Positions 1-64,000 of a stretch of 64,000 nucleotides of DNA are shown one piece after another. Source of the DNA: Calycina herbarum. Lineage: Eukaryota; Ascomycota; Leotiomycetes; Helotiales; Pezizellaceae. The translations under genes and the position numbers were made by a program. Each line of letters begins with the position of its first letter. Position 1 is the first letter of the stretch. Below the pieces are notes generated by a model. The model had not been told where the DNA came from. It worked only from the letters and a program-made list of their open reading frames with translations, and searched no databases. The stretch is taken from positions 248,001-312,000 of the forward strand of contig LLEY01000032.1 in the NCBI GenBank assembly GCA_001414485.1, read 5' to 3'.

Positions 1-71
1 AATGAAGCATTCTCTTTTATTCAAGTGGGAAACGATTTGCAGCTTCTAAACTCGGAGTCAACACTCCAAGT

Positions 72-1286
72 ATGTCTGACAAATTAGGAAGGTTTACAAG
101 TAAATCAGCTGACATGTTGCACTTCTCAACTCCACGAACCTCGGTTCTCCGTACAAACCGCCTCCTCTCTCTCTCCAACCCCAAAACCATGAACTCAACC
201 CCAACAACCACATACCTCCCTCTAACATCCCATTCCGAGATCCGACTTCTATTGCTGAAGCCTGGTCCCAGAGGTAGTCCCATCGAGTGTTCTCTCATTC
301 ATACCGAGATCGGGACCATCCCATATGAAGCGCTCGCTTATGAATGGGGAACACAAAAACCTAACGAACCGACGATTTATATCTCAGATACCCTTCACGA
401 AACACCAAATAATCTTCACGAACCGATAATCAATGCTGCTCGGCAAATACGCAACAATCTACACGATGCGCTTTCTCGCATTCGACTACTTGACGAAGAA
501 CGATGGCTCTGGGTAGAGGCCTTATGTATCAACCAGGCAGACAATGGAGAGCGAACACACCAGGTAGGAATAATGGGAAGGATTTATGAATCCGCGAACA
601 TGGTGATAGCCTGGTCAGGGGAGGGGAATGAAGAAGACATGCTCACAATGAGGTCCCTTCGAAGGATGTCTGACATAATTCAAGTTAATTTCCAGTGGCG
701 TAAGAGGTATAACCGTCCCAAGTTTCACGAAGTTCAAGCTACTATCGAGTGGTGTGAGAAGTCCTATTGGAGTCGTGTATGGATTGTGCAAGAACTCATC
801 CTAGCTCGGAACCTAACACTAATGGTTGGAAGCGAGTCTATTCCTGGGGAAAGTCTTATCTCAAATATGGCTGAGGTGGTTCGGATGGTTGGGCCCCCCT
901 CTGTTCCAGAGCGGGGTGCAAAGAAAAACCGGCGACTAGTGGACATTGATAAAGAGAAACAATTACCGGAAGATCTACGAAGAAGATGGGAAAACACTTT
1001 GGTTTTTCGTTTGCTGATTGCTCGTCGTCCAAGAACCCGCACCCGTTTGGAAAGTAGTCCTGGTGGTCCCTCTGGTAAGAAGCTTTGCGATTGGATATTT
1101 AGGTGCCGTGATAGTGAGTGTATGGATCCCAGAGATCATGTGTACGGACTGCTGGGAGTTTCCGAGGATGTTGTGGAACTCGAGGATGGTCAGCTAGCGA
1201 TAGAAGTTGACTATGAGAAGAGCCTTTTATCGCTTTATTATGATGTTGCGAGGTTTTGGGTGGCACAATATGGTTGGAGCATTTAG
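72..1286 (+). CDS. HET-domain (heterokaryon incompatibility) protein, early stop
   Basis: The open frame encodes 404 residues with the fungal HET domain. Visible are the N-terminal PLTSHSEIRLL segment, the YEALAYEWG block and the WVEALCINQ block followed by ERTHQVGIMGRIYESA, which are the three hallmark stretches of the family. HET proteins trigger allorecognition cell death in fungal fusions, and the domain is the death-inducing module. The start could be position 72 or the in-frame ATG at 189, whose product begins just before the PLTSHSEIRLL segment as in most family members; I favour 189. The frame ends with TAG at 1284-1286, yet the same frame stays open for another 43 codons to a TAG at 1416-1418, and the encoded stretch (HLGHVLENIF, KIGKRVYEKK) looks like protein. 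Family members usually carry a longer C-terminal part, so this copy may be truncated by a nonsense change. The domain call is firm; whether the gene is intact is open. Confidence 0.8.
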   Translation: MSDKLGRFTSKSADMLHFSTPRTSVLRTNRLLSLSNPKTMNSTPTTTYLPLTSHSEIRLLLLKPGPRGSPIECSLIHTEIGTIPYEALAYEWGTQKPNEPTIYISDTLHETPNNLHEPIINAARQIRNNLHDALSRIRLLDEERWLWVEALCINQADNGERTHQVGIMGRIYESANMVIAWSGEGNEEDMLTMRSLRRMSDIIQVNFQWRKRYNRPKFHEVQATIEWCEKSYWSRVWIVQELILARNLTLMVGSESIPGESLISNMAEVVRMVGPPSVPERGAKKNRRLVDIDKEKQLPEDLRRRWENTLVFRLLIARRPRTRTRLESSPGGPSGKKLCDWIFRCRDSECMDPRDHVYGLLGVSEDVVELEDGQLAIEVDYEKSLLSLYYDVARFWVAQYGWSI

Positions 1287-2175
1287 GATAGTCATTTGGG
1301 GCATGTTCTAGAAAATATCTTTGCGCTGAGTGGCAGTGAGATAACTAGTGCTAAGGACAAGTTCGAAGAATCTTATAAGATCGGTAAGAGGGTTTATGAG
1401 AAAAAACGGGGTAGATAGGAGAAGCCGTTCCTCCGCAAAGAACAGTCACACATTACTATATTCTCTTCCTCTAAATACTTTGTCTCGTTCTTCTTTTCCC
1501 ACGACCCAAGTAATGCTGAATCGCACCTATCACAACAATAGCAAACACGTCTGTTTACCCTATCTTCACGCTATACCACCCAGCAACAATTTCACCAAGC
1601 GCTTTCAAGCCTTCGCGAAGAGTTTACAGAAACTGAATGATAAAATGCAAGGCGTCATTGTTGGTTAAGATTTCCTTCTGGTGACAAGCCAGGCGGCGAC
1701 CCCTATCATTAAATCTACGAGCTCTCTCTTTGCTCTACCTAGGTACTATCCGTCTGCACTTGGTACAGAGCGTGAACACTCGCAGGACACTGCACCCTCC
1801 AGTAGTTGATGAAAAATCTATATTTACTAGTTCTATATAACTGTTCTAGGAGCTAGAAGAGCAAACTACCTTGCAAAAAAGAACCTTTGACTGCGAGGTC
1901 AAGGATACTTGGTGTTAAAGCCTGGAAGGAGCCACTTTGGCGCTTTTCACTTTTCGCTTTTGTAACAAGACTAGTAAAGGGGAGATTTTCTCTAATGCCA
2001 GGAACGAAAAACCTAACCTGAACCATTCTCCGTCAATTCCCTAATTTCCACAAACACCTTCACCCGCAAACCCAGTCTCCACTTCCTCCCTACCACCCTC
2101 CTCAACCCCAGGTCTCATCCACAGCACTAACGTCCCAAATACTATCAAGTTCAGCACCAAATCAAAACAATCCCA
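1287..2175. other. Spacer with possible HET 3' remnant
   Basis: Bases 1287-1418 continue the HET reading frame after its stop. I see no supportable gene from 1419 to 2175. The last 200 bases are C- and A-rich and lead into the tRNA gene. Confidence 0.5.
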
Positions 2176-2323
2176 GCGGCTTTAGCTCACTTGGGAGAGC
2201 GCCAGACTGAAGTCCACTTCAGACATTGAAATCTGGAGGCACTGTGTTCGATGTAAGTATTCATTCCACAATCACCAATTAGGACCATCCATTCTAATAT
2301 ATTAAATAGCCACAGAAGCCGCA
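2176..2323 (+). tRNA. tRNA-Phe (GAA) with two introns, one of spliceosomal type
   Basis: The exons are 2176-2212, 2231-2252 and 2310-2323, which join to a 73-base tRNA. All four stems are perfect: acceptor GCGGCTT (2176-2182) with AAGCCGC (2316-2322), D stem GCTC/GAGC, anticodon stem CCAGA (2202-2206) with TCTGG (2232-2236), and T stem CTGTG (2242-2246) with CACAG (2311-2315). The anticodon GAA lies at 2209-2211 and the discriminator base is A2323. Intron 1 (2213-2230, 18 bases) follows the base 3' of the anticodon, the standard eukaryotic site. It holds CTTCAG (2217-2222), complementary to CTGAAG (2207-2212), the usual anticodon-intron pairing. Intron 2 (2253-2309, 57 bases) splits the seven-base T loop TTCGATC after its sixth base. 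It starts GTAAGT, has a CTAAT branch-like site at 2294-2298 and ends TAG, like the mRNA introns of this window. The tRNA identity is very firm; removal of intron 2 is inferred. Confidence 0.88.
2253..2309 (+). other. GT-AG intron-like insertion in the tRNA T loop
   Basis: This 57-base insertion carries a consensus fungal 5' splice site GTAAGT, a CTAAT branch-like sequence 11 bases before its end and a 3' TAG. Its length matches the mRNA introns nearby (46-60 bases). Taking it out restores a perfect T arm. It breaks the last part of the internal B box, since the conserved C of GTTCGATCC becomes T in the uninterrupted DNA. Confidence 0.75.
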
Positions 2324-2332
2324 ATTCTGCGA

Positions 2333-2350
2333 ACGGTAGATAACTACCGT
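2333..2350. other. Short perfect hairpin just after the tRNA
   Basis: ACGGTAG (2333-2339) and CTACCGT (2344-2350) form a seven-base-pair stem with an ATAA loop, ten bases after the tRNA 3' end. The role is unknown. It may affect 3' trailer processing. Confidence 0.4.
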
Positions 2351-2365
2351 CTTTCGAACAATATA

Positions 2366-2381
2366 TTTTTGCTAATTTTTT
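2366..2381 (+). terminator. Probable RNA polymerase III terminator runs
   Basis: T runs at 2366-2370 (T5) and 2376-2380 (T5) are the first clear oligo-T tracts after the tRNA. They would leave a 3' trailer of about 43 bases, longer than usual, which contains the hairpin at 2333-2350. Confidence 0.4.
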
Positions 2382-2880
2382 GAAAGTTGTGTGGTGGGAA
2401 GTGGGTGAAGAGGTGGGTTTAAGTGGAGGTGGTGGGAGGAGAAGGGGTTGGTGATTGGTCGAGCGAGGGGTTGAAGTGGGGATTGCTTTTATCCCCTTGA
2501 ATTCTCAAGTTGACTTTGCTATAGAAAAAGATGTTTGTGTGAAGACTAAAGGAAGATGTAGTTGCGATGAAGAACCTCAAAACCCACTATTCGTTGAAAG
2601 CCAGGCAGCTCTCGACATTGAAGTAACTTCATAGAAACCTTATAATTCAACTGTGAGAGAAATAATCGAGTGCTAAATCAAGAAGAGACTTAAGGTACAC
2701 AGATAATATGTTTTACTTATTATAACTCTCTCCTCCACTTTCTAAACAACCCTAAGCAAGGACATAAAATTCGCTTTCTAACAGTCAACTTTTCTTTACG
2801 TACTTTTGATTCTTTAGTAACAATAGACATAGTGGAAGGTTAAAAAAACGCGTGTTAAAGTTGGAGGGTAGGATTTCGGG
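2382..2880. other. Spacer, no gene seen
   Basis: G-rich then A/T-rich DNA without a credible reading frame or RNA gene. Confidence 0.4.
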
Positions 2881-3012
2881 AAAATTGATCGGGGTCCTGA
2901 TATGACCGGGGTCCTGATAAACCACGTTAGTTAAAATAGTAAAAAATATTAAGATATAAAATTCAAATATTATAGAGTAGAAATCAAAAGATTACAAACG
3001 AAATTAAACACG

Positions 3013-3052
<40 letters not shown>

Positions 3053-3780
3053 CTACGAAATAATAAAATAATTCCTACTATCTTATTCTCTTATATATTT
3101 CCTTCTCTTTCTATCTCCTATCTATACCCCTAGTAATAACATAACCATAGTAGAATACGAAAATCAATTATTATAAAGAGTAAGTAATCAGCGTAAGAAA
3201 TAAGTAGAGTAGAGTGGAGTAGTAGCTACTGCTTTACTCTACTTAGCTAATTTTTAAGTACTACTCTATTCTACTCTATACTACTTTGAGTAACTTAGAG
3301 TACTACTTAAGTAGCTCGGGCTGAATCGGACTAGCATAGTCTAGGGGCTAGGAGTGAAATCGGAAGTAGCGCTGGGAATAGCGCCGAGCTAAAGGAAAGA
3401 AAAAAGATATAAGAAGAAGGAAAAGAAGAAAAAGATGTAAGAAGAAGGACTATGAAGAAGAAGGAAAAGAAGGAAAAGAAGAAAAAGAAGGAAAAGAAGA
3501 AGAAGAAGGAAAACAAGGAACAGAAGGAAAAGAAGTTAAAAGTAGTTAACTTCAAGAATAACAAATTATTTATTAGTTATATAGTAGACTTTTATCTTAT
3601 ATCTCTCTTAGAAATATAGACTATTTATTTTATAGTATACTACTTAAAGTACTTCTTAAGTAATATTATATAAATACTCTACTCTACTCTACTCTACTCT
3701 ACTTAGAGTACTACTTAAGTACTTAAGTAATCTTTATCTATACTAAGAATAAATTCTAAGACTTCTAGAGATCTCACATC
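2881..3780. repeat. AT-rich low-complexity block, probably a decayed repeat
   Basis: The block opens with a 13-base unit CGGGGTCCTGATA present twice at a 17-base spacing (2890-2902 and 2907-2919). It then turns strongly AT-rich and holds a (GA)n run, GAAGAAG-rich purine DNA (3390-3540) and many copies of ACTCT/AGAGT in both orientations (3200-3330 and 3680-3730), which could fold on themselves. The purine run gives a long but meaningless reading frame on the minus strand. The composition fits old repeat DNA hit by C-to-T mutation, but I cannot name the element. Confidence 0.5.
3015..3050. repeat. (GA)n microsatellite
   Basis: About 18 uninterrupted GA units are visible. Confidence 0.9.
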
Positions 3781-4700
3781 TTCTTATAACTCTAGTATAA
3801 CTTTATAAAAAATATCAACAAATACCTCCTCCAAAAACCCACCTTTTCCAAAATTCCAAATCTAATAAGCAAACTCTAATGCAAAACACGAACGACAACA
3901 GCAAAAAAAAAAATTAAAAAATTAATCACAGTATTATCCTCTACCTCCAATCTCAAAACCAACCAACCCTCTGCCCTCAACCAACAAAAACCCAACAAAA
4001 AACTCCCTACCACCCCCCTCCCCCCCAACACCAACAAAAAAAAACCATGATCTCATACCAACCAACCAACCAAAACCAAACTAACTCAAAAACCCCAACC
4101 AAAAAAAAAGAGGAAGAAATGCCGTCACAACAAAGAGGTCATAGACATACAAAAATCAATCACTAATAAAAATTGCGCACTAACTAACTAACAACTTCAA
4201 AAGGTCAAGAAGCAAACAAAGAACAACGAGCTATATCTATCTATCTATCTAGTAAGAAGAAAATACAACAACTGCCAAGAAACCCCCTCCCCCTAACATA
4301 GAAAAGAGAAAAAGAGAAAAAGCAAAAAGCGCAGCAACAGCACGAAAAAGGTATCCAAAAGGTATCTAAAGGTATCGTCATACACCCAGCCACCCATCTC
4401 CAATTTTTTGGCATCTCGAACCTCTGAGAATCATCTCCGCTCAAACCCCTAACTTTATAATCTCAGCTCTCTCACAGCCCTCCAAATACCCCACACTTCT
4501 CTCCCCTCTTCCAAAGGCAAAAAGAAGCCGAACCAAAGCAACTTACGCTCAAACCCCGAGGCAGCCTAACAAATACCAACGTATTCGATTCGTACTACTT
4601 ACGAGGAATCCACCATGGAAAAATCCAACTTAGCTAGCTCTACGCTAGGAATATTCTAGAACGCCTGGTCTCTGATTGAAGAAAGACAAAAATATGGGAT
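3781..4700. other. A/C-rich spacer, no gene seen
   Basis: The stretch is A- and C-rich with homopolymer runs and a short CTAT microsatellite at 4235-4251. No coding frame with normal composition was found. Confidence 0.4.
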
Positions 4701-7700
4701 CAAAAAGATAAGGGTAATGAGATTTTATGTGAAGTAACGAAAATGGGAGAGAGAGTGTGTATGTGTATGATTCAGAACTGCGTAAATGGAAGGTGTATTT
4801 TTCCAAAGGAAGTTAAAACGCACCGTAGTGAGGCACAGTGAAAATAAAGAGAGAGAGAGAGAGGGGGAGGGACGGAGGGAGGTGTAAAACCTACCTTTTC
4901 GAGGCTTCGGGATCCTCAAGGTATATTTCGTGGACCTTGTGGAAGCACGACCCTGGGAGATGAGATTCGAATCAAACACGAAAATCTGTCCAGACCCGAA
5001 GAGGACGTTGAAGAATGAAGGGACAGAAAAAGAAGAAAGGCGAGAGAGAATAGATAGCATAGCATGAAAATGCGTCTTTTCCTCTTACCTCTTCCACAAC
5101 AGATCTCCCCCAAGCCCCATCTTCCAAGCCCTTGGCTTTCACGAATCGTCGCAACACAACAGAATTCCCTCCCCAGTTTCGTTGCGTTCGGTTCCCTCCC
5201 AAACCAACCCCCCTTTTGTTCTGCGATTCAAATCCATGAAAAAGGAAATAAATCATCTATTTCTGAACCCTTCCTCGTTTGTCCCCCCAGGCTTCTCTGT
5301 TTTGACTTCCTACAGTGACCTTCTCCGTATTTCGTTTCGTTTCGTCTTGTGTTGTTCAAGATTTTTCTATCCGCCATGGCAGTGTCTCAAGATTTTTCTA
5401 CTCGACCACCCATTTTCGTGCGGGGATTCATTCCATCGGGATCGGGAAATGTTGGGGTTCTGGGGAGAGCTTGGGGTGTGTTTGGCTTGGCAGCGCGAGA
5501 AAGATGAGGAAAGCTTGCGCAGCGTGCAAGCTCCTGTGGGGTTCGTCGCGACCGAGTGAGGGAAGTTTGGGGATTATCGCGGGCGCAAAGTGGTTTGAAG
5601 ATGTGTCGTTTAGGGGTTTGGAATTGTCTCTGATTCTGTGATTTGCGAGCCAATTGGTTTGTTCATTGAGATGTGCTTGCTCAATTACTGCTTTCTGCAT
5701 AAAATATCCTTGGTCAGTTGTGAAGGGGGAAATTTCTTTCTAAACTTAGCTTGATGACCTGTCCACGGAATCATTCCGGGCTTTCTTTTTTTTGGGTGTT
5801 GAAATTGCGCTGGCAAAATTATTGCGACAGCTGTCGAGTTTGAGCATCTCCCTCCTTTTCAAATGAATTGTGATTCGTCTCATGCAATTTGAATTTTTGC
5901 GATTAATCTTCACCGACTCAATGCATCGTGAATTTTAATCGGCCCCATGAGAGTGGTGGTCGCTGGAGCCTCATTTCCTGATTGATTCGCCCCCAAACAA
6001 GCCGTTGCCATTCGTGTTGAAGGAGAATTATGAAATTGAGCTCGGATTAGGGGTCCCGCACAATTATTGATCGGCGAGGGGAGGGTCGCGCCGCCAATGA
6101 CAGATTCGTCTTGACCTTGAGGGACACGGACATAACAAAACAATGAAAAATTGTTATCAAGCGCCTCTCAAAAGTGGGAGAGGAAGAGGGATTGAGTGAG
6201 TGTTCGTTCGCCTCATCGCAACCCTCACAGGTGGGAGATGGAAGGCCGAGTTGTTCCCGAAAATCAATAGCAGCGGAGACGGCGGCATCGACCAGGAGAA
6301 TTTCAAGAACAAAACTAGGAATGGAATCATCCAGACCAGTCAGTTTCTTGACCGGGAGTTTGACGCAGGTATTGTGTGAAGAAAAAAGATGCGATGACAC
6401 TGCAAAAGTTTGGACGATTCGGGGCTTCCTGGTGGTGAGTCTGGTATTCAAGCCATACACAGCTTGGAGAGGATCACTTGTTTACTAAATGTGTTTCGTC
6501 ATTGGCAATTGCGCGATTTCTTGTTTGAATTTCTTTTTCCCTTCAGTGAGTCCTGATCTTCCTATCGGCGAGGCCGTTTCAAGGCCGTATTTCGGAGCCG
6601 ATCAACATCAACGGCACCCTTTCCAGCACCTCTCGGCAAGTCTGGGCAAAGGTCCAAGTCAGAGAGGGTGGAAGGGGACTCGCGTAAGAAACGGTGAGAA
6701 ATTGAGGGAAATATGCGACTCGCGGCAGATTGTGTATGAAGAAAATTTTCATCGGGTTATGAAAAAATTGTGGCTCCAGAGCGACAAGACTTTTGTTTTG
6801 TTTCGACAGCCAGAGACGCAAACAATCCTCCTGCATCCCGCAGGGTCCATCGTTTGGAGTCAAGGCCGTGGAAGGTGGAAGGGAAGGTCCCACGGGTTGA
6901 AAGGGCAGCGACGGCTCCACCAGTTCATATTGGCGACAGGCTCAAGTGCTTGATTGTGCCTGCCAAGCTTGATATCCATCGAATTTCCCCGTGAAGCGAT
7001 CCAAGCGAAATCCTGGAGGTGGAGAAGACGAGACTGGGAAATTGTCGCAAATATGGGGAGAAATGCCTGAAGAGGCCAGTTGAGCCTCAGGATCGACTCT
7101 CACTCCACCATTCCGCACCCGCACCGAGAGATTCAATCACGTGGGCGCCCGTATAGCCGCGGGCGAGGAGCAGGGAAGGTAAAATGCCTCACCCAAATCT
7201 GCACGGGTGCGAGGAAAATGCCCGAATGGATCTTCATGGATCTTGCCTCTAGTCCATGACTGGGGGAGGGATTCGAGAGCTCCGAGGCTACGTGCGAGAA
7301 GGAGGAGCAAGACAAGATCGGAGCGCGAATGGGGACGGAAAAAGGTGGAGGCTCTGAAAGATTACTGGGTGATTACAGTGATATGCACTTTGCATCTGAA
7401 TCTCCAAGAGCCGAAGGACCGATATGCGATAAGTAATCGGAGTTGACTGTACGTGAGCTGCTGTTTGCGTGGTGACCACTGTATTCGTACGCACAGTATG
7501 CGCGAATAAAATATCTCTTCCAGAAAACAGGCAGCGCCTTCGGTGCAGGAAGTGCCATGTGAGTGGTGTATCGGAAGTGCCGGGATAAAAAGTGTCGTCT
7601 CGTCACGACGTGACTTGGTTGACTTACTCACTGTCATACATGTTCACATGGCTATCTCCATGGTAGAGAAGGACTAGAAGGTGGAAAAGAAGAGGCTGGA

Positions 7701-9820
7701 ACACAGGCAAGTGCTTAGTGTCGTCCCAATTTGAGTTTGCGACAGCCGCAAAGGCTACCAGGCGAAACAAACTAGATGGCCTAATCCGCCCAACAAGGCG
7801 TTGGGGTTTGAAGGAGGTTGGACTAGGTAGTTGCGTATCAGGTGTAGCAAGTGAGCTACAAGTACCTAGCCTACTATTTGATGACTACTTGCAGCCTACT
7901 CGAGGGATTTCGAGGTGGCATGCCCACTTTAAGCAGCACCTGCAGCCAGCTCCCAGCCCGCCAAGACAGCGAAGCTTTCACTAAAATGACGTCTAGCTGA
8001 GTCAGGCTAGATGCGAATCCGATTGCTCTGGGGATGCGATGCTCTGGGGATGCGATGCCTTGAGGTGTTCCATTGCTTCAGCATTTCAGCATGCTTTGAG
8101 GGTGTGATCTTTGAGGGTGTGATGGGGTGTTGTTGCTCGACGTCGACGGCGGTTTGTGTGCAACTCTCTGCAAGATCTGTACCCCATTCCCCGTCCAATT
8201 GCTTTCTCCCATTGGTGGTGCCGCTTGAGCCGTCTGTTATCCCAGAGATCCCAAGACGGTTGAAGAGTGAGAAAGCAGAGTTGCCCAGCCAAATCCCACA
8301 CTCTTACACGTACTCTCTCCCACACTTCTCCCACACTTCTCCCACCACCATTATCTCTCCCAATCAAGCCCTTTTCCACCTTCTCAAACCGAGACGCTCC
8401 AGCGAGTCCAGTCAACCGACTCAACCCCCCGGTCACAACAAACCAACAACAACAAACATCAGGAGCACGGTGGCGCCCGAGGGTGTCCGAGCCTTACCTC
8501 TTGCGGTGCAATGCTCGCTGCTTTTCCCTGGATTTCTTCAACCCACGCTCCTGATGCTGGTAGGGTCGAAATTGCATCGTCATTATTGGTCAATGGCTCT
8601 GGTTTCTACCCCCGTATCATGTTGACCGCACGCCTCGTCATCCTTGCCGAGTGGCCGACAGCGGGGTTATGTCATTGATGGCGGCATGACATGGCAGCAT
8701 GAGCAGGGAGCTGGGCCAGTTGCTGTGAAGTCGGAAAGAAGCCTGGAGAAGGTCGAAGGTCGAAGTTCAGGGTTTGGCACCGTCTGAAGAGCCGTTGTGA
8801 AGAGTTGACAAGACGACTGGCAAGCCATACACGGCAGATGTTAACCTGAGTAGTTGCCAAGCTCGCTGTCTTCAATTGCGTGCGCACGAACAAAAATAAT
8901 AATCGTTCAACAGGGCAAAAAGAGGAGCGGCCGAGGGCAGATTAGAGATTGAGAGCGACCTCATCACCCACGCCCATCCACCCTCCAACCCACCACGGAG
9001 ATTTCACACGGTGCTGCAATTGGCTGTAGCCACTCCAGCCGGTTCATGTCAAGTGCGCGCCGGTTCCACGCCCCACCAAATCGCATCTCGCTTCGAAGAT
9101 TCGACCGCCTTTCAACCTGGCGAATATCGAAGTCGTCCAGGTCAAGGGTGAGTAATTGTGCTGCTTGGACGCCGCCGCGCTAGCAAGTCAACTTCCGTGG
9201 CCTGCCCTGCTCTGCTCTCGCTCTCGCTTTGAAGATGATAATCCCGCACCACTTCGACGAGGGTCGACAATGGGAACGGTGGGAAAAAGCACGCACTCTC
9301 AAGGTAAAACATTCTGCCCGCTCGCAAGCAACTCCGTGGCGTCCGTGGCATCCAAGGCGTGAGGTAGAAGCAGAAGCAGGCATCTAATTGACTGCGTGGT
9401 CAAAGTGCCGTGCACTCCGTCCTACAGCAGTCTGTGCCCGCGATGGGATTTTATGACGCTAGTCACGCTACTGCACTCTCCCCCAACCCAGCCATGGCAA
9501 GGCCTGTATCTCGTCCAAGCTTGGAGAGCTCTGAGCTGGGCGGGGCCTTGCTAGAGCGATTTTTTAGACAGGCCCGATGGGGAAAACGGGAAAATAAGCT
9601 AATCACCACCCAAGGCGTAGGCCGAAGAGAGATGGGTTAGTAGTAGCGTGGGATGGGTTCAAATACCAGCTTGCTCCCGCTGCTCATAACTCTTTTTTTC
9701 TGCCCACCTTCTACCACTCCTCATCCTTATCCTCCCAGGTGTTCAGAGTTCGACGGCGCAGTGAGCAATCATCTCCCCTCTGAGTGTGTGTAGTGAGTGT
9801 GAACGTCGACAACCGCCCCA
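4701..9820. other. Long 5' flank of the proton ATPase gene, no gene recognised
   Basis: About 5.1 kb of near-balanced GC content holds many short open frames on both strands, but none has a recognisable domain or a convincing exon chain. It includes a perfect 16-base tandem duplication (8025-8040 and 8041-8056), a further short direct repeat near 8096-8125 and a CT-rich stretch near 8300-8350. It probably contains the promoter and leader of the ATPase gene, possibly with leader introns I cannot place, or undetected non-coding RNA. Confidence 0.4.
8025..8056. repeat. 16-base perfect tandem duplication
   Basis: The unit GCTCTGGGGATGCGAT occurs twice in immediate succession in the ATPase 5' flank. 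It looks like a recent slippage duplication. Confidence 0.85.
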
Positions 9821-12800
9821 ATGGCAACAACCGATCATCTAGGTGGTGGCCATGGCAATGGTGACTTGCATGGAGATTCCGAGAAGGATGGACAATTCGC
9901 CCGAGGCACGCTGCCGGCCAACGATAATCTCGATGGTGAATACAACCTTCTAGTGCGATATATCTCCCAGTACAAGGACGGACGACAGCCTTCCATCGTC
10001 TCCTCACTCGGCGATGAGAAGCCAAAGAAGAAGCACTTCTGGTCCTCGTCCAAAGGCGACAGCGAAAGTGGTGTATTCGAGACTCCAGACGACTGGCTGA
10101 CCACCGACTGGAAGCATGGTTTGACGGGTGCTCTCGTGGAGCAACGTCGACGAAAGACGGGGTGGAACGAGCTGTCTTCGGAAGAGACCAACTTGTTTTT
10201 GCAATTCTTGGGTTACTTCAAGGGCCCAATTCTCTATGGTATGTGTTCTGCGCCAATTGACCACTTTTCAGAGTCATTGACTAACCAATTTCCTCAGTTA
10301 TGGAACTCGCTGTCCTCCTCGCCGCCGGTCTTCGTGATTGGGTCGATCTTGGTGTTATCTGTGGTATTCTTCTCTTGAACGCTGTTGTTGGTTGGTACCA
10401 AGAAAAGCAAGCTGCCGATGTCGTCGCCTCTCTCAAGGGTGACATTGCCCTCAAGTGTTCTGTTGTCCGTGATGGCGCTGAACAAGAAATCCCCGCCCGT
10501 GAACTCGTCCCTGGTGATATCGTAAGTCATTCTGCTTAATTGTCACTTCCCGCGAATTTCACACTAACACTTCCCAGATCATCATTGAAGATGGAACCGT
10601 CGTCCCTGCCGATTGCCGAATTATCTCTGCTTACGACAACCCCAACGGTTACCAAGAGTATCTCGCCGAATTGGAGGCACAACGTGGTGACGTCGATGTT
10701 GAGGACGATGAGGACAACGAGGAAGGCCATGGCAAACATGGTTCCGGGTACGCTCTTCTCGCCATCGATCAATCTGCCATGACCGGAGAGTCTCTCGCTG
10801 TCGACAAGTATGTCGCAGACCCTGTCTACTACACTACCGGTTGCAAGCGTGGAAAGGCTTATGCCATTGTCACCCACTCCGCTAAGATGTCATTTGTCGG
10901 TCGCACTGCTTCTTTGGTTACCGGTGCCCAAGATCAAGGTCATTTCAAAGCCATCATGAACTCCATCGGTACGGCGCTCTTGGTTTTGGTCGTTTTCTGG
11001 ATTCTCGTCGCCTGGATTGGAGGTTTCTTCCACCACTTGAAGATTGCCACTCCTGAGGACAGCTCCACCAACTTGCTTCATTATGCCTTGATTCTCTTGA
11101 TTGTCGGTGTCCCCGTCGGTCTTCCTGTCGTCACTACCACCACTCTCGCCGTCGGTGCCGCATACCTCGCCAAAGAGAAAGCCATCGTTCAAAAGCTTAC
11201 TGCCATTGAGTCTCTTGCCGTAAGTTATTCCCCGCAATGACACTTTCTATTCTTTTTTCAACCTGTGCGCGGGGCATCCCTTGTTTCGGGCCCACGCATT
11301 CTGATTGGTAGGAGATTTGGCGAACTGAACCATATCTCGTTACCCATCTACCCCGCGCCCCAAGGTTCGCAGACAAGGTTGAAGCTAGTGCTTAAACTTG
11401 CACTTTGGACGGCTTCGCCGATAGCTATTTAACCGCTTTTTAGTCCCATTTTCGCGAAACTCAATCGGCCAATTGCTAACTATCAATTTTTAGGGTGTCG
11501 ATGTTCTCTGCTCTGATAAGACTGGTACACTCACAGCCAATCAACTTTCCATCCGTGAGCCATTCGTCGCTGAAGGTGTTGACGTCAACTGGATGATGGC
11601 CGTCGCCGCTCTGGCATCTTCCCACAACGTTAAATCTTTGGATCCTATCGATAAAGTCACCATTCTCACTCTCAAGCGTTACCCAAAAGCAAAGGAGATT
11701 CTCGGTCTCGGATGGAAAACCATCTCATACACTCCTTTCGATCCTGTCTCCAAGCGTATCACCACTGTCTGTGTCAAGGATGGCGTTACTTTCACTTGTG
11801 CCAAGGGTGCCCCCAAGGCTATCTTGAACATGTCTCAATGCTCCAAGGAAATTGGTGACATGTACAGAGCTAAGACTACTGAATTCGCTCGACGTGGTTT
11901 CCGTTCGCTCGGTGTCGCTGTCAAGGAAGGCAACGGAGATTGGCAATTGCTCGGCATGCTTCCTATGTTCGACCCTCCTCGTGATGATACGGCTGCCACT
12001 ATCGCTGAAGCCCAAGTTCTCGGTCTTTCCGTCAAGATGCTTACTGGTGATGCCATTGCCATTGCTAAGGAGACTTGCAAGATGCTTGCCCTCGGTACCA
12101 AGGTCTACAACTCCGATCGTCTCATCCACGGTGGTCTTTCTGGCTCAACCGCACACGACCTCGTTGAGAAGGCCGATGGGTTCGCTGAGGTTTTCCCTGA
12201 GCACAAGTACCAAGTCGTCGAAATGTTGCAAGAACGTGGACATCTTACTGCCATGACTGGTGACGGTGTCAACGATGCTCCTTCCCTCAAGAAATCCGAC
12301 TGTGGTATTGCCGTCGAAGGTGCTACCGAAGCCGCTCAAGCCGCCGCCGATATTGTTTTCCTCGCCCCTGGTCTTAACACCATTGTCTCTGCCATCAAGA
12401 TCGCTCGTCAAATTTTCCAACGTATGAAGGCATATATTCAATACCGTATCGCTCTCTGTCTCCATCTCGAAATCTACCTCGTCACCTCCATGGTCATCAT
12501 CAACGAGACCATCCGAGTCGATCTCATTGTCTTCCTCGCTTTGTTCGCTGATTTGGCCACTATTGCTGTCGCCTATGACAACGCACACTACGAACAACGT
12601 CCTGTCGAATGGCAACTCCCAAAGATTTGGATCATTTCCGTCATCCTTGGTGTTCTCCTTGCTCTTGGTACCTGGGTTCTCCGTGGCACAATGTTCTTAC
12701 CCAACGGTGGAATCATCCAAAACTACGGCAACATCCAGGGTATGCTCTTCTTGCAAGTCTCCCTTACTGAGAACTGGCTCATCTTCGTCACCCGTGGTTC

Positions 12801-13212
12801 CAAGACCTGGCCATCATGGCAATTGGTTATCGCCATCTTCCTCGTCGATGTTCTCTCCACCCTGTTCTGCGTCTTCGGCTGGCTCACTGGTGGTGGCAAG
12901 GGCGAGCCATCCAACCCATTCGATCACGCTGTCAACTTCTCCGTCAACGGTGATACCGATATTGTTACCATCGTTGTTGTCTGGGGTTACTCCATCGGTG
13001 TCACCATTGTCATTGCCATCGTCTACTTCCTTTTGGAGAAGATGAGCTGGTTGGACAACCTTGGACGTGCCAAGCGCTCCAACTCGGATACCAAGATGGA
13101 GAACATCATCGGTCACATGTCCAAGCTTGCTCTTCAACACGAGAGAGACGAGGCTGGCAATGACCGATGGGGTATCGTCACCCGTGCCACTGAGACTGAG
13201 GATGATTATTAG
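9821..13212 (+). CDS. Plasma-membrane H+-transporting P-type ATPase
   Basis: The four exons 9821-10238, 10298-10521, 10578-11219 and 11494-13212 join in frame to 1000 residues. The protein pumps protons out of the cell with ATP and sets the membrane potential that drives nutrient uptake. Visible P3A-type features are MTGES (residues 282-286, A domain), PVGLP in M4 (393-397), CSDKTGTLT with the phosphorylated Asp436 and TGDGVNDAP near 684-691. Introns are 59, 56 and 274 bases; the last separates the M4/stalk region from the phosphorylation loop. Two things differ from the classic fungal pump of about 920 residues. An acidic insertion of about 40 residues (near 233-272) precedes DQSAMTGES, and the C-terminus ends in an acidic TETEDDY rather than the usual regulatory tail. 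This suggests a second isoform (PMA2-like). Family assignment is very firm; isoform assignment is inferred. Confidence 0.95.
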
Positions 13213-14947
13213 AGAAATCTCTAGTAGTTGTCTGATTGTTTTCAATGACCGATTATATATACTGGACGTGGTATTGAATACCTCGTTTCCAGTGGCGTTT
13301 TTGATATAATTATTTTACGAATGAGGATATGGTGGCGTAATGTGTGATGTGTTGATTGATCTGTCTGCCTGGTGGGTTGTTTCAGACGCACTTCCCCCTT
13401 CATGTATATGTTGAGGACGACGAAAACCCCTTTTTGGTGCTCTTAATTTTCATGGTCGTTTGATTGTTTTGTTTATCAATGTAATTTGTTAGACTAGTTT
13501 TTATTGTTGGATATGGAATCTTTTTGGTTTTGGAGACGGGGGGGGGAACCTTAGATGGGGAGGGAAGGGGGTTGGGGATTGTGGATTGTGGATAGATGCA
13601 GTGGATGATAGAATGGTTGGTTGAGAGATACCACGCAAACGATAGCTGTATAGTTTCTCACTTGGCTAGCGAAAAAATTTCATATGTTGAACAATAGTTC
13701 CTGTGCCTTCTTTGATTTGTGATTCCTGTCTTCTCGAGCCCTTTCAATTTTTGACTGTCTCCAACTTCCCTCTTTCCCACTTGTGACTTTTTCAAGTTGA
13801 CCCTCAGTTCTCTCTTCTCTCTCTTCCCCCTCTCCTCTCCCTCTCCTCTCTCTTCCCTTACACCCTCCCTTCTCTATCACAATCCCTCATTCCCACCACA
13901 CCCTCTAACACATAAATATTCCCCCCACCTAGCTCCAACATCTCACACCCCACCAAGCCCACCGACACAAAACCCAAACGAGTTCCAGAAAAACCCGCCA
14001 CCTCAACCCCTCATTCCTCCAAGTAAGATGAGATAAGATAAGATATTTCAATCAATCAATCAATCGATCCGTAATTGGATTTTCGAACGTTCGTCGCCTT
14101 GTATATTTTATTGTTAGAGCGTTGTGGTTGGGGGGGTTGTGGTGTTGTAGTGTATAGTTTTTGATATACTGTTGGTAGAGAGGATTTGATGGAGAATAGT
14201 AGATAGAGAAGATTTGATAGATAGAGAAGATTTGATGGATATGAAGAGTGGGAGTTTGTTTGTTTGTTTGTTTGTTTGTTTGTTTGTTTTTGTTTTTGTT
14301 TTTGTTTATGGTTATAGTTATGGTTATAGTTATGGTTATAGTTATGGTTATGTTTGTAGTGAGACTGATGGGATATTATTGATGGGAGAAAGGAAGAGTG
14401 GTTGTTTTTCAGATGTTTGGGTGTATGTAGTACTATTCCTAGGAAGAGTAGGGAGATGTGATTTTTCTACTTGGTGTTTTGTTATTAGGGTTTTTTTTCT
14501 TACTTTTTATGAGGGAGCTTGTGAGGGCTTGTAAGGTGGGTGATTTTTTATTTTTTATTTGTTTTTGGAGGTTAAGATAGAGAGGGTTTTTTTTTTTCGT
14601 TGGCTTGGTAGTTTGAGTAGTTCAAGTAGATTTCTTAGTATATATATTAGAAGTCTTCTTTTTTTCTTTTCTTCTTGTTTTAATACGGCGTAATTAATTA
14701 TTAACAATCATAATTATAAGAGAGGAGCTTGGCTTTTGAATAGATAGATTCTATTATATTTTATTCTATTAAGTGTTTTAGATATTTTAGATATTTTATA
14801 GAATATAATAGAATTGTTGTAAAATGTTCTTTTTTAAATTCTAGAGGTTTTAATTGTTTTTGATAGGAGGTGGATAGGTTTATAATGCTAGGTTATTAGG
14901 TTATGTTTTACTGTGCTTTTTAGTGTAGTGTAGATAAGTTTAATATT
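13213..14947. other. Spacer with microsatellites, no gene seen
   Basis: The first part is the 3' flank of the ATPase gene. From about 13790 there are CT-rich runs, and from 14250 T/G-rich simple repeats. Composition then becomes strongly AT-rich. I found no credible gene. Confidence 0.4.
14254..14352. repeat. (TTTG)n and GGTTATAGTTAT minisatellite
   Basis: A TTTG run with a few T-slippage variants (about 14254-14306) is followed directly by three to four copies of a 12-base GGTTATAGTTAT unit (about 14309-14352). Confidence 0.85.
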
Positions 14948-15442
14948 CAGACTTAGGTGTCGATATTATTAGTAGTATATCGAGGGAGGGGTCTACGATA
15001 ATAATAGTATCGTATAGAATATTACGATGATATATCGGATTTCTTACGATAACGATAAATAATCGATAATCGGCGGGAAATAGTTAATCTAGTCGAGAGC
15101 TAATAGAAAGACTTTGTCTTAATATAAATATAAAGTTATATGTTTTTTTTAAAATATATATATTAAGAACTTTTAAGTTATAAAGATAGTATAACTTATA
15201 TATTTAACGAGTTCTTTTATATTAATAGAAAAAGTAAGAGTTAAATAGATAGAAAATATAGTTTTTAAATAAATATAAGTTATATAATATTTATTTAGTA
15301 CTATAGAGTACTAGTGTTAAAAATACGATATACATATCGGTTATTATTACTTTTTTAATAATAATAATTATATTAGATTTAAGTAATCTAGTAATATTTA
15401 TCGGAATATTTATAATAAATATTATATCGACGCCTAAGTCTG
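14948..15442. mobile_element. MITE-like element with about 22-base terminal inverted repeats
   Basis: The left end at 14948 begins CAGACTTAGGTGTCGATAT and the right end at 15442 reads, on the other strand, CAGACTTAGGCGTCGATAT. About 20 of the first 22 bases match. The roughly 495-base interior is extremely AT-rich and has no coding frame. This fits a non-autonomous DNA transposon that has decayed, possibly by RIP. I could not identify a clear target-site duplication, so the superfamily is open. Confidence 0.65.
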
Positions 15443-16191
15443 TTGGCATTTGAAAACGGAGAGAGAAATTTCTAGGATATTTTTAACTAATTAATACATG
15501 TTTTTCTTACTATTTCTTTTCTTCTCTTAGAATGAGATCTATTATTTGAGGTTGTGTAGGAATAGTTGAGCTATAGTTTGGAATAGTACTAAAGGTAGCC
15601 TTAGAAAGTAGGACTTAGCTATCTAAGTATTTCTTGTCATCACTACCTAGTCATACAAACACGTCCTCTCTTGGTATATGAAAGTGAAGTTAATTGTTGT
15701 TTATAATTGCAACCTGAACATAGTATGTGCTTGAAATGCTCTTTGTGAATGGGTGGTTCCAAACCACTCTACTTTCCAAAGTAAATAAAAATTGGCATAT
15801 GCAATCTGGAGAGGATAGTACTTACACTTTCTAGGAGTTAAGAAGAGGCGCGGTAGGTTTGGGGAGAGGTGGGTTAATGGATAAAAGACGGTATTAACTC
15901 TTCCTTTACAACCTTTACAACCACCAATTTCTTAACTAATTTAATTGGACGATTTGGATTTCTTTTTCTGCTGAAAGAAAGAAGAAAGTTAGTGATTCGC
16001 CATTGTATATTGAGCAGCTTTTTACAACATTCACATGACTATAACACCATCCGATGTTCTCCGACTTTCGTCCCGTGACCCTGTGAGACACCAATCCCAA
16101 CACAACTTCATCCAACAACCTCATCCAACCTCATCCTACCTCGTCCAACCTCAACCTTTTGGTCACTACTCCCTTCAAACAAATCGCCACC
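15443..16191. other. Spacer and 5' flank of the TPR gene
   Basis: No gene is seen. The last 100 bases before the start codon contain several CATCCAACCT-like direct repeats and lead into a good context (CCACC) at the ATG. Confidence 0.4.
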
Positions 16192-18194
16192 ATGGCTACT
16201 CAAGGCAACTTGTCGGCTGCTCAAGCTCCTCCTACCAGCGATGATTATTACGATCTCGGGACCTACCAGCGTGCAATTAGCACTACAAATCAAGAAGCAC
16301 AGATCTGGTTCAACCGTGGGTTAATCTGGGGTTATGGATTCAATCACGAGGAGGCTGTGTCGTGTTTTTGGAATGCAACTTTGAACGATCCAACATGCGC
16401 CATGGCGTATTGGGGTATGGCCTACGTGAGTACCCAATTTCTCTGAACCAATGTCTCTGGGTATATTCTAGAGTCGATGAACTCTTTATCGGTACATCTT
16501 CCATATCATACCGGTTTTAGAGACTATCACCCCTTCTACTCAACCATCCCCAAAGGACTACTATACTGACCCCGAGATTCTGTAGGCTTTGGGGCCCAAT
16601 TACAACAAACCCTGGGACACCTTTCGCGGCGAGCAGCTTGATGCATTGCTTTCTCAAGCGCGTTGGGCGATCGCAAGAGCCAAAGAACACTCTCATTCTG
16701 CTTCCCCAGTCGAGGTGGCCTTGATCGGTACCCTCGATCACAAATACCCAGAGCACTCACGTCAGCTCAACAGAGATTTCTCAATCTGGAACCAAGAGTA
16801 TGCGGATGCAATGGAAGCGGTCTACAAGGAATTTCCAGATGACCTTGATGTAGCAACATTGTACGCAGAATCTTTGATGAATCTTACCCCTTGGCAGCTG
16901 TGGGTCATCAGCACCGGAGAGCCTGCTCCAAAGGCCCGTACTTTGGATGCCAAGCGAGTTCTTGATCGAGCTATGATTCAAAATGGCGCTTTTGAACATC
17001 CTGGTATACTTCATCTATACCTCCACCGTGAGTATTCTCCGAGTTCTTTTTCCCTCTTTTAGGCTGTTTTAGGAGGGTTGAGACACTGTTCCTCCTCTCG
17101 AAGCCCTGTTTCCCCATCACTATCCTCCCTGTTCCCCCTAGACATACTTTAGAATGGCAATACTGACTCCGTGATCATCTGCAGTCATGGAAATGTCTGG
17201 AACACCCGAGGCCGCGCTGCCAGCTTCAGATCACTTAGGCGACCTTGTACCAGAGGCGGGACATTTGCGTCACATGCCATCTCATATCTACGTCCTCTGT
17301 GGTCAATACAAAAAGGCCATTGATGCCAATTCGGCTGCTATTATCGCTGACGAAAAGTTTCGAGAGCGAAATGGCCCCTTCAACTTCTACACTCTTTATC
17401 GGTCTCACGATTATCATTTCCGTATCTACTCTGCCATGTTCGCCGGACAATCGCGAGTGGCCATTGATACTGCCGGACAGCTCGAGACTTGTCTTCATGA
17501 ATTGTTGGATCGTGAGCCAGAGAGAGCCGATTTGCTGGAAGCTTTTCTCACTTCACGTGTTCATGTGTTGATTCGATTCGGTCGTTGGCAAGAAATCTTG
17601 GATCTCAAAATCCCTACCGACCAGGAGTTTTATTGCATGGCCACAGCAATGATGCACTACGGAAAAGGTGTTGCATTTGCCGCTACAGGAGACATACTAG
17701 AGGCTCTAAAGCAACAAGAACTCTTCAATCTTGCTGCTCAGAAAGTTGGACCTTCACGCACTTTGTTCAATAACAAGTGTGGTGATATTCTAGTCATCGC
17801 GGATGCAATGCTCAACGGAGAGATCGAATATCGACGTGGCAACTTTGAAAGCGCGTTTGAATTCCTTCGGAAATCTATCTCTCTCGACGATGCTCTTCCA
17901 TACGAGGAACCTTGGGGTTGGATGCAGCCGACTCGTCATGCATATGGTGCACTTCTTCTGGAGCAAGGTCGTAATGAAGAAGCTGCAGCGGTCTACTCGG
18001 CGGATCTTGGAATCGACGATACCTTGCCTCGAACCTTTCGACATGCCAACAATGTCTGGTCTCTCCATGGCTATCACGAGAGCATGATGAAACTTGGACG
18101 GACGGATGAAGCTAAAGCTATACAACCAGAGTTGTCTAAGGCGCTTGAGCTGGCTGATATTCCTATCAAGTCGTCATGCTTTTGTCGACTTTAA
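16192..18194 (+). CDS. Tetratricopeptide-repeat (TPR) protein
   Basis: The exons 16192-16425, 16586-17027 and 17185-18194 join in frame to 561 residues, with introns of 160 and 157 bases. The N-terminal part has a TPR-type helix pair (WFNRGLIWGYGFNHEEAV, then NDPTCAMAYWGMAYALG). The middle has HLYLHLMEMSGTPEAALPASD followed by LVPEAGHLRHMPSHIYVLCGQY, which are typical of a soluble TPR family shared by fungi and bacteria. The last third holds further repeats (FNAKFRRGNFESAF-like, ALLLEQGRNEEAAAVY). There is no signal peptide or membrane segment. Such proteins are helical scaffolds for protein contacts; the partner is not known from sequence. The start is supported by the CCACCATGG context. Confidence 0.85.
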
Positions 18195-18413
18195 GGGTGG
18201 TTGTTACGGAGATATTTGAGATATTTGGTGATGAAGTTCCAGTGGTGACGTTCACCCGAGTTTGCAAATGTGCCATAGTGTTCGGGGTTCAAACTAGAAA
18301 TACTATGGGTACTTCGTACAGCTGCTAGTTCAAATATCAAACACTACTTTCAAAATACCTCAATTGGAAGCTTCACGCTTCTAATAAATATGAGTGAATT
18401 ATCAATGTAGGTG
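18195..18413. other. 3' flank of the TPR gene
   Basis: Non-coding DNA between the TPR stop codon and the inverted-repeat element. Confidence 0.4.
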
Positions 18414-18638
18414 TCTCGCGGTGGACAGAAAAAGCGGCAGTAAATATTTCGCGTTGTTCCAACTTTCTAGTACAATTAGAACAATAAAACTTAATTGTTC
18501 TAAATACCTAGGGTAATATTTTCAAAAGTTCCAAGCATGTAGGGTAATTGCTTTAAATTACCCAAGATAGCTGGAACAACAGCGAGGAAGGCAGGTACAG
18601 ATCTGATATCTACTGCCGCTTTTACTGTCCATCGAGAG
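18414..18638. mobile_element. Short MITE-like element with imperfect terminal inverted repeats
   Basis: The left end (18414 onward, TCTCGCGGTGGACAG then AAAGCGGCAGTAAATAT) matches the reverse complement of the right end (TCTCGATGGACAG then AAAGCGGCAGTAGATAT, ending at 18638) over about 33 bases with few differences. A second inner pair, GTTGTTCCA, is also inverted. The middle holds a further hairpin (TTAGAACAAT with ATTGTTCTAA). The 225-base size, nested symmetry and lack of coding capacity fit a MITE or other foldback element. No clear target-site duplication was found. Confidence 0.65.
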
Positions 18639-19218
18639 GGTGTTTGCGCCATCGCCCCAGGTACACACGACAAAAGACTCTTAATAATCATATCAATTAC
18701 ACATTTTCCTCTTTATGCTCTGAAATAAGACACAATATACTCTGTAGGTGTACGTAGAACCACGTTTCGCACCTGAAAAATATCTATCAAGTAATATTAA
18801 AATACAAGTTTCAGAACCACTAGATTAATCGAACAGAGTAAGGTAAAATAATTGGTCAAAAAAGTGTCGATTATCTTCCGTGTTCTTGTATGTTTTGATT
18901 CAAAATCATCTCGTATGATTTGGCGAATTCAGCAAATATACGACCAACAGCTACGAAATATTTCACTTTAACCATTCTGAACATTGAATTTAATTCATAA
19001 TATTCATAACTAGTCTATCCAGACTCCTCTGTACGAGGCAGTGGGGGTGTTTCCCGGAGCATAGCCCCTAATTTCTTCCCGATAAAATCCACCCACCCAT
19101 CCAAGAAGAAGAAAAATCATTATACAGTTCCAAAGACTCCTTTTGCCCAGTCCATCCCAAATTTTCCACAATACAACATTACCCGTCACTGTTATGTATG
19201 TCTACAAACCAGTTGCGA
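18639..19218. other. Spacer, no gene seen
   Basis: AT-rich DNA between the foldback element and the 3' end of the transporter gene. No coding frame or RNA gene was recognised. Confidence 0.4.
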
Positions 19219-20914
19219 TTAATACACGTAATAGGCAAGAAGCTCGCCCTCAGAGGCTCTCATCTTCCTATTTCTTCTCATCATGACATACTTGACAGCC
19301 CATGCAGTGGCAGCGGTGGCAGCCGAGAAAGCAGCGGATGAGAACATAGCTGGTGCGTATTTTGGTGCATCTGCTTTGTTCCAAAGATACTAAGGCCTGG
19401 GTTAGTATGAGATGAGATGCTGGGGAGGAGGTACATACGGGAGTCCAGACGAAACTTGCGTTCATGACTGTTGAAACAATTCCGATGGCTGCAGCCTTCT
19501 TCTCCTTGGTCTGCCCACATGTGGAACCGACCCATCCTAGGATCAAACTGTTTACGGCATATGTTCCAATACAAAACACGACCATGGAGAAGTATCTGAC
19601 GCCGGTGTTTGTGGTTACAGCTCCTAATACGAAACCGATAATTGCCACGGATTTCGAGGCGGTGATGTGCCAGGTTCGCTCGTTGAGTTTACCAGAGAGA
19701 TAGGAGACACCAATGGTACTGCAACCTGCGATGAGATACTAATGGATGTTAGAGTTTGTTGAATTGAAGTTTCGGAGATCTTACAGGTGGGCAAGTCAGC
19801 ACAAGAGTTATTGTCTGCGTGAAACCCAGAGTCTCGACCACAGTAGGGAACTGTTTTCACCGATTAGCACATTGAGATCAAGAAGATTACTGGGGGATGA
19901 CTTACGAAATTCTTGAAACCATTAGCAGCCAAGTGCATATGAGCCATGAAAGCAAAGAGCCAGACACAAGGATCTGCACAAGCCTGCTTCAATCCCTCAA
20001 ATACACCAGCAGCTTCCTGACCACCGGCTGTATCTTCCTTCATTCTCGAAGTCGCAAGCTCTCTCTCATCGGGAGTCAACCATCTGGTATCGTGTGGGAA
20101 ATCAGGCAGAACGAAGAATCCAACACCAGCGATGACGAAAGTTACTGCACCTTGAAGGATAAATAACCATTGCCAACCGGAAAGATTTTCCTTTCGGTCT
20201 AGACCATAGAATACACCTGCTGCGATGAGACCAGCGAATGCTGTTGCGAGAATGTTTCCAGTGTATAAGATGGCGATTCGAGTGGCGATTTCTTTTCTTG
20301 TGTAGAATATGGAGAGGATGTAGACTGCGCCGGGGTAGTAGGGGGCTTCGGTGAGACCGAGGAAGAATCGCACAAGAACGAGGCCAGTGTAGTTCGTTAC
20401 TACGGCTGTGAGTGCGGATACGATTGCCCAAAGCATCATGGCACAGCCCATATATCTTGAAGGACGAGTTCGATTGAGAAACATGTTGGAAGGAAGTTGT
20501 CCGCAGAGATAACCGACGAATAGAATGGAAACACAGGTGAGGTATTCTGGGAACAAGTGTTAGCGAATGAGTTTATATTTTGATTGGTTAGGGAATACTT
20601 ACGACTACCCTTCAAGTTCAATTCCTTCTCAAGTCTGTTCAACCGAGCCAATGCAATGGCATTTCGATCGAGATAATTGAGCCAGTACATAGACCAGAGC
20701 ATCGGCTAAGCATCCCGTTAGATGGAAAATAAAGAAAGAACAGTGAGATACGTACCATGATCCATCGATCGAGTTTCTTAACAAGAGCAATTTCTCTTGG
20801 GTCTGTCTTCTCGCGTGCTCCTGAGTAATCAGTCTTCACTTGAGGCTTCAAATCTTCGCCATCTTCTATCTGCTCCGCTGAAGCAACGATCTTTTCATCC
20901 TTAACACCACTCAT
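19219..20914 (-). CDS. MFS transporter, anion:cation symporter (Dal5/allantoate permease-like)
   Basis: Six exons on the minus strand, 20914-20756, 20705-20603, 20546-19906, 19850-19785, 19738-19439 and 19389-19219, join in frame to 479 residues. The introns are 46-56 bases. The protein is a 12-helix major facilitator of the ACS family. Recognisable parts are the first helix with WSMYWLNYLDRNAIALARL, the loop GYLCGQLPSNMFLNRTRPSRYMG, and LVLVRFFLGLTEAPYYPGA, which is highly typical of fungal Dal5/Tna1-type permeases for organic anions such as allantoate, nicotinate or other carboxylates. The N-terminal 50 residues are hydrophilic and cytoplasmic. The substrate cannot be read from sequence. 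The next genes on either side are unrelated, so no cluster role is suggested. The start ATG at 20914 is the only one before the first helix. Confidence 0.88.
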
Positions 20915-23538
20915 TATGATAGTCTTGCTTTGCGCTCGCGCAAAGACTTCGACGCCGTGGAAAGTAGTGCGGGAGAGAGGAAGAGAAGAAATAGAGACTA
21001 GAAAGATGATTGCAGGCTCCTTAAAGAATAAAGCTCCAATAGTAAAGGGAATAAGTAAAGTATTATATAGCTATGAAAAAGCCACAGATTTAGCCAACCT
21101 TCTCTCTTTCTGCGCCCCCCCCAAATGGTATTTCTCAGCACCCAAGATTTTTCACCGTTTCTTTTTCGTGTCGAATGGGATTCCAAGATTTTCCAAGCAC
21201 GTACCCAGAGAACTTGGTGTCTTGACATTCCCCATGACCCTTCTCGGACAATATCCACTTTTGGGAGGAAGTGATGAATGGATTGGACAATGGACATTAT
21301 TGGATCCGGAACTCACCCTTTGGGGTACAGTGGAGTTTCGAGGGTGGGCGCCGCGGGGGAAATGAGGGTGGATGAGAGTGGGTATGGGGAATTAAGGAGA
21401 TGAGGGGTATCAATTTGCTCAGATATGGAAATCTGTAGGTTGGTTACGTTTTGCCTTGGGGTTCGAAGCCTTTTTCCTTGGTACTTCTACGGGGTTTGCT
21501 TTCTTGCACCCAAGGTAGAAAGGGGAACTTGCCAGGACGAATGACCCCTGCGATAACGTAGCAAGATGAATAAGCGAGATGGATTATACGAAACCAGGGG
21601 ATGAAGATCACTACGTCCTTTGTGTAAAGTTTTGTATGTGTACAGTAATTTTCGAGAAATGTGATTAAATACCACATAGAGCACCATCTTATGAAAGACA
21701 TTAGAAAAGGACGAGAACACCCGAAAATCTGACTCAAACCAACATAAAAACTCCAGGGACAAGCATAGGCGCATGCAAGGTCATACTTCGAAGAAACAAA
21801 CAAACTCGAATCATCACGAAGAATACGCCACACGATACCCTCCAACGAACACCCCCGAAACACAATTCGTAGCTTGCAAATAAGGAATTGGCAGGTCCTT
21901 GACAGGTCACTCGGGCACTACCACAAGAGATTCACAAGACCTTGGTGTTCCTATAACGTTTCTGTCTTCCAACTTGGTAAACTATTTGATTCGTGCGCTC
22001 GTGGTGCGGCCTGCTTACGTTCAAGGCGTGTCCCTGGGTGAACGGACCGAAGGGAGTATGGGCTTGTGAAATGTGCTTTCCCAAGGATATGGGGAAAGGC
22101 AAATCCGTGTACCAAGGACTTGGAACTGTATTTTGGACTTGGCTTTTGAACGGCTGGAACCTCCTAAGTGGAGGGACGCGGGGAGGCGAGATTTTGTGTG
22201 GATGTCTTGTTGGGTTTTCTAGGGGTCCTAACTTCTTTCATCAGTGTTGGAGTCTGAGCACGTTGGTAGTAAGAATTCGCGAGTGGATGCCCATGGCGAA
22301 GTGTTTAGGTGCGAACGTTGTTTCGCTTGGTGGGCCGGCCAAGTGCGAATCTTCTGGTGGACAAGACCATGACAGGTTGGGTAGCGAAGGAGCTCTGTCT
22401 TAAGGCTAATTCAAGTACTTCAATTGAATAAGAAGAGTTCCTAGTCTGTTCTGTTGTAAAAGTCGTGACAATCGCGACGGTGGCCAGGCGCATTAAATTT
22501 GTGGGTATGTCACTGCAAACACGAAATAGTCCATCCCCGCGATTCCTTTTCGACGACGAAAAAGTGTGCATATGGGGATGGGGAGGGGAAGTGTTAAGAG
22601 TCGTGCCTTCCCTTCTCGCTGCTCGCTTTGATAATAGTAGATCCGGTTGAGTCGAGACCTCGTCCGACACCTTGCAGGTCGCTCATCATGACCCTCGACC
22701 CGCTCTATCTCGCGCGACACCTCGACATCTGGTAGGACGTGGTGGCCATTGAAGAACCACCCCGGCCTCATAACAAATACACCAAACAAGGCAGCAAACC
22801 GCTCACTTGAGAGTCAAGCCAGACGACGAAAGAACACCATCGTACCTCCCTACAGAAGCAGATGGAATCACACCAGACTGATTCAATTGACAAAACGAAC
22901 ATGCTTCGCAAAGTACTCGTAACACGTCTGCGGGGTAATACGCCACGAGCTGAGGAAACGTACCCCCTGCAAGAGGAAACCTCAAGGTCCCCCGAACCTG
23001 GCTCGAGTCACATGACATGCGAGGTGTCTTTCTTTTGCTGCTTCATCTAAGTACGGTGAATTTATACTTGGATACAAAAGATTGTTAAAGAAAGTCAATG
23101 GTAAAGTATTATCCTTGTTAAATCCCTTTATTGGCTTGCGCCTAACCTCTAATGGTCCAGATCACCTGACCGCGCCCTTTTCCCTCTGAAGCGCCAAGAG
23201 AAGATGAAATACTTCTATATGCAAAATCAAACTCCAAGTAACCCATAGTTACACATTATCACCTACCCCAAGATGATGGAGGCAGAAGCGATAATGAAGA
23301 GTGAGCAGAAAAGACAAAAGTCATCATGAAATGGATTAATTGTGACTTAATCGTCATATAAACATTTATTTATAATACATCAAAACAACAGCCCATGGGT
23401 CCTAGCCCTTAAAATCGTGGTATAAATGTCCCCCCAACCCTCCAGCAACGGGATCAACACAGTCAATGCCTCCAAGCCGCAATTATTGTAGCCGCCTAAT
23501 CCCATCCAAACGCCGTCCCAGACCAAAGCAAAGCAAAA
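20915..23538. other. Spacer of 2.6 kb, no gene recognised
   Basis: It contains the transporter promoter (right after 20914) and the 3' flank of the lectin gene. Several short open frames exist on both strands, but none has a domain, a plausible exon chain or clear coding character. Confidence 0.4.
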
Positions 23539-25302
23539 TCAAACCAACTTCGCTGACCAAACTCCATCCTTAAATGTGCTCACAGCCAAATTCTTCTCTA
23601 CCAATCTGTAATATCTGATTTGGTCATCCCATGAAGTGCTCGTAATCTCTGCTCCTACACTGTCACTCTTAAGCCAAGTCAAATCGTGATAGGTCTGCTG
23701 TTTCCACCCTGGAGTCGATATTCCGGTTGTTGAGTTTGGTTGAATATCACCACGAGCAAGTTCAGCAAACGTCGAAGTCGAGGCGTTCTTGCCTGTAAAT
23801 TCGTAAATTAAACGATCAGACCCAACAAAATAGCATCTGAGACTATCCAATTTTGGGACGTAAGTCGAGGTAAATGATGTCGTGGGGTCCCATTTAGAGA
23901 TGTTATCTGCAACGGGTGTAGCTTGGATATAAGTTAGTTTTGTAGATAAATTGATCTGGATTTCAAACTTACGATTTCTCCATCTATTGTCTTGGTTATG
24001 GATCTGGTAAAGTGTCTTGCTTGGTCCGTCCACATATATAATATGCATGATACCAGTAGTACCGATAGTTGTCGCGGCAATTTTGCTTCCGGCCATGTTC
24101 TTTCCGGCTGAAAGTACATCTCCATGATCCCAATTTCCTCCACCTTCACTTGTCAATTCTGTAATGTATCGATCCGTGTTGTGGTAAAAGACTTTATATG
24201 CACCGATTTCCGTAAGATACACCGCAGAGAGACCAGAGTCGTCCGCTATAGGATACGTGAGGTTTTTCTGAATAATTTCGTTCGAAAGGGTCGTGCAAGA
24301 CATACCAACGCAGCTGACATTTGCAGTGACGATATATTGGTCCTTGATGTAGAAAAGATTCAGGTATACTAAAGCATCACTTCCCCATTTTGCTACTGCC
24401 GCCATAGGTGCATCAATTTCAGGCATAAGGGTCAAATTCATCGTTTTTGCTGGTATGTAGGTCCCGGGCTCCTCACTTAGTGAAAACATCACCTGTCCTG
24501 TCGTCCTGTTGGTTGAGTAAATTTGTGAGAACCAATGCGTCTGATTTGTATCTGTCCAAACTCCCGAAGAAGTGATCGCTGGTAATCGTTTTGTCTTGTT
24601 CTTCGATTTCGCCCATAACCCGAGTCCCACAGACAGTCCGATTATCACCAGTAAAACAGCTGCGATGATGCAAAGAAGGGTTGTCCGCGAAAGTCCACAA
24701 TATTTCCGGCGTTCCTTTTGAGTTACCTCCTTATCAGAACTATAAAGTACTCTACTTGATGGCGACATCGGTTCTCTTTCGGGGGGTGTTGGAGGGTGCA
24801 ACATTGTGACAGAGTTCGAACTTGAGTGGAATTCGGGTGCTTGATGGATTTCTGGGCCCTCTACAACTGTTGGATATCTTTCTTCGTCGCTCATTACATA
24901 TCCCCTCGCTGTCGCATTCGTTGACGTCGTCATTTCACTGACTGATTCTGGGTATCTCTGTGCATCGCTCATCAACGTCGATGATATCGGACTGAACGAG
25001 GATACTGCGACTGGCGAGGATGTGTATTCCGAAGCATATGAGGGTCGTGAAGTGCGTGTATCCGAGTTGTATGTGGAAGTTGAAGTATATGCCGGGGGGG
25101 GCATTTGATGGCCGGTCTGGGGTGGCATTCGACCTTGCTCGGCTGCCAGTTGGAACTTGTCATCCGACTGTAACGTGGTTAGCCAGCTGGGGGCCAATAT
25201 GCGATGGTTGAGACTTACTGGAGCTGGTCTTGTGCTTGGGTATTCCAACTCACTCTCGACCGGAACCGTGTTTGTGTACACCATTTCAATTGGCATCGCC
25301 AT
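23539..25302 (-). CDS. Membrane-anchored fucose-specific-lectin-like protein
   Basis: A single open frame of 587 residues begins at ATG 25302. The N-terminal 200 residues are Ser/Thr/Pro-rich and low in structure, with two MSDxxRYP motifs (111-117 and 137-143). One membrane helix follows at about 208-230 (LLCIIAAVLLVIIGLSVGLGLW), with basic residues after it. The C-terminal 340 residues have the repeating pattern of the Aleuria-type fucose lectin beta-propeller, with W/Y-rich blades such as GIMHIIYVD and LRCYFVGSDRLIYEF. The layout suggests a type II membrane protein with the lectin outside. Two stretches, 25218-25168 and 23972-23922, look exactly like introns (GTAAGT, CTAAC, AG) of 51 bases each, in frame and free of stops. 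The real product may therefore be 553 residues. Sugar specificity is inferred from the family only. Confidence 0.8.
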   Translation of the reverse strand: MAMPIEMVYTNTVPVESELEYPSTRPAPVSLNHRILAPSWLTTLQSDDKFQLAAEQGRMPPQTGHQMPPPAYTSTSTYNSDTRTSRPSYASEYTSSPVAVSSFSPISSTLMSDAQRYPESVSEMTTSTNATARGYVMSDEERYPTVVEGPEIHQAPEFHSSSNSVTMLHPPTPPEREPMSPSSRVLYSSDKEVTQKERRKYCGLSRTTLLCIIAAVLLVIIGLSVGLGLWAKSKNKTKRLPAITSSGVWTDTNQTHWFSQIYSTNRTTGQVMFSLSEEPGTYIPAKTMNLTLMPEIDAPMAAVAKWGSDALVYLNLFYIKDQYIVTANVSCVGMSCTTLSNEIIQKNLTYPIADDSGLSAVYLTEIGAYKVFYHNTDRYITELTSEGGGNWDHGDVLSAGKNMAGSKIAATTIGTTGIMHIIYVDGPSKTLYQIHNQDNRWRNRKFEIQINLSTKLTYIQATPVADNISKWDPTTSFTSTYVPKLDSLRCYFVGSDRLIYEFTGKNASTSTFAELARGDIQPNSTTGISTPGWKQQTYHDLTWLKSDSVGAEITSTSWDDQIRYYRLVEKNLAVSTFKDGVWSAKLV

Positions 25303-26781
25303 TTTGTAATTACAAGGTTCAAAAAACCACCAACTTGAGTAAGAAACAGAAAAGTTCTAGACAAAAGTACTGAGGAGGGAAAATTAAACTGTTAACGCAT
25401 CAAGCAAAAACCAAACACAGAAACGAATGAAAGTCGTGCTAACAGAACACTAGGTATCGAAGATTTCAGGAAAGAATGACGAGGAAAGAACATGAAAGCG
25501 GGTGGGAAAGCTGCGGCCCTACCCAAAATCTGAAGTGGGTATGATGTGGATACAAGTGAAGGTTCCCCCCATCAAACAAACTTTGCGAAACCGCGATAAT
25601 GCCAGTGCTTCATCCAAATTAATGCGACAAATCAGAAGCAAGATATCTGTATGGGTATAGCCCTATATGAAAGCCAGAATAAGAATCCGGACGAATCAAA
25701 GAATCTTGCGTCCAGTATTTGTGACTTACTTAAATGTTGAGTTGAAACGAAACAGTGGTGACCTTGCCACCGCGAAAACAGTAAATTTACAGTTAAGTTG
25801 CCTGAAATCATTTATAAAGGTTTGCGATATAATGACCATGGAACTGGTCTGTCTCGCACACCATAAGTTTTTGGAGGGCTGGAATTTGTTTCAAGTCGTC
25901 AAGTTTGTGTTGAACGCTCGAGCTTACGAAGTGACGTTTCGGAGCTCCCGCCACCTGAAAAGGGGATTCTTGGCTGCACGTGAGTTTGACAAAGGGAAAT
26001 TCTGGAATAGAAAACCAGAAATAGGAACCTACGGAAATGGCGACAAGATAGCATTAGAAAGGGAGATTCTCAAATCCGATAGATCGACAATCCTTCAATA
26101 TTGTCCCATGAAGAAGATACGAGAGATTGAAATTCGGGGAAGCCGCGAAGCATGGAGTTGGCAGCTCAATGACATCAAAACAGCCGGGATTCCCCTCTTT
26201 TCTTCAAGACGGAATAAAGTTTAAGATTCTGGATCTTGCGGGAGCCCGGCATCGTTACCCATGGAAGTCCCGAAGAAAGGAGCATTCACGTGGTAGAATA
26301 GATTTGTGACGATATTGAATGGAGTAAAATAAGAGAAAGGATTTCCTACCTGGAATTGCCTGAAAGTGTTTTGGAAAAAATGAGGAAAAACCGACCGAGC
26401 ATCTACTTCGTATCACGTGCGGTGTGTCGGGTGGGCCCCCTTTTTTAACCGAAACTAAACCGAGAATATGAAACAGAAGAATAAAGATGAACAGTAATAT
26501 GACAACCTAGATAAGAAAGATCTAATTAGTATTCAAAGAAGGGGATATCGAGGACTGAACACCAACTCCAGACGAAAAGGAATGTCTCGGAACGAAATTG
26601 ATAGAAATAGGGCGGATAGAAAAATAGTAAACAAACCTACCGATCATGAGCACTCACAACTGACGCAAGGCCATAAGTCGATAACCTTGTTACCAGAATA
26701 ATTTGTTTCAATGATACTCTAAACACATTTTTCAAATGAACTTTACAACAAAAGACAAACACCCTCGAACCGTGCCACATT
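25303..26781. other. Spacer between lectin and SDR genes
   Basis: This holds the lectin promoter and the 3' flank of the SDR gene. A 185-codon open frame on the plus strand (25667-26224) has an ATG but no recognisable motif, and I do not count it as a gene. Confidence 0.4.
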
Positions 26782-27701
26782 TTAAACACCGCCACCGCTG
26801 AGTCTAATCACTTGACCTAACACCGAATTAGTTACACAAATATTTATTAAGAAATAGGGGAGGGAAACATACCATTAATCCATTCCGCATCAGGGCTAAC
26901 CAAAAGTCCAACTGCCTTGGCAATATCACTTGGAACACCACATCTCTTCAAAGGACAGAACTTAGCAATGCCCTGTTCTATAAAATCCATGCTCATTTCT
27001 GGGTAACCATTGGGGACATAATGCCATGCGTTAGCATCAAACATATCAGTCTTGATCCCCCCTGGCGCAATTGCGTTAACGGTAACACCCTTCTCGCCAC
27101 AATCCACAGCAAAAGAGCGAGCGAAACCTTCGACAGCAGCCTTGGATCCAGCATAAAGTGCGTGGTTTGGAATTCCACTCATGGAGGCAGCAATCGAAGA
27201 CATGAGAATAATTCTTCCACCACGAGTGAGATGCTTAAGTCCTTGTTGAGCGACGAAGAATTGTCCTCGGCAGTTTAGGTTGAAGATGTAATCGAAATCT
27301 TCCTGGGTAACATCTTCCTCCTTACTCCAGACTTCGGTCCCCGAGTTGGAAATGACAAAATCTAATCTTCCGAAATGAGCGATGGCTTTGTCGAACAGTT
27401 GGACGATTTCAGCTGGTTTGGAAACGTCGGCTTGGAGAGCAATGGCTTTACTACCAAGCTTGAGGATCTCCTCGACAACGGATTGAGCAGCGGATGAAGA
27501 TTTGGCGTAATTGATTACAACGGAAGAACCCTTTGAGGCGAGTTCGAGTGCCATTCCTTTACCGATACCACGACCAGAACCGGTAATAAGTGCCACTCTC
27601 CCTGCGTATGGACGAGCATCTTGAAATGGCGAGGTGTTTGATGGGGTGGTGGCAGCTGTGGTGCTGCCAATTTCTGACTCTGAAATTGCAGATGGCGACA
27701 T
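26782..27701 (-). CDS. Short-chain dehydrogenase, tetrahydroxynaphthalene reductase-like
   Basis: Exons 27701-26873 and 26816-26782 join in frame to 287 residues; the intron is 56 bases. The classical SDR features are visible: the cofactor loop TGSGRGIG (40-47), NSG near 119-121, and the catalytic Ser169, Tyr183 and Lys187 in SSIAASMSGIPNHALYAGSK. The sequence GGIKTDM and the ending WINGQVIRLSGGGV fit the fungal naphthol reductases that convert 1,3,6,8-tetrahydroxynaphthalene to scytalone (BRN2/4HNR type) with NADPH. The ending differs from the GIDGGxCM tail that I recall for trihydroxynaphthalene reductases. Being near a CMR1-like regulator and a non-reducing PKS supports a melanin role. It could act on another hydroxylated polyketide. 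SDR membership is firm; exact substrate is inferred. Confidence 0.82.
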
Positions 27702-28958
27702 GTTGGAGCTGGATTCGATAATTTTGATAGCGTGGAGGTATTTTGATTCTAGGTATCGTCAATGTTTAATATTCTCAATCCAAGAAGTGTTTCCTCACCT
27801 GAAGGCACAAAGTTCTTGTTGAAAAGCTTGATAATCCTCTTCAGCAACCAGCCAACGACTCAACTTATCTCAACATCTTCATCAGAAGTTCCCTTAGTAA
27901 CTCTCCCCTTACCCCCTTCGTCCGTCAACAAAAACGGTACTCCGTATCTTGACCCAAAGAACCCCCTCCATCTCTCCGGTCACGTTTCCATATCCTCCAT
28001 CCCTACTCCGAGCTTCCCCCTAAACAATCGTCACCCTCATTCCAACAATGTATCTTCGAGTGATCTGATACACCCGGTCATAAAAGAAAGGTCCGAACGG
28101 CATTCTTCACCCATGCCCTCCTTCGGATGTCCGCCAACACCGAGGCATGCAGCGCAAATCCTGCGAGCAAGATGAACCGTTTTAATCCCAACATGGGAAC
28201 TACGACTCGGTTCTGGGTAAGATTGTCCCCGGTTGGAAAGGTACCCGGGATGCTCGCCGATATCCCCCCCTCGAAAGAACCGTGAGATGATCACACCCTT
28301 ACCGGACAACCAACAGGCATTAATATAGAGAGGGTGTGCCCAATTCCCACTTTTCGGTTTATCAGGATAAAATCTCCGATACGTCCATATTAATTCTCGG
28401 ATGTTATACGGAACGATCTATCCACCTTTCACCAACCCATCCCCCTTTAATATTGGTTTGCTTAGCGAATAGATTTTGGCTGCCCAAATAATAACCTTTG
28501 CCATGTCTTTGCTCATGCCAAGGTATTTGAAAAGATATTCCATAAACAAGATACTCAAAACTACGTAACAAAGATACGTGAAAACTTCCAAACCTGGACT
28601 GAGAACCCCCACCAAAGCAAAACATATTATACAATCATAAAACGACCTAAATTTCTCTTTCCCACCCTGTGAACACATAACCGCATCCCACCCATTATTC
28701 TAGCCACTTGCCAAAGTAAAAGCCGTTCCCAAAGTGTAGCCCCAAAAGAAACTCGTAAAATCGTAATGTTCGCGCTGTAATTTCGCCTGTCCCTAGATGA
28801 AAAGCACCCAAAAGCACCAAGCAAAAGCCAGGTACTTCTTGCCCGGTAGAAAATTAGGGATAGTGATGAAGAAATCCTAACGTCTCGAGTTCCAAAGCAT
28901 AGAAAACCCAGCAAAATTATAGTAAGGAAATCGCTCAAGGAAAAACAACAAGGTATGG
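27702..28958. other. Spacer between SDR and CMR1-like genes
   Basis: It contains the SDR promoter and the 3' flank of the regulator gene. No gene was recognised. Confidence 0.4.
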
Positions 28959-31900
28959 TTAACATTCAAAGCCCCAGTTCTTCTGCAGAGTCTTCAGCTT
29001 TCTTCGGATCCCTTCACTCATTCTCCCCTCTATGCCCTCAGTCAACAGGTCTGAACAATGGTTCAGGACTTGACCCGGCTGGTCTAGGTGCGTGAAGCTA
29101 CCGTCATTTCGACTGAGCACTGGAACGCCCTCGCCATCCCAAAGGTAAGAAGTGACTGATGGGTGCTCAGGTGTGACGGAATCTATGGCAAAAGCGGCCT
29201 CATTGTTCCTGTTGTGCGCAGTAACACCCGCGATCGATGATTGTGAGAGACTGTAAAGCCAAACAATCATTGTAGCTCGATAGATTGCGGCTGACCACCA
29301 GTGTGGTCTGCAGTGTTTTGGCATCGAGTTGACGAGGCGGAAGACTTGCCCGCAGTGAAATAGTGCTTCTTCGCGGCGGTAAATACAGCGTCTGTAGAAC
29401 GAGGTGCTTGCTAAGGTTTCGGAACTGTGTTCCCTTCGTGCTACTCGCTCAATGTCGGGGAAGGAGGTAACGGTGTTGAGATGGATTAGGTGGTAGAGGA
29501 CCAAGTTCTCTTGGATTATGGGCGATGCCGAGTCATCGTTAGCATGAAAGATACAGAGACCATACCATTTCTGTAGTAAGGACTGGACCTCCTCAAGCCT
29601 CGACATTGTCGACGCTTTTGTGACCGTTCGCCCCCCTCTATGAGGACCTGGGCCATCCGAAAAGCAAGTCAAAATGTGACGAAGATGAGAGACGAGAGAA
29701 TGAAGTGGGTGAAGAAGCAATTTGAGCTGGAGAGGGGTGAGCTGTCCATGGGAACGGATATTATCATGGAGAAGGTCCTGAAAGAGATCACCGATGGAAG
29801 GAGCCAGTCCTGGGATGGAAGGCTGCGAGGAGAAACTCCTTTCGGGACGATCACGGGAATTATAAAATGCAGCAAGCCATTCGTCGGCGTCTCTGGCAAG
29901 CCACAAATCTTCATCACTCGGTATCGGCGTTTGAAGCTCCGTGGTGGAGAGAACACAAGGAGCGTCATGAAACAAACTGAGCTCCTGGTCGACCATGACC
30001 CAGTTGTAGACTAGCCTGCTGCAGGTTAGCATCTCATCTCCTGTTCATCTCCCGTTAAGGTGGGCACAAGCGAGGTATGTCCGTTGGTGCAACAGGCGCT
30101 ACCCGTTACGTTCCCGCGAGCAATGCCCGCCGACGGTGAAACCAATAGATTGCGACGCTGACACGCAAGCAACTGAACGCACAATCCCAGAAAATACATA
30201 TACATACCGAATCTTGGTTTCTCTCTTTACCCAGGTTCTCCATTGAAGATCCTTGCTCGAGCAATTGTCGAACACAGGAGTAAAAGCTGGTTGAGGCTCC
30301 ATCATGCCCGCATGTTTGAGCATCTAGATTGCAACACCATTTAGCCAAAGTATCCTTATCGCCTCTATTTCGTCACTGCTTTGTTGGCTTGCGTAACGTC
30401 GGCAGAGAGCCCCATTACCCCGCAAACTCTTGAGTAACACGACTAATTCGAAAATCAAGCCATCGAGAAACATCAAGGGACTTCAAACAGAAGCCATAAA
30501 ACTACGGGAGAAGAAGCGAAAAGCACACTTACAGCAAGATACATTCCTCTCTGGCCCATGGCCATGTCCATATGCCACTTATCACCACCTAACGAAGGTT
30601 AGCATCGTTTCGGGCAGTTCAACGTCAAAATACATACCCCATGCCGCGAGCATCGTGAAAAGCAACGCACATCGCAGAACAACGGGATCCGCAGATAATT
30701 CCACATCCTTTTCGATCAGATCGAAGAGGGAGATTCGACATGTTTCCGTGAGACCAGCTGTCAGTTGTCTCGCTTCAGGGGAGGCAATTGCGGTCGCGCC
30801 TTCAGCAATCATCAAAAGGACGAGCAAAGTGGAAGCTTGGTTATTCAACATCAACTCATTTGGATCAACCGTCCCTCCGTTGATCAGAGAGTAGTATGAG
30901 GTCAATGTGCGCACATAATTTTGAAGGAAATACTCAAGTGTCTCCGCCGGTGGGAGTACGAGAAAGCTAAATCCACCACCTGGACTAACTTGAGACGCGG
31001 CTTTGGGCCATCCATTCGAACCACCTCGATGGGTGTTGAGCGCCTTATGAAGGAAACTTTGAGTAATCGCCAGAATTTTGTCGCGAGTAGTGGGGTTCAA
31101 GGGGACAATGGAAATGGAAGGCTGGTGTGTTAGAGCGGTTTCTGGATTCTCCATGAGCGACTCCCACACAACATTGTTTTGAGAATTCTGCTCCAGGGTT
31201 TCCAAGTGGACAATCGCGGTACGAGGGCAAGTGTCGGAGAAAATGGGTCGATTACAACGGGCAAGTGGCCACGCATCTTCGGCTGCGATCACCGCCTCAA
31301 ATTCTGAGATCAGAGCTGCTTTGATTCGGGGGTCGATGTTTCTGCACGCGGCAGGAGAGATGGGAGAAGCGTGACTGGATTGTCTGGTGTGGGCTGTGGA
31401 AATGGACCCGCGGGAGGAGGTCGTAGATTGTCCATACGAGCTTGAGGTAGCCTCACTCAAGTCCGAGGGGGGCATGTCGAAGGTTTCCAGGTTTGAAGAA
31501 AATCCAGGTCCCGGGCTTTTGAAGTTGTCTAGAACAATTGGGTATTCACCACCCCATGAGAGGAATTCTTGAAAGTCAATATTTGGCGCATCGAAACCAT
31601 CGCTAAAGTCCATAGCCATTGTTGGATTGCTGGCCCCGTCAAGTCCTTCCCCGCAAAATATCCCTCCGTCCGAGAACATGAGTCCATCACTGCTTATTGG
31701 TGTGTGCATTTGAGGCGCCTGCCGCATTGAGTTCTTTGGCGAATTGTTGTTTCCGTCACTATATGGACTTCTTCCTCCATTCATATTCATATCCACATCC
31801 ATTTGCCCCAATTGGACCGGCAGCCTGCTATTCATTGGAGATACGGCCAAGGGGGCAGCTGTGGCTGCCCGAACCGCGACTTTCGAAATCCGTCGTGCGT

Positions 31901-32340
31901 ACCGAGCTTCGCAAGGTAAGTTTTTCTCATAACATCGAGTGCACGGAACGTTTTTATCACAGCCGGCCTTTGCGTTGGCACAATTGAGGCAGGCAATTGG
32001 AGTTCTTCGTGGAACGTGTTGGGTTCGTCCAGGAATGGCCTGCATATTGTCTTGGATTTCGTGGTAACTACTCTGGTGTCTTTGGAGCAGATCTCTGGTT
32101 TGGATTAGCAACAACGGACTGACATGTGCTATAGGTGCAACATGAACACCAACCTTCTTGCAAACGACAATTGGCAAGCACCACAACGATGTGGCTTCAC
32201 GTTGGTATCTGCACACTTTACTCAGCCCACACTTCACAAGTCATTGGCAAGGTGGAATACGTACGACTTGGGATGTGTCTCTCGAGATGCTCTTTTCTTG
32301 TGAAGCTTTTTCCACAATAGGTACAGAAAACGCCAACCAT
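28959..32340 (-). CDS. CMR1: CMR1-like melanin transcription factor (2x C2H2 + Zn2Cys6)
   Basis: Six exons on the minus strand, 32340-32265, 32208-32154, 32094-30638, 30588-30533, 30323-30208 and 30015-28959, join in frame to 938 residues. Two C2H2 fingers come first (Cys6, Cys9, His22, His26 and Cys34, Cys37, His50, His55), split by introns 1 and 2. A Zn2Cys6 cluster follows (Cys79, 82, 89, 95, 98, 105). This unusual double arrangement marks the CMR1/PIG1 regulators of DHN-melanin genes. The middle homology region has WGGDKWHMDMAMGQRGMYLA and MLKHAGMMEPQPAF, then LVYNWVMVDQELSLFHD, as in that family. Introns 4 and 5 (209 and 192 bases) are much longer than the rest. A naive reading would split this into two or three genes. 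It is a nuclear regulator, probably of the nearby PKS and SDR genes; the target set is inferred. Confidence 0.9.
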
Positions 32341-35300
32341 ATTCTCCAGTGTCGATTGGGAGGAGATATGTGAACTATGTCGACAGAACGTGGGATGATA
32401 CCGAAAGGGAAAAGAAAGAGAAGAAGAAAAGACGAGATGGAGGTAGTGGCATTAAGTTACGGGTAAAGGAGGTGCCGCAGGGACGGATGGAGGGGAACGA
32501 CAGGATGAACGAGTTGACGAGGCCCATTAGTGTTGAGACAGCGGTACCTGAAAAGTGCCCCCCTCCAGCTTGAGATGATGGCCATCGATGGAGTTAATCC
32601 CCTACCAGGAGCAAAATTCAGCCACTGCAGCCACGCTGCCAAAGGGGGTAGGGGTGGGCGGGATGAGCCAAGGGGTGGAGCTTTGGAGCTAGCTCGGAGA
32701 CTACCTTGCGAGCTAAGATTTCATCTCAAGGCCCATGCGAGACTCTGCCGTCCTTACTTCTCAGATGAGGGGGGGGGGGAGGGCAGACATGGTCTGTCAA
32801 CGGGAGACGCCATGGCGATAACGACGAAGCCACTTTTTGGCCAGTGCAAGCGCACTGCACAGATGCAGCTGCAGATCATTTTTCGATGCTGGATGGATGA
32901 ATCTTGGCTTGGACCATGGTAGTGCGTCAACCATAGAGGGCTTTTCCGAGGCAGCACTGACTAAGGTTGGTTGCAAGAGTAGTTGGGGGACGGTTGTGTT
33001 GGGGGGCAGAGATCTAGAGAGTGTGTGTTGTTGACAGATATTTTATCGAAATCCGACATCGACAGTACGTTCGTGCCCGCTTAGGGAAAGTGGAAGGAGC
33101 GTGGTAAGCTGAACAAGTTCTTCTCCCCTCTTGCGGAACACATGCTAAGATCCGACTCGACACGAGCCAGAATAGCGGGCAGGCAATGGAAAAGATTGCG
33201 AGCAAGAGCTACCTACAGCAATGGACTGATTGTCCTGTCCTGTATCGACTACTGGGGAGAGGAATTATTTCACGACGCCTTCTCCAAGCCCCTCTTCCAC
33301 GCCGTCCATCAGCCAACTCTGTTTAAGAGTGGTCATCCTGTGGACGTAAGATGGGCGTAGGGCTTTGGGTCCATGGAGCATTCTCCGTTGTACGTTGGTC
33401 GCCGACTTCCAATCCCAACGATGTATGTAATTATCAGCTAGGCTGCAGGTCGAAGAAAACGTGGAGGGCGGTGGGAAAGAAGTGCATCTATGTCAGCCTG
33501 CTGTGGGGAGACGGCGTGCTGATGGCAGGTTTGATGAAAGATTAAGATTGGAGAGAAAGGTTGGTGTTGGGTATCTTCAGGAAGCTGTTTTCCTGGCACT
33601 TTAGCAGGTAGCATCAATCACCTGAAGCACAGAAGCCAGCACTCCGTCGTGTAGAATATACAGCGGAGGATTAGGTAGTAGGGTCTGATTTACGAGCAGG
33701 TTGCCATTGTCTTCAGTGCAGCTTCCAGTGTTGGTGAGAGGTCGTCGTCTAGGTCGCTTGGAGCACACGCTGCATCAGGGTCCACCATGACTGCACAATG
33801 CTATTTTCCCGGCTTTTCCATACCCCGTATTGAGTCCCCTGCAGGCTAGGGTTCCGCACACCACCAACCTGTGAACAACCCTGTATACTCATGGCGAGCC
33901 ATTTTAATTCAAGTTTGCATACACTGGGAACGAACGGGTGCTTGTGTTTCTGCCTGTAAGTAAGTGCTTTACTCTACTGTATTGTGAAGGTTTTCGCTAA
34001 GTACTGTCGATTATTTGCTTGTTTTCGTAGGTTCCTGTCAGCTACAGCATAGTTCTCTCAAAATAACGATGAAAGGGCCATCCCAAGACCCCCTTGCAAT
34101 ATCAAGCCCTACATCGATCATTTTCAGCAGCATCATCGTTAATCCCTTCCAAAAAGGACTCTCGAACCCCACGCCGCCTCCACAATCACCCTGTAATCTG
34201 CACAGTTCGGCCATGACCCCCTGCTTTCCCCTTACCCCTACCCCGTGGAACCGAAAAAGAATATTCCGAAGTACAACTGCAAAGTGGCTTGGGCCTAACC
34301 AAACACACCACCCCCAGCTCTCCAACCTTCATACCAACCTTACCACACTACGCCCGAGCCCGAGAGCACAGTAGTTGCCGCCGTTTGACTGCGCTTTCCT
34401 TTCTGTTTCATCTGCAAATAGTAACTATCGACACTTTGCCGTTCCAGCTGGAAAGCAGTGGAGAGAGCAATGATAAAATAATGTTTGATGATACGAAGTT
34501 AAGATAACTGACCAAGTTGTAATGCTTCTGATTCGCATGTACCTCGGATTCGTATAATATAAATACAACACCTAGTGCAGAAGAAGAAAAGGCTAAAGGA
34601 GCCGTACAACCAAAAGCCGTCCTCTGGGAACGGGCGAGTTCATCTGGACATCTCGATGACGACAATTGTGTTGGACATCCCTGAAATTCTAGGTCGCTTT
34701 CTTCCCAAAACCGTCGAGCCCACATCCCAATCGAGCACTTTAGCTTCTCCTCACATACGCTACACCATTCTAAAATTTCTCGCCTCGAAGGTTATCTGAG
34801 GCTAGGAGAGATTGCACATGCAACTCGGTTGGCCGGCAGTCTTAGTTTGTTTCTAAAAACAACACCGTTTGTGCTTATTTGTTCCCACGGGCGTTGATGT
34901 GTTGTCCCCGCCGTAGCCGTAGCCACATGTCTCGAAAGGGGAACAAAGACAACAATGTCCCAACCAAGACATTTTGGGTTCTGGGATTCTGTGCTTCTAT
35001 TTGTTCGTATTATTTCCAAATTATTTCCAAATCTCGAAACCAATGAACAATAGTCATAGCAGGAAATTGGAGATCTTCATATTGCATATCACATGGTCCA
35101 TTTCTTCGGGCTCGGGGCAACAACAAATTCTGTTGTGCCACGTCAAAGGAAGTGCTGACAACGGCGTGAGCAGGCGAGCCACAAATGCTACATTCGTCAA
35201 TGGCTTATGCCTCTCACTCAGCCCAGACTGCTCAGCAGCATAGAATCGGGGTAGCTGTTCGCGCGGAATATTTCGAATTTTCTGGCTCCAAAAAAGGACA

Positions 35301-37337
35301 GGCGAGGAAAGCGTTGAAAAATACTCAGCACTGCGCACTGCATCGCGTTGACGATCTCGGCCCCTTCACCGAGGGGATGGTGTGGAGGAAACGGCGGGGT
35401 CAACTCATTTTCCTCTTTCGGACAGTCAATACTTCAATCGCACCAATGAGGGCAAGATCATCGTCTTCAAAGCCGCATGGTAGCCTTCAACAACAAGCCT
35501 CAAGTGATAGGAAGTGCCAGTCTCTGGTTGTCAGGGATGAGCCCTTGTGAGAGTATGTATGAATCAGATAGCCGTGCAGAGTAGATCGTTTTTGCTTTTC
35601 TTGATTTGTATGTCTTCTTATCCAAACGTCTGCTCACCTACACACACAAAATCTCGACTCCGAAAGCTGCATTATCGTGACTCGAGAAATACAGTGGATG
35701 GCTTCGGCAACCTATCACTGGGAACCACGAGCTTGGTTCCATTCTACCAGTTTGAAAAATTCTGCCGTTACCCGGAGAAAGTTATCAGACGGGTTTCAAA
35801 GGTTCCATGCATCAAATACACTAAACAACCATCCTCCTATCAGAAGTCTAGTATTTCGAACTCGACGACCCAATATCAGCCTCATCATGTAAGGTAAAGT
35901 ACTAAAAAGACTCTAATGTGCGATTGGCTTTTCGGTGTTCTAGATTCGGGGCGTTTTTGTACAAGGTATCAAGCAAAAGTGTTATACATCTGACTTCAAC
36001 CACTCCAGCTAATAACCCGTCATTCAGCTTGCCTTTTCCTGTTGATTGAATCAATGTCTGTCAAAAACCCCATTCGGAGTGGCAACATCCGATAGTTAGG
36101 AGGCAAAGTAGAGTACGAACTGAATTCGGCATCTACCATAGGTAATTGTCAGCACACCCAAACTTACGGATGCTGCCGAGACTACCCATCCCAAACCACC
36201 CTTTCGGCATCTCCCCACAGGATCACCAAGCCCAGCTGCATTTTCTCGGGTAATACAAGAGAGACCCGCGAGGCAAGAAGTCTGTGGGGGAAAGATCTTC
36301 AACACTTTTTTTTCAACTCGGAACAATATTGCAACGAGAATTTTTTATTTTATTTTAAAGTATGTCAAGTAACCCTACAGTGGTGTGGTGGGCGGTTCGG
36401 CGTGGGGGAAATTGGGGGAGGGGGTTGCAATACATAAGTACATTCTTCCCTTCCTTTCACCCCAAAAGAAAGATTTCAACTGTATTCACCTTAACCGGCA
36501 TGTACCATCTCTCGTGGAGTCGTGGTACAGAAACGCACTTCAGCCCATCCTTGCCATCCTACACAGTCCTACCCACATATGTAAAAACGTCATAAAACAT
36601 GAATCTATATTAACCGGCAGTGACAAGACAAAAAACCGATTCCCAAATCTCAGTTTCAAAGAGATTTGATCCAGAAAGAGGGAGTAGAGAAGAAAGAATT
36701 ATTTGTCACACCTTCCCAAGGAATTGACCATCCGATAGTTTCGCACGTGGCCCCATTTCAGAAGTATTGAAATTTCAGGAACAGGACAACCAAATAAGCG
36801 GAATGACGTCTTTCATTCGAACATTTCCTTGCTTGCAGTTCCGAGCCATGCCAGCTATACATTGTACATACCTTTTTTTATCATGTATCTTACAGGTAGC
36901 TTATGGTCATGAAACAAACCCCAATCAAGCTCTTCTCTCGTATCAGGTCACTCAGCCTTAATGCGGGAGACCCTAATCCCACCCTGTCAGTTTTTGTGAA
37001 ACACAAACCAACCATATGCTTCATCATATCAGGCCAATTGACGTGAAATTTACGCACAATGCTGAAAAGGTTAGAGTACTGGCTGTAAATGGATAGCCTT
37101 GGCAATAATGCAACGTTATCTTTCAATTGATTATTGTTTTGCGCCAAAGAAACGGCGATGTCAAAACATGTGGGTTAAAGAAGACCCTAAAATCTACAAG
37201 TAAAAACGCCCGACGAAGAAGAGAAGAAAAAGAAGAGAATACAGATAGCCACCCAGATCCTGCCGAGTCCCTCTGAATTGAGCGTTGAACATCACAATCT
37301 CCAAAGAAGTGATATCCCACATCACATCTCAAACCAA
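32341..37337. other. 5 kb spacer inside the melanin-like region, no gene recognised
   Basis: This contains the CMR1-like promoter on its left and the 3' flank of the AflR-like gene on its right. A G run sits near 32770. Many short open frames occur, but I could not build any with a domain or a consistent exon chain. It may hold decayed gene remains or long leaders. Confidence 0.4.
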
Positions 37338-38573
37338 CTATACCCCTTGCTGCACACCCCTCCTCATATTGAGAACTTCAAATGTGACGCCCAGTCCCTG
37401 TCTCAAGTAACCCAACACAGCCCCCTTCACCCCGCCATCCTCCAAGCCACCATCTCTCGTAACCTCACCGAACTTTCCCAGGACCTCTTCCAACTTTCGT
37501 AGCTCCCTTAATAAAATTTCCATTTCAAGCCACCTGCCATCCTCTTCGGTAATCTTGTACGTGCCGAAGGTCAGCGGCACTGGTTGGGGTTGATATGATG
37601 AGTGAGAAGGCATGCTGTTAAAGCCGAAGTAATTCTGCGAGGCCGCTCGATAGAAGGAAAGGACTTTTCCGATGATGGTTGCGAGAAGCATGACGGTGGT
37701 GTTGGAGTTGAGTCCGTTGATACACTTCGGACAATTGAGCATCATTGCGCAACCGTCGACAGCACGTCGGTTAACACTCAGGACGACGTCGAAGGAAGGT
37801 GCGGGAGTTGTATTCATTGTATGATTGTGGAGCGCTTGTAGAGCTTGAAGCGAGATGCTGAAACAATTGCACGACGACGATGGTGCATTGGCCATGAAAT
37901 CATTGGTAGTAAACGAAGTTGGATCCTTCTGAAAAGGAGATCCAATACCCGAGATGGGACCAAACATCATCATGTCATTTTGACCTTCGAACCAAGGTTC
38001 CAGAGTTGAAAATATTGGAACATCAGCAACCGATTTTGATCGGGCGTTGGAGGAATGAAAGCCATTTGGTCCTGGTCCTGGTCTCATGTTTGGATTCCAT
38101 GAATAGGGAGTATCGTATGTAGCTTCTGTGCTTGAACCACCACTGACCGACTCTGGTGTAGTACTTGAATCTCGTATCATGGAAGGGGCTGTTGATGATA
38201 ACGACCGACGATGCATTCTTGAATTCCCATGGCCTTGAGGCGGCAACCAGTTTGGATGAACTCCAAATGGCGTGGAATCATCAGAGTATGGTATATTCGG
38301 ATCGTGGTTGAGAGTCGTGTATGTGATGGCGGAATCCTCGTACAAATCACCCATTGAACTGCTTGTTGACGTGTGATCTGCCGGCGAACTCACACCAGCT
38401 TTTGATTTCCCAGTCCGACATGATGGACTATAACCACATTCCGCACCGGTTGTTAGACAACGAGAACATATGGGCCGTTCTTTGCTGCATTTGACTTTTG
38501 CGAGAAAGCATCCATCACAGGATGCTCGGAGTTTGGGTTGTCTTTGCTTGGAGGTGTTTTGAATTTTCGACAT
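37338..38573 (-). CDS. AflR-like Zn2Cys6 transcription factor
   Basis: A single exon encodes 411 residues from ATG 38573; a longer frame upstream has only a TTG and is not used. The Zn2Cys6 cluster lies at Cys19, 22, 29, 36, 39 and 46 in [19 protein letters not shown] and following, the pattern of the AflR group. The C-terminal half has the AflR-specific region: a Cys-rich [15 protein letters not shown], then [21 protein letters not shown] and a helix [17 protein letters not shown]. Regulators of this type control adjacent polyketide clusters such as aflatoxin, and similar ones sit beside DHN-melanin PKS genes. It lies 3.4 kb from the PKS 3' end, on the same strand. A role in switching on the PKS is inferred. 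The family call is firm. Confidence 0.88.
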
Positions 38574-41500
38574 TGTAATGAGTGATGATCTTGAATGTCC
38601 TGTATGTTGATGGATCAATTGTTGAAATGGGAGAAGACGAGGAATCTGAGAAGAAAGGTAACTGAGAGCGGATACAACGGACAGAAACCTTTAGGATCAA
38701 GGTCTAGAGATGTAGAAAATAACCAAAAAGAGCTGGCAAATCGAATATATGTAATAATGGAAAGCAACAAAGGGATTAGACTATCAAGTAAGGAGATTTG
38801 ATTCGCTGAGGTCAAAAGAAACAAACCTAACGGGCCGGGTAACTTGAAGAATGCTAGCTGAGTAGATTCTCAACGCCCACTAGAGTCATTGTTTGGCAAC
38901 CAAATGATAGGAGAGTCCGGCATGGACCATGTTGCTCTTCAGGCTTTCAGCATCTCGTATGCATCTCTCCCCACACGTCAGAATAGAGGATTGACGGGCC
39001 CGAAGTCCTACTTGACACCAGACAGGCATCTGATAAGCATGCACGGGAGGCACGTCCGCTGCACAGACAAAAGCTGTGTGGAAGACATCCAGGAAGGCCT
39101 ATCATGTTTCCGGCGGACGTCCGTAATACGTCTTCAACCTTCCTCGGACGAAAGTAAATATGTACTTTGTTGTCAGGCCACTGTCACGCTAGCTAGCTTT
39201 TGATTCAGACGCCTGTGTCTGTTTGTACCCGAGCGGTTATCTGTAACTGCCAAGTGCTCTGTAGAGAAATTTGCTAACGATTCCATTGTTAGTATGAGGC
39301 TCAAGGTGGTTTGAGAAGGTCATTACAAACTACTATGGTCATTAATTATGTCCGTGCCGTGCCGTGGCATCAGGGGAATACAATAACGGATAGACCTCCT
39401 ATAGATTTGTCAATAATGTGGACCAGATCAGCGAAAAAGAGGTTTGTTTGGGTTCTTGACAGACAGCTCACGATGGCTTGCTAACATTGTGAACGACTGG
39501 TGTGCAAGCAAGAGTTCGAGAAGAGCCCACACTTGTAGATAGCCAACTGGATTCCTTGACATCCGGGGATTCCTTTAGCTGCCGATCACTGGATGATCGT
39601 CTTCCAAGAAATGTCCGGGGGCTTTAAAGGTACTGCAAGACATCCCAAGTGTCAAATTCTCAGGGTCCAAGTTAGAGCACGTTACCTGGGATCATTGACG
39701 ATCGCAGGACAGATTCGACATGGTTTGTAACTTTAACCATCCGGAAGGCTCCATTCGCATTGGCATATGCAGCTTTCTGGAGCGTTGGAACAGATCACTG
39801 CTCGTTCCGACCACAGCATCAAACCAGAGGCAGGAAGCGGGCCAGGAGGAGTACATGGCGTTGGATCTATGTGCATTGCTTGACCAGTAGTGGGGTTAAA
39901 TGTAATTGGTAGAAACGCGGAAGAACCTTTAGAAGTCAGCCGTTTTCCGTTTGCTACCCCCGGAGGTACCAGCACGGGATGCAAATTTGGTCGTCCTGTA
40001 GCAGGCTCTGCGGCTTGCAAGGGAAATCATTTCTGGTGCTATCAAAAGTTGACATAAAAATCCTTGATGGTACTGTAGCTTGTCATGATCCTCGGCCGCT
40101 GAAGGAGATGTGTCTCGGCTGGCAATTCGTGTATAGCCTCCAGCACATACCCCCAATGAGAATACCCGCGTCTCTTAGCTCCAAATGAAACTTGCTGGTC
40201 TGGTCATCCACGGGCCGTTGGTTGGAAATAATCGTTGTCCTGAGGGCCGAGTGGTGTTAGGATACGTACAAGGTACTGTGCTCATGTGGCGTATGGATTG
40301 CGACCTGGACCCCGAAGTATCCGGTCCCACGATTCTTCCTGTTCCTGAATAGACCTGCCGACCGGGTGAGTACTGAGTACATGGGCGGGCGTAAAAAAGG
40401 AGTGGCCTGGACGGTGTTGACATGAGGATGTCTGACCAGGATTGATGACGATGATGGTATTTTTTCAACATGTCACCGTAGCAGTCTGGGGCGATGGGGT
40501 TACGGTACGCTAGCGAAGATTTGGCCAACCAGGAGCAGGGTGGCTACCCCTTTTTATCCCCGACCTAGCCTAGGCATGTAACCCTACAGTACAACGCCTA
40601 GTCCTCCTGGATGCTCCCGTATGCTATTCTATCAAGTTTATCCTCTCGATCCCGACAAAACCTGGGAAACGTTGCGAGGATGAACACTGCAAGATCCCGT
40701 CGGGCATTGGCTTTTGCAATGCAGCGCATCAACCTTAACAACCTGGAACATTTCGGTCTAATTCCAGCGACTTGTGGATGCATCAAATCGGCCAATTCAA
40801 CACCTTCAATGCCATACATACGCCGGGTTCATGGTAGCACAATCCCCCATTTCGCGTGTCGCCTGCTTATAAACCGATGCTGTGCATACAGAAGAACGCC
40901 ACCTCACGAACGATGGTCCGACGACATACTTATCCAGCTGCATTCCACCAGCACAGCCGTGCATGATCGAATCTGTTGCCTAGCATTCTTATCAAGTTCC
41001 TTGCCTTGCAACCTGTTACCAACAGTTCCAGTATTGGGTACGGGGTACCAGTGGGCCAGTGGCATGATGGAAATGGTTCCAGCTCTCATTGCAACTATAT
41101 TAATGTGCCCCCATTGAAGATTCATTAATTTATATTCAATTTAGATTATTCAGGGACGGGAAGTACACGAAGTACATGAGAAAAGAGTCCAGAACTTTCC
41201 CGACTGTTCGAGAACGTTGCTCAAACCTATCGTAAAAATGTAAATTCAAATTTAAGTTTTCAGACAGAGAATGCACAAGACTCGTATCCGTAAGAAAAGC
41301 ACTTTAGAAACCATACACACTGAGGCAATTGATCCCAAATATTCCTCAACAAAAACAAATCAATCAACGGGTGAAAAAAAGGAATTAGCAGCAGTCATAT
41401 CAGAAAAGTAAGCATTACTTTGCGAACACTGACTTTCACTGAAGATCTAGGTGAATTAGAAACTTGGCTTCTTGATTCCCCCTTGATAATATTTCGAAAT

Positions 41501-41971
41501 ACACTCAGACATTGAAAACTGTGGTGTTTGAAGAGTAATGCTCACTTCTCTTTTACCTTGAGTGACTTTTGAATAGCTCAGCTAGAATGATGGTGGTTCA
41601 AGGAGCTCGCATGAAGACAAAAATATAGCGAGTACTTGGAAAGGCGCCTCTACAATGACGCGGGAGAGAGGGAAACCAAAGTAATGCCAAACGTTAAGAA
41701 GCAAAGCGGTGACATATTCTCACTTCACAACAACCGTGTTATATATAATGAGAAATTATTTGATCCTAGTTAAGTATACATGATTTATAAGTCTCAATCG
41801 CTAAACCGATAGACAACAGGCAATGAGAAGAAGAAAAGAAACGGCAAGAAACAATGTAAACAAATCCAATTTCAGTATTATCAACGCCCAGATTATACAA
41901 GTCAACAAAACAAAAGAGACTCATGAAACGAAAATCAGACTGATGACACGGTAACCAAATGAGCCTCCACA
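38574..41971. other. 3.4 kb spacer between regulator and PKS
   Basis: This holds the AflR-like promoter and the 3' flank of the PKS gene. Short frames at 40598-41125 on both strands overlap one another and carry no motif. No gene is supported. Confidence 0.4.
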
Positions 41972-44900
41972 TCAAGAGGTCTCCAAAACAGCTCCTCGGA
42001 TGATCTCTCCAAGTTGACGGGCCTACAGATTTGTTAGATTGATATCGTTTTTAAAAAATAGGAATTGAAACTCACCAAGTCTCCTTTCATCATGCTGAAG
42101 TGGTTTCCTGGCATGTGTCTGGTTACTAGTCTTGAGCTATTCAAGTATTTGTCCCAAAGACCGGGTCCAAAGTCAGTTCGGTTGTCGAGCAAGAACTGAG
42201 CATGTCCATATGGGAAAGGATCTGGACGAGGATCTGTTGGAAGATGGCAAACACCATCTTCGCACCAGATTACCGTGGCAAAGGGGGATTTTTTGGAATC
42301 AATCACCTCAGCTGTGTAGTTAGATAGAGCATTAACCGAGGCAGCGAAATGAGGGAGAAGCCAAGATGGGATTTTAGAAAGGTCTCCGTCTCCAAGAAGT
42401 CCAATCTCAGCAAACCACTTATGAAGGGAGGATGGTAGTGGTTCGATGATATCTGGGCAAGGGGCATCGATGAGGATAAGTTGTTCGACAACATCACCAT
42501 TCTTGACCAACTGGTTGCTGGCCTCGAAAGCAATGACACCGCCGGCACTCCAACCCGCAAGAAGGTATGGTCCATTTGGTTGACGACGTTTGATTTCCTT
42601 GATGAAATGTGTAGCCATTCCCGTTACGCCACAATTGTATTCTTCAGGAACCTTCATGTACGGAGAGTTCAAACCCCACACGGCAACGTGGGGTGCAATG
42701 TCTGAGATTGTCGTATAGGAAGTTGCGGATCCACCTCCATCAGGTACCATCCAAAGATGCTTGGTAGCTCTTTTTGAGTTTCCTTGAAGGAGCACAGATG
42801 TTGCTAGACGCTCGGGTGCTGCAGATGTTGACTTGGCCGGTGCGGGCCGTGGTGGTGCGACCTTGGCAGGCACAATGGGTTTCTGGATTCCGACATTGAG
42901 TGATTTCTCAATTGCCTTGATGGAAGGATTGTTGGCGAGGAGGTCAGATGGGAGGGACATGCCAGTCTTTTCGCGCAGTATTCCAAGTATTGTCAAGCTC
43001 ATGAGTGAGTCCATGCCCATAGTGGAGAGATCATGGGCATCGATAATTTCATCAATTTCAACACCCATTTCGCCAGCGATGGTAGTTCGGATGACATTTT
43101 CGAGATCAGCGTCACCGACTTGACCACCAAGCAACTCCTTGCCAGACTCTGAGGCACTTTCATCCGGTGTTGTTACCTCCGTGTCCTGGTCCTCTTCCAA
43201 ATCGGGAGTAGTTTGATCATGACTCCCAGGTGAGTCCGAGCCTTCTGTGGATATGGAGTCCTTGCGCTCGTATTTGCTCAAAAATAGCTTGAATTCTCCA
43301 ATTGTTGGGTTGTCCGTGAATGCACTCGACGGAACATCAATCTCAAGCTCTTCGCGCAGTCTTCCACTAACAGTGAGCGACATGAGCGAGTCGCAACCAA
43401 GATCGGCGAATGCGATGTTATCCACAAGCTCATCTAGACCTACACCAATCTCAGTCGCCAGAATGTCCATAGCGCTGGAACAAACTGAGGTGAGCTTCTG
43501 GTTGACTCTTGAGATTGTCTTCATGGTAACCTGAGCAGTCTTCGATAGCTTTTTGCTGCTAGCCTTGGTTTGAATTGGTGCTGGGCGAGCAGCTGGTGCT
43601 GCTGCTCCAACGGGAGGCATGAGCATATTGAGGACTCTTCGTTGGATGCACTGGAACTTGAGGCCCCCAACCATGGCGATGATACGATCTCCGTCGAAAA
43701 CAAAGACGTCTCCAACAAGAACTTTCTTCTCAGCGGGCTGCATCCGTACATAAGATCGATATTGCTTGTCAGCAGAGAGGGGCTCTGCAATTCTCAAAGA
43801 TTGCCAACCGTGACTGATATAAACATTTTCCTTGGAGTCGACAGCATCCGAGCCGTTGACAATGAAGCCTGAGATGTGGGCAACGCTGTCAATCCAGTAT
43901 GGACTGCACTTGAAAGTGCCATCCTCTGGGGTTGTCTGGAAAATAACACGAGATGTAGCTTCCATGTTAGCGCTGTGAAGAATGACTTCCTCCATTCCCC
44001 TGTATCGTTTGTCATAATCGACGAGTGCAGCAAAGAGTTTGTAAGCCAAACCACGTCCGATCTTGTTCGCCTCGCCATCTGACTCAGCTTTCTTGAGCCA
44101 GTCGACACGAGACTGAATGAGATAGGATTGGCGCTGCCATTCCGAGAGATAGTCATCTTTGTTGCCAAACAAAACCTTGCAGTGAGCGTGCTCAACCTTG
44201 TCTTTGCCGGAGCCACTTGAGAAGACAAGGTCAGCAAATCCAAGACGTGTATCACAGGTTGCACTGAGTGTCAAGACTTGAGACTTTCCAGCAGGATTGG
44301 CGATCAATGATTTCGGCACTTCCATGTAATTGACATCCATCACGAGGTCCTTAACATTTGGTTCAACCAGCTTGTATGCATACTCGCAAACAGTCATTGC
44401 CATATCACCGTACAATGACGATGGACAAAGATATGCGCCATTGACAACATGACCGGTGACAAGAGGTCGAATGTCAGGTCTGGAGATATCTGTTTCAGTG
44501 ACTACCGTGGCCATTTTATCGTTGATGACTTCCTTGACGACGGTATGAATACTCGTCGTAGATAAGGTTGCTTTGGGCGCTGCCTCTGGGGCAGGAAGGG
44601 CGCCAGCTGGAGCGCGACCCTTGTTCAAACACCAATCACCCTCGTACTGGATCCAATAGTTCTTGTCATCGTAAGAATAGCTTGGGAGGTCAAGGAGGCG
44701 AACTGAATCATCGAAATCACGATGATATTCGTTCCAATCAATGTTGGCACCGGCCATCTGTAAAGCACACAAGCTGGAGCTAATCGTCTTGTATGTTTCT
44801 TCCTTTCGTCGAAGAGAGGGAGCAGTGATGGTGGTGGCACCAAAGGTAGCCTTTACCATGCCAGAGCAGACAGAGTGTGGCCCAACCTCAACCCAAACGG

Positions 44901-47900
44901 TCTTTTCGTCAATGAAACCGAGCTCCTGGGCAGATACCAAACCCCCAAGGAAGTTCACAGCATCCCGAGCGTGTCTTCTGAGGTAATTTGGCCCAACAGA
45001 GTGAGCATCAGTAATAGGACGACCCAAGAGCGGCGAGATCAAAGGAATGTTAGCCTTGTCGAATCGAACGAAGGAAGCAAGCTTCTCGAAATCATCCAAG
45101 AGAGGGTCAACTTGGGCTGAGTGGAATGCGAAAGGAACCTGAAGCTTCGTGCACTTGAAGCCTGCTTTTGAAAGTTGTTCTGCAAGATCAACCATTTCGG
45201 ATGCCTCACCAGCTAGTACAGTCTCCCGTGGACCGTTGATGCACGCGATGCTTAATCTGCCCGCCATTTCGGGAAGAGCCTCAGAGATGGTTTCAACTGA
45301 TCCCTGGATGGCAAGCATGGCGTGCGTATTTACAGTGCATTTCTCAACAAGTAACTTGGCCCTTGAACCAACCAGGAAAATTGTATCGCTCACTGAGAGC
45401 ACTCCAGAGACACAGAGAGCTGAATATTCGCCCAAGCTATGGCCAACAAGAACACTGGGAGTGATTCCCCAAGATTCCCATAAGCGAGCCATGGCAATCT
45501 CGAAGCAAACCATGCCAATCTGGACAAGGACAGGTGACAAATTAGACACATCCGGCTCACTTCTATCGATCAATGGTAAGAACGATGGGAAGCCATGGAT
45601 TTTGCTGATGCTGTCAAATTCTCTGACGTTGTCTCTGAACAAAGACGAGTTGGTATAGAGATCTTTTCCAAGCCCAGCGTAATGGGACCCTTGGCCAGTG
45701 AAAGTGAATGCAACCTTTGGTGGGGTTGGAAGAACAGGGACAAATGTATCATTCAACTTGCTCCTTAATGTTGCTTTGGCTTGCTCAGTGTCGGAAGCCG
45801 TTATGGTCATGCGCCAATTGTGTTGGATTCGACGAGCGGTGGTAGTGTAAGCAAGGTCTGAAATGATGGTTTTTGGGTTGGCTTCTAAGTAGTCAACCAA
45901 TCTAGAGGCGTTTCGGAACATTGCAGATTTGGACTTTGCCGTGACCGAGACAACATGCATTGGGCGAGGGTCAACACTAGCACTCTTGTACGCTGGGCCA
46001 TCTTCCAACAGGAGACCTGTGTTTCCACCAGCAGCGCTGAAGTTGTTGACAAAAACCCGGCGTGGCTGGCCAGCTCTTGCTCGAAGTGGAGTCTTGTGGA
46101 ACGCAATGTTGACGTTTCGCTCAGAGAGATCTTTGGGGAAGCCCTGGTTGATGACACCCTTGATTCCGACGTGGGGTGGAATTGCATTCTTTTGAAGCAT
46201 CATGAGGACCTTGATGAGAGCAGTCACTCCAGATGCAGCTTCACCGTGCCCGACATTTGCCTTTACGGCACCAAGGTAAAGAGGTTGTTCGGCACTTCGC
46301 TTCCGGTCTGCTGGGGCGAAGACATTTGTGACAGAAACCATTTCTGTGCCGTCTCCGGCTTGAGTTCCCGTTCCGTGCATCTCAACGTAGTCAACGTCAA
46401 GGGGGTCAACACCAGCTTTTCGAAGAATGGAACGATACAGCGCTTCTTGCGTGCCACCGTGGGGGTGGGTGATAGAAACAGCATCGGCAGAGTGATTCGT
46501 GGCTGATCCGAGAATGACAGCAAGAATGTTGTCTTTATCTGCTTGGGCATCCTCAAGACGCTTCACAATGATAGTACCAACACCGTCCGCTCTGCAGTAT
46601 CCATCTGCCTCGTTATCGAAAGTAGCGCATGGTCCTGTCTTCGAAAGGAATTGACCGCGACTCAGGCCAGCAAAAATGTCGCTGTTCGTCATACATGACA
46701 AGCCACCAACGATGGCTGTATCACAGTCTTTGGCCCATAGTGAAGTGCAAGCCAATTGAAGTGCTGCTGCGCTAGAAGAGCAAGCAGTGTCGACATTGAA
46801 AGAGGGGCCACTGAAACCAAAATGGTAATTGATTCTGCCAGGCCCAAAAGCTCTGACACCCCCAGTGATGAAATATGTGTCGACTTCCTGGGCAGCGTTA
46901 ATCTCACGCCAGTCATCAGAGGTTTGTCCGTAAAATGTGCCTATGCGGTCTAGTTTGGTCGAAGGAGTTCTGTTTGGTGTATAGCCAGACATTTCAAGAG
47001 CTTCGAATGCTGTCGAGAGTGCCATTCTTTGCATTGGATCTGTTTGGAAAGCCTCTCGTGGGGACATGTTGAAGAACCGGGGATCAAAAAGACCTGGGTT
47101 TTCAATCCAGCAGCCAAACGGTGTGTGACTTGTGTTCTTGGTCTTGCCTGTAGGATCAAAATGCGATTTGACCGGGAATCGGTCCTTTGGAACTTCTCTG
47201 TGAACAGAAAGTCCTTTCTCGAGAAGCTCCCAAAGTTTTTCATGGCTTGCGGCATCGGGAAATCTGCCGGCCATGCCAACAATCGCAAGCTTGCCAGTGC
47301 TAGAGAGTCCACTGCCGATATTTGGTGCGGAGTCATTACTGGAAAATGGTGCTCGTCGCAAAATGACTTCTAACTGGTTTTTTGTTTTGAGAAACTCCAC
47401 TACCGAGTTGGCGATGTCTGTTGGACCGATTGGAATGACCAAGCACCGGGAACCTTGGAGCTCTAAAAGTAGGGACCCATCTAAAATATTTTCGAGTCGC
47501 ACACATTTCGTCAGGATTTCGAGTGTGATCTGCTCGAACAACTCGAGTGCAGTTGAAGCATTAAAGGATGCGCCGGTGGAAGATATTAATTTGATGAAAG
47601 GTCGCGAGGATTTCAAGACTTCGGCGAGGCGGGAGTTACGAAGTCTTAGGATTTTCTCCACATGGAGATCTGGATGAAGGTGTGAGGCCTGGTAAGGGCC
47701 ATAAACGGGTAATGCCGCTGGCGTTGACGTAAAGGTCTCCGAGGCCCACAAATTTTTTAACGTAGATGGCGGCCCGCTGATTGAAATAGATGTTGGAGTG
47801 ACAGCACTGACATAAGCCTGGGCTGCAGGAGAAATACGCTGTGCAACTGTTAGAAAAGCTTTATCATGCGTAATCTAAAGATATACCTTTGACTCATTGA

Positions 47901-48510
47901 AGTCCAAAATGGACTTTGAGGTGGAAGCTTCATCATTACTTGAGATGGTGTAAGTCCAGGAGCTGGCATTGTCGCCATTACCGCCCAGCTGCTCCGCCAA
48001 AGTCGAAACATACGACCCTGCTCTGAAAGCCAAGAGGGTTGCTTGCACTGCAATGGGTACAAGAGCTGATAGAGATGATGCACACGATACCGCAGCTGCA
48101 GCGAACAAGCCAGTGCTTATGCCGATGAGGGAGGTATTATCGAAAGATGAGGAGTCCTCAGGAACCTTTTCGGCGCGACTGTAGTATCGTTAGCATTGAA
48201 ACATTACCAATGGGCAGAGATGGACGTACTCGAGGTAATGTGCTAGTTGAGTAATACATAACAGAGCACCTTCGACGCCTGCGTGCTTGATCCCTCTATC
48301 ATGATATCGCTCGTTCAAATCTTCGATACTGGCGAAATATGGAATCTTGTTTCTCTCCAAGTTTGACAGGGAGTAAACCTCTCTACAAAGAGCACTGCTC
48401 ACTTGATCAAGGAACGTCTTCGAAAGGAGACTAGGTGAGCTATGGTGACAAAAGTTGGCGAGGAATGAATATGCGTCAACCGAATGGTCCCCAAAGAGTA
48501 TGAAGGCCAT
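41972..48510 (-). CDS. Non-reducing polyketide synthase, SAT-KS-AT-PT-ACP-ACP-TE (DHN-melanin type)
   Basis: Exons 48510-48230, 48178-47887, 47838-42076 and 42022-41972 join in frame to 2128 residues; introns are 51, 48 and 53 bases. Domains in order: SAT (about 1-300); KS (about 370-790) with Cys544 in DTACSSS, His679 and His722; malonyl-AT (about 895-1205) with Ser992 in GHSLGE; product template (about 1290-1590) with His1321 and Asp1508; two ACPs with carrier serines Ser1675 (LGCDSLMS) and Ser1802 (MGMDSLMS); and thioesterase (about 1870-2110) with Ser1955 in GWSAGG. This layout matches the synthases that build tetrahydroxynaphthalene for DHN melanin from malonyl units. The SAT domain looks inactive: GxCxG reads GISTG (Ser115), and the YHA motif of the His reads YQA (Gln241). 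The T4HN product is inferred from architecture and neighbours. Confidence 0.93.
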
Positions 48511-49845
48511 CTTGCTAGAGCTCTCCGGTATTGGAGGTGATAAAAAGATAGAAACTCTACTCTGAAGTAATGCAGAAGACAAATAAGAAAAACGAGCGGG
48601 TTGGCATAATATATTAGTATTCGATACTAGTACGTCAAAATAAGACCAAGTCCAAGTATCATGAACCAGGAGCAACTTCCTTGAGACCGATGATCTCTGT
48701 GCTGGATTCACATGGCACGCACATACCTGGCAGTCGGGCCCGAGCCCATTCTATTGCCCCATGTTTCTAAGACCGAGACGGACAGGTGGGTAGATTGAAG
48801 TTGATGATCACTCTATACGAAAGGGATGATACGAGAGCAAGATTTCGGCGATAGAAACCAAGCCCCACGAAAGCTGTCATAAGCTCGAGAGCGTTTCAGG
48901 GGAAAGCTATTCGCTACTTGTCCGCTAGATGTTTCTCCGGCGGAGTTCCCCAAGCCACCAAATCACGAGAATCAACGACACTAGAGACCGAAAATGGAAT
49001 TTATCAGCGTGGGAGCTGGAAGGAGATGTTTCCGCTCGGAGGTCCTCAAACCAAATGTCCTCTAACCAAATGTACCAAATGACACGACTAGCCGTGAAAT
49101 AGTCTTCTGTCAGCAAGTAGCAAACGGTCAGTTCGACGGTAGGCTAGAGGCCTAGCGGTGGCTGTAGTAAGAGTAGCCTAAGTGTTTGCTCGTCGGAAAC
49201 ATTCAAACAAGCCTCATAGCGTATGCTACGGAGGGATGGCAGGCAGCTAACCGAATGCAGTAACATCACGTACTAAAGAGATACGAAAAGAGAAATCAGG
49301 GTTAAACTCAGGGAATGGTGGGTACTGGTGTTGGTGTTGTGGTGTTGTGATGATTCAGGAGGCGCGGGAGTCCGTGTAACAGCGTTGCAAGATCTTCGGC
49401 CCGGCTATTCAGGCGCGAGCTTGGCTTAAGACAACCGCCAGAACCGAACGAACCAGGAGTGCTATATAGGCGAAGTCTTGTGTAAGAAACAATCGCATCA
49501 CCGAGCCGTGCATAAGTTCAGCCCCGTCTAAGGAGCAATCCTGACGGTAATATCGATCCTAGGAAATGACTGAGTTGCGCCCGCATTTTTCATGTATCCA
49601 TAGAGCGAATAAATCAAACTCGTATGCTGCATTTGGAACCCACTAGGCCAGGGAGAACTCATAGCAAACCGTCCTTGCGGTGCCGTGGTCTTGGTGCATG
49701 CTGATTAGGTCGTGCGACAATTGATTATTCGGACTCCAGCCCCTTGGGATCCCTCGCGTGAAAATTGTCATGATCATATAAACAGCGGAGGTCCAACTGT
49801 GCCATCAATCCAGCCACAGAATATTGAGGAAAAAGTATTCACGAC
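48511..49845. promoter_or_regulatory. Divergent intergenic region between PKS and P450
   Basis: The 1.3 kb between the two start codons is likely a shared control region. I see no gene in it. I did not find a convincing AflR-type TCG(N5)CGA site by eye. Confidence 0.45.
49775..49783 (+). promoter_or_regulatory. TATA-like box of the P450 gene
   Basis: CATATAAAC lies about 65 bases before the P450 start codon, a plausible distance for a core promoter. Confidence 0.35.
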
Positions 49846-51736
49846 ATGGCCGCGTTCACGATCCCAATCCTTGCGGTTCTAGTGCTGATAGTAGTTGTAT
49901 ACCGATACTGGCATAGTAATCAGAAAGTGTTGCCACCTGGAGTGCGTCCTCTTCCAGGTCCCAAAGGTACATCACTCCTTCCTTCCATCCCCACCTCAAT
50001 ATACGTATCTAACAAAGCCTCGTCTTGAACAGGACTTCCCTTCATCGGCCGAGTGCACGATGTACCTAGCACAGCAACATGGTTGAAATTTTGGGAATGG
50101 TCGCAGGTCTATGGCCCGATTTACCAGATGGAAATTTTTGGATCAGTTCACGTTTGGATATCAACTGAGCAGGTCGCCAGCGACTTGATGGCCAAACGTG
50201 GATCCGTATATTCCGACCGACCAAAGATTCCAAATCTACCAGATAATCGGACAAGTGGTGACTACTTGCCGTTACTTGGTCGAAATGGTCAGTATAGAAG
50301 GAAATTTTATTCAATCGCCAAATCAAAATTCAACAAAGGACAGTATGCTAACGTGATATTAGACACCTGGAAGAGGCAACGGAAATTTGCCCATCATATC
50401 TTTACGCGAGCCAACACCGAATCGCAATACGCATATCCCACCCTGGAACGTAAGAGACTACTCCACGAGCTGTTGAAGAACCCAGCGGATTATGTTTTCC
50501 TCATGGAAGCTTATACTGGAAGGACAATCTCTCGCTTATCATGGGGCTCTGCTGCGCCAGCACCACAGTTGAAAATAGATGCTTTTGGTCTACTCTCGGC
50601 GATCAGTCCTAGCGGTGCTGTACCCAATGTCGTTGCATGGTTAGAACATTTGCCTGCGTGGTTGAGGTAGGACTTCTTGTTGTTTCCGTGCCAGTATCGA
50701 AGCTAATCCGAGGCAAAGCCCTTGGAAAAAGACAGAAAAGGCCCGACACGACGCAGAGAATGTGTTTTTCCGAGAGTCCTTGAACAGCGTTAAAGAGGCA
50801 GCATCGAAGGGAGACATTGATCCTAGCTATGCAAAGACCTTTCTGGAGGGCAGAGAGAAAGGCGGTTGGGAAGACGAGGAATGGTCGTATCTTGTAAGCG
50901 ATTTCAAATCACCAGTTCTCATTGCGAGTACTGATTTTCGAATTTCCAGATCGGAATGATGGCAATTGCCGGGGCGTTGACTATTGCAAGTCCACTGCAA
51001 TCCTACATTTTGGCCATGGTTCACCACCCGGTGTGGCAAACAAAGATGCAAGAGGAGATTGAAAGTGTCTGTGGAGAAAGGTGTCCGGAGTGGGAGGATC
51101 GAGAAAATCTACCCGTCGTCCGATCGGTCGTGAAGGAGATATTGCGATGGAGACCTCCAGTCCCAACTGGTCAGTCATACTTGTCCCCTATTTCTGGAAC
51201 AAATATTGACAACTTCTAGGTATTCCGCATCGTCTTGAAGCCGACGATATCTATGGAGATTACTTCATACCAGCTGGTGCCACAATCCACGCCCTCGAAT
51301 GGTAAAAGATTTGTTCCTTTGATGCTGAATAGTGCTAACTACTTTCAGGGGAATTTGCCGTGATCCAGAGAAGTATCCCGATCCAGAAGCATTCCGTCCC
51401 GAACGTTGGCTCGATCCTTCGTTTCCTTCATATCGTGAACCCCTCACGGAATTTCCGAATCTGAAAAACTACCACCAGTTCGGTTACGGTCGTCGAACCT
51501 GTCAAGGAGTCGAGATTGTTGATCAAGAGTTGTTTATTGTCATGTCGGGAATGGCATGGGCGTTTAATATCCAGAAAAAGAAGGATGCTTCAGGGAATGA
51601 GGTCAAGGTACCCTGGAACAAATATACCAGTTTGTTGATAGCGAAGCCAGATCCGTTTGAGTTCGATTTGACAGTTAGAAGCGAGGATAAGAGGAAGATA
51701 ATTGTGGAGAATGGCGAAACCGTAAATAATCTGTGA
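49846..51736 (+). CDS. Cytochrome P450 monooxygenase
   Basis: Seven exons, 49846-49966, 50033-50287, 50363-50666, 50719-50893, 50950-51169, 51220-51301 and 51349-51736, join in frame to 514 residues. An N-terminal membrane anchor (about 5-22) is followed by the PGP hinge (PLPGPKGLPFIGR). The ExxR motif is at Glu348-Arg351 (KEILRW), the PERF-like FRPERW at about 401-406, and the haem loop FGYGRRTCQG has Cys437 as iron ligand. It is an ER-bound haem enzyme that oxidises a small molecule, probably with a P450 reductase partner. In the I-helix the usual AGx(D/E)T reads AGALT (292-296), so the acidic residue is missing while Thr296 stays. It is divergent from the PKS gene, which suggests tailoring of its product, though DHN-melanin pathways need no P450. 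The exon 4 acceptor (CAAAG) is weak but is the one that keeps the frame. Confidence 0.87.
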
Positions 51737-51757
51737 GCTGTATGTCGATGGGTTGGG

Positions 51758-52460
51758 CTAAGAATGTGTTGCAAAGATATATAATGGGCCATGGCGTCGT
51801 AGCGAATTTGAATTCATATCGTAATTAGGTTCTTCAAAGATTTTTACTCCTGTGTACTGCAACACTGTGTTGTCTGCCTTGTGTGTCTCGCCTTCCCATT
51901 TGCTTGGTATCCTTGGCCCCTCGGCGTATTGTTTCCACTCCACAATCCAACATTTGTCGTATACGATAAGGGAGAGCCGCATCGTGCTCGATTCCCCATC
52001 GATGTATTGTGTATTGCTGATCACCTCCAGATTCACAGAACGGTGAAGTGGCAGATCCCTCCATAAAAAGGAAGTACATCACCCTCTCGTCGGGGTTCCG
52101 CCACCACCACTCCGGGGGGAGTTATGCTGTCGTGGACCAGCTTCGGGCCAGCCACATCTTCGGACTGTTTTGATTCAGGCAGTTGTACGAAGGCCTCATT
52201 GTGATAGGTGGAAACAGCATATGCTGTTGATATCTGGAATTTAAATCCAAGAAACTTGGAAGACCGTTGCATTCCCTGAACGCCAGGTTTGCCGAGAGGT
52301 GCTGACACTATCATGACCAACGTAGATATACGAGCACATGCTAGCAAAAGGGTTCGGCGTTCGTTATCGAGGGTTGCAATTTCGCAGATGGGGTTGGCAG
52401 AAGTGTGGTGTTGTCGAAATTGAAGGCTGGGGTTTCAACGAGGCTAGTGGGATTGGGCAT
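51758..52460 (-). CDS. Possible hypothetical gene, doubtful
   Basis: The minus strand has two adjacent frames that look protein-like: one around 52400-52070 (ICEIATLDNERRTLLLACA, then FKFQISTAYAVSTYHNEAF) and another around 52036-51758 (SLIVYDKCWIVEWKQYAEG). A short intron near 52060 (donor GTACTT, acceptor GGAG) could join them, but both signals are poor. The first frame has no ATG at its natural beginning, and a separate ATG at 52460 is in another frame. I recognise no family. It may be a degraded gene, convergent with the P450. Confidence 0.25.
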
Positions 52461-53020
52461 CGTTCATACAGACACACCTACATATTTACCTCGACAAAAT
52501 GATGCGATATCGGAAGATACATTGTAAAATCGCAACGTGATAACTTAACAACAACCAGTCGTAAAAATACACTAGAAATAAGAGTAGTGGCGCAAGAAGT
52601 TAATTTGTGCTTCTGAAATACGTTGGAAGTTTTCATCTTCTTCGCGTCGAGTTGTGTGTGTTGGTAGAGTAAAGTAATAGTGCCACTTATTTTATCCAAA
52701 AACAATTCATTCTTACTAAAGTTCCTAGATTAAAATCGATTCAAATGTTATTACTGAATAAAGTCATTCAGGTAAAGAGACTTGCACCAAAACGACATAT
52801 ACTTTTGTTTCAATTTCATTAGTGAACAAATTATTTAGATATAATTATATAATAAAGCTATTAAATAAGCTTTAGTTATATAGATATTATATAGAATACA
52901 AAGATATTGATTAAATTAATAGGGGGGTTTACAACAGCTCCAAACACCAGCCAGCTTTCACCTACATCGTTCTCACATCTCACACTTCACATATGCCTCT
53001 CTCATCCCCCACAAGCACAC
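52461..53020. other. AT-rich spacer, no gene seen
   Basis: The stretch becomes very AT-rich from 52690 to 52920, like other decayed repeat DNA in the window. Confidence 0.4.
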
Positions 53021-53602
53021 TCACATACCACCATCACCTAAACCGATATTCCAGTACAACGTGCTTTTAATCACCTCTTTGTCATCATCCTTCTCGTAAT
53101 CCTCCTCATAGCTCCAATCTTTCACACCTCCATCTCCATACTCCCTTCTCATCGCAGTCGCAACCGCTTCCTCGACTCTCTCTTGTATAAACCTCCGAGA
53201 CCGTGAACTCATTGATAGCTGAGAATCAGAACGGCGAAGCCTCAATTCTTGAGCAGGTAACTCTGGGAGAGAGTCTGCCTGATCGCCTTGAAATTGGGGA
53301 CTTTGAGATTGCAATGGACACGAGGGATTCATACCCGGCGGATCAGGATAACAAGGATCCATTTGCAGCTTAAGTTCTTCTTCAACTGAATTCTCAACTG
53401 GGGGAATTGGAAACTCAGTTGAGCGTCTAGAAGAATGAAACGGCACGAAACGGATACTACTACAAAAGAGGCATATGGGAGTGCGTTCGATAGAATGACA
53501 TATATGAATACTAGGCTCTGATACGAAGGAAAAGACCAAATTGGCCGTTTCTAATAGAGAGAGAGAGAGAGCATCTATATACAAGAGGACGGACAATAAC
53601 AA
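53021..53602 (-). CDS. Hypothetical acidic protein or exon
   Basis: The frame ends at 53021. Its C-terminal 110 residues look coding: Pro/Gln-rich (MDPCYPDPPGMNPSCPLQ), then a basic-acidic helix (RRFIQERVEEAVATAMRREY) and an acidic tail EEDYEKDDDKE. The N-terminal part of the open frame is hydrophobic and probably not coding. An acceptor-like CCCCCAG sits near 53400, so this could be the last exon of a gene whose first exon is the frame at 53689-53955. I could not find a donor that keeps the frame. No family is recognised. Confidence 0.3.
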   Translation of the reverse strand: MLLSVLLYIDALSLSLLETANLVFSFVSEPSIHICHSIERTPICLFCSSIRFVPFHSSRRSTEFPIPPVENSVEEELKLQMDPCYPDPPGMNPSCPLQSQSPQFQGDQADSLPELPAQELRLRRSDSQLSMSSRSRRFIQERVEEAVATAMRREYGDGGVKDWSYEEDYEKDDDKEVIKSTLYWNIGLGDGGM

Positions 53603-53688
53603 GGTCCGAACCTGACATTCCTAAGACCCGAACACGTATCCCATCTGGCACGTAACCTTGGCAATTTCCCATTCCTGATGACTGGCCA

Positions 53689-53955
53689 TCACAAAGAAGG
53701 CCTTGAAGGAGGTTCATCAATACTCTCTTCTTCTTCAAAAGAAAGCCCATTACGAACATTCAGAGTCCCCTTGACAGAGTAGATCCCATCGCACTTGAAC
53801 ATTGCACTTGTCCCGTTCATCTCTCTAATTCCATAAATTTCAACATTAAAAGGCTCGCTCTTCATAGGGTCAGGCTGCTGCGCAACCCTACGAGAAAGCG
53901 TTCTTTTGATCGTATCCGTAAAGGACCTCATACGCTGAATGGTAGAAGATGCCAT
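53689..53955 (-). CDS. Hypothetical small protein or first exon
   Basis: From ATG 53955 the frame gives 88 residues: a basic N-terminus (IQRMRSFTDTIKRTLSRR) followed by a segment that looks like a beta-rich fold (FNVEIYGIREMNGTSAMFK) and an acidic end. It may be a stand-alone small gene or the first exon of a gene continuing to 53021. No family is recognised. Confidence 0.35.
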   Translation of the reverse strand: MASSTIQRMRSFTDTIKRTLSRRVAQQPDPMKSEPFNVEIYGIREMNGTSAMFKCDGIYSVKGTLNVRNGLSFEEEESIDEPPSRPSL

Positions 53956-54009
53956 AGTGCTAGTAATAGTTGGCTTGCTGTGGTGTGTTTCTGATGGTTG
54001 GTGGTTCAC

Positions 54010-54544
54010 TAGTTAGGTTGCGCTTAGAAGTAATTAGTAAAATTTGTATTGTCGTGGTGAAGAATAGAAAGAAAAACTCAAGGGGAAAACTAGGAGAGAT
54101 ATAAACACAGTGTAGAGGCTGTTTAGATAAAAAACAGTAGGTCCAATTAATTAAAAAACGGACTGTTTATTTCTATATCTTGGAAAATCAATGATAAAGT
54201 ATAATTCCAACAAACTAACCTTTGAAGGAAATGAAGTGATTCTTTGTTAAAGTAAGAACGTAGAGGTACTTAAGACACAGCAATTTAGTTTAAGAACGAA
54301 ATAAAACACTTTTAATATTATAAATGGCATTTCAATAATCATGGCGAGGAATAGCGAATTAGACAATGTTATTGTTCGTTGGGTAAAATTTTCTTATATT
54401 AGGCGACGCTTTATTTCTAGCTATCTCTTTCAACACCAGTTGGGTAAATCCATCAAAAGCAGACATCTATACAAAGCAATTGTTAGTTACATCTGTGTTA
54501 GTTTGGTATAGCAATTGTAATTGACATGATTGAGTTCCACGAAA
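54010..54544. other. AT-rich spacer, no gene seen
   Basis: Non-coding AT-rich DNA between the hypothetical frame and the 3' end of the RING protein gene. Confidence 0.4.
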
Positions 54545-55997
54545 TTAATAAAATCCAGCGCCTCGATTGAACACGTTTGGATTTTGAGGCGTACTCGTAT
54601 AGGCCGAATCACGACCCACAGGCATGCCAGACAATGAACGTTGGGCAACTAACAGGAATCAGCGTGGAATAAAAGGTTGACAGAGCTTTTGACAGACCTC
54701 TCGATCTGATTTGAGGTCTACCTCCCATATTTGGAGATGTGCCCGCCCCGTTACTAACTTTCAGACCAGCACTCATACCATATCCAGCAAATGCAGATCC
54801 ACCAGCATTGTTAGGGTTGATGTTTGCTAATGGCCGTCGAGCTGAATGAACGATGGGCGTACCGGCAACACTATTCGCTCGGTAATTTCCGCTGCGTGGC
54901 ATGGCTTGTGGATTGTTGTTTCCAAGTGGTTGTCGATGAGTTGAGACGGATGGAATAGGGTGATTAACTTATAAATATTAGTTAGATGTGACGAAAACTG
55001 AGGGAGACACATACGTTGACTCGGCTCTTGCCTAGGCTCCTGACCATCATACCCATTCCAATTCCCCATGTTTTGAGGCGCGAGATTTGGCGGGTTACCG
55101 GAGCCTTGGTTCTGCGATATGGATGGCTGCTGACCGGAAAATAGAGGCGGAGGAGGTGGACGTTGGGTTTGGTCTACACTGTCAACATATCGATTTTCAG
55201 CTACCGATGCTTGAATCGAATGCTCAACAGCATCAGAAGCTGCGTTTTGGACATGTCCCAGCATTGAGCGACGCTTCATTTTGTCGAACATCTCTTGGGT
55301 TTGAAGGTGCTTACGAGTCTTCTCGCGGAAAGCATGACTGAGCTCCTCGTTCTTGTTTCTCAGAGAGTCCTTTTCAATCTGGAGGTCTAAAGAAATTAGC
55401 AGACGGAACAACACTTGTTGCAGCGTTCACCTACTTGACATTTGGGTGCGCAAACTCGAGATCTCCGAGTTGGCGTTGTGAATGATCTTGTCCATCTGGA
55501 GGTTCAACGCAGAATATTTCCCCCCAAGATTCTTCACCAGAAAGTCTTGATAAGTGCTAACACCAGGTCAATAAAGTGACTGCAGATGCTGGGCATATAC
55601 AGACATCTCTTGCGTCGCCTGGTAAGCCCACCAACTCAATGCTCTGCCCGCACACTCCATTATAATATTGGGGTTCAATCCGCTCAGAACGCTTGTTTTG
55701 TAGTCTTCGGTTGGATTGAGGTTTGTGACGACGACATCATCGGGATTTTTGAGCTGGCCATCGCATGCTGGGCATGTGCAAAACTGGCCATCGCGTGCGC
55801 CGTTGAGCTGGCAAGCATTCGAGCAGTCGATGCAGAAGACGTGACTGTCGAGAGGTTAGCTGGGAGCAGGGCAGGGTACAGAATAAGAATAAGTCGAAAG
55901 GCGATGGAGAGAGGACATACCTGCAAGTCGTCACAACGGCATGGCCACTGAGCTCCTTTCTACATTTCAAGATATTACATCTCAGGGTAAAGTCCAT
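54545..55997 (-). CDS. HEI10/CCNB1IP1-like RING protein
   Basis: Six exons on the minus strand, 55997-55921, 55844-55605, 55556-55435, 55386-55015, 54967-54698 and 54648-54545, join in frame to 394 residues. Introns are 47-76 bases. A RING finger opens the protein (Cys7, Cys12, Cys25, His27, Cys30, Cys33, Cys50, Cys53). It is followed by SVLSGLNPNIIMECAGRALSWW and a coiled coil (about 107-190, with DLVK-type heptads and EKDSLRNKNEEL), then a disordered Pro/Gln/Asn-rich tail. This order of RING, coiled coil and open tail is that of HEI10, an E3 ligase-type protein that marks meiotic crossover sites on the synaptonemal complex; Sordaria has a known member. It would act in the meiotic nucleus. 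The call rests on order and motifs; another CCNB1IP1-family ligase is possible. Confidence 0.82.
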
Positions 55998-56776
55998 GAT
56001 GATGTGACAGCAGCGAAAGCTGCGGCCGAGATGTCGTTGAAATTTCTCTGTCGAGTTGAAGTTGTGAGGAAGTGAAGGAAAGCGCGAAGGAGACGCGGAT
56101 TCACGAGATGAATAAGCTGCCGAGGTTTTACCGCTGGCTTCTTTTCAGTTCCCCTGTTGCAATCCAAGTAAAGAATACCCGACCTTTATCCCCTCAGCTG
56201 CCATCAGGAACACCATAGACCGTGCGCGTAGATATACTATTTCTATTTCTATTTCAATCCAGTAATTTTCTATAGAAATAAGATTAAAACTCATAAACAT
56301 TATATTTAAGAAGTTATTAACCTCTCTATATACTTTTTTAAAAGTTTAACTACCTATATCGCTTAATACAGCTCTATTTATTTCATTACGCTCAGGCCGT
56401 TTCCACGGTGTTCCTGATGGCGTTTGAGGATAGCTATGCCCTCATGAGTTCCAGCAACTTGAAGCTGTCGTCTCATAGAGATTGTCTTACTGAGACTAAT
56501 CACTTTACTAGTACTTTCCTCACCAGGAACCAGTGGGAGCCAAGCTAACAATTGATCCAGGTATGTATTTATGTGGTTTGGTTTAAGCACGTGTAGCTTG
56601 CTGTGGGCCTCGGTCTGAAATAGTGCGGGGCTAACCGAAGAACCCCTGAACAATTCACGTACTGGAGAAGAACATAAGCAAGCAACATCGTCCCAACAAT
56701 TTAAATCATCAGAACAATTCTCCTCATCCATCTATACCTCACTCCCCTGAGAACTAGACAGAGAAATAAACCAATC
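55998..56776. other. Spacer between RING and enoyl-CoA hydratase genes
   Basis: The head-to-head spacer contains an AT-rich piece (56216-56370) and a doubtful minus-strand frame (56378-56731). Confidence 0.4.
56378..56731 (-). CDS. Doubtful small ORF upstream of the hydratase gene
   Basis: A 117-residue frame with an ATG (MDEENCSDDLNCWDDVACLC at its start) lies divergent to the enoyl-CoA hydratase gene, 45 bases from that start codon. No motif, no intron and no family were recognised. It overlaps the likely promoter, so it could be chance. Confidence 0.2.
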   Translation of the reverse strand: MDEENCSDDLNCWDDVACLCSSPVRELFRGSSVSPALFQTEAHSKLHVLKPNHINTYLDQLLAWLPLVPGEESTSKVISLSKTISMRRQLQVAGTHEGIAILKRHQEHRGNGLSVMK

Positions 56777-57830
56777 ATGGCGTCAGATTTGAAGACCAAA
56801 CCTCCGCCTCACCCTACCTTCCTCCTCTCATATCCCTCTTCGGGTGTCCTCTTGATGACCATAAATCGCCCAGAACAAATGAACTCCATACCTTTTGCTG
56901 CACATGTAAGCTTATTCTTTCCTAACCCAATCACTAAACCAGGTATCAAAATGCATTTCTTCCCCAACCATCTCCTCAAAGATCCAATCACTAACTCCCC
57001 TCAAGTGGGAAGCACAAACCATACTCACGTGGTACGACAACGAACCAAGTCTCTTGGTATGCATAATCACCGGCGCAGGAACCAAAGCTTTTTGCGCAGG
57101 ACAGGATCTAGTAGAAGTAGCAAGCTTCAAAGCTTCACCCCTTCCGGTTCAAATGCGTCGTCACCCACCGAGCGGGTTTTGTGGAATCAGTAGAAGGGTA
57201 GGGAAGAAACCCGTTATTGCGGCTGTGAATGGACTTGCATTGGGAGGGGGGACTGAGATTGTTTTGAATTGGTAAGCGCCACGTTCTTTTCAGATATTGA
57301 TTTTAGAACGAAGAAGGGGGTTTGTCACGTGCTGATTGGAACAAGCTGGATTGGACAAATTAAGAGACAAGAGTTAATAGACTTTCAGTGACATAATAAT
57401 AGCATCCCCAACCTCCTCCTTCGGACTTCCCGAAGTAAACGTAGGCCTCTACGCCGCAGCCGGGGGGCTTCCTCGTTTAGTCCACACAATTGGCATGCCA
57501 CTCGCCTCAGAAATCGCCTTAACTGGCCGTCGCTTGACAGCCTCTGAAGCCCTCTCCTACCATCTCATCAACAAGATTTCTGAGTCTCCAGAATCTCTGA
57601 TGAGTGAGGTTCTAAAATTGGCAAAGAAAGTTGCTGCACAAAGTCCGGATGCGGTTATTGTGACGAGAGCTGGATTGCGGGAGGCGTGGGAGACGGCTAA
57701 TGTGGAGAGTGCTACTAAGAGGGTGGGTGATAGGTATGATCAGGGATTATTTGAGGGGGAGAATGTTAGGATTGGGGTGGAGGCTTTCGTGAGGAAGGAG
57801 AAGCCGGTTTGGAAACCAAGTAAGCTTTAG
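56777..57830 (+). CDS. Enoyl-CoA hydratase/isomerase family protein, peroxisomal
   Basis: Exons 56777-56905, 57006-57271 and 57389-57830 join in frame to 278 residues; introns are 100 and 117 bases. The crotonase fold is clear: TINRPEQMNSI (near 29-39), ITGAGTKAFCAGQDL (oxyanion loop, Gly residues for CoA thioester binding), PVIAAVNGLALGGGTEI, and FGLPEVNVGLYAAAGGLPRL with the catalytic-site Glu. The protein ends in Ser-Lys-Leu, a canonical type 1 peroxisomal signal. It should add water to, or isomerise, enoyl-CoA in peroxisomal beta-oxidation. The exact reaction is not fixed by sequence. The intron 1 acceptor (TCAAG) is the one that gives the conserved WEAQTILTW continuation. Confidence 0.9.
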
Positions 57831-59984
57831 ATGTGGTTGTGTGTCGGAGTTCGGAGCTGGAGCTCTGAAGGGTCTTCGCGCAGATGAGTATTTGGGTATG
57901 ATAGATCATAGAGATGGAGGCAAATTCGATCTGGAATTTGCATAGAAACGATATAACAGGGTTACATCCACCAAGTTGGGCATCAGACGTTTTCTTCTTC
58001 TCCAGCCACGGACAACGTTTTTGATATCAAGCGAGAAGACAGCCCAATCCCACCATCAATAAAGCAAGCCCGAATCGTGGAGGCTGTCTCCGGATTTCAA
58101 GCTCTGAAGTGGTGGCGCAATGCAAGACCAAAAATAACCATTCAAAATCCTATGATTTCAAAACCCTCAGCTTCCCAAAATCAGAAACATCACACAACAC
58201 TCGTAAGAAAACACAAGCAAGACTCGAAGAACCTAACCAAACAAACCTTCACCCCACCAACCGCAAGGAACCGGAGAGCCTCAAAGATAACGCAATCCCC
58301 AAAGCCCCATTCGTCAACCAAATGTCAAATTTCCACATCATAGCTGACCGCATATCAGAAATCGTAAATGCAAAACCCAACCTGTCAGATAACACCGCAT
58401 GCAAGATAGGTGCCAGCACATTGGGCTCGTACCTCTTTTCAACTTTTCCCCGGTCTCATATATCTCCAGAACCCAAAGATCCCGTCTTCTGGGCTGAAGG
58501 TGGTGTATTTTCGGCAGCTAGAGCCGTAGTTAAGGAGGAAAAAAAGAAATGCAAATCCGGAGTACCGGTGGGAATCGAGCGTTAAAAGTGAGACATTGGG
58601 ATACACGAAACGTCCAGCTCGAGTCCTTGAGTCCTGAATCGGATGAACATCAGAAGTCAAAACAGCCAGACAGCCCTATTTCAAAAACAAGAAGCAAGAA
58701 ACGGCGCAACAGACAATCCGACAGCTTCATTTTCCCCAAACGAGACAAGACGTTATCTGCCATCTGATCTCTCACTCCCGTCACACCGCCAGATCAAGGT
58801 CTGTAAACCCAAGGATCCTCATGTTATGAACTAGGATCGAGCCGCCGGAGATAAAGGAATAAGAAGGTTGCAGGGCAAGTCCAATGCAAGAAATTCCATC
58901 ATTCTGCCTCGCTGCAAGGTTCAGGCGGACTGGGGATCATCTCATCTGCATCTGCAAAAAAACTTCCAGAAGGACTGCGTAAGCTTCCATACTCACGATC
59001 GTCCTCCACGTGCCCTCTCCAACGAATAACACACCCCTTTTCCCCACCGGATCGCTTCCGTCGCGTCCGGCCTCACATCGACAACCTCCATCATCTTTCC
59101 TCTCTCGTCCCATCCTCATCTCCTCAACTTTCTGATTCGACCATCGACCATCGTGCTTATCTGCACCCTCTCACCGACGAAACGCATACACCCCTGCCTT
59201 CCAAAATCCTTCCATTATCCTTCTAGAAGGAAATGTGACGCTAGCTTCGCCCTCTTTCCTTGGCCCCCAACCACTCACAACCCCCAAATTTCCGCCACAA
59301 AACCAGAGGCTTATTGTAAATTCTCCGATACGACCTGACTGATTGCTAGCTCCCCCCTCTCAACCAATGAAGTAAAATCCCTCACCCAAGCGCTAGCACC
59401 CCTGCAAGGAACTTCTGTAGAACACCAAGAAAGAAGCGGGAAAGAAGGGTCTGTTCTCAGGACTACGTGCCAGAGAGGAGGAAAATCGAGGCGAACCATG
59501 ATGAAGAAGGGAGGGAATTCGTGTGACAGGTTACACGTTCCCCGTTATTGATTGGCGCCTTGCGACGGGACACATATCAGCTGAACGCTGCTGCATGGAG
59601 AGATTGTGGAATGTCAGGTATTTCGAGAATGATTTCTGTGAGGCAGGCAGGCATTGAGGGTGATTCTCCCCTTGAAAGAAAGGGCATTGGCAGGTTGGGT
59701 CAAGTCAGAACCTAGTTATGAAGGATAGGGTATACTTGCTCCAGAGGGTTGCATATTCTTATCTTGCCTACCATGAGGAACTGGGACATTGGTCTATCTG
59801 TACAAGAATGAGAGGGTTCCCCGGACATGGCTCTTTCTCAATCCCAAATTTCCATACTCTCATGGTCCATTTGAACCCTACTTAGTTGTCTGTCCTACAA
59901 TCTAAACCACTTCTCCTGGTGCAAAGAATGAAACGACTTTTGATAATCCTCCACCTCAATCAACTTGACCAAGACAAGTCAACC
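57831..59984. other. Spacer of 2.1 kb, no gene recognised
   Basis: A and C-rich DNA with several short frames, one of 158 codons at 58109-58585 that has no ATG start and no motif. No RNA gene was identified. Confidence 0.4.
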
Positions 59985-60030
59985 ATGTCTGATAAAGCTA
60001 CTCAGGGCTCTCGCCAGAGGTAAGTCGTCA

Positions 60031-60186
60031 TCTCTCCCTCGCCGATTATGTGATTGCATGTCTTGCGGCTCTGCGTGTTGGCGGAGCCTTTCTGGTTCTC
60101 GAGCTTTCTTGTCCACCAACTCTTCTGGCCGACGTGATTGAAGACGCGAAGCCGATGGTCATTCTTACACATACCGGATCTGTTTA
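60031..60186 (+). pseudogene. Relic of an adenylation (AMP-binding) domain
   Basis: The frame reads DYVIACLAALRVGGAFLVLE, then PPTLLADVIEDAKPMVILTHTGS, and stops at TAG 60184. This matches one short internal part of NRPS-like or acyl-CoA-synthetase adenylation domains, where a helix is followed by GGAFLVLD, YPP and DAKP. The rest of the domain, about 400 residues, is absent on both sides. A short frame with ATG at 59985 precedes it, and a Lys/Glu-rich frame follows at 60203-60430. It looks like the leftover of a deleted biosynthetic gene. Confidence 0.5.
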
Positions 60187-61031
60187 GACTTGGAAGACAA
60201 CAGTGCTAAATAAATATAGCCCATGCGATTACGCCTCCCCCACAAACAACGCTACGGCAACTCGAGACTACTCGATGTACTACTCAATGGACAACTATAG
60301 CCGAAAAATCGAATCCTACGAACAGATGGTACTCTGCAACAGAAACGAGAAAGTCGAGGAGAGCATTCGACGACACACAACCTCGATGATGAAGAAGCTC
60401 AAGGATGTGGAGAAAAGCCTACCGAAGTAGGGAGAGTTGAATGGAGAGCTGGAAAGGAAGAGTGTGTATTGTTTGAGGGTGTCGACCACTATGCACCCTG
60501 GTGTGTGCACTCGGGTGGTTGTGAAGGAGGGTAGAGGCTGGGGCTATGTTGCCCGATACTTCATCTTATGTGTTGATATGTATGTTATGGTTGTATGATG
60601 TAATGAGGTGTGGGATCGGAGTTCTGGCAACGGTATACATGAATTATGATGATGGTGGGAGGGATATTGAATGCTAGTTCGAGACAAAACACGTTTTATT
60701 AAACTCGATGACAATGAAATTTATATGTGAAATGACTCTGTTCCCAGCACTTGCATAGAGAAGATGGAACACAAAGTAATGAGACTGTAGGTAGACATGG
60801 TGTTTCCCCCCAGCTGTATGATCTGATCAATTTTGCTGAGAAGAGACTTTAATCTTGTTGACCACCGACTACTAAGCTTGAATAACGAAACTCGAGAACA
60901 AGCGCCTAGAATCTGTCTACAAAAGCTTACACGGTATTAATGTTCATTGCCGCGGTTTTCTAATCGACTTAGTATACCGTCAATGTGGTCAGCTCGATAA
61001 CTGGGGAATATTTGCAAATTACGTAAAGCAA
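60187..61031. other. Spacer, no gene seen
   Basis: This is the 3' flank of the isomerase gene and unassigned DNA. The Lys/Glu-rich short frame at 60203-60430 has no recognisable domain. Confidence 0.4.
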
Positions 61032-62325
61032 TCATGGTCGTGACTTCACTCCATGAATCTCAGTAGCCGTTCTCACTTCAACCTCTCCATTCTCCATGCC
61101 GAAATAAGCCGCAACAGGTTTCTGTCCGCCACCTTCTTCACCAGCACTCTCAACTTGAGCACCATTTCTGCCGTGAAAGAGACCAACTTCCAAAACACCA
61201 ACAATTCTCTTCAATCGGCGTCCAAGATGGTGAACCTCCCAGTTACCATGTTGACCGTCTCCATGGTCTCCGTGCTTGAGGTCTTTGGCTAGGAGGAGAG
61301 GAGGGAATGGAGCATCCATTATCCACATTCCATTGTCTGTGACGACAGGTCCAGCTTTTGCGCTACCGCCTTGGCGGATGGTAGGATCTGGAGAACCGAG
61401 AGTGATCAGGATTCTTTTGATGGTTGGGGCAGCGAATGGGGCAATCTCGATAGGAATGGCTTTCCACTTGGTGAGTAGGCGTGGTTGAAGTTTTCGAGAA
61501 TCTGCATTTGTGTGAGCTTGTGTTGCGTTATATCCAAGGGACTGAAAACATACCAGCAACGCAGATGAATTTCTTTGCTGCAGTTGCTACCAGTTTCTCT
61601 TGAAACAAGCATGCACCACCGCCTTTGATGCAGTTTAGCTCCTCGTCTATCTCATCGGCGCCATCGAAAGCCACGTCCAGAGCCTGTCTCTTTCCCTTCA
61701 ATCCGAGATCTTGGAGACCCGTAGCAATTTGGAGAGCAGAAACGCCGTCTAACTTGGTGTGTCCTGCTTCAACTGGTGGCAGAGAATCGATACTTCCCAG
61801 GGGAAGACCAGCCTCGATGATCAATTGTTTGCTCTGGTCCCCGGTGGGAATAAAGACCATCTTGTTGGTGACATCTCTTCCCTTGGCTGCGATAGCTTCG
61901 ACCACGTAGACCACCGTGCTCCCAGATCCAATACCAATATATTTGTAGGAAGTGTCAAAATGATCCTCGACGGCCTTGTATGCCGCACGTCGCTTCGAGG
62001 CCTCGACTGTAGGCAGCTCTATGGGAAGAGGGGGAGGAGTGACATTTCCCGTGGATGTTAGTGAGGTCGCCATTGAGTATGCCCTTCCGTGAAGTTGGCC
62101 TTTCGTAGACGGGTTGGAGGCCCAAGATGAAGTGTTTTTATTATGGAGAAGCTGCGGGTGGGAAATCTGCGGAGATGCTCTCGACAGTAGCAACCCCGCG
62201 GTGGATTGACTCGGCGGGAGATGACGAGTTTGGTGCAACTTTCGTATTGTTTTTGATGGCAAATTGGAACCACAAAACAGAGGATTTGAGGCTATTCGGA
62301 AGTGGAGTGTTGAATTAGGTTTCAT
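61032..62325 (-). CDS. RKI1: Ribose-5-phosphate isomerase
   Basis: Exons 62325-61554 and 61501-61032 join in frame across a 52-base intron. The enzyme interconverts ribose 5-phosphate and ribulose 5-phosphate in the pentose phosphate pathway. Type A features are [15 protein letters not shown] (sugar-phosphate loop), [23 protein letters not shown] with the catalytic Asp pair, and [11 protein letters not shown]. Two starts are possible. ATG 62325 gives 413 residues with an 84-residue N-terminal extension rich in Ser, Arg, His and Leu, like a mitochondrial presequence. ATG 62073 gives 329 residues and begins where most family members begin. A His/Gly/Asp-rich insertion ([14 protein letters not shown]) lies in the C-terminal part, as in other filamentous fungi. 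Both forms may be made. It is divergent from the ULA1-like gene, about 500 bases away. Family is firm, start is open. Confidence 0.93.
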
Positions 62326-62820
62326 AGAGAAAGAAGAGAGGAAGGAGAGAGTGGAAAGATCAGATGGTGGTGGAGGTCACAGTATGCATGATAAGCTGTT
62401 GACTTTTAGTTCCGCTGTCGCCGCTCTGCTGTCACTCGCAAATGTGGGGGTCAGCCTGGGAGCTTATTCATCAACCATTCACCAATCACTTACTGGGAAG
62501 GAAAGAGCGGTCCACATTTACACGTGGAGATAGAGATGGGCGATAAGAGGTCAATTCACTGAGCTCAAGGGCTCCAGGCAACTTTCCGCGAGATAAATAC
62601 TCGTACAACCAGCATCAAGCACAGCGTCCATTCTCCATTTCTCAATTTTCTATTCAGCAAGCGTAACAACCCGGCCTCGACCCTTGAACGATTTATACCA
62701 GACACGCACTTGGACGTTGTTGACCACGAACCCCCGTTCCAACCCCCCCCTCATCTATCAACCCCCGCCATCGAACAAACGAACAAACGAACCTCAAATT
62801 CTACATCTGCATCTGCCACC
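62326..62820. promoter_or_regulatory. Divergent promoter region between RKI1-like and ULA1-like genes
   Basis: Only 495 bases separate the two start codons, so the promoters share this stretch. No clear TATA box stands out; a CAAACGAACAAACGAAC repeat sits just before the ULA1-like start. Confidence 0.45.
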
Positions 62821-64000
62821 ATGGTCGAGGTCATCGGAGACCAGACTCCTCCAATCCTTCATGGACCCTCGGATAAGGAGAAGAAATATGATAGACAACT
62901 GCGCCTCTGGGCGGCCAGCGGACAACAAGCTCTCGAAGAGGCGCATATTCTGTTGTTGAACTCGGGCTCAGGAACTGTTGGCGTTGAAACTCTAAAGAAC
63001 CTTGTTCTTCCAGGTACATATCCCGAAACTCTCTCTGCTAAAGAAATACTTATACTAACTTCCAAAAAGGCATTGGAAAGTTCACAATCGCGGATGAAGC
63101 AATTGTTGAGGAAGCTGACTTGGGAGTCAATTTCTTTTTGGACGAGGAAAGCTTGGGAAAATCAAGATCGGAAGCTTGCGTGAAACTTCTGCAAGAGCTC
63201 AACCCGGATGTGAAGGGCGAATGGTATGAACTCAAGAAGGTAGCTTGTATTCCAAATGAACTTGAGAAAACAACACTAATTGGACCATTTCAGGATCAAC
63301 CTTTACAGACCCTTCTTAGTGAACAGAGGTTTACTTTGCTCATGTATACCCTCCCTATCGAACCCGAAAACCTCAGAACCATCCAAATATATGCGAACGA
63401 AAACAAACTCCCCCTATTTTCGGTACAATCAGCAGGCTTCTACTCCGCCTTCCAAATACATTTGCCCGGTTCATTCCCAATAGTTGACACCCACCCAGAG
63501 GCAACTTCCACGCCTGATATGAGACTTAGAGCACCATGGAAGGAGCTCGCGGAATTTGCGGCAGAAATTACAAAGGATATTGACAGCCAGGAGGCACGCG
63601 AGCATGGCCATATCCCATATGTTGCCTTGATATTACACTATCTCGAAGAGTGGAAAGGAAAAAATGGCACAATCCCTTCGACCTATAAGGATAAGAAAAC
63701 CTTCACAACTTTCCTTGCGGCTGGAACACGTACGGATAATCCCGAGGGCGGAGAAGAAAACTATGAAGAAGCCGTGGCTGCAGTATTGAAATTACTCCTT
63801 GAGCCAGAGCTGAAAAAGTCCGTCAAGGAAGTGTTCGAACACCAACCAACGGAGGTAAGTTCTCCCCTCCCTATTGAAAAGCTCCCTACTAATATATTAC
63901 TTCTTCAAGGCGGAAGCGACCTCAAGCTTTTGGGTCATAGCCGACGCTGTCAAGCAATTCTACGCAAAACACGATGCTCTCCCATTACCAGGTTCTGTTC
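62821..64000 (+). CDS. ULA1: NEDD8-activating enzyme E1 regulatory subunit, 5' part
   Basis: Exons 62821-63013, 63070-63239, 63294-63854 and 63910 onward (cut by the window end) join in frame; introns are 54-56 bases. The start has a good context (CCACC before ATG). The product opens with [41 protein letters not shown], the N-terminal Rossmann half of the E1 family. Residues [10 protein letters not shown] and [20 protein letters not shown] are typical of the APP-BP1/Ula1 subunit, which pairs with Uba3 to activate NEDD8/Rub1 for cullin modification. The subunit has no catalytic Cys. Later visible segments include [17 protein letters not shown] and [14 protein letters not shown], as in the family. 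The C-terminal part lies beyond the window. Confidence 0.92.

Follow-up and report, generated by a model that had tools for sequence, protein, structure and literature searches.

How a tRNA gene whose T loop is interrupted by a sequence resembling a messenger RNA intron could give rise to a mature tRNA is the question raised by a tRNA-Phe(GAA) gene in the window, the term used here for the whole stretch of 64,000 nucleotides that was analysed. An earlier note on this DNA had described the gene as carrying a 57-base insert in its T loop, with GTAAGT at one end, TAG at the other and CTAAT in between, as well as an 18-base anticodon intron, and had stated that removal of both would leave a 73-base tRNA with perfect stems. 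The coordinates of the insert were reproduced exactly, and the gene and its flank resolve into the following elements.

2176..2212, + strand: tRNA-Phe exon 1, with the acceptor 5' strand, D arm, anticodon GAA and G37; the same bases in all five copies discussed below
2213..2230, + strand: ordinary anticodon intron at 37/38, 18 nt; 18, 19, 18, 18 and 18 nt across the five copies
2231..2252, + strand: tRNA-Phe exon 2, with the anticodon 3' strand, variable loop, T stem 5' strand and T loop TTCGAT
2253..2309, + strand: T-loop (59/60) intron of spliceosomal type, 57 nt, with GTAAGT, CTAAT 12 nt from the 3' end, and TAG; in 5/5 intact tRNA-Phe genes found, with an empty site in relic L011
2310..2323, + strand: tRNA-Phe exon 3, with C60, T stem 3' strand, acceptor 3' strand and A73
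2326..2361, + strand: conserved trailer of TCTGCGAA, a 7-bp hairpin (2333-2339 / 2344-2350) and TTCGAAC; common to the five genes and the relic
2366..2370, + strand: run of five T residues, presumed Pol III terminator; the first T4 run lies 35-43 nt past the tRNA in six Phe loci

Joining the three exons of the window gene yields 73 nt in which a recount found all 21 stem pairs to be formed (acceptor 7/7, D 4/4, anticodon 5/5, T 5/5), with a T loop of TTCGATC and the anticodon GAA, such that removal of the T-loop insert leaves a perfect cloverleaf. The insertion site at 59/60 is not the canonical position of fungal tRNA introns, which is 37/38, and a separate intron occupies that canonical position in the same gene; within this anticodon intron lies CTTCAG, whose complement, CTGAAG, is in the anticodon loop. 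ARAGORN called no tRNA in the 64-kb window in either its bacterial or its introns-allowed mode, and no Rfam family matched the window at gathering scores, as is expected of a gene with a split T arm. Elsewhere in the window, positions 42034-47874 of the minus strand hold a single 1946-aa open frame that looks, by eye, like a polyketide synthase. The window also holds a HET-domain gene, which fits an ascomycete, and encodes a fucose-specific-lectin-like protein with 53% identity to a protein of Hymenoscyphus fraxineus and 38% to one of Halenospora varia (five database matches, the others being its own, one at 85% and one at 44%). The fungus is accordingly assigned, as probable, to Helotiales.

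Whether the insert is peculiar to a single locus can be judged from the assembly that contains the window, which comprises 68.8 Mb in 379 contigs. A DNA search of the whole assembly with the window gene located five intact tRNA-Phe(GAA) genes, one per contig on C246, C33, C359, C335 and C124, each with a T-loop insert at the identical 59/60 site (57, 59, 53, 56 and 59 nt, respectively) and all with identical exons (73/73 bases). Searching the assembly with the spliced sequence returned the same five genes and one further match of 30 bases. When a 23-base pattern for the uninterrupted T arm plus acceptor 3' strand was searched with a tolerance of 3 mismatches, the whole assembly returned one place, which is that 30-base match, the relic L011 (G000:C124:228148-228177); one of the five genes lies some 1.8 kb away. 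No intact tRNA-Phe gene without the insert was found in the assembly as searched. The comparison of all tRNA-Phe loci that the earlier note had recommended thus placed the insert in 5/5 full genes, and the insert-free copies that it had envisaged as a source of all mature tRNA are represented solely by a relic truncated at its 5' end, although an intact intronless gene may be absent from a possibly incomplete assembly. With five such genes in one assembly, the insert in the window is more than a chance GT-AG sequence.

Each of the five inserts carries the signals of a spliceosomal intron. The 5' end conforms to GTRNGY in every case, as GTAAGT in four genes and GTAAGC in the fifth, and the 3' end conforms to YAG (TAG in four, CAG in one). 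Branch sites of the form CTRAY (CTAAT, CTGAT, CTAAC, CTGAC and CTAAT) are each positioned 12 nt from the 3' end, and the T intron of L005 has a second CTAAT further upstream. When these signals were cut away and the remaining interiors compared in all 10 pairs, with 500 shuffles each, 7 pairs were indistinguishable from shuffles (p 0.154 to 0.994), L001/L002 were clearly related (p = 0), and L003/L004 (0.018) and L001/L003 (0.03) were marginal. In the diverged copies, interiors resemble shuffled sequence but the signals are retained, indicating that the signals persisted while the rest drifted. The 53-59 nt of the T introns fall within the 47-92 nt range of 25 putative protein-gene introns of the window, a set that bears on length and not on motifs, because the predictor itself demanded GTRNGH, CTRAY and AG and accepted introns on frame continuity only. 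By the same measure, CTRAY in these 25 introns lies 7-24 nt from the 3' end, the predictor having imposed 5-30 nt. Each intact nuclear tRNA-Phe(GAA) gene found therefore very probably combines an anticodon intron of 18-19 nt with a U2-type spliceosomal intron of 53-59 nt at 59/60 that the spliceosome would remove.

Independent evidence for the intron borders comes from relic L011, which starts at tRNA base 44, retains the trailer hairpin and is devoid of the T intron. Across the predicted junction it reads TTCGATCC, an exact empty site, and the borders of the intron are thereby fixed independently. Together, the signals in 5/5 genes, the divergence of 7/10 interior pairs and the empty site argue, on sequence grounds, for the earlier suggestion of an mRNA-type intron. 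Exact pieces of the tRNA 5' half were absent from the same strand of the surrounding 5 kb, and assembly-wide that half was found in no locus but the five genes. We read the relic as a recently truncated sixth gene that had no T intron, in which case an intronless version once existed; it may also have arisen by truncated reverse transcription of a spliced precursor. The first bases of the relic are repeated next to it as an 11-base inverted copy, the arm starting 35 bases upstream, an arrangement that suggests a fold-back rearrangement.

The existence of the relic bears on the proposition that the five intact genes are non-functional and that a functional insert-free tRNA-Phe gene is simply absent from the assembly. 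An insert-free relic does suggest a former intronless gene, and an assembly in 379 contigs leaves room for a missing one. However, dead copies on five contigs should decay, whereas their exons are identical at 73/73 bases in all five; the trailer hairpin is maintained, with some compensatory changes, and splice signals are retained in introns whose interiors are drifting. Non-functionality of all five genes is accordingly regarded as highly improbable.

A different possibility is that the tRNA endonuclease excises the T-loop insert as an ectopic tRNA intron, in the style of Cyanidioschyzon merolae and archaea, and that the GT-AG borders of the insert are coincidental. Precedents for the position exist, as tRNA-Ile(UAU) of C. 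merolae has introns in the D, anticodon and T arms, with the T-arm intron at 53/54 (PMC9602550), and nucleomorph tRNAs of Guillardia theta also have T-arm introns, many of the ectopic introns of this organism being without a defined bulge-helix-bulge (BHB) motif (PMC3978253, PMC4090602). At the T-loop junction of the five genes, a BHB would have a central helix with only 2/4 pairs in every case, and no register from -4 to +4 gives a full central helix in any of the five genes, the best reaching 3/4. That best register, -4, has 3/4 central and 3/3 outer pairs in 5/5 genes, which favours the endonuclease, but forms just 0-1 of 3 inner pairs, and excision there would leave the wrong T loop. The predicted minimum-energy fold of the window precursor, as read, likewise contained no BHB motif. 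Because the anticodon introns of the same five genes also fail the strict BHB test, this test excludes an archaeal-type motif only, and not every endonuclease substrate. The eukaryotic endonuclease is considered to locate splice sites by their distance from the tRNA body (PMC4090602), a ruler mechanism with which failure of the anticodon introns is consistent and which counts against a cut in the T loop. Furthermore, the endonuclease would need none of the GTAAGY, fixed-distance CTRAY and YAG elements that are retained in 5/5 genes. Removal of the insert by the endonuclease thus appears very unlikely.

That the insert might splice itself, as the remnant of a group I or II intron, or might stay in the mature tRNA, has a negligible probability. 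Group I introns do occur in tRNA genes of bacteria, but a group I or group II core needs far more than the 53-59 nt available here, and no Rfam family was matched in the window at gathering scores. Retention, for its part, would leave a tRNA with a destroyed T loop.

With spliceosomal removal as the preferred explanation, the next issue is how such a gene could be transcribed. In all five genes the insert splits the B box GTTCGATCC after GTTCGAT, giving GTTCGATGT, so that no intact B box is present. The split box counts against the model, as it leaves TFIIIC binding unexplained. Internal TTTT carries a risk of Pol III termination, and none of the five T introns contains it, versus 6/22 putative mRNA introns of the window (the 25 minus 3 overlapping alternatives). 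The shuffle p for absence from all five T introns is about 0.045, mostly owing to L005, making this a weak hint of a constraint imposed by Pol III. Downstream, the first T4 run lies 35-43 nt from the tRNA in 6/6 Phe loci and behind the conserved hairpin. The corresponding median for 37 other nuclear tRNA predictions is 16 nt (range 2-73), with 7/37 at 42 nt or more, and hence the distance at the Phe loci is long but not unique.

The trailer hairpin is paired in 41/42 cells across the six Phe loci, and 3 of its 7 pairs show changes on both sides, in one sequence each. Between 8 and 11 of 500 shuffles reached the observed percentage paired, number of both-side pairs and covariation score, and 258/500 reached the observed value for further pair types; given that the hairpin was proposed from the same six sequences, support from covariation is moderate. 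A pattern for the 5' half of the trailer had 11 matches in the assembly (7 in the backward control), of which 5 read CTGCGAAC and belong to tRNA-Phe loci, namely the relic and the four genes other than L004, which falls outside that pattern; the other 6 are unrelated. We considered whether TCTGCGAA, the hairpin and TTCGAAC might serve as an external replacement for the B box, and rejected this reading, as the intronless relic has the trailer too and conserved trailers are also found, by eye, at tRNA-His (2/2) and tRNA-Lys (4/4) genes with intact B boxes. Retention of the hairpin in the relic likewise means that it is not tied to the intron. By eye, the two tRNA-His trailers (L057/L058) form a hairpin with a TTTAATT loop and compensatory stems, GATGG/CCATC versus GGCGG/CCGTC, and the four tRNA-Lys trailers (3' flanks of L047-L050) each start with AATCCCCAA.

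A search for T-loop introns in other tRNA genes of the assembly relied on two motifs. Pattern TTCGAHGTAAGT had 49 matches (41 in the backward control), 4 of which are tRNA-Phe genes. Scoring of the remaining 45 identified 6 in which a T stem of 4 or 5 pairs could form, including L117 (5-pair T stem, 5/7 acceptor pairs) and L113 (4-pair T stem and 7/7 acceptor pairs, all A/T), and no A-box-like motif accompanies any of the 6. Pattern GGTTCRANGTRNGT matched 38 times (43 in the control). Of 30 loci taken from these matches, 29 were scored, L149 being at a contig end; the 8 other places, left out of the scoring, include one on C369 already encountered as L128. The near misses in this set, L144 and L151 (5 T-stem pairs and 6/7 acceptor pairs) and L162 (4 and 7, respectively), all lack an A-box-like motif. 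Near misses of this kind are expected, because the acceptor score takes the maximum over many positions. Thus, for the motifs TTCGAHGTAAGT and GGTTCRANGTRNGT only, no T-loop intron was seen outside tRNA-Phe. Scans of viral contigs for relatives gave 0 and 1 match, and contigs of prokaryote genomes gave 1; the look-alikes L132 and L165, from viral and prokaryote contigs, were rejected as unrelated sequence.

The wider set of tRNA genes in this assembly is incomplete, as the tRNA family search contributed 58 matches among the best 63 of 3182 candidates. ARAGORN was used to name 26 fetched loci, of which two (L068 and L069) yielded no gene; nuclear Ala, Asn, Asp, Cys, Glu, Pro, Thr and Tyr are absent among the names of the loci examined, and names of intron-bearing genes may err. 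Within this incomplete set, ARAGORN placed an intron in 26/37 nuclear tRNA predictions, including tRNA-Gly(GCC) and tRNA-His (27-29 nt). One pair of genes, tRNA-Ile(TAT) and tRNA-Asp(GTC) with encoded CCA (L014 and L022, G000:C367:111252-111414), looks bacterial or organellar rather than nuclear fungal. SRP RNA had one full-length match in the assembly.

Two other structured RNAs of the same genome are each interrupted in one copy by a short intron of mRNA type, which adds to the case for a spliceosomal intron in tRNA-Phe. U6 had 5 matches among the best 47 of 4370 candidates, and one of these, L074 (G000:C90:226764-226858), contains a 51-nt intron of the form GTACGT...CTAAC...CAG. Its joined sequence is identical to that of the intronless copy L071 over 91 bases from GCCTTCGGGC on (0/91 differ); including the first 14 bases and the 3' end brings the difference to 11/124. 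The U6-like copies L071 and L075 (G000:C67:130580-130896) lie close together in opposite orientation, one of them diverged in its 5' part. U3 had 2 matches among the best 48 of 812 candidates: L134 (G000:C360:174154-174412), which is below the curated cut-off, contains an 84-nt intron of GTACGT...CTAAC...CAG after ACGATCTTACTT, and L133 (G000:C346:103811-104068) contains no intron. Such introns are known from fungi: a survey of U3 describes U3 and U6 as the sole small structured RNAs in which introns were known to be frequent, and names Sclerotinia and Botrytis, also Leotiomycetes, as having intron-bearing and intronless U3 copies in one genome (PMC5832005). The U6 intron of Schizosaccharomyces pombe is located near the catalytic nucleotides of U6 and is thought to derive from reverse splicing (PMC10484740). 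The T intron of tRNA-Phe may have originated through intron transfer or through reverse splicing, in which an excised intron would have inserted into a nuclear pre-tRNA. The presence of empty and filled copies in one genome, for tRNA-Phe with its relic, for U6 and for U3, makes intron gain by reverse splicing testable.

From these observations we infer transcription by Pol III, spliceosomal splicing and an order of steps for tRNA-Phe. Pol III would transcribe the gene and stop at the T run behind the trailer hairpin; U1 would recognise GTAAGY and U2 CTRAY, and the spliceosome would excise the T-loop insert in the nucleus, rebuilding the T arm; TSEN and ligase would then take out the anticodon intron. 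The T arm is needed by RNase P, RNase Z, the enzymes that modify U54 and U55, and export factors. It is probable that all nuclear-encoded tRNA-Phe(GAA) is processed by the spliceosome as well as by the tRNA endonuclease, the spliceosome acting first because its step rebuilds the T arm. In C. merolae, the anticodon intron is supposed to be the last to go, after those of the D and T arms, and U55 is not modified by Pus4 as long as the T-arm intron remains (PMC9602550). By analogy, tRNA-Phe should lose its T intron first.

If this scheme is correct, spliceosomes would act on a short Pol III transcript besides their own U6, an essential tRNA would link translation to splicing, and the capacity to translate phenylalanine codons would be coupled to splicing activity. 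A tRNA family wholly dependent on the spliceosome would also break the separation between tRNA and mRNA splicing; a 2026 review classes tRNA splicing as independent of the spliceosome (PMC13149111). Among the open-access papers listed, none describes in its title or abstract opening a spliceosomal intron in a tRNA gene, in line with the remark of the earlier note that it knew of no described mRNA-type intron in a nuclear tRNA gene. As both ARAGORN and Rfam missed the gene, fungal genomes that seemingly lack a tRNA merit a search for split T arms.

Among the closest parallels to the tRNA-Phe genes are the U6 introns of S. pombe and other fungi, U2-type introns which, like the putative one of tRNA-Phe, lie within a short, structured Pol III RNA. 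U6, however, belongs to the spliceosome and tRNA-Phe does not, and in this genome the U6 intron is found in 1/5 matches, whereas the tRNA-Phe intron is found in 5/5 genes and splits an internal promoter element. Fungal U3 snoRNA introns are similar as short GT-AG introns of a structured non-coding RNA with mixed copies (PMC5832005), although U3 is not a tRNA. C. merolae resembles the present case in having introns in the anticodon loop and T arm of one tRNA, but the introns of its tRNA-Ile(UAU) have hBHBh' motifs (PMC9602550), while tRNA-Phe here has conserved spliceosomal signals and no BHB. The G. theta nucleomorph shares the T-arm position, with tRNA-Phe(GAA) among its two-intron genes, yet its ectopic introns are 3-24 nt long and section 5 of PMC4090602 makes no mention of GT, branch-site or AG signals. 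Canonical fungal introns at 37/38 are also present in each of the five genes, and the T-loop insert differs from them in its position, in being roughly three times as long and in carrying splice signals. Finally, insertions in the D or T arm of eukaryotic tRNA genes mostly affect one of many synonymous genes, and these are supposed to be pseudogenes (PMC4090602), whereas here the insert is found in all of the intact tRNA-Phe genes found.
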